Of a DNA stretch of 64,000 bases, positions 1 through 64,000 are shown in pieces. Position 1 is the stretch's first letter, and every line of letters starts with the position of its first letter. Source of the DNA: Styela clava (taxonomy: Eukaryota > Chordata > Ascidiacea > Stolidobranchia > Styelidae); NCBI RefSeq assembly GCF_964204865.1, contig NC_135255.1, positions 9,391,135 through 9,455,134 on the forward strand, in the 5' to 3' direction. The position numbers and the translations under genes were made by a program. The notes beneath the pieces are model-generated. The model made no database searches. It worked only from the letters and a program-made list of their open reading frames with translations, and was not told where the DNA came from.

Positions 1-3000
1 GGTAAACGGGGCGTGGACATAACAAAGAGGGGCGACCGAATCAAAGAATCAATCATCACACAACACACTTGCGGTTTTTTGGCGACCACGGAAGAAACAC
101 ACGCATCACGTCAAAGTTGAGTGGTATATTTGCGTTATAGTGTTTTTATTCATTCATTTTCAGTAGCTACGATACTGCTTTAATGTTTAAATGAGCATAA
201 TGTGCGTCAATGTCGCGGCAATATCAAGTTTTAGTGGGCCGTTTCGTAAAACTTGAAACACCAATACAAGTATTTAATGAAGTAACATAACGAAGATTTC
301 TGAACGAATAGTCGATATATACTGATTTGTGACTAATTAGTAGCAATGCCATTACGTCAATTTAATCAGAATTGTTGACGAATACGCAGTGACAACATTT
401 CTAAAATCTTATTTAATGCGAACATAACATGAACAAAAGTACAAACATAAAAATACAACGAGTCCGGGGACCAGTACCCAAGATATTGTTGACTTTTTAT
501 TTTACGTTGGCGATGAAGGCGATCAAAGCCGACACGAAAGAAAGCAATCAGAATGAAATTAATTTGCAAATTTAGGCTCCAGGTTCATTCCTATATTTGC
601 GCTCAGCGTTTGTTCCCAATGATCGCACAATATCTTTATAGTTTGTCGAACAGAGTGCACAGTTTTGCGAGAAAAAAAAATGACGTTGATGTCCACCAGG
701 GTGCAAGACTTGACACATACCTAAGTCTGCTTACAAACTTTATGGGGCGGGCCGCAAAAAACACTTCGGCGGGCCGCATGCGTCCCGCGGGTTGGGCAGC
801 CTTGATCTACAGTGACTGATTATATTACCACATAATTCTCTTTTAAAAATTATAAATCCTACTGATTTATCTCAATCCACTTTGTCGTTGATTATATTGG
901 TTCAGTTTTTTCTTTTCCCGACTTGTGAATTCACTTAATATCATCATTGAATTCTATTTATTTATAAGTACCACGCCAAAATTTCAAGTTATTTTAAGAA
1001 CCTAAATACAGTGACTCATTTTTATTGAGATGTCGCCAACTTTTAAAAGTTTTATATGCATTTTGTTGCATGCATGAATAAATTGAAAAATGGAGAGACA
1101 TCATGACAATATATTCATGTGTGTATTACAACGCTACTATAGAATACAAAAACAGAAAAAGTAAGTTGGAGCACCTGTTAATCGAAAGAAATTACACATC
1201 GAAAAGATTAGAGAGCATCAAAAATTTCAACAATCAATTTAATAGGTCCGTTTTCCAGCGTACTTTATTTAGAAACGCAAAAATTAAGTACAGCGTTTTA
1301 GTTTATTTAATATAAAAATATTTTCTATAGCGACCTCACAACAATGTAGATTTTTTTCTGGAAATCTGAATTGTTCAAGCCGACTATAATTGAAGCATTA
1401 ACCCGCGTCGGGTTCATAGGTCAAATAGTAATACACCGTCTAACAACCGCGACTCTTTGTGTGGCGAAACAATGGTAATTTTTCAAAGTTGGCGTATGAA
1501 AATTTGTTAGCTAAACATAATAATTATATTTGCTTGAAAATTAGTAGGCATTGAGGGGAGTCAAATATATATACCATTGCGTTTATTAGTATTAGGAAAG
1601 GTGAATTGAACTGAAAATCAATTAGCAACTTTTACAAATAATGGGCGGCTAATGAGATTTACATTATTTCAAAATTGCACAAAATTATACACTAAATTTA
1701 TTACAAAATTATTTTCATTCGCACATTCACGAATACCTATAGATAAGCGTGCCAAATAATTGAATTACATGATAATTAAAGATACAAAAACTTTCAAATT
1801 TTTCAAATACATCCTTCATAAAAGTCACAGCCATAGTTTTTATTTAGTGTATTACAACTGCTTGCATAGATAAAACGATGTATAAAAACTTTACTTACGT
1901 ACGAGGTTAAAAAAAATTACGCGAAGTTCGAAGAAGCTATTAAATTGTGTGTTCTGGCGAAGATACCATCTTATAATTCTCTTACCGAATGCAATTATCC
2001 TTTATTTTTCGGATCATCGCCGCCTTGGGGATGTTATTTTAGGGCCGCAAACAGAAGGTAATTGAACTGCTATCTAATCGTCTACGCTTCGGCTGCCAAC
2101 TGCACAACCTATCAAAACAAAATTAGGCTCAGACGGTCTTGTAAAGCGATACAGAAGGGCGAGGTCATTCTTGTGTCAAAAAGTAATTTTTGAACAAAAC
2201 AGTCATAATTTAAGTCTTTCACAGACTAAGCAAATACGAGCATATGCCTCAGAAATAAGTGTATTTTTATATAGTCAATATGTATGGCTCGTGTGTGATT
2301 GACGTTACAAGAATCTAAAACAAATGAATGTCAGTATTATAGATTTTATCGAGTTTCACCGCCTGTCAAGCATTAACAATTCTCCTAACGTTTTGTTTGA
2401 TAATAGTAATCACATTATAATCTATAATATATCAAAGGCGTTTGACAACTGGTGAGATGCAACCTAATTTGCGTTAAAAAAAATGGTTTTGAGGCTTCCG
2501 TTTAGATATCGTGAATGGCAGGGCGGAATTGTTAATGATAAAGAGATTCTAAATATAATTAGAAACTTGTGCATTTTCATAATTCCAATGTCGTGTTAAA
2601 TTTGAAAAAAATTGCATGCAATTGTGTACATGATTGTTGTGGACAATATAGCCATAAATAGGCATATATATACTAAGCTTATATTAGACACGCTCTGTTT
2701 TTGATCGAATGAAACGATACTTTGATTTCCGAGATAACATTCATAACATGTTTTGCCAACATAAAGCGGTGTCTACTGTTCAGGATTATGAATGAAACAG
2801 ATGTTCATTTTATGTTTGAATCCTTTTTTGTCGCTATTACTTATCGCGCTGCAAACTTTCATTCATTTCGATTCGTTCATTACTCCTGCTTGTTAAGGTC
2901 GATATCGAATGACACGAACAAATTAAAAAATAAAGATAAATACAAAATGGAAAATAGCACAGTAAATATAAGTACCACAGTAAAATACCACAATACCAGT

Positions 3001-5050
3001 ACAATGACAGCTAATACGAATTAAATTCGTTTGCCATTTCAGGCACGATAAATATAACGACGAAATGTCACTAAAATGTGGAAAGTAATTGCAAGGAGCC
3101 GCCTTATAACGGTTCCGACCCTGTATGACTCAAAAAGGGTTCATCATAATCGACTTTATATAAAATAATTTAAGAGGCAATAAGTAAGAAGTTAAATAAT
3201 GTGTTATGAGTGTGATTGCCTAATAGTTGTTGCATTGTCGCTATATCGTGATGGTACCTTTCTAAAGATGTGTACTATGAAAATAAATCGGCCTTTCTCA
3301 TCAAATACAATGTTTAATATCTGAGTAGTCATCGTCAATATTACAGGCCAATTTGGCAGAAATTGGAGAAGATAAACAAATATTTTCGTCAAAAATTCCA
3401 ACTATTTTACTCTAAAATCTACTTGAGCAACAATGGAGTTACTGTCTGATAAGTATTGACATTCCAGTATTCCATCTTGCCGGAATTCACGTCAGCAACC
3501 TGAAAACCTCACTATTCGAGTTTAATCATATAAAAAAAAATAAACTGGCTGCCAACTTCCGCATTCGACCTAGAATGGTGATCCATATGAATACCCTTCG
3601 AATAATTATGCTTTCCTTTCTCGTGATAAATATGAAAATTCTTTATTCGGTACTATTTTCGTTGCTAGGTTATTTATTTTTTATATTGTATTGTTGTTCT
3701 GAAGATATTTTAAGACATCATTGGACACAAAGTGGACCTATGGATCGTTTTTTTTTCAATGTTTTTGATAGTATTCTTCTTGTTGTTGTTAGCATTGTTA
3801 GTGTAAACAAGTGCTTTTCTTTTTAACTACTATTCCGATTACTTTCAAATTCAGTCGTTAAACATTGGTGTTGTTGCTAGGAGGCTATTGATTTTATTTA
3901 TATCAAAACTTTTTGTGGGCTCCATGAAATTTTTTTTTCACCTTGAAGTTTTGTGTGGTGTGTGGTGTGGAAATTTTTTGTTTCCAGCTTTGTTAAATAA
4001 TGCTAAATATTATTTTGGCAACCAAATAAACTTGAAATAAATAAAAAAGATGTTTTCTTCTAAATTTCCAAAGATAGTCCACGTCTATTTTGGTAATAAG
4101 TCCTCATGTGCAGTCAGTCACCCATTTTTCGCTCATTGTACTGTCATTGGTAAGTATGTTTACAATCCAATTATGCGCGATAGTGTGTCAAAAAGGCAAA
4201 TTTTTAATGCAACATTGACATAAATATTAGGCCGGGAACAGTTGTTGATTCCAATTCAATGTCGCATTCATCGTTCAAAATTCAGTTCTTTTTTAGTCCT
4301 TTGCGCATGCAAACAGTGCAATTAACCATATTTGTCGGAATCACTAAGCAACGAAAACAAAGACTTTCTTTTCCAGAAAGAATTTACGCTGATTCTGTCA
4401 CATTCTAAAACTCCTTTCTTGAATGCTATTTAGGGCCCTAGGCATCATCAATGACTGGCGTTTATTTCTTTATGCTAAAAAACTGTTGAAATAACAAATA
4501 TCGAGAACTTGTTTCGAGCATGACCAGTTCAAGGGGCCAGTAATTGCAGATTTTGAATAATATATTTTTGTTTTTGGGTGTACAAAGTGACTTTTCTAAA
4601 CCTTCATGTTGATATTGCAATCAGAATAGTGGAGACAGACAGTTTTCACACTACAACAAGGCAAAATGACTAAAGAAGCTACATTTTTCTGCGACATGAA
4701 ATGGCATCCTATAACTTGTCCCAGTCGAATATTAATGTTACATGTTTTATATACCAATTTTCCACAAAAACCCGTTCTTGGGGAAATCCCGCATTTCACA
4801 TAACCTAAATTCGAAATATTTAATGTTGTTTTCTTCAGTTTTGGCTGAGGCGGAAGAAAATAATAAGCCTTCTTGTCTTCAAAGTGCCTTGAATCACCCT
4901 ATAGGCCAAAAATAATATTTATATAAAAATTATCTCCTAATGAAATATATTGCATTGTAAATAGATAAGCCAAGAGAAAAAAAAATTTCCAGTGCAAGTT
5001 CGGAAGCATAAATCATAAAACGAATATGCTTATTCATAAAATTCATAAAA
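1..5050. other. Gene-poor left flank
   Basis: No ORF here resembles a known family, and none has coding-like composition across plausible splice sites. The sequence is AT-rich. About 725-812 carries GGGCCGC-rich sequence ending in GGTTGGGCAGCCTTG, which looks like the right terminus of an old hAT element whose left end I cannot find. At 5013-5060 a motif containing CATAAAACGAATATGCT occurs twice in direct orientation. I see nothing else assignable. Confidence 0.5.
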
Positions 5051-5056
5051 CGAATA

Positions 5057-6179
5057 TGCTGTATCCAGGGGTGTCAAACTTGCGGCCCGCGGGCAGGAAG
5101 TTTCACACAGAAAACGGCAATTTACTGAAAGTAGTTTTGGAAAATTAAATTTTTTTTTGTTTGCAATATGACCCAATTATGGATACACCCCAAGCTAGCA
5201 AAAGAATACTTGAAAAAAAAAATCCAGGATTAAATAGAACGCAAAGTACATGAAGAAGGAGGTATTTTTGAAGAAAAATGGGATAAATTGCAATATTTCT
5301 ACATTTCTCAAAATTCTAAAGCACATTGTTCAATTTGTCACATTTTCATCAGTTCAATGAAAGAATACAATATAAGTAGACATTATTTGAATAAGCTCAG
5401 CAGTCAATATGACTATTTTGAAGATCAACTTTGAACAAATCATTTGTATGTGTTTGTATGTTACTAAAAATCAATATCAATCATAACTCAAGCAGTCCTG
5501 TGCCACGTAATATTAGGAAGTGTCGCGAAATTTGGCGAGAAATGTCTGTTCCGAAAAGTCAGTCATTTGTTTGTTTACTGATCTATACATGAAATGATAA
5601 ACATAATATTTTTTGCATTACTGAAATCAATCAAACATTCTCAACGATCCAGATTAACCGATGATCATGTGACCTCGTTAATTAGAGTTGGCACTGTAAA
5701 ATCATTTCAGCCTGATATTAGTAAGCTGGTGGCACAAACGAAATGCCAAACGTCGGGACATATGTAATAAAAAAAACATTGATTTTATTCTGTAGTATTT
5801 TTGTAAATTTCAGGATATATATTTTGATTAAGTCATTTTTAGTAAATGTATTATTCTTTTCTTATCAAAACTTCGTTCAAAAATGTTCTGGATAGTTGTA
5901 CATAAAAATTTATGATTTTTTGTAATAAATACATTAAATTGCAATAATACTGAAATGCGGAAATGAATATGTAAATGGCATTTGAAATTTGAGAAAATAC
6001 CAAAACTTCATTCGGCTGTTTAATTGCATCACAGTATATGTAACAAACTACACCTATCTAAAAATATGCTTCCAGTATACATTATCAAAATATATCAAAA
6101 ACTGTTTGCGACCCTTTGCACATTTCCCAAAATGCAATGCGGCCCTCGAAAACCCACGAGTTTGACACCCTTGCTGTAT
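5057..6179 (+). mobile_element. Decayed hAT transposon with 8-bp target duplication
   Basis: Terminal inverted repeats CCAGGGGTGTCAAACTTG (from 5065) and AGTTTGACACCCT (to 6171) bound about 1.1 kb. They are flanked by a perfect 8-bp duplication, TGCTGTAT, at 5057-5064 and 6172-6179. Eight-bp duplications and CAGGGG-type ends are hallmarks of the hAT superfamily. Inside, about 5261-5435 reads in frame as a BED-type zinc finger: a C-x2-C pair followed by a KEYNISRHY motif, as in ZBED/hAT transposases. The frame stops soon after and the rest is broken, so the copy is non-autonomous. It lies directly upstream of the RPL3 promoter. Confidence 0.88.
5261..5435 (+). pseudogene. hAT transposase BED zinc-finger fragment
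   Basis: A short reading frame inside the hAT element shows an aromatic-rich stretch, a CSIC pair, and KEYNISRHY ending in a degraded final His region. This is the layout of the BED finger that starts hAT/ZBED-like transposases. It ends in a stop, and no catalytic core (DDE/RNase H, dimerisation domain) is recognisable downstream. It is a dead fragment. Confidence 0.7.
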
Positions 6180-6330
6180 GCAATCTGTGGTCACAGAGCC
6201 TTATTTCTTGTTTAGTGTCTGTTGCCCTCGTTATTGGCTCTTTATCACCACAACGCGGTTACAAATATAATTCTTTGGAATTGTTCAAGCGGAACAACAC
6301 GTTGATTTCTCTCGCGCTCGCTGATCCTCG

Positions 6331-6353
6331 CTCTCTTTCCGATCGCCAGCGCT
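6331..6353 (+). promoter_or_regulatory. 5' TOP / TCT-type start region of RPL3
   Basis: The pyrimidine run CTCTCTTTCC (6331-6340) sits 13 nt before the RPL3 start codon. Ribosomal protein mRNAs begin with a C followed by an uninterrupted pyrimidine tract (5' TOP), which places them under mTOR/LARP1 translational control. The leader would be only about 20 nt. The exact cap site is inferred. Confidence 0.7.
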
Positions 6354-9300
6354 ATGGTGAGTTGCTTCTTCTGATTTGCAAATTGTATCCGTTGTAATCT
6401 ACTATTTTTCGCCAAATTAATAAGAGTTTAGTCATTTTAATTAATTTATTAAGTCATTTCTTGAAGTTGACATTATGAATTATACCCGGTAAGGCGATTT
6501 TTGCATGATAATCTGTCACCGAACGCAAGTTTTTCGATGTTTGTGGTCCTGTAAAACTTTTTGAAGTTAAAATACATAAAATTAAATAATGTCCGTAGAT
6601 GACAGACTACTGAAATGCGGTCTCGACCAGTCATCCAGTTGATGTTGGAAATTAAATTTCAAAAATTTCTCCTACATTTTTATTGAAATTGGAATAAGAT
6701 AATATTGTATTATAAATTCTTATATCATGCTTTCAGTCGCACAGAAAATTTTCTGCACCTCGTCACGGCTCCTTGGCATTTCTGCCACGTAAGCGTTGCC
6801 GCCATCATCGGGGAAAAGTTCGTTCATTCCCCAATGATGATCCATCAAAACCATGTCATCTGACTGCATTTGTAAGCTACAAGGCTGGAATGACCCATAT
6901 TGTGAGAGATGTTGATAGACCGGGATCAAGTGAGTGTTGCATTCATTGGTTTTTGATTTTGTTTATTACTAATGCAGTGGTTTTAGACCTATTCTGACAT
7001 CCTCCTTTAATTTGCCATTTGTATCACAATATGGCAAAGTTCTTAGACTCTGAAGAATAGCCCCACATTCTGACATTAAACGACTTTTCAATTATAAAAA
7101 GAAGTGCAAACCCCTTCTTTACATGACAGTCACCGTCTCCACATCGGCACTACATAATAAATAAAAAAGCAGTATGATCTAAAAACGTCACCATTCTGCC
7201 ATTGGATTTCTCTGAAAAAACTAGGCTGATTTACAGAGGGAAAAAATTTTACAGCAAAATTGAGTTTTCAGCAAGAATACATAATTTTGGTCCCAACTTA
7301 TGCCTTTTACAAATACATAGTATCTTATATATCTCGACGAAATTCTTCTTTTGGTGTAAAAAGCGCCACAATAGTGAGAGCTTGCTACTTTGTGGAAAGT
7401 CTGACAAAAGGCCAGAAGGCGTTCGGCGCTTGCAAACAAGTACCGTAATTGCTCCTACAGTCCTAGGCGTTTTAATGAATTTGTTTCTTCCTACTTGGGA
7501 AGTGTAAAATTGATATGAAGTCATATAGACTCCTGACTAGGGTATGTGCATATGAAGGCAAAGTTCATCAATTTTTATATAACGGATAACTCTTGCATTA
7601 TCTGGGTCATGCTATTAACGTTAATAGGTCTGTTAAATCTATGATGATATACAAGACGGGCGGACAGAATATCTGTGTTGAATGTCGTGTGTTCTGAGAA
7701 CTTCCAGCTAAAACAGCTTACAAACTCTTATGATTCTATATAAACAACTACCGGTACTTAGTGAAAAAAAAAACCTAAACGTACTGGTGTTGTTAGTTTT
7801 GAAAGAAAAAACGAAAGTTTGTTATTCCATTTTTTTCGGTCAGGGCTAGATTTCCAGCGTATTATCTAGAATTTTGATTTCAGAAATGAATAAAAAGGAG
7901 GTTGTTGAAGCTGTCACCATTCTTGAAACTCCACCTATGATTGTATTTGGAGTCACTGGATACATCATAACCCCTCGTGGTCTTCGTACTCTCACTACTG
8001 TCTTTGCCGAACATTTGAGTGATGAATGTAAACGTCGTTTCTACAAAAACTGGTGTGTATTTTTATAGAATTTTCAGAAATTTTTTTTCTCTGTTGCATG
8101 GATTAGGAATAGCCCAACTTAATTATAAAATTGGTCAGTCTTTTCTCCATAATACTGCATATATTATATTACCTGATGATTAAATAGTTATATATTTGCT
8201 ATAGTGCAAATGATGATTGTGCTATCTCTGACACCTCTTGTATTAGCGCTAAACAGTGCAATGAATTTGAGTGCACACTGTCTGATGCAGATTCTATTTT
8301 GGCCCTAATGCCCGCTAACTGGTGTATTAAATTTTTTTTTAGCTAACTGTAGATTAAGTATGATTAAGCTCTGTACTAATATATTTCATCAGCTCCAATC
8401 AGACTTCAGCTGGAAAGCGAGTACTGACGAGTGTCTCAATTGTGGCTTGTGCTTGACTGTATCCACTGTATGAATTCAAAACACCTCTGTATGTGGTGAC
8501 TTTGATCATCTTGTGGCTTCGTCAACATACTGCTGAGCTTATCTAGTCTCCTCTCAATTGCGTTTGTAATTGATGAGCCTAGTAAGCAAAATTTCCTGTT
8601 TTTCTTCCCACCACCTTCCCCCGTCCCAATCCAGGTATTCTTCCAAGAAGAAGGCATTTTCGAAAGCTTGTCGCAAATGGCAAGATGATGATGGTAAAAA
8701 ACAAATCGAGCAAGATTTTGCGAAAATGAAGAAGTACTGTACCGTTATCAGAGTACTCGCTCATTCTCAGGTAGGTATTTCTTGTTGATTCCTGGTGATG
8801 ATGTTGTAGGTATTTCTTCTCGTCTTGGCTTGGAAGTGGATTGAGCATTCTTAACTTCGGTGCCCCATATTCGTAAAAACCTAAGAAACTTCAATTCCAG
8901 TCGGTGCCTTCAGTTTGTTTTTGGTTCTTCTGAAACCTTTTTAAGTATATATAGGAATGGAAAACTGAACTAATGTCCTAGTTTTTTTTTATGTCAAATT
9001 TATCTGAAGACCACACCTAACCTTTTCAACGCCATATTGACCACTAACAATTGCATTTTGTGTAGTGCATTGACTATTTATTTACTGCTATGAAACAACC
9101 AGTATAAGTATCATCCCGTTTTTAGATGAAACTTCTGCCAATCAGACAGAAGAAATCTCACATTATGGAAATCCAAATTAATGGAGGATCAGTTGCAGAT
9201 AAAATTGACTTTGCTCGTAACCTTCTCGAGAAGCCAGTCAAAGTTTCTGACATCTTCGCACAAGATGAAATGATCGATATTATTGGAGTAACTAAGGGTC

Positions 9301-11244
9301 ATGGTTACAAAGGTGATAATGAGCTTTTTCGCTTTACAACAGTGGTTGCCGAGTTCATTTACTTTCTGTAAATACATGTATTTAATAATAAAAAGGTAGT
9401 TTTATATAATGTATGCACACATTTAGTTAATGCGATATCAGACCTTTCATTTGTGCAAATGGGAACCACTGCATTATGTCAGTTCTGGTCGCTTGTGTGC
9501 TGTTTGAGAATGATATAATTAGATAATTCCTGTGTGACAATGATGACACGCATTGGATTGCACCCCTGCCAGGGTGCCTGACTCTATTATGGAGATGTCA
9601 CCAATGCTGCCTTCCTACTGAGTTGCACTAGTTCTTACCATTGATTGTAAGACTTGGATGGCTTGAATTTAATCAAACTAGCCAAGTCCCTCTATGTCCA
9701 GTATATTATAAACTTTGGAATCCTTGTGTTTTAGGTGTTACTTCTAGATGGCATACCAAGAAATTACCACGTAAGACTCACAAAGGTCTGCGTAAAGTCG
9801 CCTGTATTGGAGCTTGGCATCCGGCCCGTGTCGCCTACTCTGTTGCTAGATCTGGTAAGCATACTGCGTGTGTAATCTAACGTAGACTTGAAAAGTTTAT
9901 TTATGTGGAGTTAACAACAGCGACGGCCTAGATAAATATGAAAGCCATAATTCAAAAGAATCTTATCTTCTGGATTTTGTGCATGTTTTTTTGTTCAAAA
10001 TCGAAACACCCTTATTATTATATGCGATTCAAGAGGCCTGTTGCGCACCAACGCAAGTATATTCCTGTAACGTTTCGTCTGACCAAAATCAGACTTCCTT
10101 AGACAAACAGTTTACAACAATGACAAGAAAAGAACAATCATGCAGTTTAAATACGAAGATACATAAAGTTGTTTGAAAATAATTGTGACGAAACAATGAA
10201 TAAAGAATAATTCTTATTTAGAAACAGATTGAGGCGGAAAAATATGATCGTTTCTCGTCATGGAATATCGTCATATTTAAACCGCATGATTGTTCTTTTT
10301 TTGTCATTGTTATAAACTGCTTGTCTGAGGAAGTCTGATTTTGGTGAGACGAAACGTTACGGGAATATACGCATACGGATCCACTAGCAAAAAGGCATTG
10401 AGAAAGGATGGGGAGTTAGTCTTGCGGCAACCTCTACTGGCCCTTTTTATTATTTGTACATTTGTGGTACAATAAATGGCCTTCAGAGTTAAAGCAGTTG
10501 ACTTGACTGTTTTGATGTTTGGTCCCATTTCCATGTCCACTGTGGGCACCCTTGACCTAGGATGTTATCAATTGGATAGGCAATTTTGAACTATGGAAAA
10601 TTTTGATCCTTCAGAAAAGCGGGGGATGCTTTTAGGGGGCTTTGTTCCGAGCGGGGGGCGTGAATAAGTGTAAAAATCATTTGAAGGGGGTTTTGTTCTG
10701 AGCGGGGGCATGAATAAGTGTAAAAATAGAGTTGAAATATCTAAAACCGGCATTTTTTTCAGGTCAAAAGGGTTACCACCACCGTACTGAGATAAACAAG
10801 AAGATCTATCGCATTGGTAAAGGAATTCACAAAGAAGGTGGAAAGATTATCAAGAACAATGCTTCCACTGAAGTTGATATTACAGATAAGAGCATCACTC
10901 CAATGGTGAGTACCCAAGACTTTAATACACCATGATGCCACCTCGTCGTCCACCCACTGCAGACTAACCTAATTGTTCTCAATTCACAGGGCGGATTTCC
11001 TCACTATGGTGAAGTGAAGAACGATTTCATCATGTTGAAGGGTTGTTGTATCGGACACAAGAAACGAGTTCTCACTTTGAGAAAATCTCTTCTCGTTCAC
11101 ACCAAGCGTGTCGCGCTCGAAAAAATCAAGCTCAAATGGATCGATACCTCGTCAAAGATGGGTCACGGTCGCTTCCAAACTCTGGAAGAGAAGAGAGCTT
11201 TCATGGGCCCACTCAAGAAAGACAGACAAGTTACTACTGCTTAA
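6354..11244 (+). CDS. RPL3: 60S ribosomal protein uL3 (L3), 8 exons
   Basis: uL3 of the cytosolic 60S subunit; it lines the approach to the peptidyl transferase centre. Coding exons: 6354-6356 (only the ATG), 6737-6929, 7884-8052, 8635-8770, 9126-9312, 9735-9854, 10763-10905 and 10990-11244. All junctions are GT-AG and phases agree, giving 401 residues (human L3 has 403). Recognisable blocks are [12 protein letters not shown] at the N-terminus, [20 protein letters not shown] including the GAWHPARV loop with the conserved His, [15 protein letters not shown], and the C-terminal FMGPLKKDR. The start follows the common ribosomal-protein layout with an intron straight after ATG. Introns carry snoRNAs (7636-7700, 8205-8289, 9534-9628), and intron 6 holds a large foldback. 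Expression is probably constitutive and TOP-regulated. The identification is secure. Confidence 0.98.
7636..7700 (+). ncRNA. SNORD43: C/D-box snoRNA, SNORD43 (U43)-like, RPL3 intron 2
   Basis: Box C ATGATGA lies at 7641-7647 and box D CTGA at 7694-7697. Between them GACGGGCGG (7655-7663) is followed by a degenerate D' box CAGA (7665-7668). The guide is exactly complementary to the universally conserved 18S segment CCGCCCGTC near the 3' end. The box-plus-five rule points to a C in that segment, matching the human SNORD43 target, which I recall as 18S Cm1703. Human SNORD43 is also hosted by RPL3. The terminal stem is weak, as I recall it is in the human RNA. Confidence 0.88.
8205..8289 (+). ncRNA. 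Candidate orphan C/D-box snoRNA, RPL3 intron 3
   Basis: Box C ATGATGA (8210-8216), D' CTGA (8228-8231), C'-like ATGAA (8261-8265 region) and box D CTGA (8282-8285) are in the right order and spacing. A TGCA/TGCA terminal stem at 8205-8208 and 8286-8289 closes directly on boxes C and D. The size of about 85 nt and the host are right for an intronic snoRNA. The guides upstream of D' (8217-8227) and D (8269-8281) do not match any rRNA segment I can recall, so the target is unknown. Confidence 0.72.
9534..9628 (+). ncRNA. SNORD83: C/D-box snoRNA, SNORD83 (U83)-like, RPL3 intron 5
   Basis: Box C is TGATGA (9541-9546) and box D is CTGA (9618-9621), closed by a terminal stem in which GTG-CAA pairs with TTGCAC with one bulged A. 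An internal D' CTGA lies at 9578-9581 after a hairpin CACCC...GGGTG. The 11-nt guide GCTGCCTTCCT (9606-9616), one nt before box D, is perfectly complementary to conserved 18S AGGAAGGCAGC. The fifth nucleotide upstream of D (T9613) pairs with an A, matching the known SNORD83 target, 18S Am468. SNORD83A/B are hosted by RPL3 in human, so the host is conserved as well. Confidence 0.92.
10050..10375. repeat. Large imperfect foldback in RPL3 intron 6
   Basis: The arm at about 10050-10165 is the reverse complement of about 10262-10375 at roughly 90% by eye. Shared blocks include CAAAATCAGACTTCCT and AGAACAATCATGC. The loop is about 95 nt. Transcribed within the RPL3 pre-mRNA it would form a long hairpin. 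It is probably a foldback MITE, but I see no clear target duplication. Confidence 0.8.
10630..10732 (+). repeat. Short tandem duplication in RPL3 intron 6
   Basis: Two adjacent units of about 50 bp share TTTTGTTC(C/T)GAGCGGGGG and GTGAATAAGTGTAAAAAT. They are separated only by a few substitutions and one G-run length change. They lie about 30 bp before the acceptor of exon 7. Confidence 0.7.
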
Positions 11245-11275
11245 ATTGCTCTGTGTCATGTTTTCCTTGTGATGC

Positions 11276-11281
11276 AATAAA
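11276..11281 (+). terminator. RPL3 polyadenylation signal AATAAA
   Basis: This canonical hexamer lies 32 nt after the RPL3 stop codon. That gives a very short 3' UTR, as usual for ribosomal protein mRNAs. A T/GT-rich stretch (about 11300-11320) follows. Confidence 0.85.
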
Positions 11282-12841
11282 AGTTCCTGAGGAAAATTTG
11301 CATTTATTGGTTTTTGTGTGAGTCACGCAAGTCTGGTGATAAACTATCCGCCTTGTATATTGCGCTGTATTGCGTAGCTAAGGTTTTGGTTAAGCAATAG
11401 TCAGTCTACGAGTCTTTTAACTCTTAGTTTGCGTTCCAGGGAAAAGCGATCTACTTTGGGTAACATCCCGTCTGTGTGTGGGTTACTGCGGACTTGTCGC
11501 TTGCTCGTTCTATATTGTTGATTCGTGCCTGAATATCGTCAAATATTCGTGAAGCGTTCATTGCGCGAAACTGATTTTATGCGAGTTTGCTGGAGGATAA
11601 TGAAACTTTTCATTTCAAGGGGTTGGTATAATAAGACGATGTGATTGGTTATGGAAATATAACTATACATTGCTGTCTTCCTGGGTTGCGCTGGATGGGG
11701 GATTCGACTGACTACCAGGTCATTGTAATCTCTTTATCATAGTCCCAGCGAGACGATGTAATGAGATTTTTATCATTCGAGAGGAAAGCCATTATGACGT
11801 CTTAATTCAATCAATGGCGAAATTATACTTGTCGTCCAGCACCAGTCGATACCTAATATGGGATTAGTTAACCCCCAATTATTCGCTTAGGTGCATGGGT
11901 TTGATGTTGGGAGAATCCGCACGACGCGAGTAGGTCATGGTAAGTAATGATGGGATTGTCCCCCACGATATGAAGTGCAATAGCAAGCGTGTTTCTATGC
12001 TTAGCACGTTGTGCCAACCGTCGAACTGATAGGTATCGATTACTAGATGTTCTGAGGGTCAAATAGAAACGTTTAATAATGTAATGCGCGGACAATATAT
12101 GGAATCGCATAAAACATTGAAATAACGTTAATTCGCGTGTAAATGTATTATGTTTTTTATCGTTATTGAGAGAATTGTAGGCGCCCCTCCTTTTAGATAA
12201 TGATATATCCATCGGCAAATGACCCATGGACGCAATGTGATATTTTAGTTTTATATCCTGCGCGAGGATATTTGAATCTTTCTGTTACACGTCACATCCG
12301 GGTAGTGAGTAACCGATTGCAAACGCAGACTAGAAAGAGTTCGATTTCTATATTATATCATTGTTTATGCATAATGATGCCAAATGTATCGCGCTATAGG
12401 GTATGACTGGTGTGAACTTTTAGTATTTACTATGTACCGTATATAGATATGGCGATACTTTGTTATTTGAGTCTCATGCCTATGAGTATTTTCAGCATTC
12501 CGATGACATAGTGGCAACAATTTTTGAAAAAGAGAATGGAATTTTTGATTGAATTGTTTATATCGATTCCGTGTAGTTTAATTAATTATGTAACTATCAG
12601 AATAGATTGATTGGAGAATCTCTTATTTGTTGTAAGTCAACTACTTCAACATCAAAAACCTACCAGGAAGCTCACTCACTTTTGTCATATAATGTTTAAT
12701 TATAAGTTTCATGCATTTGCTCAAATTTTTTTTTTTTGTGAACGGGCATATGTTTGTGTGAATCTATTTCGGCCGTTTTGTTTTCGTTTCCTAATATCTG
12801 TCATTTTTATGCAGTTCTTTTATTAACATGAGAATTGAACA
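11282..12841. other. Intergenic spacer between RPL3 and the ARF-like gene
   Basis: No supportable coding exon. The 11868-12227 minus-strand frame has no recognisable family content. The promoter and 5' UTR of the GTPase gene must lie in the right part, but I see no clear TATA box. A run of 11 Ts at about 12727 precedes the start region. Confidence 0.5.
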
Positions 12842-15800
12842 ATGGGGAACTTACTATCAAAAATTGCTGCCGGACACAAAGGAGAACCAATCAGAGTCTG
12901 CATGCTTGGATTGGATGCTGCTGGTAAGTCGAAGGGATACGGAATTGCTTAGCTAAATGTACCATGAAGTAGTTTCTCAAAACATCATAATCTGTGAACC
13001 GTCGAAAGGATATTTGGAAATATAACTAGCTAGTAACACTAGAACAGGGGTGACCAACACGTCGATCGCCATGTCTTGAGTAGTCGATCGCGTCTAATGT
13101 TGGGTGAATTTAATAACATACCCAAAAATTTGCCTTGAACCAGTTTCTTGCAGCGCATGTTGTGTGTTTAAAGGCAGGAAGAATACAGTACTGTACATGT
13201 GAACAATACGATATAAACATACACTATTGACTATTTGAGTCTGGGAAAGTCCGATAGAGCATATTATTACGTAACGAGTACAGATTCGCTGCTGCCAAGG
13301 TTCAGGAATGAACGTGCCGAATATCATCTGTCTTAACTTACTAACAATCCTGCAATATCTTCTGCAGTATGCGAAAGTTCTTGTCGCACTCCAAGAGTAA
13401 TGGGATTAATTTAAAGAAAAAATATTATTCGCAACTGCAGCAATGACATCAGAATGCCGAATTGTTTCTAATTCCGAGCGGGCGAAGAATTGGATTGGAG
13501 GAAATTGTAAATTAGATACTGAAGTTTGATCAGTCATGTAACATTGATGGTTTGAGAATATTCATTTTTTGCTGTTTAGATAATACATAGATACTAATAC
13601 AATTTATTTTGAGGAATTTTTAACACTTACGTCTAAAAAGTAGGCAGGCCGTAGATCTGAATTGTATTATTTGAATACATCCTAAATAGATGATGAAACA
13701 TTTACTCCGGTACCATTATATATATAATCATATTAACAAATTAAATGAAACAAAAAAAATTTTTTTTTTTTTTTGTGATTTCATTAAGAATGCGCCCACA
13801 GAGCCCCGAGCTTATTGGCAGCGGCGTAATTTTGTATGCGTGTGTGACGTGTGTAGTTATCTGCATATTCCGTTCGTTTTGTGTATGACCAGATTGTCGA
13901 TCGCGAGCTAGTTTAAAGATTTCACTCGATCACGGTCGGAAGCAGGTTGGTCACCCCTGCACTAAATAATGGTTCATAAAATGCAAAGAGCATTTTGCAA
14001 AACATTCATAACAGACCATTTGCAGAGTATTGTCCTGAATCGTAAGTTCTACAGCAATTCGTGGCAATCCCGGCAGTAATGTACTACTAATCAGTAGACC
14101 TACTTGTCGTGCGGGCCAACGATAGTTATGTGCACTACTTCGAGAAGCAGAGGCTTATTTTGTGAATGGTGTGATTTTAAAAGTCCAAGATGTATTTATT
14201 CAAAAATATTCGGGAACGAAAATTTGAAATACGTTAGACTAAGTTTAAAATTCACATGTGATGCGTAGTAAACCTATCAACTTTTTACATTTTTCCTTTT
14301 CGAAACCAATTTCCATTTATGTGCCGTTTCTGTTAAAGTTTGCAGTAATTATTTTGTTGTTTCAGGAAAAACAACTGTTCTCCAGAAACTAAAGCTTGCT
14401 GATTGCACACGAACATTGCCAACGATTGGATTCAACGTTGAGACTGTTACTCCATGTAAAGGATTAACATTAACTATATGGGATATTGGAGGGCAAGATA
14501 AAATCAGACAACTTTGGAAGCATTATTATACATCAACTCAAGGTATGATGTGCACTGCAGTCATCTAATTAAAAATTCGTTTGAATTTCACTATCTTATT
14601 GTTATTACACACATTAGCAAAAGCTACAGTCATGCGCAACTAATTGTACAGTCTATAGCCGTATACAACAAAATCGACAAGGAAGTTATTAACTTGAAGA
14701 CGTTAATGAATAAATTTGCATGAAGCTCAAAATTAATGTTTTGTATGTCCTACTACTATGATAAATAATAACAACGCGTGGCAATTGTTTTAAAATTCTA
14801 TTTTGGTCTGGAGCGTATGACTGATTATTTGCAAAGTTGCTCAAAGCAATGTTTTTATACGACTCATACCATCAATATACGTCCTGATAAGCAAATTGTC
14901 ATCCGTCTGTAACAGGCAGACCGATGTTTCACAACAAGTTTCGATGTATTTTTATATTTTACGGACACACCTTCGTATAAGACTCGGTACAAATCTTTAT
15001 ACAAATCAGTCCCTTTTTCAATCTTTTGCTGCAATTTTGCCGAGATTACGATGTCCTCATTAGTCATTTAACTTTGGTGTCCTTATATTCAAACATTATA
15101 TATATATCTTGTTTGTGAATCACTAACTTGAATCGGAGTTAAATTTTTGTTGATCGTGTTTCCGGAGTCAAAGTTGGGTGGGAGCCAGAGTCAGTTTTTT
15201 TTAATATTTGCACATTGTAGGACTAATTCCTTCGACTTCCACAGCCATGGTATACTATTGAGCACTTTTGGTGCAACTAAATACAATTTGTACAGTCGAC
15301 ACATATGTCAATGTATTTTTGCTATTCTAATATCATGAACCAACATTAAAACCTAAATACTACCTTATGTCTATAGGTATTATATTTGTTGTCGATAGCG
15401 CAGACAAAACAAGATTTGGAGAAGCAGTAAGTGAATTAAACGCTATTTTGCAAGAAGATGGAATGAGAAAGGTATTTGTTGCTTGAATCTCATATATTTA
15501 AGTAGGCTAATATATATTTCAAATACTAGATATTTCGTGTATAAGCTATGAAGTTTGTAAGCACATTACAATCTTATGCCAAACACTACAAATATAGTGA
15601 ACCAATAAACTGAACCCACAAATTTCTAATACGAAAATATATTTGTCTGATGATACCCAAAGGGTGCCGGACGCTTTGCACACAGAGTATGTTATCTCTA
15701 GAAGATGTTCCAAACAACCTGGATTCTGTTTTTTCCTTGTATATGTTTTTATAAACAGTAAAATAAGTTATTATTTTTTCATCTCTATAATACAGTATAT

Positions 15801-16204
15801 TATAGAACTATACACCGCAAATTTTGTTGACTGCTATATGTTCTTCAAACATTTTTGCAACCCCTAAGTAATAAGGCATCTCTCATTTTGAGGTTTGAGT
15901 GTTTAAAATATACCAGCGAGTGACTTTGATTCCTTTATTGATATCTTCAATGATAACAGCATCAATTATATTTTCCTTCAAGATACCTATCGTTGTACTC
16001 GCCAACAAACAAGATTTACCTGAAGCTGTAGATAAAAGAGATCTTGCTACCGTATTAGAACTGGATAAGCTACCGGCAGACCACTCCTGGCATATAGAAA
16101 ACTGCTGTGCTGTCAAAGGGGTCGGGGTGTATGAATCAATGAAAGTACTCTCTTCAATGATTAAAAAAGCAAAAGGTTCATCAGCTTCTGCGGCAAGAAC
16201 ATAA
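12842..16204 (+). CDS. ARF/ARL-family small GTPase, 4 exons
   Basis: Exons 12842-12923, 14366-14542, 15377-15471 and 15983-16204 join in phase to 191 residues, slightly longer than typical ARFs (about 180). Gly2 after the initiator (MGNLLSKI) is a myristoylation site for membrane anchoring. GTP-binding motifs are GLDAAGKTT (P-loop), PTIGFNVE (switch 1), [10 protein letters not shown] (switch 2), LANKQD (base specificity) and CCAVKG in place of the usual SA/CAT loop. The tail [13 protein letters not shown] is a lineage-specific extension. These motifs place it in the ARF/ARL group that acts in vesicle traffic. It looks closest to divergent ARF-like members (ARL11/14-like by feel), so I give no symbol. 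The stop codon overlaps an AATAAA. The gene is convergent with the sulfotransferase. Confidence 0.93.
13037..13967. mobile_element. Non-autonomous hAT element in intron 1 of the ARF-like gene
   Basis: Inverted termini CAGGGGTGACCAAC (13045-) and GTTGGTCACCCCTG (-13959) are perfect complements over 14 bp and enclose 915 bp. Flanks CACTAGAA (13037-13044) and CACTAAAT (13960-13967) look like an 8-bp target duplication with two changes. No transposase frame is evident inside. Subterminal GATCGC-like motifs occur at both ends. Confidence 0.88.
15130..15250 (+). repeat. Degenerate GGAGTC/GACTCC-rich repeat
   Basis: Short GGAGTC and CAGAGTC motifs recur here, and the same flavour appears at 34830-35120 (GACTC-rich) and 46240-46440 (GAGTCAAGTC-rich). 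It looks like an old, simple-sequence-derived dispersed repeat. Boundaries are uncertain. Confidence 0.35.
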
Positions 16205-16214
16205 TAAAATACAA

Positions 16215-16522
16215 AATAAACTTTGACATTGCCGCTTGTCCATCGTGCCTGTAGGGCATTTTCGGTAACATAGCTAACAAATGTGTTACATGAAGACGCA
16301 AATCATTTAAAAAACAATTGATTCATACTAACTCCAAGCATTATATAAATCAAGCAGCACCGGGAAAAATCCTGGAAACTGCAAATACAATTTATTACTA
16401 GACGAAAAACGCGTGTAACATGTATTGTTCAATTTTCATGTGGCGTAGTCTTGGGATTTGCAGACGGTGTATATTTTCATTCATCAGTACAATATGTATG
16501 TCCGAACTATTGTGCAAATAAA
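16215..16522 (+). terminator. Alternative polyadenylation signals of the ARF-like gene
   Basis: AATAAA occurs at 16203-16208 (overlapping the TAA stop), 16215-16220 and 16517-16522. The first is too early to leave a usual 3' UTR. The second would give a 3' UTR of about 35 nt and the third one of about 340 nt. Confidence 0.65.
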
Positions 16523-16996
16523 GTGTGTTTTTAAGTATTTTTTAAATTGCAATAAATGATATTATATTGTATCTTAAAGCATTATTGGTAGTTACGTACA
16601 GTTGGGAGTAACGAAACTATATATTTATTGAATTGAGCATAATAATGTTGGTGAGTACACTCAAGAGCAACACAAATTAGATTTGTGATTCAACTATTTG
16701 CCATACATATTTTATCATTTTATTCAACAATGAAAGCGAGCTGTACAATGTAAAATATTTATAATGTTGTGACGAATCTAGCAAGGTTGGTGATCCAAGA
16801 TTAAAAAATTATATCAAATTTTACAGACACAGGCGCGAAAAAATCAGTATTTGCCATCATAAACATATTGCCATTTAAAAATTCGTCAGACGTCAGCGAA
16901 GTCAAGTCATGCGGAATTTCGGCTTATGCTATGACGTCACTATAGCGGTTTATGGGATTTGCAGATTTTAATATTTATCTAGAACTCTTGCTATTA

Positions 16997-17002
16997 TTTA
17001 TT
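16997..17002 (-). terminator. Sulfotransferase polyadenylation signal (minus strand)
   Basis: TTTATT on the plus strand reads AATAAA on the minus strand, about 90 nt after the sulfotransferase stop codon. Only about 475 bp separate it from the last poly(A) signal of the convergent GTPase gene. Confidence 0.65.
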
Positions 17003-17092
17003 GTGTAGTATTTTAGCCAAACAATGCGTTTTGGAATTAGTTGGAAATTTTCGAAAATTAAGACATATAACATTATTCTTTCCCCAAATTGT

Positions 17093-20000
17093 TTATAGTT
17101 GGTATGTGAATTCAATATCAGAATCGGCAAATTCAGCTTTCAAAACTTTGTCCATTTGTTCTGATTGTGCAACGCTGAATTTATTTTTCCATTTTCCCAC
17201 TCCACCTAAAAAAAATAAGAATATTCAAACATAGATTTACACGTGAAAATTAACGTTTTCCCGAAGAAGAAAAGAGGAAATTGAAAATAATTTTGAATCA
17301 ATAAGTTGCTACGCTCTTACATCATTTGGGTTGATTTTGCATACAGTATTGCAACTCATACAGCATACCTGGATTGGAAAACAATTTTTTCATCATTTCG
17401 CCATCTGTAATTGGCTAGATATCGATTATTTATATCACAAAACATTATAGTAAAATATATATAGTATTGCCCCTTTTTCGTCTTTGTATCAATGTGAAAA
17501 GTGATCATTGTGCAAAAAATTTATCTTCAAAATTAATTAAGATATAAGAATGTGCAATGTTCAACTGAAAGAGAACATATTTCGGACCTCCTAAAGTATG
17601 CGCACCAAGATGGCGCACAACCTGAACTCAGGTTGTGTACCGGGTTAGGGTTCAGGTTGTGCGACATCCTGGTGCGTATACTTCAGGACAGGAGTACCCA
17701 TATTTCCTTAAAATATTTTCAAATTCTTTCTGAGAATTTCAATGTACTAGTGAATAGAAATTTTCAATTAACTGTTAATGTTTTGGTCATTATTATTTTC
17801 AGTTATTCACCTTTATTAACAAGTATATTGGCTTCATATCTTCCGGACTTTCCCGCTGCATCTTTCATACTTCCGATTGAAGTGTTTTCGGCAATGATAG
17901 CTATTTCTTTGTCCGTTAGGTCGACTTCTAGGAAGTTCGCAATGCGTCGAATTTCTTTTTCTATATCCTGTGAGTATATACCAATCAGAGATTTAGCGTA
18001 GTTATATGGGCGTTTAGAGATATTTAGGATCAAAGGTCAATAGATGCAACAATAATCTTGATGGTCTTCAAAATTTGGATGACTAACTAGAAAAACAATG
18101 ATTTACTGTTTAACTGTAGAAAGTATGATTTAATTGCATTTTGTCACCGCGAAGAACGAAATATTATATAAACACCACGTAAAGTCAGTCAAGATCGAGG
18201 TGAAAGCAAAATACTGTTTGAGTTTTATAAATAAAAGATGTATATTATAATAAAAATCTATTTCGCACTTTAATCATATCTTCGTACACAAGCAATAAAA
18301 CGTCTTTGTCATTTCTGTGCTTATACCATCCCTTCACATGATCTGGAAATGACCATTCATCGTCTTTCGAAACAAGGCCATGTTTTCCTGCAATAATTTT
18401 ATCATTTTTAATGCCTTGAACCCAATAGTAGAATCGAGAAAACCTGAGAATTTAAAAAATAAAAAAGCATTGCTTAAAATTATGAACACTAATAAGGTCA
18501 CCATAACGTCAGCTAAATATCAACCCAATGTTAAAAAGAATTGTACCGTCATATGAAGATGTGTCTGTTAAATATAGTAAAGCAAATTAAAAAAAAAACA
18601 TAACTGATAGATAAGCCCTTTGATGAGTAGTAACAAATTCTGACATTTTGTCTTCAAATGCTAAACATTTGTTGTGGAGTTGAATGATAATACTACTAAC
18701 AATATGGCACGATATTATTGCAAAAAGTAGAAAGCATAAGTTAAATGTGGGTGGTTACCGGGGATACCTTCGAACTGAATGCTAACAACATGTGCTAAGC
18801 CCCACTGTATTTTGTTGATTCATAAACTTGATAATCTAATAGGGAATGAGTTCAACTGAAATTTCTTCAATTGAAATATCTGGAGGAGTGAGTTTCCACA
18901 TGCGTGTTTGACGAGTAAACAGCAATATGTGTTTAGCCCCCCTTTATTTTGTTGATTGGCAACTTGACAACCTACAAGGGAGTGAATCCAACAACTGAAT
19001 CTTTTTCAATTGAAATATCTGAGGAGTAAGTCCACACCCGCGCGACCTATATAGTATTTCATTGTCCTATTTGATGTATATGTAGGAATACCCCATATCT
19101 GACTCTTTCATAGTTCAATATAACAGACAGTAGATTCATTCCAGTGCTTCTAGTGTAAACAACAAAAACGGCTGGACATCAATATCACCAAACAAAACCG
19201 ACCTTGTAAAAAGTCATTGAAAAAATCATCCCACGATTCTTTGAAAAGTTGTTTTCTAACGTTTTCGTTGAGCAATATTTCATGAACAAATTTATACCAT
19301 GATACCAATTGATCTTTCGGGTTTCTCACAACGTATATCACCTGTACGCAATATTTAAGATCATAAACTTCAAATCTTATTTTCCGATATATCTAGGGAT
19401 TTGTCAAATCAGTGAGTGGAAAATACAGACAATAATATGTTTACAAAGGCCACTCGTACTAAAACCAGCAATGGTTGGGGTTTATCGTTCTTCTTTATAG
19501 TATACGATGCTGGCGAATTCAAACAATCTATATATATATATTTAATAACACCTATAGTTGAAACAGAGTCACCGTGTATAACGGACGCCGCGAATACATC
19601 GGCGTTAAGGTTATCTGTTTAGTATATGTTGCATATATACAAACTTACATGTTTCAAAACAAGAAATATATTAATTGTAGTTCCTATATTTTTTTACAAA
19701 TTTGGACGAAAATGTTTTACACCTACCTTTCCATTCACTTTTCTCAATTTTTCAAAGTCAAAAAGTTCTTCTCTTAAGTGTGTATTAAAATATTTTCTTG
19801 GCAGTGGTATTCGATCAATGACATCAAACTTCTTTTCCGCTGAAACATTGTATAACTTTAATGTAAGATAATCAATCATTCAATCTTTGCTTGTTTTTTA
19901 AGTTGATTGTAAAATCGAGTGCGAGAGATCATGACAGCACATCGTCATATCATCATTACAACGTGCATGTACATGAAACGAAATGTCTAATCTTTTTTAT

Positions 20001-20688
20001 TAATACCGATGCCAAATTTTTAAGAAGAATTTGCACAAAGAAAAGTCGTGCGCACTTACTAAGAAATAAAGAAGATTGATCTCTCAGCGAATTTAGGGGC
20101 GATCGAGTACAAAGAGATACAGGGAATATTAAATTTTTTGGGTTTGGGCGTAGAATTAATCGTTAGTAAATACCAATTGACGCCATAATTAACAACTTAC
20201 GTATTCCAATTCCGAGCATTATTACAGGCGTAGGAATTGACTTTGATATTTTATCCAGATTTTCGTCTCGGCCGTATAAAATTTGTCGAATAATTTCCGT
20301 CGTCCAAGTAGTACCTGAGAAACACGAATATACGAGTACTCATGTATGTCTGTATCGTTTCCCATGATTAAACATGCCTTTGAACTCTTGAATTTGATTA
20401 TTTCATCTGCACTGTTTTATTCTACAATGTTATGATGGGTTAATAAATATAGGTTTAAAATATACAGCACATACTTTCAAATTTGAACGAACCTGACTTA
20501 GGGTAGCTGACAACGAAGATTGGGTTCTTTGGCCATTCCCATTCTTCCATAGCAATCCTTATGTTTTCTGCTTTGAAATGTACCGGTAGTCTATATTCTC
20601 GGTATCTCGATATTTTCAGGTCTTCAGATAAAAATTCTCCAAGTGATCCCACCATTTCTTGCAAAAATTTAGAATCAATTTCCGCCAT
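17093..20688 (-). CDS. Cytosolic sulfotransferase (SULT family), 7 exons
   Basis: It transfers sulfonate from PAPS to hydroxyl or amine acceptors in the cytosol. Minus-strand exons: 20493-20688, 20201-20314, 19727-19839, 19199-19341, 18269-18443, 17811-17967 and 17093-17205. Phases agree and give 336 residues; SULTs are usually about 290-300, and the surplus is N-terminal. The exon 1/2 junction creates YPKSGTTW (5'-phosphosulfate loop). NTHLREELF carries the catalytic His. YVVRNPKDQLVSWYKF is the 3'-phosphate loop. The final exon supplies GGVGKWKNKFS, equivalent to the RKGxxGDWKNxF motif. Exon 4 needs the weak donor GTTTTG to keep frame; the nearer GTCGGT would shift it. I chose MAEIDSKF as start; an in-frame ATG lies 96 nt upstream. 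The substrate cannot be read from sequence. Confidence 0.93.
17585..17692. repeat. Palindromic MITE in the last sulfotransferase intron
   Basis: The arm 17589-17627 is nearly the perfect reverse complement of 17650-17688. Both carry GGTTGTGCG and the motif GTATGCGCACCA or its complement. The whole unit is about 105 bp. A diverged relative lies at 62118-62217 and shares AAGATGGCGCACAACCTGAA. Two copies with the same arm sequence point to a mobile hairpin family. Confidence 0.8.
18795..19045. repeat. Diverged tandem duplication in a sulfotransferase intron
   Basis: Two units about 130-135 bp apart share TATTTTGTTGATT, a middle block around GGGA(A/G)TGA, and CAATTGAAATATCTG followed by GAGGAGT. 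They lie between exons 4 and 5 of the minus-strand sulfotransferase gene. Confidence 0.65.
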
Positions 20689-20699
20689 ATTTACCTTGT

Positions 20700-22000
20700 T
20701 TTCTCTATAATTTAGCTTTACAACTGAATAAATAAAAGGTTCGTAAGTCGAAAATACCAACCATGAAGCAGCACTGCTGGACATAGCCTCGAGGGCGAAT
20801 TCGGGAATTTGACACGCAAAGCGTCGCTTTTAAACAACTGTCTGATCGTAACATGTACGCATTTGTATTGCGCCTACATTGCGTAGAACATTGTCTGTGA
20901 AATAGTGTTGGTATAGATTTGTCTAAACTCAACTATCTGACATTTACCGTTTTTTTAATCGCATATCCGGCATCCTCCTAGCTTGGTATATTTGCCATGC
21001 GTTCTTATGAGGTGATGCATATATATATTTGCATAGAGAACTGCAATAAGGATGATCTTCAACTAATGGAAACGCAACAATCTTTTCATGAACTTCGGAT
21101 AAAATATTTTCGCTTATCAACAACTCAATAGCCGGCACTTCGCAACCAGACAGGCAAATCAATTAGCACGTGCATGAATGTGTTTTTTTCGTCATTTTGT
21201 GGTCTATTTTCTTTAAGATTCGAAATCGTCAATCAATTTAACATTTATTGAAAAAAATATGATTTGATTTACCTCTTACGGCGTCAATCTGACATATATT
21301 GTTTAAAACTTGATTTCATTTGACTTGCAATGGTAATTCAGTCCACAAATTCATTTTGTCCATTTCAATATGGAGCAACATATTGAATCCAGCCATTATT
21401 TGGAAACTTTTACTTTTACAGTTTTAAGCAGTCCGGGCTTCAGAATCTTTGACTAAATAAAACCCCACCCGTACTCCAGTATCTCATGAACAGTTACATA
21501 TATCACTTATCTGTTGATAACCCTGCGATAAATATGATCATATATTTATACTCTCTAAATTTTGAAGCGTACGTCGAGAAATGTTGTCTTGAAAAAAATA
21601 TAAATGAACTATTTTGCGAGCACGCCAAATAGCCGTGACGAAGAGTTCACATTTCACAGTCGTCCACTCAAAATAAAATCGCTCTTGCGCTGCAATTGCC
21701 GAATATCGTGCTCCAACTTGCGGAAAACGCTTATACACGAAGTTGTTTAAAGTTCCGAAACTGGCAATATTTTCTTTTATCTTTGCGCAAATGCGAAAAA
21801 GTTGATGGAATTAACAAGAATATTTTTTAGTCAGTTATTTAAAAAGAGTATTTTCGTCTTGACAGAATGAAGTATGAATAACACAAAAGGTAGGGTTTGT
21901 GTTTGATGATATGGTTCAACTTAGCAAGGTATAAACAAAATTTTGGGGTACATCTATGGAGTAGAACGACGTGGTTAAGGAACTGAGTCGTCATAGCACA
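20700..22000. other. Spacer upstream of sulfotransferase and APMAP-1
   Basis: Divergent intergenic region that should hold the sulfotransferase promoter (minus) and part of the APMAP-1 promoter (plus). The minus frame at 20944-21162 ends in a basic tail but matches nothing I know. No clear TATA box or initiator stands out. Confidence 0.4.
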
Positions 22001-22009
22001 CACAAAAAA

Positions 22010-22215
22010 CGAATCCCGTACAGCTCACCGGAATATTCGAAAAAAATAAAAGTAATAGCCTTCTAGCGAAAAATTTAATCTTCAAGCACTGAGAATTTAA
22101 AAGAGATTGGTTCAGTAATCAAAGAGAAAAGCGACTTTTAAAAACGTGTCGAAGAAGAAGAGTGCCAGCATAAAATGCAAAACGAACGTTATGTCCACTT
22201 ACGTGTCCAAAAACT
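22010..22215 (+). repeat. Dispersed 'TAATAGCCTTCTAGCG' repeat, copy 1
   Basis: This carries the core AGTAATAGCCTTCTAGCGAA, a middle block around GATTGGTTCAGTA, GAGAAAAGCGACTTTTA, ACGTGTC, and an end near TTATGTCCACTTACGTGTCC. Further copies lie at about 27930-28110, 28975-29235, 55185-55375, 55540-55760 and 56128-56365. All are in the same orientation, and several carry an (AAC)n run after ACGTGTCAAAGAAC. Confidence 0.75.
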
Positions 22216-22893
22216 AACGTCGCACTCACACGAAAAAATGCTGCTTTCAAATAAAACTCAATTTTGTGATCGTTAATATGTACTTACTAAAGTTTATAAA
22301 CATGTAGGTCTATGGAATAAAGGCAAAAGGTCAACTTTTACACCTCATTGACTATACCTCGGCACTTTGCAGACTTCCATTTCAACCTTTGAATATTTTA
22401 CGACGAGATCGCAAACAAATAGGGCAGTGTTCGAGATACACTGTTTGCCGATATTGCAGACTTGTACGGCTTACTTTGCACTAATTCTTACCGTGGTTTG
22501 TTTGCACTTATGTAAGAAGCAACCGTAGCGCAGAATTATAGTTGAGATAGCTGCATGAATGGGCGCACCGCTTTTCAATATATCGAGAAGATTAATAGTA
22601 TTTTAGAAGTTGATTTTGTTATCTAGAATTTAAACAAAGAAAGGAACAATTCCAAATATATATATTAGTTTCTATTCTGTGATTACCAACTAATTGTATA
22701 ACCTCTTCCTTTGGTCCTACTTAGTTAAGGCTGGGTCAGGATACGTTAGCAAGTAAAGTACAACATAAGAAAAACTGAGAAATACGGAAAAATTACAGAA
22801 TAGTTATTCCTACTTTTATTTTAGCGACATAATACTACAGTGACTACCAAATATTTTAGTAAAACTACATGTTTTAATAATTCTAACGTACAA

Positions 22894-24138
22894 ATGACTG
22901 GTGGTAAAAGCACTCGCCGTAGGAAGAAGATATCGCATACAAATGTGGTAAATGAGTTGAGTAAACCCAACAGTCCACTTCTGAATGGACATCCAATTAA
23001 TGCGTGCAAAACCATAATCTTTGTTGTTATTCTCGCTTTCATCACACTGGGTTTATACCTTACGTGGTTGTATATCAACTCTCCAATATCGGCTGTTCCT
23101 GTTGATGACATCAAAGTAGTACCGCAATTGTCAACTTGGTTAAACGGAGAAAATACTTTGCTGCAGAATGGAATAAGGTTTTTACCGGAACTAGAAGCAC
23201 CAGAATCGATTGCGACAGATCAAGAAGGGAAATTGTATGCAGGACTTGCAGATGGGAGGATTGTAAAAATATCTGATGACGACAACGGCAATCGAGAGAT
23301 AATTGATTTAACTGAGGGATTCGATTTTGCAGAGAATAGTGAACGTCAAGGAAAACGCCCCCACGGTCTGCGTATAGTGAATTCAACATTGTATTTTGCT
23401 GACGCTGTCCAAGGTGTATTTCAAATAGATTTGAAGACCAGGAAATGGGGTAAAGTGGTCGCTTATAATGATATTAATCCCCATATAAACTACGCAAATG
23501 ATCTGACAATTACCGCGGACGGAACAACAATGTATTTCACTGATATTAGTAAACGGTGGAGTTACACCGACATACAGAAATCGATACTAGAAATGGAGTG
23601 CAGTGGCCGGGTTTTAGAAGTTGATTTAACAACGAATAGCATCACCAAAGTCGTTTTTGAGGGACTGTGTGTTCCAAACGGTATTGAACTGGATCATACA
23701 GAATCCAAGTTGCTTGTTTCAGAAAATAGTCGACGAAGAATAACAGTTATTGACCGAAAGTATGGCAAGATTACGAAGCATGTCCATCTTCCAGGCGGAA
23801 CGGACAATATACGGCGCAGTCATAATGGAGGATATTGGGCACCGGTTCCCTTTTTATCGAGACCTATTTTTGATTTTATTCTGCGTTTTCCAACAATCCG
23901 AAACATATTAGCGAGCATTCTAGACCTCGAGGGGCTTTTAAGTCTACTGGAATGTAATGTGGGCGTTGTCATAAAACTAGATGATAATTTCGAACCTGTT
24001 TATGTATATTACGATATTGAGGGCAAGGTTGCCAGATTCGTTACGCAGGTAACGGAACTCAATAATGGAGACTTGGTCCTTGGTTCGTATTTGGCAAATG
24101 GAATCGTCAAACTCGACAGAAAGTTCATCAATGGGTAA
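22894..24138 (+). CDS. APMAP-like / strictosidine synthase-like membrane protein 1
   Basis: Predicted adipocyte plasma membrane-associated protein (APMAP) family member of 414 residues, close to human APMAP (416). A basic cytosolic N-terminus (KSTRRRKK) precedes one membrane segment at about 41-61, giving a type II anchor. The rest fits the six-bladed strictosidine-synthase beta-propeller facing the ER lumen or cell exterior. Diagnostic blocks are APESIATDQEGKLYAGLADG, ANDLTITADGTTMYFTD, VPNGIELD..LLVSENSRRR and LPGGTDNIRRS.GGYWAP. Human APMAP shows arylesterase activity; the substrate here is unknown. The whole gene is one exon, unlike vertebrate APMAP. ATG 22894 is the first usable in-frame start; the longer frame opens with GTG. 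A TTTATTTTAG acceptor-like site just upstream could mark a 5' UTR intron or trans-splice site. Confidence 0.93.
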   Translation: MTGGKSTRRRKKISHTNVVNELSKPNSPLLNGHPINACKTIIFVVILAFITLGLYLTWLYINSPISAVPVDDIKVVPQLSTWLNGENTLLQNGIRFLPELEAPESIATDQEGKLYAGLADGRIVKISDDDNGNREIIDLTEGFDFAENSERQGKRPHGLRIVNSTLYFADAVQGVFQIDLKTRKWGKVVAYNDINPHINYANDLTITADGTTMYFTDISKRWSYTDIQKSILEMECSGRVLEVDLTTNSITKVVFEGLCVPNGIELDHTESKLLVSENSRRRITVIDRKYGKITKHVHLPGGTDNIRRSHNGGYWAPVPFLSRPIFDFILRFPTIRNILASILDLEGLLSLLECNVGVVIKLDDNFEPVYVYYDIEGKVARFVTQVTELNNGDLVLGSYLANGIVKLDRKFING

Positions 24139-24179
24139 ACCTTGTATGTATTTTCGACAATTCTTATGCCATTGAGGAG

Positions 24180-24185
24180 AATAAA
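24180..24185 (+). terminator. APMAP-1 polyadenylation signal AATAAA
   Basis: Canonical hexamer 42 nt after the stop codon, followed by a T/GT-rich stretch. Confidence 0.8.
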
Positions 24186-26250
24186 ACTATCTTTTAAAAT
24201 GTGTAAATTGTGTCAGCAACACCAGGTGTTTGCAATTTGCGGGTACGTGTCACATTGACATAATTATCTATCTCGAAACCTCAAAGCTTTGCACCGCGGG
24301 ACGCATAATATCAATTGAGCTTAAAATACCAAGAAAGAGAATGAACTTGGAGTTTTCGTGGCGTAGTGAAATGAAATGAACTAGAAGCCGTTTGGAGTGT
24401 ATTATTAAGAATATACAATGCAATGTAGTATTTTTTTTATCAAGCGTCCTGGCATCAAAATCATCAAGGGTCGATTGGTAAATTAGCTTGTGTATTATAT
24501 GTAAATATATATATCTCGAAATATTCAGGAAATTATCAAATACTCTCTTTTTCCTAATGATATATATATTCGTACTACCATCCTTGGTCATAATATGACA
24601 ATAATAGTTATTTTCGGACTATTTTACGTTTATGTTCATGTTTTGTGAAGTATTCCCGCACCAACTAAAATCATTTTAGGCTTCCAACTATGATCCGTGC
24701 TTGATCCGTCGAAATTTTTTTTTTATAAATTTTTTATTCTACTACTAGGTGAATTTTATTTGTGTAGGTATTTCAAAGCTTAGAGATACACGAAAGTATT
24801 TGTCATTACTTCAAAGATAAGTCATTTGATCGAGCGGGAAACAATTTCGCGCACATAATAAACAAACAAAGATTCCAGACAACTATCGTGAACATGCTCT
24901 TACATATCATTGAATATTTCGCGTTTCGCTTCGCTTGCGAAGCTGAGTCTGGTTTTTCTGCAAAGGTGACGTAATGCTCCTTGAGCAGAGCGCTTAAATC
25001 TTGTTTCTTTGTAACACGTGTTCATCGGAGCGATGAGAGTGTGAAACGTTCTCTCAAAATTTTTTGAAATTTCTCTCTTCTTACGGGCGTAAGGTCGAAC
25101 AGTTTGCGGGTACGTCATCTGGGCGCGTTTTAGTAGGAAGACGCGAAAATAAGCTTTTCAAAGAGATATTGGGGGTGTTCCTGGCACGTTTGGTTAACTA
25201 GTCATTACATATTATAAAATGGTACAAAAAGTCGATTGTAACCAGCGGAAAAAGAGGGTTAGTAACTTTGCAGGATATTTCAGTAATTATCGCTCCACTA
25301 TCCGGTTTATGGTATTTTCGACCGATATAGCTTGTAAAATATCAATAAAACTACCCAAAACCTGATCTTTTTGCCGCCACAGGCCGGCGTAGATTACCAC
25401 AATTTCGACCCTCGATGGGTTCGATGTACGACAACAAAATTTCGAGTCGACAACAAAATTTTGAAATGATTTATATAATATGATACAAACTGATATGATT
25501 ATTTTCGTTAGAGATAAAATCCCAGCTCCGACAAGCGTAAATAAACAATCAGGAATCGAAAATTAGGAACCATAATAATTTTATTTTTCGGTCAAACAAA
25601 GAACGTAAATAAACAATATAACTAGAAAAAATATAAGTTTATTTAACAGTATTTTCTATCAATCGGACGGCCACTCTTAGGTCTTATAAATTGCCGACGG
25701 CATTGCACATGCGGCGCTCTGTGCTTCCACAATTTTTTATCAGGAGCTTGTGATAAGCACCTGACATGGTCGATTACGCGTCGCGATCAGACATGTGCGA
25801 TTCCGATTCAATTAAATTCCAATATCGCCAAAACATATTTCCTTCGGACTCCGTTATTCTGTACAGAACTTCTCGTCGTCACATACGGATACAAGAACGT
25901 ACTGATCAACTCAATAACTACTATTCACATGCCCTACCCACATGGACTGGTAACCGAACAAGAGAAATTACTTGCTGGTCTATTCTGTGGCCTCACGACA
26001 TTATATTAAAAGCATTCAGCAATGGTTTAATTTCAAAGCATTCTCTAATTCCTAAGAAGGCATGCTTGTGAAATACTTGGAACTAGAGATTTTTACAGCG
26101 TTACATGTTTTGCGTAAGTAGACCATATATTTACGAGTAGACAGCAGTATCAGACAAAGAAGCCGGCGACAACCGTATTCACGTCGCACGTCACTGCTTT
26201 AATTAACGGGCCACAATCACTTCACGAAAACGACGTCTGTCTTCTGTTAC
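24186..26250. other. Intergenic, no recognisable genes
   Basis: AT-rich sequence with several short frames (for example 24268-24591 minus and 25766-26071 plus) that match no family and lack splice context. Nothing supportable is present. Dense transposon remains begin at about 26255. Confidence 0.45.
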
Positions 26251-26254
26251 AAGC

Positions 26255-26450
26255 TTGGCGGTGTGGATCATCGCGAGGGATGATTATGTGCAGGATTGCT
26301 GGATGCTGGGCTCCTCACCACCGTAGGTTGGTTACGGCTTCCGCTACCTGATCTACCATCAACACCATGCATCTAAAACAAATTAGCCTACTGACTAACT
26401 AATCCCATACCCGACATGGACTGGTAACCGGACGAGAGGCCGTGTAAAGA
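26255..26450 (+). mobile_element. 5'-deleted tRNA-derived SINE copy
   Basis: The sequence matches the body of the complete SINE at 52274-52613: GGATGATTATGTGC, GGTTACGGCTTCC, and the tail segment ending GGTAACCGGACGAGAGGCCG. Most of the tRNA-like head with its A and B boxes is missing, leaving only GCGGTGTGG, so the copy cannot be transcribed from an internal promoter. Confidence 0.78.
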
Positions 26451-26473
26451 TTTTCGGGTTCTTGATTTCTAAT

Positions 26474-26569
26474 CAGCCTATAGCAATAACCCTCATGAGT
26501 TTACCCTAATTTCAGTTGAAATTATAAAAACAAACTTAATTACCCATGAGGGTTATTGCTATAAGCCTG
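26474..26569. repeat. Short perfect-stem hairpin
   Basis: TATAGCAATAACCCTCATG (ending 26497) is repeated as its reverse complement starting at 26545. Arms of about 24 nt have one indel, with a loop of about 47 nt. This may be a small MITE, or the two ends of an internally deleted element. Confidence 0.8.
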
Positions 26570-26639
26570 TTTAGTATAACTATCGATGACTTCACCAAGA
26601 TATGTTAAAGAATCAATGGCATAGCCTAACTCGTTTAGA

Positions 26640-26922
26640 GGCAGCTGAGATGTGGTTCTATCGACGAATGCTTCGAATTTGATGGACAGAGAAAGCGTCA
26701 AATGCCGAAGAAGAATGCAGGTTGCATGGTCGCTTGCTGATGCGGACCATCAAGGAAAGGCATGGCCGATTTTTTGGACAGCCAGAGGTAGGCCAAGAAT
26801 AAGGATGCTAGACTGGATGTGCAGGGCAATAGGTGTCAACAATACCAGCGAACTCAGAAGAAAGACAATGCACCGAAGCTTATGGAGACCATGATTTCAT
26901 CTACGGCATGAACATGCCATTA
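26640..26922 (+). pseudogene. LINE reverse transcriptase C-terminal fragment
   Basis: A broken frame reads AAEMWFYRRMLRI-stop-WTEKASNAEE, then after a frameshift RGRPRIRMLDWMCRAIGV. This is the typical C-terminal tail of endonuclease/reverse-transcriptase LINEs, with the (W)YRRMLRISWTEK and GRPR blocks. It contains a stop and a frameshift and was later split by the hAT insertion at 26931. The upstream RT core is absent. Confidence 0.75.
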
Positions 26923-28114
26923 TACTAGAACAGTGTTTCCCAACCTGAGTCCGCAGTCTCAAATGAGTCCGCGGAGCGCTTGAACGAGTCCGCAACGAGC
27001 CAGAAATTCAGCCACGTTGCGATTTACGTTAGAATTTACATAAAACATAAAAAGCAAGTTTAGTAACATAACATTAATCGAGTCAATAATTACTGGTTAC
27101 TGAGTATATCTGGGCATATATTCGAATATTCAACTATTAGAATAGCAATTTACTATTCGAAAATTTGGTAACAGGTGACGCGATAGGTCACTTGCGCTTA
27201 ATCAGACAATTGGGTTTCACGGTGACCGTGCATTTGAACCCACGTACATTTGAACCCATGTGTATATCCGCGGGTTCAATCTATATGCGGGTGCTAAAAC
27301 CCATGGGTTAGGGTTAGTATGGGTTCAAATATCCGTAAAACAGAAAAAAATTTCCATAGGTGCAATAGTATGCAGGTGCAATTGTCGTGGGTTTAAATGT
27401 AATGGAACCGGATTTCACAACTCACTTGCGGATTTCCGACGAAAACACGAATCTGCACACGCTTCGATAAATACTTAAGTTGTGTCGCGAGTTCTCACAA
27501 CGAGGAATAATTTTTTTTTCTGGTTGGTGTCAATGGTGGCAACCCAAATTTTCTAAATTGAAAAGCGGCAGTACAAAACACTTAAAATAAAACGAAGAAC
27601 ACCATAAGTTTTGTTTTATGATGGTCCGCGACCGATTAAAAACGCTTTTTTTTACATTGCAAATCGCAAAATTTTTGGTTGCTACCGTACCAGGGCATTT
27701 CCCCCTAGGATTCTTTGCTTTACTGCCTCCACATTGGTACGTACAGTAGTGCCGTAGGTGTTGTACGAACAGCTCAGATTTGACGAATTCACAAAAATAC
27801 GAATCAAAACAAAATATAATCGGGCACTTTACCACGCATTTTAGTGTTCACGGATTGTCATCATTTTCTGAATAGTAATACTTTTATTTTGTCAACACAA
27901 CCGCAGATTAAAAGGATCACAATAAAATTACAAGAGAGCTATGCTCAAATATATGGACACGTAGAGTCACATAAATTTGATGACGTCATAGCGAAAAAAA
28001 AAGTAATAGCCTTCTGGAGAAAATTTTTATCTTTCACCACTAAAAATTTCAAAGCAATTGGTCCAGTATTCGAAGAGAAAAGCGACTTTTTAAAAACGTG
28101 TCAAGCGGTACTGA

Positions 28115-28770
28115 GTTAGCAGTCAGGCAGCATCTTACCTGTACACTGTAGGCCATATACGGTAATTGATCACAGAACAGTTGTTCCCTTGCAAATTTTA
28201 TGTTGTTTACACTTTAGGACAGATAATTGATCACAGAACAATTCTTCCCTTTCAAATTTTATGTTGTTTCCAGTAGACTCTCATCAAAATAAACAAATAT
28301 AGTAGGCTACAAGTGCTACAACGCTTGCATTACTGCACTGGTAGGACCGTGAAAGAATAAGTTACGGTAATTTCATTGTGGTAAGACACCGGTACCGGCA
28401 CCAGTACCAGTATCGTACTTACGTACTGAGCTACCAGTACCGGTTAGCAGTCAGCCAGCATCTTACCTGTACACTGTAGGCCATATACGGTAATTGATCA
28501 CAGAACAGTTGTTCCCTTGCAAATTTTATGTTGTTTACACTTTAGGACAGATAATTGATCACAGAACAATTCTTCCCTTTCAAATTTTATGTTGTTTCCA
28601 GTAGACTCTCATCAAAATAAACAAATATAGTAGGCTACAAGTGCTACAACGCTTGCATTACTGCACTGGTAGAACCGTGAAAGAATAAGTTACGGTAATT
28701 TCCTTGTGGTAAGACACCGGTACCGGCACCAGTACCAGTAGCGTACTTACGTACTGAGCTACCAGTACCG
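28115..28770 (+). repeat. Recent 328-bp tandem duplication
   Basis: Unit 28115-28442 is repeated from 28443 with only about four substitutions by eye, for example CAGTCAGGCAG versus CAGTCAGCCAG. Each unit carries two internal copies of ATTGATCACAGAACA followed by TTTTATGTTGTTT. Each ends in a GGTACCGG/CCAGTACC-rich block that is itself palindromic. The low divergence indicates a recent event or gene conversion. Confidence 0.9.
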
Positions 28771-28974
28771 GTACCGAACCTGTAGGTCTGATATTCCGTT
28801 CCGCATACGATAGGCTATAAAACTTGCATTGCAGCATTAGTAATACCGCGGAAGGAATAAGTCAATTAATTTCACTGCGTTACGGCACCGGTATGGCAAC
28901 TTACCAGAACCGACCTACAGTAGCTGAAGTACTGAGCAAGACAATCGATCGCGAAACCGCTTGAAATAAGTGTA

Positions 28975-29235
28975 AAACAGTGTTCCCATGAGTAAAAATA
29001 AATACCGCGAAATTTTGTATGAAATATCATATCTCATAGGATTCATATAAAATTTAAGAATAAACAAAAGTAATAGCCTTCTAGCGAAAAAATTAATCTT
29101 TAACCACTGAAAATTTCAAAGCAATTGGTCCAGTATTCGAAGAGAAAAGCGACTTTTTAAAAACGTGTCAAAGAACAACAACAACAACAACATAATATTG
29201 AAACGATCGTTATGTCCACTACGTGTCCAAAAAAT
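28975..29235 (+). repeat. Dispersed 'TAATAGCCTTCTAGCG' repeat, long copy with (AAC)n
   Basis: It starts near GTGTTCCCATGAG, passes GCGAAATTTTG and TAATAGCCTTCTAGCG, and ends in ACGTGTCAAAG, an (AAC)n run, then ATCGTTATGTCCACTACGTG. The upstream half matches 55540-55620, so the family unit is about 250 bp. Confidence 0.75.
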
Positions 29236-30574
29236 AAACCATGGCGATGAATATGTATTTTGATTTACTAATATACCTTAAATATTTTTACTAAGTAAGT
29301 ACTAAATCAAGTTGTATTTTTATAGCAGATAGTAGGATTTTTCTAACGGCGATAACAAATTCGCAAGATCGCAAAAACTAAGTATAATTGGACAATATAT
29401 CCACATTATTAGATTCACAGATTGCCATTGTATTTTAGAGAAGTAATGCTTTCATCTTGTCGTAATTCGACGCAACCGCGAATTATCATGAACACAATTA
29501 AGTTAAAATAGGAATACATCTTAAATTCTCGTCGTTGTCATGGATTGAATATTGTGCGACAGAAAAGGCCATTGTTGAAATTCGTTAAAATTCTGTTGTG
29601 TTCGATTTTATTGCCTGTTCACACGGTTGCAATAAACGCACCTTGAGTCCGCAAAGGGTTTCACAGGTGAAAAAATAGTCCGCGATCAAAAAAGGTTGGG
29701 AAACGCTGTACTAGAAGAAGAAGGTATAACTCGCTGTTGCAGACATTGCAGCATATAGATACCAAGGTATATATAGATCTGTTGTATGCGGATATCTATG
29801 GAACCTACGACCACGATAGCGGGATTGCAAGCCAAAAAATTCACCAAAGTCAATTTGTTGACCTATTATCCGCAATTCGGCCGCAGCATATCGGCATATA
29901 ATAGTTACGTCGCTCGTCTTTCGGTGATTAGCGTTAAATTCGCGTATTTAAATTTTTTTTATTTTTGTGTCTGGGTCACATTTTTAACCGAGGAAATATA
30001 ATTATATCATGTTTCAAGATATTTAATCCATAAAACTCCCACAAAGTCGTGCATACAAATTTTAACGGCATGTGAGTGATAATATATATATTCGAGTTTC
30101 GTCTCGGAATCAAGACGAAAATTGGCCGTGATCTGCGGTATGATTATGACGTAAAAATAATAATTGAGCAGCCGTATTGGGCCCTTCTCATTACTGCAAT
30201 ATAAAATCATACACCCAATGTTCCGAATAACGGCACCGATAGCGCATGACAATGACGTAATGTTACATTGGGAGTTGGTCTGCAGAAATCGCTTAGTTAC
30301 TATCACAGTGACTATAACGTCACCGCTAACGCTTGTTGTGGAGTGGGGCTGGGGGAGTGGTCTATGTGTGTTCTTCAGCTCTTAACAACATTTTTAGCGA
30401 TAATACGAATGGACATAATTTAAACTGGATTTTGGATTAATACGGGTAAATGTACCTGAATTGTTTATTATTTGTCATTATTTATCTATGTAGCCTATTG
30501 TATACCGTACTTAAAAGCCCCAATTAAATGTATTCCAGTATCAGAGTATTCAGGTATTGGAAATGCAGCAATGA

Positions 30575-30907
30575 AGGATAGGATAGGATTTACATATTTA
30601 TCCCGGGGGAGAGGAAAGTCAATAAGACGGCTTATCCATATGGCGAACCACGGCCTCTCGTCCGGTTACCATTCCAAGTCGGGTATGGGATTAGTTATAT
30701 TGTTTGTTTTTGGAAGCATGGACTTGGTGGTGGAGGAAGCCGTGACCGACCAGCGGTTACGTGAACCACCCAACGACGACGAGGAGTTCAGCAATCCTCT
30801 CGCACATAACCATCCCTGCATGGGATGCGAACCCACGCAGAGTAATTAGAGGTGCGGTGGCGAGCGTATTCCTAACGCTTAGCCCGTTGAGCCACACCGT
30901 CGCGCCC
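30575..30907 (-). mobile_element. tRNA-derived SINE, minus orientation
   Basis: Reverse complement of the SINE at 52274-52613 along almost its whole length. It starts with the tRNA-like head at about 30907 and runs to a GGATAGGATAGG-complement tail near 30576. The B-box region at 30823-30833 reads GGTTCGCATCC because of an 8-nt deletion relative to the other copy. The pol III promoter is therefore probably impaired. Confidence 0.85.
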
Positions 30908-30909
30908 GT

Positions 30910-31740
30910 AAGACTCAGAATGTAAGATATAATAATAGTTTACTGGTTTAGACATCGAATATATTAAATAATACAATAACTCAGTTACATGAGTTAAATA
31001 TACGAGTAGTTGAAGACTCATATGTCACTTAATCACAGGTATCACTTAATATTGGAATTTAGTGGAAGTTGCATATCCTGTTATCAGAATTCAGGAATTA
31101 CTGAAATATAGAACAGTGGAATAACAAACTATTCTAGTATTCATATATCTGGATTTTGACATCCTTAATCCGATAATCTTTTAATCCTAATCACACACTC
31201 TAATACACAGATGCACAGCGAATACCAATGTTTTGAATTTCATGTTTTTCTCTTTCATGGCGTACATTTGGACGTTCCTACTTGTTTATATCATCACCAT
31301 GCATGTGTGCAAGTTTATAAATTTTGTGCACAGCAAATTTGAAATGTATTGTATGGCAGGCTATAGCTATATGATTGACTATTTAATTTTTAAAATTATT
31401 TAAAAACATTAAGAGTTTAATTTGTCTTTGTCTTGACCAGGATAGTGAAAAATAGAAATATAATATCAGCACCTGCATTTGCGAGTGTGATGAGGTTAAT
31501 AATCAAATTAATGAAAAAAAATGCCCCAAATTACCTAGTTGTTGTCATTATTTCTTATTATTTTGTGTTCTAACTAACAGCTTCTCTGAAGTTATGAAAA
31601 AAAAAACACATGTATTAATGGATTATAATTTCTAAGCAAGATATGGCTGTGGTTCAATTCCCATGATACGTTTGAAAATTACATTAGGATATAATTGGAG
31701 GCTCTTTTATTATTGACTTTTCATCATTGTTCACTCTTTC
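30910..31740. other. Promoter/5' UTR region of the GPAT-like gene
   Basis: AT-rich, without recognisable exons. A candidate acceptor TCACTCTTTCAG ends at 31742, just before the coding exon, which suggests an untranslated first exon somewhere to the left or a trans-splice acceptor. The cap site is not visible. Confidence 0.4.
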
Positions 31741-31778
31741 AGATTTTTTTTTATGATTTTCTAAAATATGTGAATAGA

Positions 31779-33278
31779 ATGGTTTTGGAAACATTATTGG
31801 CATTGGTATATCTACCATTTCACTATCTCCCTCAAATTTTTATGACTGTGGCTCTACTGGTCATTGTTCCTGCTTTATTTGGTAGGGAATGGGGAATTCG
31901 AAGAGCTTATGTAAAGTTACTAATGAAGTTATTTGACTGGACGACTAGAAGAATCGACAGAGAAAAGGATACTAAATTTGTTCCATCAAGTGCAGAAAAA
32001 ATCATTGATGCTGAAAATCCGATCACTGCATTAGGCAGTCAAAAAGACATGATGGAAGAAAACTATAAGTTTAGGTTGGAAGACATAACATTCTTTATTA
32101 AGAGTGGAATTGAAGCAGTTATTGATGATGAAGTTACAAAACGTTTTAGAGCCGAGGAACTTCCATCTTGGAATTTGATGACGCGTACCAACATGAGATA
32201 TCACTATATCAGCGTACGATTGTCCATCATGTGGTTTCTTGGTTTGATTTTGAGGTACTGTTTTCTTTTTCCGTTAAGAGTTACCATGACAGTTATTGGA
32301 TTACTCTGGATGGCCGTTTCTATGATCCCACTCTCCATGATGACAGATTCAAGTTTAAAGCGCAGGATAGTTTATTTTGCCAATATTGTTGCTTTTCGAA
32401 TTTGCTGCAGAGCTTTCTCTGCTGTGATAACATATCACGATGAGCAATATATGCCAAAATCTAGTGGTATCTGTGTGGCGAATCATACTACAACTTTAGA
32501 TGTTTGTTTGTTGATGCAACATCGACCATACGCAGTCTTGGGACAGATTCATGGTGGATTTTTGGGTTATTTTGAAAGGACATTATCAAAGTGTACAAAT
32601 CATGTGTGGTTTGAGCGATCGGAAGTTCGCGAGAGGAGCTTCGTTGTTCGACGAGTGAAAGAGCATCTCGATGATCCAAATAATTACCCCATTTTGCTCT
32701 TTCCTGAAGGGACCTGCATCAACAATACGTCTGTTATGATGTTCAAGAAAGGCACTTTCGAGATACCTGCAACTATATTTCCAGTGGCAATAAAATATAA
32801 TCCATGGTTTGGAGATGCTTTCTGGAACAGTAGCAAACATAGCATGCTTCAATACCTTGCTGTTGTTATGACAAGCTGGGCAATAGTAGCAGACGTTTGG
32901 TATTTACCAGCAATGGAGAAACTACCTGACGAAGATGCATTGCATTTTGCCGAAAGAGTGAAGTCAGTCATTGCAAGGAAAGGTGGGTTAGTTGACTGTG
33001 AATTTGATGGCCAACTCAAGCGAGCGATGATAAAGTCGTCGTACATGGAACAAAATAGAAAAATCTATAGTGATATCTTGAAAAGAGATAAAGAAGCTCC
33101 TTCCACATCTCAGGAACATGATGACCAGTCGGAATCAGTTTTCAATGGAACTCCTCCATTTAGCATCGGTGGTACTGAAGTAAAGAAGTCTCCTCCAGAA
33201 GATGATGAAGAAGAAATTAGCAAGGCTTCAGAGGAGATTATTCCAAGGAAAGAGGAAAACAATAGTAAATCATCTTAA
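31779..33278 (+). CDS. Glycerol-3-phosphate acyltransferase, GPAT3/4 type
   Basis: Acyl-CoA:glycerol-3-phosphate sn-1 acyltransferase of the ER membrane, the first step to lysophosphatidate for phospholipids and triacylglycerol. Single coding exon, 499 residues (human GPAT4 456); the extra length is an acidic, low-complexity C-tail from about residue 440. Hydrophobic segments lie at about 10-35 and 150-200. PlsC motifs: NHTTTLD (H-x4-D catalytic pair), GQIHGG, FPEGTCINNT and PVAIKY. DDEVTKRFRAEELPSWN is a GPAT3/4 signature. ATG 31779 gives the family N-terminus; the upstream extension opens with TTG and runs across a likely acceptor at 31742. Vertebrate GPAT3/4 genes have many introns, so this copy has lost them or is a retrocopy. 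SPTLC2 follows on the same strand. Confidence 0.95.
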   Translation: MVLETLLALVYLPFHYLPQIFMTVALLVIVPALFGREWGIRRAYVKLLMKLFDWTTRRIDREKDTKFVPSSAEKIIDAENPITALGSQKDMMEENYKFRLEDITFFIKSGIEAVIDDEVTKRFRAEELPSWNLMTRTNMRYHYISVRLSIMWFLGLILRYCFLFPLRVTMTVIGLLWMAVSMIPLSMMTDSSLKRRIVYFANIVAFRICCRAFSAVITYHDEQYMPKSSGICVANHTTTLDVCLLMQHRPYAVLGQIHGGFLGYFERTLSKCTNHVWFERSEVRERSFVVRRVKEHLDDPNNYPILLFPEGTCINNTSVMMFKKGTFEIPATIFPVAIKYNPWFGDAFWNSSKHSMLQYLAVVMTSWAIVADVWYLPAMEKLPDEDALHFAERVKSVIARKGGLVDCEFDGQLKRAMIKSSYMEQNRKIYSDILKRDKEAPSTSQEHDDQSESVFNGTPPFSIGGTEVKKSPPEDDEEEISKASEEIIPRKEENNSKSS

Positions 33279-33437
33279 CAAATCGACTTGTTAATCATAG
33301 TTTATTAATTCCTCAGTTGTTATACTGTGCTAAGCAGATTGTCTGTGTGTTTCCAATTAGTCTATTGACATTTTGGAAATTGGCAGACAAAATTTTTTGA
33401 ATTCATTCAATCCAAATTTGGTATTGCACACTGTCTA

Positions 33438-33443
33438 AATAAA
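33438..33443 (+). terminator. GPAT-like gene polyadenylation signal AATAAA
   Basis: Canonical hexamer about 160 nt after the stop codon; it is the first in the 3' flank. Confidence 0.7.
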
Positions 33444-36212
33444 GCAGGATCAACTACCTTTGAACTCCATGATATCATAATCCATCTTGACATCTTTGTG
33501 TAATAGACAATTGTAATTATTCATCTTGTAAAACTGGAAGTAGAGAACAATTGCAAAATGTGGGGTTATATTATAAATATACTAAATTATGTGGTTCACC
33601 TTTATTGCGTGAAAGGTTGAGTTTTCTACCTGCTAACTAACCACTTCTATTAATTTAATATCAAATTATACACTTTTCATAAAAATACCTTCCAAATTTC
33701 TAATACTGTTGAATACCGTAAATCTTGATTTATAGTTTTATTTAAATCAATCACTAATTTGTGCTTGATTTGATTGATACATTAGGACCATTACAACAAG
33801 TCATTGATATATTTACCACACCAAACCATGTTCAGTTAGATAAGAGGTTCACACAAATGGAGGCAAAAATCTTACATTTAAAGTGTGTTCTCAAGCTCTC
33901 ACTTGGAGAATTTCTGTCATAAAAGCTTATGCAATTGATTCAATCTTTTGTATGGTAGAAATAAGTTTATATTTAAAGCAATACTCAAGCTTTATTAACT
34001 GCCTTAGATTAGACCAGTAGGAAATAGCTTTCTAATCTGGAATTCAATGTAGCATTTTTTTTAATATTTTGGATGAATGTATCTTTTGTCAGGATCATGA
34101 TAATGTCTAATTTTCTTGGTGAAGTCTGGCAGAAGTTATATTTCAGTAATTGACATGGGGGATAAAACTCAATTTTTGTAATATCTTTTCTCAATGTTCA
34201 TTGAAGTTGATCACTATTTGTAGATGGAACATAGGCACATAATTTAACTGGGGATATTTGGTCATCCACCCTAGGTTATGAATATTCAAGTGATTGTTGT
34301 TCATGTTACTCCATGAGCCCATATCATCTGGTAATTATGTTTACTATTTAATGATTATTGCTTATGACAAGGTGTAATTATGAATTGCATTATTATTTAT
34401 TTCTTTAATCTGCCAATAACATCTGCTTCCTAATAACAATGCTACGCCTTTTCATTCCTATTTTATATCTCTCTTGGATGGTTTGAATAGGTTATTTTTT
34501 AAATAGTGTGGACCTTTTAAATTTTTTTGAATTCTTATTCTTCAATTTAGTAGGAAGTTACTTAGCAATGCTAGCCTTCGTGAGGATTTCCTGTAATCCT
34601 AGATTCTGAGCATTTTGTTTTCAATAGGCCCCCTTGACTATATAAAGTTTAATATTGTAACATGTTGGTTAATGAGCTATATTATATAGAATTGATCCTG
34701 TTTATATGATCAAGCTGTTAATTGTCCAGAATATGTGTACAAAAATAGCACTTTTTGATTGCAAAATAATTTAGAGCTTTCTTGCCAATTTATTCAAATT
34801 TTTAATTTTATGTAGGAAGCCAGGCTGTGGAATTTGACAATATTTTAACTTCTGACTCTGGGCTGTAAAAAAAAATTTTACTCTGATTCTAGCCCTGAAC
34901 TCGAAGAAAAGGAAAACCTGGTCATATGCAAACCCTTCTTAATAGACTGTTAAGAGCATTCGGTGAAATTAATGTTTTTTTAAATTTAATAGTTATTACC
35001 ATTTGATGTGTGTAACCCAGACAGAGGTTTGACTCCTGGGAGTTTTAACTCCAGTGAAAACATGTTAATAACTTCGACTCTGACCTCAATGCCTAAGTAA
35101 GAATTGGAGCTAGTTTTGCTCATGTTTAACTGTTTATGTTATATCAGCGGTGCTTGCGTTTTCAATATGATTGCTTGCCTTTAGTGTGATTGTTTCATTC
35201 ACTAATTCTGCCACGAATGTAATTTCTAAAACCATGACGATTTACCAGGCTTTGCAGTTTGGTTAACAAGATATTGGATAGTGCGGCATCCATTATCATT
35301 TTGAGTAATAAAACTTGTAGTGATAACAAAATCATATATCAAAAAGTGCACTTTTTTTGTTTTTGTTTTAAGTTGGTACGTGCAGCAAACGTTTCTAGTT
35401 CGTCATTGTTTCTTAGTTTGCATATTGTCTTGTTTCATTTCAAGTTTCCTCTGTAAAATTATTGCTACAAGTCGTCATTTTGCCACTATTGTACCATCAA
35501 CTATAATACTGTTGCTCAAATCCGTTATGATTTCATTATTATTGTTATTATTTTGTTCCAAAATATTTGCCTAATTAGGCTCGGTGATTTGCTTTAGTTT
35601 CACTCATTATAAATTTATAGATCAATATTGTCATATTGTGGCTAATTTATTTAAAAATCAAAATTAGTATTATTTTTATCTTATCAGACCTCTATCTTAA
35701 GATATTGAATGTATATTTTGCTTGTATTTTGAGTTTGGGTCAAGCATGAGAGACAGACGTAACCCAGCTATTGTGCTGCATTTCCAGACCTATTTCCAAC
35801 TGAATAATTGGGAAAATAACATCCTGAATAGATAAAATATTTGTTCTTAATATTTTTTTTCAGACAACCCACACGTTAGTGACCATTAGCTATCCCAAAA
35901 CTTATTATTCAAAAAAATTTTCTTTCCTTATTTGGAAAATTAATAGACTTACAAACTAAAAAAAAATTTGTTTTGTGAAAGTGAAACCATGTACGATATA
36001 GTATACTTATTACTTACTTACCTGATTTAATTGTAGTAATTTTGAGTTTTGTTTAACAAAGTTACACATTTATGAACTTTCATTGATTCGTTTCTAATTC
36101 TTTTGTGCAATGACAACACTCAGGTTATAGTGTAATTTTTTGTAATTCTCATATTAGTCCTAAAATTTTGATAAGCTAAACGTAATTGAATTGGTAGAGG
36201 GAACCAGAAAGG
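33444..36212. other. Spacer between GPAT-like gene and SPTLC2
   Basis: Very AT-rich, without supportable exons. 34830-35120 carries scattered GACTC(T/C) motifs of the old repeat also seen at 15130 and 46240. The SPTLC2 promoter must lie to the right, but no TATA box or initiator is convincing. Confidence 0.45.
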
Positions 36213-39200
36213 ATGTGTGACACTGAAATGCGACATAGAAATGGTAATGAGAAAATATCTGATACAAAATCCAATGGAACATACAAACATACAAATGGGT
36301 ATTCACACTTAAATGGACATATGAATGGAGACTGTAATGGGAATGCTATCAATATTAAACAGGTTGAGTTTTATATAAAACACCATTGAAGTTATTGTGC
36401 TATTGAGTTTGTTTTACACCAGCTGTTTTTATCAACATTCCCAGTTTTGCAATAGGAAGTCTACTCATCATAGTGACTTGTCTGCGTATGGGATTATGTC
36501 ATTGTGTGAACTGATGAATTTTTAATATAACTATCATGCGGTATAGACATAATTCCCCAAGCAGGCTGTCAAATTCGTAATATGACGCATACATTCAACC
36601 TGTACTTATTGTACATACACTATAAATTTTTTTTATTAGGCCTCCATACAGCATTATTCGACCCAAATTTATAATCATCGGCCGATGCCTGCTCTAAAGT
36701 GTTCTGTCCTAGTAGAATCTCTCCTTAGGGGTCATTCGACCTTGATGACCTTGGAAGTCTTGCCCGCCCCCTTCCGTATATATTTTTATGATTATTGTTG
36801 TTTGCTAGTCACTGTATTATGTACTTGTATCGGAAATATATCATTATCTATCTCTTCTACGTACCGGTAATTAGTAATATTATTTTTTAAGATTTGGTAT
36901 TTTTTCATTTTTGAATAATACTTTTCAGGATACAACAAAACACGAGACCAAACAATTTCAAGAAACATTTGAAGCTACCCCGATCCTTGCAGCAGTTTTA
37001 ACTTACATCAGCTATGCAGTGCTTACACTTTTTGGATTTTTAAGAGATTTCATGAGATTGCGCAAGATTGATAAAACTCTGGGTGCATGTGAGGCTGAAG
37101 ACATGAAGGTATGAAATGATAATGTAGGCTGATTTCAGAACTGCTTTGGATAATAAAGGCTTTAAATCTATGTAGTATAAGACAGTGGTTCTCAAATTTT
37201 TATGATCAGTGGCCTCCCTCCAAAGACTCTCAATTAATAACACTCCTTGGCACCCTGCTTTTTATTATTATAAAAAAAATGGTTCTGATTCCGTGGGTTT
37301 CTTTGGGTATCTATTTGCAGTGTTTAATAATAAAAAACCAAAAGATGAAAGTAAAACGATAAATGCATGACAGTTGTTATCAAAGAATTAAACAAATCAC
37401 CATTAATTTGCTTTAAAACAATGTAGTACTCAGCGGAGGCATTTGCTCGTGGCCCCTAGAGAACCATAACCATGCCCAGTTTGAGAAACCATTTTTACAG
37501 CTGAAGCCTAACTAAATTTCTCATAGAATTGTATAAATTGCTTATAGGACATTTTTATACTTTTAAGAAAAGATTTAATAATAGCTCATTAAACTAAAAC
37601 AAAATGTTTTCTGCAGGACTTTGTTCCTTTATATGCAAGTTTTGAAAGTTTTTACACTCGCAATGTGTACATCAGAATAAGAGATTGTTTCAATAGACCA
37701 ATATGCAGTGTTCCTGGTGCCACAGTTGATATAGCTGATCGCGAAAGTTTGGAATCTGGATGGACAATAAAGTAAGTTGTACTCATTGATACGTTGATGA
37801 TATCTTTATTCTTTAGCTTCATATTGAGTACTGGTTTTACCAATGATACTTTTCTATCAAATGACTTCTCCGCATAGCCTACCAAATTTATTGCACGCTG
37901 GTCGAGGTGGTTGGCATGGGATTTGAACCCAAGTGTAACCCGCGATGCCAATTCAGTTATTAATAAGTTTAACGCAGTGGTCGGCAAACTTTCTGTACTC
38001 ACGGGCCGCATATACACATTTCCGGTAGCGTACGGGCTGTATTAATTTCTGCCTGCGAACATTCGCCACATTAAACCTAAAATTATGGTGCACCCGCACC
38101 TTCTATTGCTGTGTTACAATGAGACGTTTATGTCGCCTTTTTTAATATATATTATCAAACAATAAATTGTTTTTATTTACTTAATGTTTTTTCTGTACCA
38201 TGGCCAAAGTGTTGAAATCAAATGACAACCTTGTTGCCCCGCAGTACGTGGTCCAAATGGCAATCTGACAAGCGAGTACAAAATTTATTGTGAGTGTAAT
38301 ACATTTCATAGAAAGCTGTTGCACAGAGCAGTGGCGCAACCTGGAGTCTCGAATTTCATATTTGCAGTGACACGTTCTGTAATGACTTTTAACATAACTG
38401 CGATGCTGACTTGGCATATCGAGCAAACCGGTTATGAAATGCGAGTGGAAGAAAAATATTTTCCAAGCCAAGCACTTCGCAATGTTCGGCCCTCAACGCG
38501 AACTCCCATCTGTTCCTAGAGGGAAACAAAATTCCCATATTTATGTTTTAAAAATCAAAATAAACTCATTTTGAAAATCAGAACCAACATCAAGTAATTG
38601 CCATATAACACAGAACTGACGCTGCAGAAAAGCGCCCTACAGCTGCATTTGTTACTGCACAAATCCATATAGAGACAATGATAAATTTATAATTAATTTT
38701 TGTATTATGCATTTAAAGTCGGGACGTTCGAGGGCCGCAAAATATTAGCCGAATACGGCCGCAGGCCGCATTTTGCCGACCCCTGGTTTAACGCTTTAAG
38801 TTTAACCATTGGTTTATCATGCGATATTAGTCATCATAATGTTTTATGTCAAGATCAGCAAAATAACAGTTTATGTCATAAAGCAATAATAAATGCTTAT
38901 GAATGTATTTTAATTACAGCAATATTTCTATTATGATTATGAGTTGATCTGTACTTGCAACAATTTCTATCATCAAATTTGAAATAGGTTTACTACACAA
39001 GTTCAATCAATTACCTGGGAGTTTTATTTCTTTTTACGACTTCCAACAATACAGCTGCCATTAGTGGATTTTAATTGCCATTGTTTATAAATAATAAAAA
39101 ATTCACTGCTGATAAATAGGTTAGAAGACATGTGTGATGTGTGACTCTCTTATTGTATTTTATTCATTTTAATTGATAACTATTCGAGTCGCGAAGGCGG

Positions 39201-42200
39201 TCGTTATGTACTCTCATGAAAAATAGAAATGACAAAACAAAGGATTAGCTCATCAAAGATACATAAACATAAGAAAATATAACAGTTCAATAAGAACCCA
39301 ATAAGGGATGGGCTTTTTGACATATGAAGGTGATATATAATGAAGGGGAAATTTAAAACCACCTGTTATTCAATTTATTAAATTCCACACCAATTTTTTT
39401 CACCACTTCAGCTCAAGTGCCTATAAGGATAAGGAGAAAAGCTCCTTCGAAATTAAAGTTGAAAAAGTTACCAAGAAATCTTGAGCCACAAGATAATTTA
39501 TGTGGATATTTTAATCTGAGCATAACTCAAACAATTGAAATGTTTTGAAACTACCTGGACCTGTTATTCGATTTCTTAAATTTCGCGCCAATTTTTTCAA
39601 GCAATTTAGCTCGAGGGAAGATTACAAGTGTTTATATTAATCAGTTACTAAAAAATCTTGGGCTACGAGCTAATTTATGTGTATTTTTTCAGTTTGGAAT
39701 AATTTCTAGTTTTATTTATAACCCGAGCATAACTCAAACAGTAGGTCCTATAATATTTATTAGAATTGGAATTCTCATTTTTTTTCTACTTGTGGCTCCC
39801 ATAATTTGCTCTCAATTTCAAATACTTGTGACTGTGAGTCATGACTAAATTCTTATAACAACAATATTGAAATTTTATATATCCATCTAAAAGTGCTTGC
39901 CAGTAAGTTGGCGAATACGAATCCCCTTTGCTTCTAAGCATGACTGTTTTTTAAGAAAATTTTCCTTAATAAAAAAAGTCTCTCGTAAAATGGAATTCTT
40001 TTTATCGAATTCTTCTATAGCCTATATTAAGCATTATTAATAAATGTTGACTTTTTATTAATTTTTGCTTGGTACCTTCTTAATTCAGCTACACTGGCCG
40101 TGTTCACAAAGATGTCGTGAATTTGGGCTCCTATAACTACCTCGGTTTTGCTGAAAAAACAGGACCATGTTCTGAAGATGCAATTGAAAGTGTGAAACAG
40201 TATGGAGCAGGAGTTTGTAGCTCGAGACAAGAAATTGGTAGGTTGATAAATTATTGTATATTTTGTTGTTTTTTATAGCCAACTAGAAAGAATGGAAGTT
40301 TCTCTCAGGACTGTCCATAGCAAATCGAATATTTAAAATGATGATTTATAATCAATAGGACAGTAAATAGTTTAGGAATAATTTAGAATACTTGCATCTT
40401 GAAATTTGCCATGCCATAGTCGGACAAAGCGAAATAGATTTTACTTAACTTGTGACAATGTAAAAAGTAGAAAATCAGACAAAAAATGCATATTTTATAT
40501 ATATGGGTAAATATATTTGCAGAGACAGGATATTACTAAATTCAATTTTTAATAATAATAAAGACAAATTTTGCTGATGTAGTTATGATTCAGTTTCAGT
40601 ATATAGATAAGGTTACAGATTAGAGATATGTAATTTAATAACAGTTTTATAATAAAGCCATCTAAAATACGAAAATGTTAAATCATAATCATCAAAACAT
40701 GAGTTTGAGCGCTTCAACCCAAAAAGTTGAAACTTGAAAAAATATTGAGAAAGTGAGAAAATCACTACTCCTATAGCCTTTTTTGAAATACATTGGTGAA
40801 TATCGCTTCAAACTTTAATTAGTAAACCAGCTCAAAAACATTTGTCTTTGTATTTTTCTCAGATAACATTTCTAGCAAATATCTACTTTTGCTTCAGTAC
40901 ACAAGAATAAAGGAGATATTTATTGTGTGTGATATTTTATGAAATTGAATATTCATATTATGGTACTAGTTGTGATGGGACTTGCCTACGCACAAAACTG
41001 AACTATAGGAAATAAGTGCTGGTATTATGAGTCATACTGATAACAAAATTTCCTTTTGGCTTATTTGTGTCAAAAACTACAATTATAAATTTTTAACTGT
41101 ATTTTTATTGTTGTCAAAGGGAAATTTTTTTATTTTAATTTTAAATCCATGTATCATAGCTCCTTCCATCCTTTGGAATGGTGCTCATCTCAATCTTTAT
41201 ATGTGGGGTGTAATTTATCTATAATGTGCAAGCTATTCTGGCAAGACTTTAATTCTATCAAGCAATAATAGTATACTAATGGTATTTATTAAACCGTATA
41301 TCAGAGACGTGCACCGACATATAACCCACATAGTATCAATGAACTGTCAAATGCAGGCACTAAAAAGATATATTATATTGATTGGTGTAATTTTTGTGTC
41401 ATTTTCAACGTCAACCACAGATTATTTGCAATATATCCAATATTACACATTGAAAATATTTTCAAATATAAATAATGCACAAGCGACTTGTATTGAATCA
41501 TTAGATATTCTGTTATCAATTCAATCTTGGCAAATCAATCATAAAGTGACTTCATATTATGCGTTGGAATTTTTGACATGACATACATTCCATACCAGAG
41601 AAATCATGCATTATGATATATGATACTAATTGATTTCGTGGCTGATATATTATCTTGAAAATAGTCTGCATTGAAATTTGGTAACAAATATCCTTGTTAC
41701 TTGTTAGTATATTATTAACCTAAAGAAGTTGGTTCATCAGTTGTATGTAATTAATATGAATGGCAATTAATTAGGGGAATTGATGGAATGGAAATACTTT
41801 TTCCGGTGTAAAATAATTGTGAAATCATGTTTTACCTCAAAGTAGAAATGCGTAAAACTGGATTTCAATTTGATACAGAAAAGTCACGTTCATCATTCTA
41901 TAAGCCATGTTTTAAGTTGAAATCTAAGACGTGGAATCGCTTTTTTTAGTGTCACATATGAAAACAAGAATATGATGTTCCCCTTGAAATATTGTAATTT
42001 GTAATTATTACATTATTTTCCAATCTTTTTTAATATATTCTTTTCTTTGCCTATTTTGAAGTTCTTCATTCCCTTGCTATGCATAAAAACTATGTTTCTG
42101 TCAGTTGTTAAATCTCTATATAATGTATCATTAGATAGTGTTGTGCGCAACTGACCCACACGATTTGAGTAGTATTTACATTCGCATAAATATTTATTTC

Positions 42201-45200
42201 GAATATAATATTGAGTATAAATTTTTTTTTTAAAACTACATGCAAATACCAAGATAAATTCCCCCCCCCCCCCCCCCCAAAAAAGACTAAATTTCATTAT
42301 TGTGAGAATTTCCTCGCTGGTTGATAAACAATGAATTATTCGATGGGTTAGTAGCATTGTTAATGACATTTTCATTCTTTCCAAATGAAGCTTAGCAATA
42401 AGTTGTAGATTTGATTTAATTATATTTATTTGTTTATTAAACTAATAGACCTATAATACTATTGCAAGTAATATTTCAAAGCCAAATAATTGATTTCTAA
42501 AAACTGTGTCTGTATTTAAAAATTCACTTCGTGCCCTGCATCGCTTGTGAAAAAAGTTCATACATTGCTTTGTCATATCCCTTACTTTTGTAGTCTATCT
42601 TTATAACCAATATTTGTTTAACTATTGTTAGCACAAAGAATATTGAAAGAAAAAGCAAGTCATCTATAGCTTTCAATATAAGATTGGGGTGTTCGGGTAA
42701 CACAAACAAAAATATAAGGAGAAATGAATTTTTTTCATTTGTTCCCTATGTCGTTAGATAATTGAGACTAACCAGTGTTCAACGGAACATACGGCACGTA
42801 TAGTTTTGAAAATGTAATTAATATCAGTAAAATTTCAATTTTTTTGAGTCAAGTGGCTGAACTCTACTTTGACAAATATATAGGAAGGAAATAGATATCA
42901 GCCTAATTCTTTCACAAAGAGGAAAAATGAAACATACAATTTATTTAACATGCAGAAAATCTGTAACAAGATAGACATATTGTTCCAGTACAGATATAAC
43001 ATTTTTTTAAATGTTACGCTATTGGTCTTTCTGATCAATAATCAGCACCAAAATAATTTGTATATTATAATTATAAAGAGTGTTATTTAGTGAAATCATG
43101 AATGTGAAGTTTTTCGTTAATTGACGAAGTATATTTTTTTCACCATTTATTTCAAATGGATTGAGTATTCAAAAAATTCACAGTAACATAAATCTTGACT
43201 TTGTTCCTGCAGAATAAAATCCTCATCCTGTTTCCATAGATTCTAACCAATAAAAATATACAGTCCTGTATGAAGTGAAAGTACTGTGATGTGCTTCGAT
43301 TAACTGGGTACATCATAGAGGTATTTTAATTAAAGTAAAAAAACTCAAACACTGATCAAAATAAAACAAATCTGGTTAAGATAGATTAAGAACTGACTTC
43401 ATAACAAAATTGAAATTGTATTGCCACTTTATGAACACCCCGTGTGTAAATTATATAACATAGAATATTTATAATCGATTCCATATAGAGCCAGGTTTTT
43501 CTTAGAAGTAAAAGTGTTTTGCAAGATAACTGTTAGTCTGTTATGCCTCATTGCAGTGGTGTTTTCATAATTGCATAATTCTGAAAGCTCCTTTGGGAAT
43601 CATTAGTCAGTTATTATTGCTGAGCTGTTAAAATCACTTTCCCAATCTTATTTATTCTACATCTTAGACGGACATATAAATATATTTATGAAAATTGCAT
43701 TATTCAAAGTTTAATTGTGAATTGAAATATATTTTCTTTAGTTATCATTTAGACAGGACTTTGAACGTATGAACATAATACGGTAATGATATATATTTTT
43801 ATTGCAGCCTGAACTTTGCACTCGGCAAATGTTGATATGTCAGATTATATTGCAGCGTTTCTGCAATAAATTTGAAATTGTGTTCAATTGTGCTACCATG
43901 ATTGGCCCAAATTTAATATTTTACTATTCACAATATGATATTAAAAATGATTTTGGATAGTGAACAGTGATTTTATTCCAAAATCTGAACTTAAAGTTGT
44001 TTTTAAATATATTCATATATACAATCAGTTTTAGACATTGATCACTGGTTAGCAATTCTTAGAAGGTATCATCTACAGCCCCTAGTATTAGATTTCTAAA
44101 CAAAATCTGTGTTTTCAATTATTTATAGCACGCCTTCAGGCTATTGAGCTAAACATATTCTATTTAAAATTATACTTAGAAACATATACAATGTGTTGGA
44201 GGCATTGTTATATTTAGTGCCAACGTTTTTGTATGTTTCACAACCAAGTTAAACGAATATTTGAAATTATCTCAAACTTCGGACATTTGTCTATATTTTA
44301 TACATTATAAAGTAAATGGAATTAATAGGTTCTTGATTTAATTTCAAATTTATATTTTTGAACACTATGGATTGGTTTGCAAATTAGTTGTTTAGTTATC
44401 GAGGTTGTTGTGGTGTGAAAATAATAAATTTTTCGCAACTAATGGAGCAATCAATTTCAAATTTTCAATGCTGAAAGAAGGAAGGAGTTAATATAAGTCT
44501 ATTATTTTTTAAATTATCTCTGAATTCTAGTTTGCGTCAATACGTTCAGCAAAACAGCTATATCCAAAATTTTCTGTTTTCAGGTAATCTTGACATTCAC
44601 GAAGAACTTGAAGAAGTTGTTGCAAATTATCTTGGAGTTGAATCCTGTCTTGCATTCGGAATGGGTTTCGCTACAAATTCAATGAATATTCCTTGTCTCG
44701 TTGACAAAGGTTGTTTGATTTTCAGTGATGAATTGAATCATGCTTCATTAGTATTGGGTTGCAGGTAACGTATTGTTGTTTGAAATTCTATTGTTCTTTA
44801 TTGACAACCATGTTTTGAATTAAACAATGGATCATAACAAACTTATGAACAAAAGTTGTTTTGGGTGGACATAAACAAGTGGTTCTCAAACTTTTATGAT
44901 CATTGGCCCCTTTTCAAAGGCTATCGACACTTGTGAGACATGTTGTTCTCTAAAAATACCTACCAGTATTTATTGCAAAAATGACCTAACATAGGGCCTT
45001 CCGGAAGGCCCTCTTCAAGTCAAATTATCCTTAATAATAAAAAGAGATCAAGAGAAAAATTACACATATTTCTCATTGTCAAATAATTAAACATATTGCA
45101 TTTGATTTACTTTAAATGGAGTGATTGTGAATGGTACCTTATCGTCCCCAGAGAATCAATTAATGATCCCAATAGACGATTTGAATGAGTCTGAGAAATC

Positions 45201-48200
45201 CTGTTGAACCTTGGGAACCGTGCAGTCTGGGAAACCCCGTTGAACCTTGGGAACCGTGCAGTCTTTTCTTTGCTATGATCTCATTCTATCTTAATTCTAG
45301 ATTGTCTGGAGCCACAACACGAGTTTTTAAACATAATAACATGGAGGATTTGGAACAGAAACTTCGAAATGCAATTGTTTCAGGACAACCACGTACTCAT
45401 AGACCTTGGAAAAAGATTCTCATCATTGTGGAAGGCGTATACAGGTGATTAAATAAAAAAATTCACATTTTATTAAGGTTATTTATTCGCATTGAGCTGT
45501 TCGCAAGTTACACATCTTGAGTTCGGTTCTCTGGCCCCCATCTCACCCAGGGTGACCCAGCATTTCCTAGGCAATCCTTCTAAAAGTAATAGCTTATTAC
45601 ATATCGTTGCGTATCAGTGGTGGCGGTTTTGTGTGAGAAATAAGAAGACTATTGAAACGTATTGATAATATCATATATACTTGTTAGCAACATATGTTTA
45701 TGCTAGCAGGAAAGTATTTTTATACAGCATCTTCGTTTAAAACAAATCACAAGTATAAATAAATCTCAAGTAATTTTAAAAATTCTTTACCTAAAAACTA
45801 ACAAAATATCTTGATTTTTTAGCATGGAAGGTTCTATAATCAATCTACCAGGAGTCATTAAACTAAAAAAGAAATACAGCGCTTATGTTTACTTGGACGA
45901 AGCACACAGTATCGGAGCAATAGGAAAGAGTGGTCGAGGTGTCACAGAGTATTTTGGTGTTGATCCAAATGATGTTGATATTATGATGGGAACTTTTACC
46001 AAGAGTTTTGGAGCTGCTGGTGGCTATATTGGTGGAAGAAGGGTATGCTCCTTTTTCGGCTTTCTAACTATATTTTTTTAACTGGCCCAGATAATTTGAT
46101 ATATAAAACTGAAATGACTGGTAACTGGTAAGGTATTTTGTTTAAAATAGGATGGTAAAATCATCATTTTTGATCATTTTGCTTTACATTATATTTAAAA
46201 TAGTTTTGGTGGTAAGTCTTTAAACTTGGTTGGCGATTACTGGTCAACTGAGTTTTGAGCTGAGTCCGAAGTTGAGTAAATTACTGAGTTAAGTCTCACT
46301 GGCGGTTAGTTAGTACAAGTCATCTAATTTAGATAACTCTAGTCACTCGGTTTCTTTGTTAATATTGTTTCAAGTCTAAAACTTAAGTTGAGTCCGTTAC
46401 TCAATGATAACGGGTACCATTACGAGTCAAGTCGATGATCCGAGATCCCAAAACTGCTCTTAAATCATTTAGAATTGATTTATATCAATTCAATTCAACA
46501 ATTCAGAATATAACGTATGATGCGTTAATAAAAAATATCTTTTTCCAGTGAAATCAGCCTGATTTAAAAATGTAGTGGTGATCTAGCAACACGGTGTAGT
46601 TTATTTTCATTAATCTGTTCTTCATATCTATTCAGGATCTAGTTGAACATTTACGCAAACATTCTCATTCAACTTCCTATGCAACATCAATGGCTCCTGC
46701 AGTTGTTCAACAGGTGCTTGTTTTTTTTTAATTTTATTTACAGCAGAAATTGTAATACTGTTATTTGCAAGAATTTAATGGTAATTTTATAGGGTTCATA
46801 GTTTCAATATTATGAACGGCAATTTAAAACTAAAAGTATACGAAGGTGTTCGTCCTAGTAAAGCATGACTTTTCCTTTAAACATATCCCAATCTATATTA
46901 TTGCACCATTTGTCAGATAAAAAGCCATTGGTTCAAATAGTTATATCTCATCTCTCCGAAGCTTTCTTATTAGAGAGAATTCTACTGTTAGGAGTTATTT
47001 TTGGTAAAGTGGGATAGACCAAAGTTTGGAAATACAATAATTTTTTAATAATCCCAGGGATTGTAAAAACAAAATAATCCACTATTCAGAGTACAATCTA
47101 AAATGATATTTTTCAAACACAGAATCTATTCTCTATTGGGTCATATTTATTAACAAAGCACAAATAGAAACCAATTAGTATTTAATGATTTTGCATTTGG
47201 TAATACAGGACACTAGAGTTGATAATTGTATAATTTAATAATTGTATAAAATAATTTGTTGCGTTTGCTATTTTTTTAGTTTCAGAAATAAAATAAAGGC
47301 ATGTTTGTTCATATTGCAAATGCAAGACTTTATTTACTTAGTCAAAATAACTTTTTTATAATCAAATATTCCTGTATTCTAAATTATTCAAAAAATCGAG
47401 AACTTAATATTTAATTAATACATTAAACTTCAAATAGATTCGAATACAATGCTTAGAATGGCAATTTTAAATTTTCAATAAATATTACAGATATTAAGAT
47501 CTTATTAAAAGGATTTCCTGCTCAATATAATACCTGTTGACTTCATGGATTATCGTTATGATTCAATGAAGCATGATTTCTAGACTGCATTTATAATTAA
47601 TCATAATCTTCACATGTTTATTCAGCATTTCCTGTATGGATTACTCATTTTTAATTGATGATGGGAGTTGTAGAATATACATGCACTTTTACTCTGGGTT
47701 AATACTTCTCAATTAATTAAAATATCAGATAATCTTATCAAATTATAAATATTAATTGTAATTGTGAAATCATATTTGTCAGAAAAATTCGAGTATTTTT
47801 CAGAATGAAATAACGAGGGTGTCACAGAGTGGTCCTCTGGGGCTGTAAACCAAAGGTATTCACCAACTGCTGTTCGCAATGACCATAATATTAATTGAAC
47901 TGTGATTTGGTTAAATCTTCACCTGTAGCGCATTTATTTTTTTTCTTTCGCCTATTGGCTTTTTTATTATCAAGTGTGGCGCCTAAATTTACTGATTAAA
48001 ATGAGTTCAAAGCAACTACCCGGTAGGTATTAACATTTTTGACTAAAATTATTACTTTTACTTTTATATTTTTAGATTTTGACGTGCATGAAATTGATTG
48101 ATGACCCTAACGATGGACATAAACGAATTAAAAAACTTGCTGAAAATTCAAGACTTTTTAGACAAGGACTTAAGAAAGCTGGATTCATTGTTTATGGAAA

Positions 48201-49427
48201 TGATGATTCACCAGTCGTGCCAATGATGATATACATGCCTGGGAAACTTGGGTATGGAAATCTTCTTGATCCATTTTCGATTTTTTTCAGTGACACTTTT
48301 TCATGTTGTTCACTCTGAACAAGGCCTGTATTGGGAGAAAAACAAGATCTTTCTGGTTTTATTACACTCAGGATGGAGTGGTGAGCATGGAATTCCAATT
48401 CGAGATGTGGTGTCAACGTAGTTGCTTCTGACGCTCCAACCACCAAGGCCCCACTCCACTAAGCCAATTTGTATGTGGTCAATTATTGTAGTTCCAGCTA
48501 CGGCCATTTTTGTTGTGACCACCACCTTGAAACACCTTTCTAAATCCACTAAAATTTCTGGTAGCTCCGGCTTTGCGTAATATGGTAGGCTTGGCTCCAG
48601 CGCCAAAAAAATCATCACGACTGCTGTTTCTGGCTCTCAGCCCTGACTAAAATACCATGCTAAGGTTTCATAGATTCACTCTATTTCTTGATTGCAACTC
48701 TATTTTATAGTATACAATTGACAACATCAGCGATTCTTATTGGACAATATTTTTTTTAGCCCTTTCAGTCGCGAAATGTTGGAAAGAGGATTTGCTGTTG
48801 TTGTTGTAGGCTTTCCAGCAACACCACTCGTAGAGTCTAGAGTCAGATTCTGTATATCTGCGGCTCATAGTGAAGAGCAATTAAAAGGGGTAGGTAACTT
48901 CTTATTGTATCAAAATACTAGATTGTAGTTTAAATTACTTATTTAATTTTTGTTTTATGACTTTATGTATAAGTTCCGATACATAATTTATTTTCTATCT
49001 TTATTGTGAGGCTCCGCAAATAACAGTTCACCTCTTCTCAGGCTCTATAACAAGCATGGGCAAAATACGGACCGCAGTTTTTTTATTTCTGGCACAAGGC
49101 CTTTCGTTTACCACTGTTGGTTTTGTAACACTGCAAATATTGTTTATAAAATGTGACTTTTTATGTCATACTTACATGGCCTGCCAGTAAACGTGGGCAA
49201 AATTTTTGGCCCTTAATCCAAAAACCTTACCCACTTATGCTATATAACACCAAAAGTTTGAGAACCCTTACATTAGGCCCTCTAACTCGCATAGTTTAAT
49301 TTATCCTTATTTGTTGTTCGAAAATCTCAGCTAAAATTAAATATTATCCTACTATTAATCATTTCAGGCTCTTCAAGCAATCAATGATTTGGCTGAAGTT
49401 CTCAAACTGAAATATTCCAGGACATGA
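36213..49427 (+). CDS. SPTLC2: Serine palmitoyltransferase long-chain base subunit 2, 11 exons
   Basis: Catalytic PLP subunit of ER serine palmitoyltransferase (serine + palmitoyl-CoA to 3-ketosphinganine, the committed sphingolipid step); works with SPTLC1. Exons: 36213-36362, 36929-37108, 37617-37771, 40089-40237, 44584-44764, 45301-45444, 45823-46042, 46636-46713, 48076-48251, 48760-48889, 49368-49427. Phases agree and total 540 residues (human 562). One membrane segment in exon 2 ([20 protein letters not shown]). Alpha-oxoamine synthase blocks: [42 protein letters not shown]-like [22 protein letters not shown] and [16 protein letters not shown] with the PLP lysine. The N-terminus is Asn/His-rich and poorly conserved. 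Introns hold a hAT element, MITEs, a poly-C run and repeats; introns 3 and 4 are longest. Confidence 0.97.
37184..37492 (+). mobile_element. Small hAT-like MITE in SPTLC2 intron 2
   Basis: The left end CAGTGGTTCTCAAA and right end CCAGTTTGAGAAACC form imperfect inverted termini about 310 bp apart. Relatives lie at about 44890-45225 (GTGGTTCTCAAACTTTTATG) and 49650-49935 (ending CCAGTTTGAGAAACC). The three share TGGCCCCTAGA(G/T)AA-type internal sequence. The target duplication is not clear. Confidence 0.65.
37850..37974 (-). mobile_element. tRNA-like SINE fragment in SPTLC2 intron 3
   Basis: Read on the minus strand it contains a B-box-like GGGTTCAAATCCC with flanking ATGCCAACCACC. It was cut by the hAT element that follows; the remaining head may continue after 38793. 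It is unrelated to the 52274 SINE family by sequence. I am not certain of the class. Confidence 0.45.
37967..38793. mobile_element. Non-autonomous hAT element in SPTLC2 intron 3
   Basis: Termini CAGTGGTCGGCAAACT (37975-) and TTTGCCGACCCCTG (-38785), with perfect 8-bp duplication GTTTAACG at 37967-37974 and 38786-38793. It is 811 bp long, with GGGCCGCA-type subterminal repeats at both ends and no transposase frame. The intact duplication suggests a fairly young insertion. Confidence 0.92.
39340..39760 (+). repeat. Diverged tandem duplication in SPTLC2 intron 3
   Basis: Two units about 190-200 bp apart share ACC(A/T)...CCTGTTATTC(A/G)ATTT, CCAATTTTTT, AATCTTG(A/G)GC, TAATTTATGTG and GAGCATAACTCAAACA. 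They end about 330 bp before exon 4. Confidence 0.65.
42261..42278 (+). repeat. (C)18 homopolymer in SPTLC2 intron 4
   Basis: Eighteen uninterrupted Cs followed by six As, unusual in such AT-rich DNA. The minus strand carries G18, able to form G-quadruplex. The length may be uncertain from sequencing or assembly. Confidence 0.85.
45190..45262 (+). repeat. Short tandem duplication before SPTLC2 exon 6
   Basis: Two copies of a unit of about 36 bp sharing GTTGAACCTTGGGAACCGTG lie 40 bp upstream of the exon 6 acceptor, inside the right end of a hAT-like MITE. The two copies are almost identical. Confidence 0.8.
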
Positions 49428-49468
49428 GAAGGAATGGCAAAAATGAATAACACAACTGAACTTTTCTT

Positions 49469-49474
49469 AATAAA
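49469..49474 (+). terminator. SPTLC2 polyadenylation signal AATAAA
   Basis: Canonical hexamer 41 nt after the stop. Later AATAAA hexamers at about 50270 and 50620 could serve longer 3' UTRs. Confidence 0.65.
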
Positions 49475-52260
49475 GTTATTTCTAACCAATTTAATCAAAT
49501 ATTATATTTAGTTTTAAGTTTATAAGTTTAATTTTGTGTGACGCTGATCGTCTTAAAATAGTGTGTATTTGCAATTACCGGTAGATTCTTAAATGGATTT
49601 ATGTAGTAAATATTGTATTCTCTATCTCAAAACACAGGAAATTTGTCTAAGTTATTAGATTTTTCCATTCAGTGACTCTTTCAACACTCCGTGGCTCCCA
49701 GCTCTTCAATAAAAAAACCTTCAGCTATTTTATTTTCCATGTTCAATAATGATAAAAAGCTGACAAACCAATGTAAAAGAATAAATATCTTGCAGAGTTG
49801 CAGTCAAAGAATTGGACAATCTCCATTAAGTTACTTTAAATTAATGCAGTCATTGAAAATGGTACTTCAGGATGGCTTTCGCTCATGGCCCCTAGATAAT
49901 CACTCCCAAGGGAATCCAGTTTGAGAAACCCTGGTCTAGGATGACAAATCTATCGAATATCATTTTTTTTTTTAATAAATTGCTGGAATTATCAATTTGC
50001 CAGTTATACATGAGTATGATGTTATCTTTTTTTGTTTTGTTTTGTGACTAATAAATAATGAGTAAATTGACTTGTTTTTTCATATCATTCCCATTATTAG
50101 GATCTTATTATTTTTGAAGCTATCATGTCTTAAACATTCAACTTTTGTATCTCTTTTCTATCATGATTTTTTGTTTTGAATACTTCTTTACACAGACCAA
50201 TTACTACTTTATGAATGAGCAATTTGTGAAATATTTTTGCTATGATTTTGTCCTGTAGTCATTCAAAAATAAAAGGTAAAATGACGTTTTGTTATATTTT
50301 ACATGATTTCATTGTCACATCCATCATTTGTATATGGCTTTTCAAATAAATTGGCTAGCAGTCTTGTAATTTTTGATTTATGTTTCTTTCTGTTATAAGA
50401 ATATAATTTTCATACTTTATTATAATCGATATACTTTAGGTGTTCCTATTTTTTGTACCTGTAATAATAACATTCAAACCTTCTTTCCACCTTTTGTTAA
50501 GAGTTTTTTTCGGCAGAATTCTGTCCGTATGTATGTCCGTGTTTTTAGTTTATTGTATTGGAGGAGACTCTGCAAAAAATAGTGTATTTCTGAAATAGAA
50601 TAGCAGACATGATGCTGAATAAACTCTTGATTCTTTATGTATGCATGTTGTACAGATTTATATCTTTATTAAACTTTTTTTTGTTTTTTAATGATTTTAT
50701 TTTATCTTAAATCGTTTTCTATATAAAAATTTATGCCATACGTGTCTTGGATTTTCTAAGTTTCAAATTTCAGGATTAAAATTAGTGAATTATGTTATTA
50801 AATTTCAAAATTTTTCATGTTTGTTTAACATATTCTGATATTTCAGGTATTCGTGATAATCTTCAACTTTGTCTCTTACATATCATCATCTTACACTCTC
50901 TTATAAGATTGGCAAATGCATATTTTTAGCTATTCTATTCCGTCCATGGTACCATGCAAGAAAAAATATGAAATTTATAGTATTGGATGATTTGTATTTA
51001 GAAGCATGTTGCATGGATATATTTTTCCAACACAAAAGCTTAAGTAATATTTTTTTTTTGCTAGCTGTTCTGTGCGCTTTTTATGAAGCGCACAATGTTA
51101 TTTCGTTCTTATTTTTTATGCATTTATGTAGTTTTGATTATTGTAAAATCCTAAACATTTTTCCCTCGATATCGAACCTTCGCCACCGTGCTATTATAAG
51201 TTTTTAAAAGCAGTCAGATGCATAAGGAAATGAAGGCTTTTCGAATGAATATAATAATGCTTTTTTCTGGTATTTTTTGTAATTAAACAGTCTATCTAAT
51301 TTGGTGACTAACGCTATGTATGTTGCATTCCATTTTAAATGAACTGATGAATCATTTGACATAAATGATGAGTATTGCCGGTATATGCTTCATTATATTG
51401 TTGATATTTGAAATTTTGTTTTTCATGCAAAAAAGCAGATTCATTGATTGTGAAATATGACGCTTCCCTTGTTCATTTTAAAATGCACAATATATTTGGC
51501 TTACCTATTTAACAAATTTTTTACTATAAAACTTTGATAATTGGTGTTTGTCTGACTAAAATTGCTTTTTATACATCTGGTACATCTACACATATTTCAA
51601 GGATTTGGACATATTCGTACTGAGCAGCAGTAAAAACAAAAAATTTTCTATGCACACATCATTTAGCACAAGCTTGTTCGTGAAATTTCGAAACTTTCAC
51701 ACAATGAATCTTTAGGATACAGCTGTATTGCCCTAGGAATGATTTTTTGTAGATTATTAATTCTGAACTGTGCCTATGAATATATTCACAGAAAGTTTTT
51801 GGAAATTGTCAATTTAATAATCATGAGTTTTGGCAGATTTTGAAAGAAAAACGGAATTTTCCCCTGTGTATAATTATTTTGATAAAAAATACGTTTGTAA
51901 TTGTTTGTCCTTCTTGTAGTTTAGATTTTTTAGTACTTTACAGTGATTAACCTGCAAGCGATATTGTCATAGCGCTTTTCAGCTTGTTTCGATTAAGCTA
52001 GAAACCGAAGTCTTTTCGATACAATATTTCCGGTCTATTGGTGTTATAGCATTATGATGCTTGTTGTCATCTAACGGACTTTGATATTTCTTTGATTATT
52101 CTCAAATAAAACTTGTGTGTAACATATCTTTATCGGCGTGAACAGTGGCCCTTATCAGAGTTGAATTGTTAGTTGGTTGTCAATTGGAATCGTGGAGACC
52201 GATATTGTTGTGAGAAAAAACCAGAAAGATTACTTTCCAAAGTTGCTTCTTACACATTAG
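49475..52260. other. 3' flank of SPTLC2 and spacer
   Basis: AT-rich, without supportable exons. 49650-49935 is a relative of the 37184 MITE, ending CCAGTTTGAGAAACC. 50869-51207 is open but low-complexity and unlike any family. The rest holds nothing I can name. Confidence 0.45.
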
Positions 52261-52266
52261 TGGATT

Positions 52267-52620
52267 CTTGTGCGCGGCGGTGTGGCTCAACGGGCTAAGC
52301 GTTAGGAATACGCTCGCCACCGCACCTCTAACTACTCTGCGTGGGTTCGCAGGTTCGAATCCCATACAGGGATGGTTATGTGCGAGAGGATTGCTGGACT
52401 CCTCGCCGTCGTTGGGTGGTTCACGTAACCGCTGGTCGGTTACGGCTTCCTCCACCACCAAGTCCATGCTTCCGAAAACAAACAATACAGTAAATCTAAT
52501 CCCAAACCCGACTTGGAATGGTAACCGGACGAGAGGCCGTGGTTCGCCATATGGATAAGCCGTCTTATCGGCTTTCCTCTCCCCCGGGATAAATATGTAA
52601 ATCCTATCCTATCCTTGTGC
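52267..52620 (+). mobile_element. Complete tRNA-derived SINE
   Basis: A 340-bp element (52274-52613) with A box TGGCTCAACGGG (52283-52294) and B box GGTTCGAATCC (52352-52362), so internal pol III promoters look intact. The 3' end is an A/T-rich segment with ATCCTATCCTATCC repeats. A 7-bp duplication, CTTGTGC, flanks it (52267-52273, 52614-52620). The long spacing between boxes suggests a Ser/Leu-type tRNA ancestor. Other copies lie at 26255-26450 and 30575-30907. Confidence 0.9.
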
Positions 52621-52951
52621 AGAATATCGTTTGTAGCGGAATGCGCGCCGTATGTTAAAAAGTGCTTGGTATCGTGGTAAGCGTTGGGAAAGCATTTTTG
52701 CTGCTTTGTATTAAAGATATTTTATCGGTGTATGATTCATTTATTGATAAATAGATAGTTTATTTTGAAAACTCCAAAATACACACAAATTAAAAAAATT
52801 AGAATTGTTTTTAAATTTGTTCGTTTTATATTTGCATGGAAATTATCCCCATCTTCAAAAAATGTTGCCTCTTCAAATAGTTAGACTTAAATATAGGTAC
52901 AGTATTAATTAACGATGCCGGAAAATAGCCCGTCTGGTATAGTGGGCGTGG

Positions 52952-52960
52952 TATATAAAA
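52952..52960 (+). promoter_or_regulatory. TATA box candidate for APMAP-2
   Basis: TATATAAAA lies about 340 nt before the APMAP-2 start codon. A cap site near 52985 would give a 5' UTR of about 315 nt. That leader holds a 51-codon upstream ORF (53070-53225) rich in hydrophobic residues, which could damp translation or be chance. Confidence 0.5.
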
Positions 52961-53300
52961 CCAATCTTGCGTATATTTGTCAGCGTCAGATACAGAGGTC
53001 GGTGCCCGTTACGCTTTGTTGCTCAGATCAAATTTCGCAGAAACACTGCGGCATAACAGCGCTGTATTAATGTCTTCCGTGACGATCTATCTAGTCATCG
53101 TGCTATGTAGTTTTTCCTTATTCGCCTCAACTGTTTACCTGATTGAGTATATTGTCAATATATATGGCAAACATTGTGGGGGTTTCACTCACCCTATGTT
53201 GATGAATTTTATTTTTGAGGTATAAATAGCCAGTTGGTTGGGATAGCATTAAAGCTTAAATATACAAAGTTAAATTTAACCAAGTGCCAAGTATTTTAAT

Positions 53301-54506
53301 ATGGATAATCGAAAAGAATTGAGACAGCGCAGCAAAACATCAAAGAAAGATACTCCACACAAACGGACAGGCGATGAAAACGCATTGCAAGGCTCAACTT
53401 CAAGAAACACCATTACCTTCGTGGTGAAGGTGGTGATAGCTGCTCTAAGTGCATATCTGTGCTGCGCGTATTTCACATCCCCGACTTCTTCCGTCGTCGT
53501 CAATGACATGCATAATATTGGGCAATTGAAATGGGCAAATATGATAAACAACGATCTTCAGAATGGGGAAAAGCTGTTTACCGAGTTAATTGGGCCAGAA
53601 TCCATTGCAGTTGATAAAGTTGGTAACTGGTACGCTGGCCTCGAAGATGGTCGAATCATGAAAATCTCAAATTCTGGCAAGGTACTTACCGAATTGACCA
53701 AATCATTCGACTTTGCGAAAGGAAGTAAGCGTGTGGATAAACGTATTATGGGTTTAAGATTGTTTAATTCGAAACTCTTTTTCGCGGATGCATACCAAGG
53801 TATTTTTGTTATCGATATACACACAAAAGAATGGAAGAAAATTGTAGGATTCGGTGATGTCAACCCCAACCTGATGTTTGCTAATGATTTGACAATAACT
53901 GCAGATGGGTCAACGATATATTTTACCGATACTAGTGAGAAATGGGATTACAAAGGGGCTGCGTATAGCATAATAGAAGTAGAATGCAGTGGACGATTGT
54001 TCAAAGTAGATCTAACCACTAAAAGTGTCGATCTTCTCCGTGAGCGTTTGTGCTTTGCAAATGGAATTGAATTGGATTTGACAGAATCGAAGTTGCTGTT
54101 GTCAGAAAATAGTCGACGCCGTATTCTTGTATTTGATATAAAATCAGGCGAAATCTTGAAACAGATTCTGCTTCCTGGTGGGCCAGATAACATCAGAAGA
54201 AGCAGAGATGGAGGATTTTGGGCACCGATTCCAGTTTTACCCGACCCGAGTTTCGATATCGCCTTACCATTTCCAGTTATCCGTGACACTTTAACCGGTG
54301 CTATTAGCTTAGAAACTCTATTTAAACTTCTTAAAATGAATAAAGGCGTTGTGGTGAAAATTTCGTCAACGTTTGAGCCTGAAGCCATACACTATGATCT
54401 CGACGGGAAAGTTTGTCAAGCCATCAGCCACGTGTGTGAACTCGATACTGGAGAACTTCTACTGGGAACCGTCACCTCCCGCGGAATCGTTAGGCTGAAG
54501 TTATAG
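53301..54506 (+). CDS. APMAP-like / strictosidine synthase-like membrane protein 2
   Basis: Paralogue of 22894-24138, 401 residues in one exon. A basic N-terminus (RQRSKTSKKD...KRTG) is followed by one membrane segment at about 38-58, then the beta-propeller. Matching blocks are GPESIAVDKVGNWYAGLEDG, ANDLTITADGSTIYFTD, FANGIELDLTESKLLLSENS, LPGGPDNIRRSRDGGFWAP and a C-terminal GTVTSRGIVRL. The two copies align end to end with few gaps, but differ clearly in the N-terminal tail and propeller loops. The same intronless layout suggests descent from one retrocopy followed by duplication. No AATAAA occurs close after the stop; the first good one is near 54877. Its function is inferred from family only. 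Confidence 0.93.
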   Translation: MDNRKELRQRSKTSKKDTPHKRTGDENALQGSTSRNTITFVVKVVIAALSAYLCCAYFTSPTSSVVVNDMHNIGQLKWANMINNDLQNGEKLFTELIGPESIAVDKVGNWYAGLEDGRIMKISNSGKVLTELTKSFDFAKGSKRVDKRIMGLRLFNSKLFFADAYQGIFVIDIHTKEWKKIVGFGDVNPNLMFANDLTITADGSTIYFTDTSEKWDYKGAAYSIIEVECSGRLFKVDLTTKSVDLLRERLCFANGIELDLTESKLLLSENSRRRILVFDIKSGEILKQILLPGGPDNIRRSRDGGFWAPIPVLPDPSFDIALPFPVIRDTLTGAISLETLFKLLKMNKGVVVKISSTFEPEAIHYDLDGKVCQAISHVCELDTGELLLGTVTSRGIVRLKL

Positions 54507-55180
54507 TGTATTTTTTCTACGGAAACTGTTTTTTCTTCAAATATAAGACTTCCCCCTAATGTGCCTTCCTAATTTGAAACATTAGAGCAATCAAACACAT
54601 GGACTGGGTTTTTGATGATGGTGTTTTGCGGGTTAACTTGGTGGATCCACTAACAGCCCCCAAATCAGTTATTGAGTTGGCAAACTGCAAGTGTAAAAAA
54701 ATAAGTGTCAAAAAAATTTATGCATGTGTGACAAAAACAATCTAAATTGGACAGAGTTTTGTTTTTGTGTCGACTGCAAAAAGGACAGTACACTTATAAA
54801 GGAAAAGTCGATTTTTGAGAATGAGGATTTCGGAAGCAATTCATAAGAAAGTGAATTAGATATAGAAGTTATTTTAATAAAATATGATTATTGATTTTCA
54901 GGGAATCCCCTATAATCCAATTTTTGCATCAGGATTTTTGAAGCATATTTCAACGAAAATGTGCAACTTTCGTTAGTGGGAAAAAGCTGTAATGAAACTC
55001 ATTTTTTAAGCGTTTTTTCAGGGCCTCGTCTCACGGCCTAGTATTATAACAGCAGATATCACAGTCTACAAATATACTGACATCAAGTGAAGCAGTGCGG
55101 TATCGGTAGTCTACCTTACCTTAAAAAAACCTCCGAGTTACGAGTAACGAGAATTTTCAGAATCATCCGTCCCGCTTGGC
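54507..55180. other. 3' flank of APMAP-2
   Basis: No coding potential recognised. AATAAA at about 54877 is the first plausible poly(A) signal. The region passes into the repeat cluster at 55185. Confidence 0.45.
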
Positions 55181-55184
55181 AGAT

Positions 55185-56580
55185 TAAAACCCGTGTTCAA
55201 TAATTAAAATTAAAAAGTAATACATTGAAATTTTCGATGAAATATTAAATCTCATTCATAGATAATGTACGCTTAAATAAAAGTACTAGCCTTCTGGCAA
55301 ACAGAACAATCTTTAACCACTAAAAATTTCAGAGCAACTGGTCCAGTATTCGGAGAGAAAGGCGATTTTATATTGATGAAGGAAAACAAGAACGATACTC
55401 AGATATAAGAACACGAAATCCAAAACAAAGTAGTTTTCGTATCGTACCTCCCGGTATCAATTAATCGACGAGTTTCGCGTCGCGTCGTATTAAATCAGAA
55501 TCAGCCGTCACGCTTGGTAGATTAAAAACCGTGTTCCCGAAAATAATAAAAATATAGCGAAATTTTGGACGAAATATAAGATCTTACAGGATTCTCAAAA
55601 AAAAAAAACAGGAATAAATAAACAACTTCTAGCGAAAAATACAATTTTTAACCACTGAAAATTTCAAAATGATTGGTCCATCAGTGAATGAGAAAAGCGT
55701 TTTTTTCATGAGGACAAGGAGGAAATTACCATGAAGAACAACAACAACAACATAATAGCAAAACGATCCATAGGTCAATTTCGTGTCCAACAAGACAAAC
55801 TGTGTATATCAGCAACAAGCGCAAGATGAAGTACAACGACCTTACATACATGGAGTTGCTCGTTTTGAAAAATTGACTCTGCGCACCACCAAACGAGGTA
55901 ACCATGGCAGCAACAGTGCATAGATGTTAAAACAACCGTTCGCGGACGATGTTTTGAATTCTCTTAGATGGCTTCGAGTGGAGACAAAAATTAAGGAGAT
56001 ACACAACCTGACAGCTAGTAATTATTCACACAGTTGAATGGTAAAAATTAATTTACATGGTCAGGAAGAGAAAGTTATAGCCAGTACATGAATATGCTCG
56101 AATTATAATATCTGCGTAAACAGATAACAAGAGAGCTATGCTCAAATATATAGCCACGTAGTACCACAGACAGAATTTTTATGTCGTCATAGCAAAAAAT
56201 AATAGCCCTCTAGCAAAAAATATAATCTTTACCCACTGAAAATTTCAATTGGTTGGCAATTGGTTCGGTAATCCAAGGGAAAAGCGATTTCTTTAAAACG
56301 TGTCAAAGAACAACAACAACGTAATATTGAAACGATCGTTATGTCCATTACGTGTCCAAAAACCATTTTAGACAATGTGTTGACAATGTATTTTGTTGAG
56401 CAGGAACATAATGAGATATGAATAATGGAATATGTCTGAACATACTGGGATATGAAATCTACCAATAAAAATGACACAGTATAAATACCAACAGAATAAT
56501 GAATAGGGGGGCCATGTGTGCTGAAATCCTCCGACAGAAGGGCCCCACGAGCCATAAAAGATTGGGAACCACTGTTCTAG
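55185..56580 (+). mobile_element. Cluster of TAATAGCC repeats ending in a hAT terminus
   Basis: Three copies of the dispersed repeat lie at about 55185-55375, 55540-55760 and 56128-56365, the last two with (AAC)n runs. The 56128 copy opens with AAGAGAGCTATGCTCAAATA, exactly as the copy at 27930. The cluster ends with GATTGGGAACCACTG at 56562-56576, a hAT-type right terminus close to that of the 26931 element. The matching left terminus was not found, so this is probably the truncated remainder of a second composite element. Confidence 0.6.
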
Positions 56581-56768
56581 AGAATGTAAACTAGACTCAG
56601 ACTAGAAGCCAACAGTCATTTTGGCTCCGATTCTAAATTGCGGAACGTAGATGTAGCAGACTTCATCCGGATTCCTTTTGCGGTTTGTTGGTGTTATTTA
56701 CTGTTAAGTAAGTTATAATTTTAACGTGTTGTTCATTCATCTCAGATCGATGAATATCGAAACTAACC

Positions 56769-59490
56769 ATGATCAAATATATCACCCTGTTTATATTTGT
56801 TGGAATAATTTCCACGGAGAACGCATCAACTTTGGATAATTATGGGACAGTACTGACTGAGCAAATGAATCGATATTGCCAAACGTATATGTCTCAAGAT
56901 ACCGACGATACATTGGCAGGGCAACCGAGAACGCCCCGAGTAGGAAAAGCTGGGCCAGTGGGACCACCTGGACTCCCCGGAATAGTCGGCTCACGTGGAC
57001 CCATTGGAAGCGTCGGCCCACAAGGGGTCAAAGGTCACCCCGGGGTTCCTGGGTCGCCAGGCGAGGTGAACTACACCAGAATCGAAGATATTGTACAAGA
57101 AAAAATAAACAGTAACTTTTATATTTACATATTTTAATATGATAAGTCTGATAACAGCCACCGGTCCGACTAAAAAGCATAGTTTAATACCGGAGAGGGC
57201 CATTATACCACAATCTAAGCACAAACAATATTTTCAACATCATTTGTCATAATATATGTGTCACTTCTTACAATCAGTTCCCCGCTGGTATATTCATTTC
57301 GTATGCGACCACTCACTCGTGGACAACAGCTCAATTTTTGGTTCTTCATTTACAAAGATGCTCAGGCTAGTTAATATATAATAGCAGAAATATTCTAGAA
57401 TAAACTGGTCCAATAACGATATCGTGATGACACATAATTCTACCGATCATGGAATAGATAGTTTTTCAAATTGCTGTTTTTGATGAATAAACAAACTACT
57501 TATCCAATCGCTTCCTAGTCCCCGTTATTAAAAAGGTGAGGTTTCAACTAAGAGCTTTTAAATTTAAATATGTTCATATATTTTTGCCTCTGATTTTTCT
57601 GGATGAAAATGGGCAACTTCTCGGATTTTTGCGTGTCAAATTCTACTTTGCTTTTGTTCTAATTCATTGCGAACTGATTGATTCATTTATTTTCATCAGG
57701 TGTGTTCTCGGTGGTGCTCAATAAAGACTGCAACAATTTTGCTACAACCGAGTTAGCCCTTGTGAAGAACAAAACAGGTGGCGTCTTTGCAATCTATCCA
57801 GTAAGATGGAACCAAATAATTCACGTTTATTGCGACACATCGACAGACGGAGGAAAATGGATGGTAAGAAAATTTCGTATTTAGTGTACAAGATTACTGA
57901 CACTCAGATATCAGTTGAATCAAATTAAATAATACACGGTAGTTTTTGTCTGAGACTCATCTGGCTAAGTTAATAGGTTATACGTAATATACAGCCGTAA
58001 CAACTGCTATTGGCACTTTAAACGCACTTGAGAGGAAGGTGTCACTCATCAAAGACGACGATACACTAATATTTCGTGCCGTAGAAACGCAACTTTTTGT
58101 TATTCTCTACCGGGCATACCAAACGACTAGATACATTTTCTGCAACAGGTTTTTCAACGAAGGTCTAACGGAGTGATCGATTTCACCTCGTATACATGGG
58201 CCGAATATGCAAATGGATTTGGAAACCCAGCCACAGAATACTGGATGGGTAAGAAAGCTAAAATATTTCTGAATAGAATAAAAACTAGAAATTACAGTCC
58301 GCTTTGCTCATGATGATCAATAGTTTACACGTAAAAAGGAAACAATGTGAATATAGTAGGATTCTGTAACGGTCAATTGCTTAAGAGATAGTCTTGTCCA
58401 AAGTCAATTCGTGAAGCACACGAACAAAAATATAAATGATTTAAAGTTATAAACCATTTTTCTCGTTCCAGGATTGGAGAAACTACATCGATTAACATCA
58501 GACGGTGACTTTGAACTCAGAATTGATTTGGAAGATTGGGAGGGAAATAAACGCTACGCCAAGTATTCGTAAGTAATTTATCAATCTTGTTTTACCTGGT
58601 TTTTAAAGTGACTCAACAAGGCTTTAACTAGAATATCGGTTAGAAACCGAAGACTTATCGATCGAAGGTTAGGGAATCCCCCAAAACAGTGGTCTTACTC
58701 CATAGTGACACCGTGTGTCCCATCACTAATTAATTGATAACTCGCTAATTATAAGACATAATTCATCCAAAATCAATAGGCTTCTGATCCGAGCTATGAT
58801 GAATGCACATGCAGATTCAACCTCGCTTTCGTGAGATATCGCATGTATCTAACACACAGACAAATACCTATCAACATACTTACCGATCTTAAGATCGATA
58901 AGTAATAAACAAAAATATTCGATAATAGTGAAGTGATAGATTTAACTATGTGATCCAAATTGACTAAGTTGTGCAAATAAGACAAAACTGGGATATTTCC
59001 CGTCGTCTTGAAACAACCGCATACCTATTGATAACATCTTGTTTAGAACCTCATTCAGATTAGGACCAATTTGTCGGTTTTCTTAAACCCCGGTGTGAAT
59101 ACGAAATCTTGTGGTGTTTTTGAAATAATATTTTCTTATTTCAGGTCATTTTCCATCGGGTCTGCTTCTACAAAATACCAACTCAATGTTGGAAAATATT
59201 CAGGGGATGCTGGGGATGCACTCACACCTGAACATAATGTAAGGAATTTTCATGACACAATGAAGTTTACGACGGTGGATCAGGACAATGATAATGCCGG
59301 TGGTAACTGTGCAAATTCTTGGAATAGTGGTGGATGGTGGTTTAATGCTTGTCATATTGCAAACCTCAACGGTAAATATGTCAGTGGAGGTCAGACTAGT
59401 AGAGCTTGGGAAGGAATCATCTGGGGACATTGGAAAGGAGGCGGGATATCATTAAAGTCGACAGAAATGAAATTTCGTCCGAGAATGTAA
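56769..59490 (+). CDS. Ficolin-like secreted lectin (collagen + fibrinogen C-terminal domain), 5 exons
   Basis: Soluble pattern-recognition lectin of the ficolin type; such proteins bind acetylated sugars and can activate MASP/complement. Exons 56769-57111, 57700-57863, 58149-58248, 58472-58568 and 59145-59490 join in phase to 349 residues (human ficolins about 300-326). Signal peptide about 1-20 ([20 protein letters not shown]), then a Cys that may link subunits, about 13 Gly-X-Y triplets ([13 protein letters not shown] onward), a short neck, and the fibrinogen-like domain from [11 protein letters not shown]. That domain shows [28 protein letters not shown], the calcium loop [11 protein letters not shown], the Cys pair in [17 protein letters not shown], and ends [10 protein letters not shown]. 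No TATA box is clear; the hAT end at 56576 lies 190 bp upstream. Confidence 0.95.
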
Positions 59491-61198
59491 AGATTTCAAC
59501 CATCAAGCAATCAAAACCAAGACTGTGGAGTTAGAGTCGCATTTTCCAAATTTTTCTGAATCTGTGTTGCAATTTTGAACGAAAAATTTAAATACAAGAC
59601 AAAACTTATCCTACCAAAATTTGTTTTGGAATCAGAAGAACGATTAAAAGGTTGTTGACATGTACAGAAAGATGATTACTATAAATCATCATCAATAATA
59701 CAATTCATTATGTTGAATATCGACAAATTAGATTTGATTAATTTTTATTCTGTCAGACCATCAGGAATACCCGATTGACATATCGTCACGCTAATAACCA
59801 AATTGCGTAAGTCATTTTTAGCGATTTTGAGTTTTTCATAAAATAGGTAAATTATGTAATGCTGCGCACCTGTCTGTTAACTCAGATTTTATTTAAAGAA
59901 TTCCGAAACCCATAAAAATGGAGATTTAGTATGACATGCACATTTGTGCAATTGTTTCGTCATAATGAATTATCATGGTTACCGCAGGACTATTGTGACG
60001 TCACAAAGGCAAAATAACCTCGGCGAAGTATTCTCGAGTTTTTGCATCTCGGATTCTAGCTAAGCGCGTATTAATTTGAATTTATACTACAGTATAGGAA
60101 GACGTGCACTTGTGATATTCACTGTCCGAGTCCAATTCACCTTGGTTGTCTTTTATATTGGGTGCATTGCTGTTTTATTCTTTACTTTTAATCTTAGTCT
60201 TATTTCGGTGGGTGTGCAGAACGTGTTATATTGAGAAAATATATATTTTTACACATAAAAAATAATGTAATTGAAACTGATTAGCTATTTTGGGGATTAG
60301 ACATTGTAGATACTGAGAATTACATTCGTTTTGGAATGTTTAGTTTTCAGGACTGGTGCATATAGTGAAGTTGCAAAATTGCGTATGTCCCCAAGTCATA
60401 GACACAATTCTGCCTAAGTCACAGTGCGCCATTATGACATCACTTAACTGCGTCATACAAATTAAGGTAAATCCGGCTACGATCATAAAATTGAACCATG
60501 GCAAATTATTGACTCTCAATGGCATAACAATATCATTAGGAAGTTTTTTGCCTTTTTCTCAAAACTGGTAAGAATGACTTAAGCAATTCGGTTATTAGCG
60601 TGACGATATTCTGATTATTAAATAAAATTAAACCAAGTATTCTTTACAGTCTACATTGCACTGAACTAATTTCAAATATAGTTTATTATTCAATACATTT
60701 GTGCCTGGGCATAAGCATTTGTCGATTTTTTGAAATTGTGGATAATTCATTACAATGCATCAATAGAATCTTCATTAAATGTAAAGTATATCGCTAATAC
60801 CATTGCAATTTAGTTCAATATGACGAAATATACTCCAGATTTAATCCCCACAGAAAGCAAACTGGGTATAGAGTACAGCACACTTCAAGAAAGGCTAGAC
60901 ATAGAAAGGTATTCTACAAACAACGATTCGGTATTTTCATGCTTGTGTGGAAAGTATATGATTAATTTAATGACGATTCTTGAATATTCAGCAGACTTAT
61001 ACTACTATATAGGCTACAGCATATTTGATTCAGCAAATAATGGCCGTTTGTGTGAAAGAGGGGAAATTAACCAATTTTATTTATGTCAGCTGTCTAAAAT
61101 CAAGTTGTAGGCTGACAGTTGATGTTTCAAAATATACAGGGCAATTCAGACTGTGTGATTTATCGAGATCCATTGTACATATAGTCTAGTATGCAAAC
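59491..61198. other. 3' flank of the lectin gene and spacer
   Basis: No recognisable exons. No AATAAA lies close after the lectin stop; ATTAAA at about 59643 is the nearest variant. The open frame at 60820-61110 matches nothing known and has no splice context. Confidence 0.45.
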
Positions 61199-61393
61199 AC
61201 TGAAGGCAGTGGTGGGATTCATTTTTTTTGTCAGCCGGTTTTATCACGAAAGTCATGTTTTTCACCCGGTTCTGTTACAAAAAGTCATTGAGAGTAACCA
61301 GTACTGATAACCGGTTCGCTGATCTCAAAAAGTTCCGTGAGACGGTTCTATAGAACCGGTGCGAACCGGCTGAATCCCACCACTGACTGAAGT
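61199..61393. mobile_element. Short hAT MITE
   Basis: Perfect 15-bp inverted termini CAGTGGTGGGATTCA and TGAATCCCACCACTG bound 179 bp (61207-61385). The 8-bp flanks ACTGAAGG and ACTGAAGT match at 7 of 8. The interior is rich in ACCGGTT/AACCGG, giving further self-complementarity. Confidence 0.92.
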
Positions 61394-61776
61394 ACATCAG
61401 ATAAAATGCATTATGTATGAGAAGTATTAGTCAGTATTTAAAAGTATTTTCATTTGTCGAAAAACAATCATGTTGTTCCAAATATGATTTTCTTCCCCAT
61501 TTTAAAAGAAAACGGCAATGTTCCATCAATCCAAGCTATCATCGCTGCTGCTATCAGCGCTTACGTGTAAGAATATAATGGATCGAAGAAAAAGTCCTGA
61601 AGAAAATCGTCAAGGTATATGAGAATCATACTAGTTGCAAACAGCTAGATGGGCTGTTTATCTTTATATTCACGTCATATTCACGACTCACGTCTCACGG
61701 CCTATTTGTATATTTTTTTACTAAGCAATATTATATTTCAATTCCCCTTTTTCTCTTCTCATTTTATTATATCTCA

Positions 61777-61808
61777 ATATTTGTATGTATGTGTGTGTGC
61801 GTGTGTGA
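61777..61808 (+). repeat. (TG)n microsatellite
   Basis: TATGTATGTGTGTGTGCGTGTGTG-type alternating purine-pyrimidine tract of about 30 bp. Confidence 0.8.
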
Positions 61809-62117
61809 ATTATTTGATACTTTTGTGTGAGCAAACACCTACCACTTCTTTTGCAAACACCTTTCGATTCAAAAATGTGCAAAACAGATTGCGTGTACAT
61901 ATTTTAAAATTTGTGCAAAGGATTACGCAAGGTGCAGCATATTGTACTGTATCAGATATGAAAAAGGATTGAAAAAAAGCTAAATGTAAAATGGAAACAC
62001 AATTATCACATGAACGGTTTCAAACAGTATCTAGAATAGATCAGGGTTCTCGAAACCCTGGCCCGCAGCCTCATTATCTGAAACCCGCGTCGCATTTGCT
62101 GGAGGGTAATCAAAAAA

Positions 62118-62217
62118 TTCGGACCTCCAGAAGTATGTGGGCTAAGATGGCGCACAACCTGAACATAGTAGTTGTACCAGGCTGAGCGCCCCTTAGTGTA
62201 CATACTTCGGGAGCGCC
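62118..62217. repeat. Diverged copy of the palindromic MITE
   Basis: It shares AAGATGGCGCACAACCTGAA with the left arm at 17589-17627 and has partly complementary outer arms (AGAAGTATGT near 62128 and ACATACTTCGGGAG near 62200). It is less symmetrical than the 17585 copy. Confidence 0.65.
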
Positions 62218-62304
62218 AAAAATTTGTATTTGATGTTGTCTAGTCATGAAAATAACCATAAAAAATCTTTTGACATATTATTACATCACTAATGTCAATG
62301 AATT

Positions 62305-62681
62305 GACTGTTGTAGGGTTACCATATCTGAAAAAACATTGTGCTCAATGTTTAAGACATGGGAACTAAACCCTAGCACGGAATAAAGTACGTGTAAAGCT
62401 AAAAGTAGTGCAACCAGAATACCGATTACAAAATGCTGGCAATTCAGGTCATACGTGACATCACAATTATCTGAATGCAATCCGTGTTGCACAAAAATGC
62501 TAGAATGAGGCTCATCTCTGAAAAATGGGATTTCATGGGTGCGCAAAATCCGAAAACTCGAGGATTTGTAGAAGAGGTTCACTGTATTCGAAAATCCCTG
62601 ACATTTAAGCACTTTTTAACCTTTTTCCCTGACGCAAATTTGACAGGGGAAAATATGGCGTATGGCAACCCTGGACTATTG
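62305..62681. mobile_element. Small hAT-like element
   Basis: Termini TAGGGTTACCATAT (62313-) and GTATGGCAACCCTG (-62673) enclose 361 bp. Flanks GACTGTTG (62305-62312) and GACTATTG (62674-62681) match at 7 of 8. No transposase coding is visible inside. Confidence 0.78.
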
Positions 62682-62989
62682 TTAGGACTAGCGAAGTTGA
62701 ATGACGTATTTGGCTAGGCTAAATTGCTAACTGGCATTCTATCTTTTGGGTCGGGAATATATGCTAACAATATAGGCATCATAAAAATAAATCGAATGCA
62801 AGACTGGGCTGGCGTATGCCTGATAACTAGATATTAGTGTTATAGCCTAACATTATAAATCCTGCGTTTTTTTCAGCCATTCTAAACAGTATTTCAAAAA
62901 ATCATGCTTATCACATTCGGTAATCAATCAATTGGCATTTATTCGTAAGTTATTTTGTAAACACGAGTTTGAGAAAGAAAGCCGACCAA

Positions 62990-63130
62990 TTCAAACAGAT
63001 TTTAACTGGATATGGGAGGGAAAATACCACAATGCTTGCTTGATATGTCGGCAAGTTCTGTCGGTGACAAAAGACTATGATCTAAAACGGCGTTTTAGAA
63101 TCTCGTGAGCAATGAGCATTTTACAAAGTT
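62990..63130 (+). pseudogene. Second hAT transposase BED-finger fragment
   Basis: The frame reads FNWIWEGKYHNACLICRQ and then VLSVTKDYDLKRRF before a stop. It has the C-x2-C pair and the KDYDLKR(H) helix of hAT/ZBED BED fingers, with the terminal His region degraded. A GTGGCCCGCG motif at 63369 probably belongs to the same dead element. It differs from the 5261 fragment, so at least two hAT families left coding remains. Confidence 0.65.
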
Positions 63131-63419
63131 AAGGGATTTTGCTCTGAAAAGCTTATCGATGACCGAAGAAACTTAACATTTGCGGAAGCCCTCCCTTCGT
63201 TGTGAAAAGTTTGAAATCTTGAACTAAATGTAGATATAGAAAGACTTTTTGCACGTTTTAGTGAGTTTTTGCATGTTTTAGCTCCATAAATACCAAATAA
63301 TGGTCAATATGTTTGCACAATAAAAGTGTTTGTTAGGTATTGCGCTGTTTTCCTATTCTTGGTCTTATTGTGGCCCGCGAACAATGCAAAAATAATTTTG
63401 TGTCCCCGAAGCGAACAGA

Positions 63420-64000
63420 CAACCTTGGACCAACCCGATCTAGATCATTAGCGTGACTACATGTCCATCAAAACCAGTCCAGTGAACCGGTTCGATTCGG
63501 AAATGTCAAAGTAGTCTCGGAGACCACTTAGCGCCCTCGATTACATGTCCAAACTAACGAGATCAGAACAGTTTTAGATCTGTCGGACTAAAGCAAATGA
63601 GTCGTGATTTGCAAACACTGCATATATTTTATTTTCAATAAATCCATAAATTCAATACAAATGTTAAATAATTGAAGGTCAAATTTATATGCACGTCCTT
63701 GATTGAAGTTCTGTGAAGTTATTTGCAAAATATGATGAGGTTAGTTAGATCATTTTGGCCGTCCATTCAGCGTTCAACGGCACCTTATGTCACACGATCC
63801 ATTAACAAAATATTACGACAGGCCTACAGTTACCAGTACAGTAGTCTACTGTGAACCAAATTTAAACATTTACAGTTTATCAATCGAACACTTTGTGTGA
63901 AGTGGGCTCATCATATGTAAATAGAAGCACTTTCATTATTTAATATCGTCCTTACTACTGCGACGTTACCGACACTGAAGCATTGAATTTGACCGGTATG
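63420..64000. other. Right edge, nothing recognised
   Basis: No ORF, RNA gene or repeat terminus that I can support. Confidence 0.4.

Follow-up and report, generated by a model that had tools for sequence, protein, structure and literature searches.

Human SNORD83A and SNORD83B are located in introns 5 and 7 of RPL3 (PMC3412847), and human U43 also maps to an intron of this gene (PMC3068486). In mouse, one region has been annotated to Rpl3 and Snord83b together (PMC12996923). The chicken snoRNA table lists a gene, chr1_11.94 (unnamed there), whose introns 3 and 6 carry U43 and whose intron 8 carries a U83 copy; the gene hosts no further C/D family of that table, and the second chicken U83 copy lies in LOC771432 (PMC2653536). 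Yeast snR52 and plant snoR52Y appear in the same table as functional homologues of the chicken U83 relative (PMC2653536); by numbering, they share its target position. The address in RPL3 is not universal in animals, since the SNORD83-like snoRNA of sponges, a member of the same family, resides in RPP0, which is also a ribosomal-protein gene (PMC3412847). SNORD83 has already been inferred for an ascidian clade and was reported lost in Didemnum vexillum (PMC5006418). More generally, a survey of 44 genomes argues for ongoing snoRNA mobility; it examined 22 introns that bear snoRNAs and date back to the eukaryote ancestor, and in none of them were the snoRNAs homologous (PMC3511168).

A comparable element was found in Styela clava at positions 9532–9628 (+ strand) of the window, i.e. 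the whole stretch of 64,000 nt that was analysed. It has the boxes, the guide, the guide-box D spacing and the RPL3 host of human SNORD83A and SNORD83B (RF00593). One copy was found here, whereas human RPL3 has two. When the whole window was searched with cmscan, RF00593 (snoU83B) was the sole Rfam match at or above the gathering score. The match covered model positions 1–94 of 94 with 39.8 bits (gathering score 35) and an E-value of 4.8e-5 for the 64-kb window and 4227 families, exceeding the cut-off by just 4.8 bits. The original prediction had assigned the element to SNORD83 from the letters alone and had proposed an Infernal search with the Rfam model as a check, which it passed. The model RF01179 (snoU83), which has the same guide and box D spacing, scored 21.1 bits on 9532–9628, under its gathering score of 50.

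The element has a box C of the form RUGAUGA, a CUGA box D and a closing terminal stem, as box C/D snoRNAs do. It was present at the place originally predicted, and its boxes C (ATGATGA, 9540–9546), D' (CTGA, 9578–9581) and D (CTGA, 9618–9621) were all exact. The terminal stem had been described as bulged. This was ruled out, as a continuous stem of 7 bp, two of them G-U pairs, fits between 9532–9538 and 9622–9628. The unit accordingly ends at 9628, as predicted, and starts at 9532 instead of 9534. At the 5' end, the stem is followed by one A and then by box C, a layout also seen in the printed RF00593 consensus. Compared with that consensus, five of the seven stem pairs were changed on both sides with the pairing kept. 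A possible inner stem of 7 bp (9550–9556 with 9601–9607) was weak; at the like place, the RF00593 consensus has 6 bp and the RF01179 consensus 4 bp. Shuffled arms reached it in 258 of 5000 cases, compared with 818 and 3169 of 5000 for the two consensus lines.

Chance occurrence of this architecture was rare. Across both strands of the 64 kb there was a single case of an exact box C combined with CTGA and six or more stem pairs, against a mean of 0.015 per shuffle in shuffled DNA. The version with 7 pairs was absent from all 200 shuffles. Likewise, the pattern TGATGA-N50-80-CTGCCTTCCTNCTGA had a single occurrence in the window and none in 100 shuffles. The SNORD83-like pattern matched twice in viral contigs, in neither case with a snoRNA at the gathering score. 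The fold of the whole molecule was unremarkable (z −1.77; 8 of 200 shuffles folded equally well), which is usual for C/D snoRNAs.

Directly before box D', GCACCC (9560–9565) pairs with GGGTGC (9572–9577), forming a hairpin of 6 bp (9560–9577). The RF00593 consensus has a hairpin, GCGCUG/CAGCGC, in the same position adjoining its CCGA, with a loop of 4 bases compared to 6 here. With pair 1 at the base, both bases had changed in pairs 3, 5 and 6, and pairs 1, 2 and 4 were the same. Among 20,000 shuffles of the segment, 306 gave a 6-bp hairpin adjoining D', as did 28 of 5000 stretches taken from shuffled intron. The comparison was made with the printed consensus line and not with individual members, and the hairpin is absent from the Rfam structure line. 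Nothing comparable is seen in the RF01179 consensus, where the best candidate has five weak pairs. Because it rests on a consensus line and the other consensus does not share it, the hairpin is suggestive only, although outside the guide it is the best sign of common descent. No good complement for a second guide at D' (9558–9577) was found among 18S and partial 28S sequences; the best had 11 pairs, three of them G-U (28S model positions of about 1484–2710 of 3401 and the chicken 28S-C-3190 site lay outside this test). Most likely, the snoRNA would act as a single-guide RNA with the hairpin filling its D' side. The chicken U83 relative has a D'-side element of 11 nt for 28S-C-3190 (PMC2653536), which would count against single-guide action as a trait of the whole SNORD83 family.

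The guide GCTGCCTTCCT occupies 9606–9616 and is separated from box D by one spacer base, A9617, which is U in RF00593. The motif CUGCCUUCCU, which together with its position one base before box D marks members of RF00593, was thus present in its proper place. The original prediction had noted a perfect 18S complement of 11 nt. The perfect complementarity stood, and its length was corrected to 12 nt (9605–9616, complementary to AGGAAGGCAGCA). Eukaryotic 18S sequences were obtained with a pattern downstream of the site, which yielded 11 contigs from bacterial records. These eleven records (L003–L013) contain eukaryotic 18S contigs as contamination, and four matches to group I introns occur in the contig of L005. 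Rfam called SSU_rRNA_eukarya in all 10 contigs submitted (L006 was not among them). The 12-mer AGGAAGGCAGCA was present in 9 of the 11 18S stretches, all from eukaryotes other than S. clava. L006 and L008 were two bases and one base off, respectively, and both kept the target A. In three of four SSU sequences examined, the exception being L008, 9605–9616 paired over 12 nt without G-U. A search of viral contigs with 18S patterns gave no match. In the pairing test, scores of up to 12.0, G-U pairs included, were also reached by chance elsewhere in the three snoRNA candidates described here, so that pairing length alone is no proof, and it is position and register that carry the argument.

T9613, the fifth base upstream of box D, faces an A; this is A420 in the 1800-nt 18S of L012, which we take to be the site of yeast snR52. 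The corresponding human 18S sites are presumably C462, A468 and A484. Each of these numbers is 39 above a site in the chicken table, namely C423 of U14, A429 of the U83 relative (listed with snR52 and snoR52Y as having a 13-nt D-side element for 18S-A-429) and A445 of U16 (PMC2653536). The registers therefore agree and, by numbering, denote the same A, which supports the predicted box+5 register on human A468. If expressed, the snoRNA would be spliced out with its host intron, trimmed to about the terminal stem and assembled on boxes C and D with the fibrillarin complex. The proteins that bind stable box C/D snoRNAs are fibrillarin, NOP56, NOP58 and 15.5K. Segment 9605–9616 would then pair with 18S rRNA, and the A opposite T9613 would be 2'-O-methylated.

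The host gene, RPL3, extends on the + strand from a start codon at 6354–6356, after which intron 1 begins at 6357, to 11244, the last base of its stop codon. The gene is intact, with 8 exons and seven GT...AG introns. The product of 401 aa aligned with solved uL3 proteins across nearly its whole length, and the human uL3 chain was identical to it at 311 of 396 aligned positions. Its best match (312 identical residues) was Rpl3-prov, presumably a frog protein, which has 369 residues in common with the human chain. Both the exon map and the uL3 matches bore out the proposed host intron, intron 5 (9313–9734; GT...AG, phase 1, codon 230). The snoRNA lies in it on the same strand as the gene, with 106 nt to the 3' splice site. 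An RPL3 intron in sense orientation is the usual SNORD83 host in human and mouse, and not in sponges. Among 26 pattern matches in viral contigs, no RPL3 relative was confirmed.

Intron 6 of RPL3 contains an inverted repeat at 10057–10370 (105 nt, 91% complementary), likely a hairpin-type mobile element. A sub-threshold MIR869 match at 10077–10350 fell inside this repeat and was judged an artefact. Several further features were observed elsewhere in the window. Inverted copies of a repeat of approximately 340 nt (30574–30905 and 52272–52616) were 91–98% alike in three blocks and had open frames with similar peptides. Two direct copies of 300 nt at 28115–28742, 99% identical and 328 nt apart from start to start, indicated a recent tandem duplication. 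Long intronless open frames at 22825–24138 and 53280–54506, whose stop-to-stop lengths are 437 and 408 aa, would encode proteins similar to each other, which we take to resemble APMAP/strictosidine-synthase-like proteins. At 17590–17687, sub-threshold mir-559 matches occurred on both strands, as a near-palindrome would give, and 17581–17644 has an 80% alike copy at 62118–62181. No tRNA was found by ARAGORN.

Two other snoRNA candidates were detected in RPL3 by an Rfam search of the gene region with lax limits, with E-values calculated over the whole window. They are called "-like" only, since neither reached its Rfam cut-off. In intron 2, a SNORD43-like match at 7637–7700 (+ strand; RF00221, 33.9 bits, gathering score 45, E = 0.0016) keeps GACGGGCGGACAGAA, the best-kept stretch of RF00221, and retains GACGGGCGG; it has no terminal stem acceptable to the box scan. 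It has a 9-nt complement, CCGCCCGTC, in 18S, which was not distinctive alone in the pairing test; ACACCGCCCGTC was present in four of the 11 contigs, and several of the rest were truncated or gave no match to the motif. The match in intron 3, at 8206–8288 (+ strand; RF00345, snoR1, 28.2 bits, gathering score 49, E = 0.091), was SNORD60/snR48-like, these two snoRNAs being of the same kind. It keeps UCUGACACCUCUUGUAU, the best-kept stretch of RF00345, and has exact boxes C and D and a stem of 4 bp. When all seven introns were scanned for boxes (at most one mismatch in box C, at least 4 stem pairs), only the elements of introns 3 and 5 were recovered.

The intron 5 element is very improbably a dead copy or a chance resemblance. 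All its boxes are exact, its stem is intact despite changes on both sides, it lies in sense orientation in a ribosomal-protein gene, and both the Rfam E-value and the shuffles gave low chance rates. Somewhat less remote, though still quite unlikely, is a SNORD83 relative whose main work is other than methylation of 18S A468, that is, an orphan or non-canonical snoRNA. This would agree with a list in which the target of SNORD83 is given as unknown (PMC3349704), as it is in the sponge paper (PMC3412847), and with a listing of SNORD83 as non-canonical and without target (PMC12288042). Against such a role, the guide and its spacing from box D belong to the best-preserved letters across the window and both Rfam consensus lines, and the A at box D+5 is, by numbering, the one given to the U83 relative in the chicken table (PMC2653536). 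The original prediction had called A468 the SNORD83 site. The chicken assignment agrees with this, but because the other sources give SNORD83 no target, methylation of the A468 equivalent by SNORD83 is a prediction here. A literature search returned no paper joining SNORD83 with 18S and A468 or Am468; term searches of the main texts of PMC13228274, PMC8797249 and PMC8522698 found nothing on the 18S A468 site, and PMC5932544 gave nothing on SNORD83. We have high confidence that the element at 9532–9628 is intronic and belongs to the SNORD83 family of box C/D snoRNAs, with a predicted 18S target and RPL3 as its host. Although well supported, it is an unexceptional member of a known family, probably with an old address.

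How the family came to reside in RPL3 is a separate matter. The original prediction held that guide and host gene had remained linked ever since the ancestor they share with vertebrates. We consider inheritance of this place from such an ancestor probable. A SNORD43-like neighbour in RPL3, where SNORD43 also lies in human, strengthened the claim. Alternatively, a true SNORD83 may have gained its RPL3 residence separately from vertebrates, with snoRNAs moving between ribosomal-protein introns and RPL3 having been entered twice. The sponge SNORD83 in RPP0 (PMC3412847) and the mobility argued for by the 44-genome survey (PMC3511168) fit this explanation. The intron 3 element also fits it, since chicken U60, a relative of SNORD60/snR48, is tabled in a different host (PMC2653536), so that the set of the ascidian gene differs from the vertebrate one. 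We nevertheless regard separate entry as rather unlikely, as SNORD83 and SNORD43, the latter sub-threshold here, share RPL3 both in S. clava and in human. A random draw of three families from the 93 chicken C/D snoRNAs would include both members of the two-family gene with a probability of 7.0e-4, a rough and optimistic figure given that hosts are not random, that the matches to two of the three families fall below threshold here and that chr1_11.94 is unnamed in the table. The number "intron 5", common to this locus and human SNORD83A, is no proof that the introns are the same.

Common inheritance could be extended to a fuller reading, in which SNORD43 and SNORD83 already resided in RPL3 as an ancient pair before the vertebrate split, SNORD83 sat in the same phase 1 intron at codon 230, and the D' hairpin is an unannotated conserved part of SNORD83 that replaces a second guide here. 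We offer this combination tentatively, and judge it somewhat more likely to fail than to hold as a whole; the D'-side element of the chicken U83 relative makes it less likely.

The preservation of the D' hairpin via paired changes suggests that the RF00593 structure could be extended. An extended structure might help to find diverged SNORD83 genes, e.g. the one reported missing in Didemnum vexillum. The S. clava locus adds a probable invertebrate case in which snoRNA family and host gene agree with human, probably for a second family, SNORD43, as well. If the pair has indeed stayed put in RPL3, it would be a useful counter-case to the mobility of snoRNAs between hosts described in the 44-genome survey (PMC3511168).
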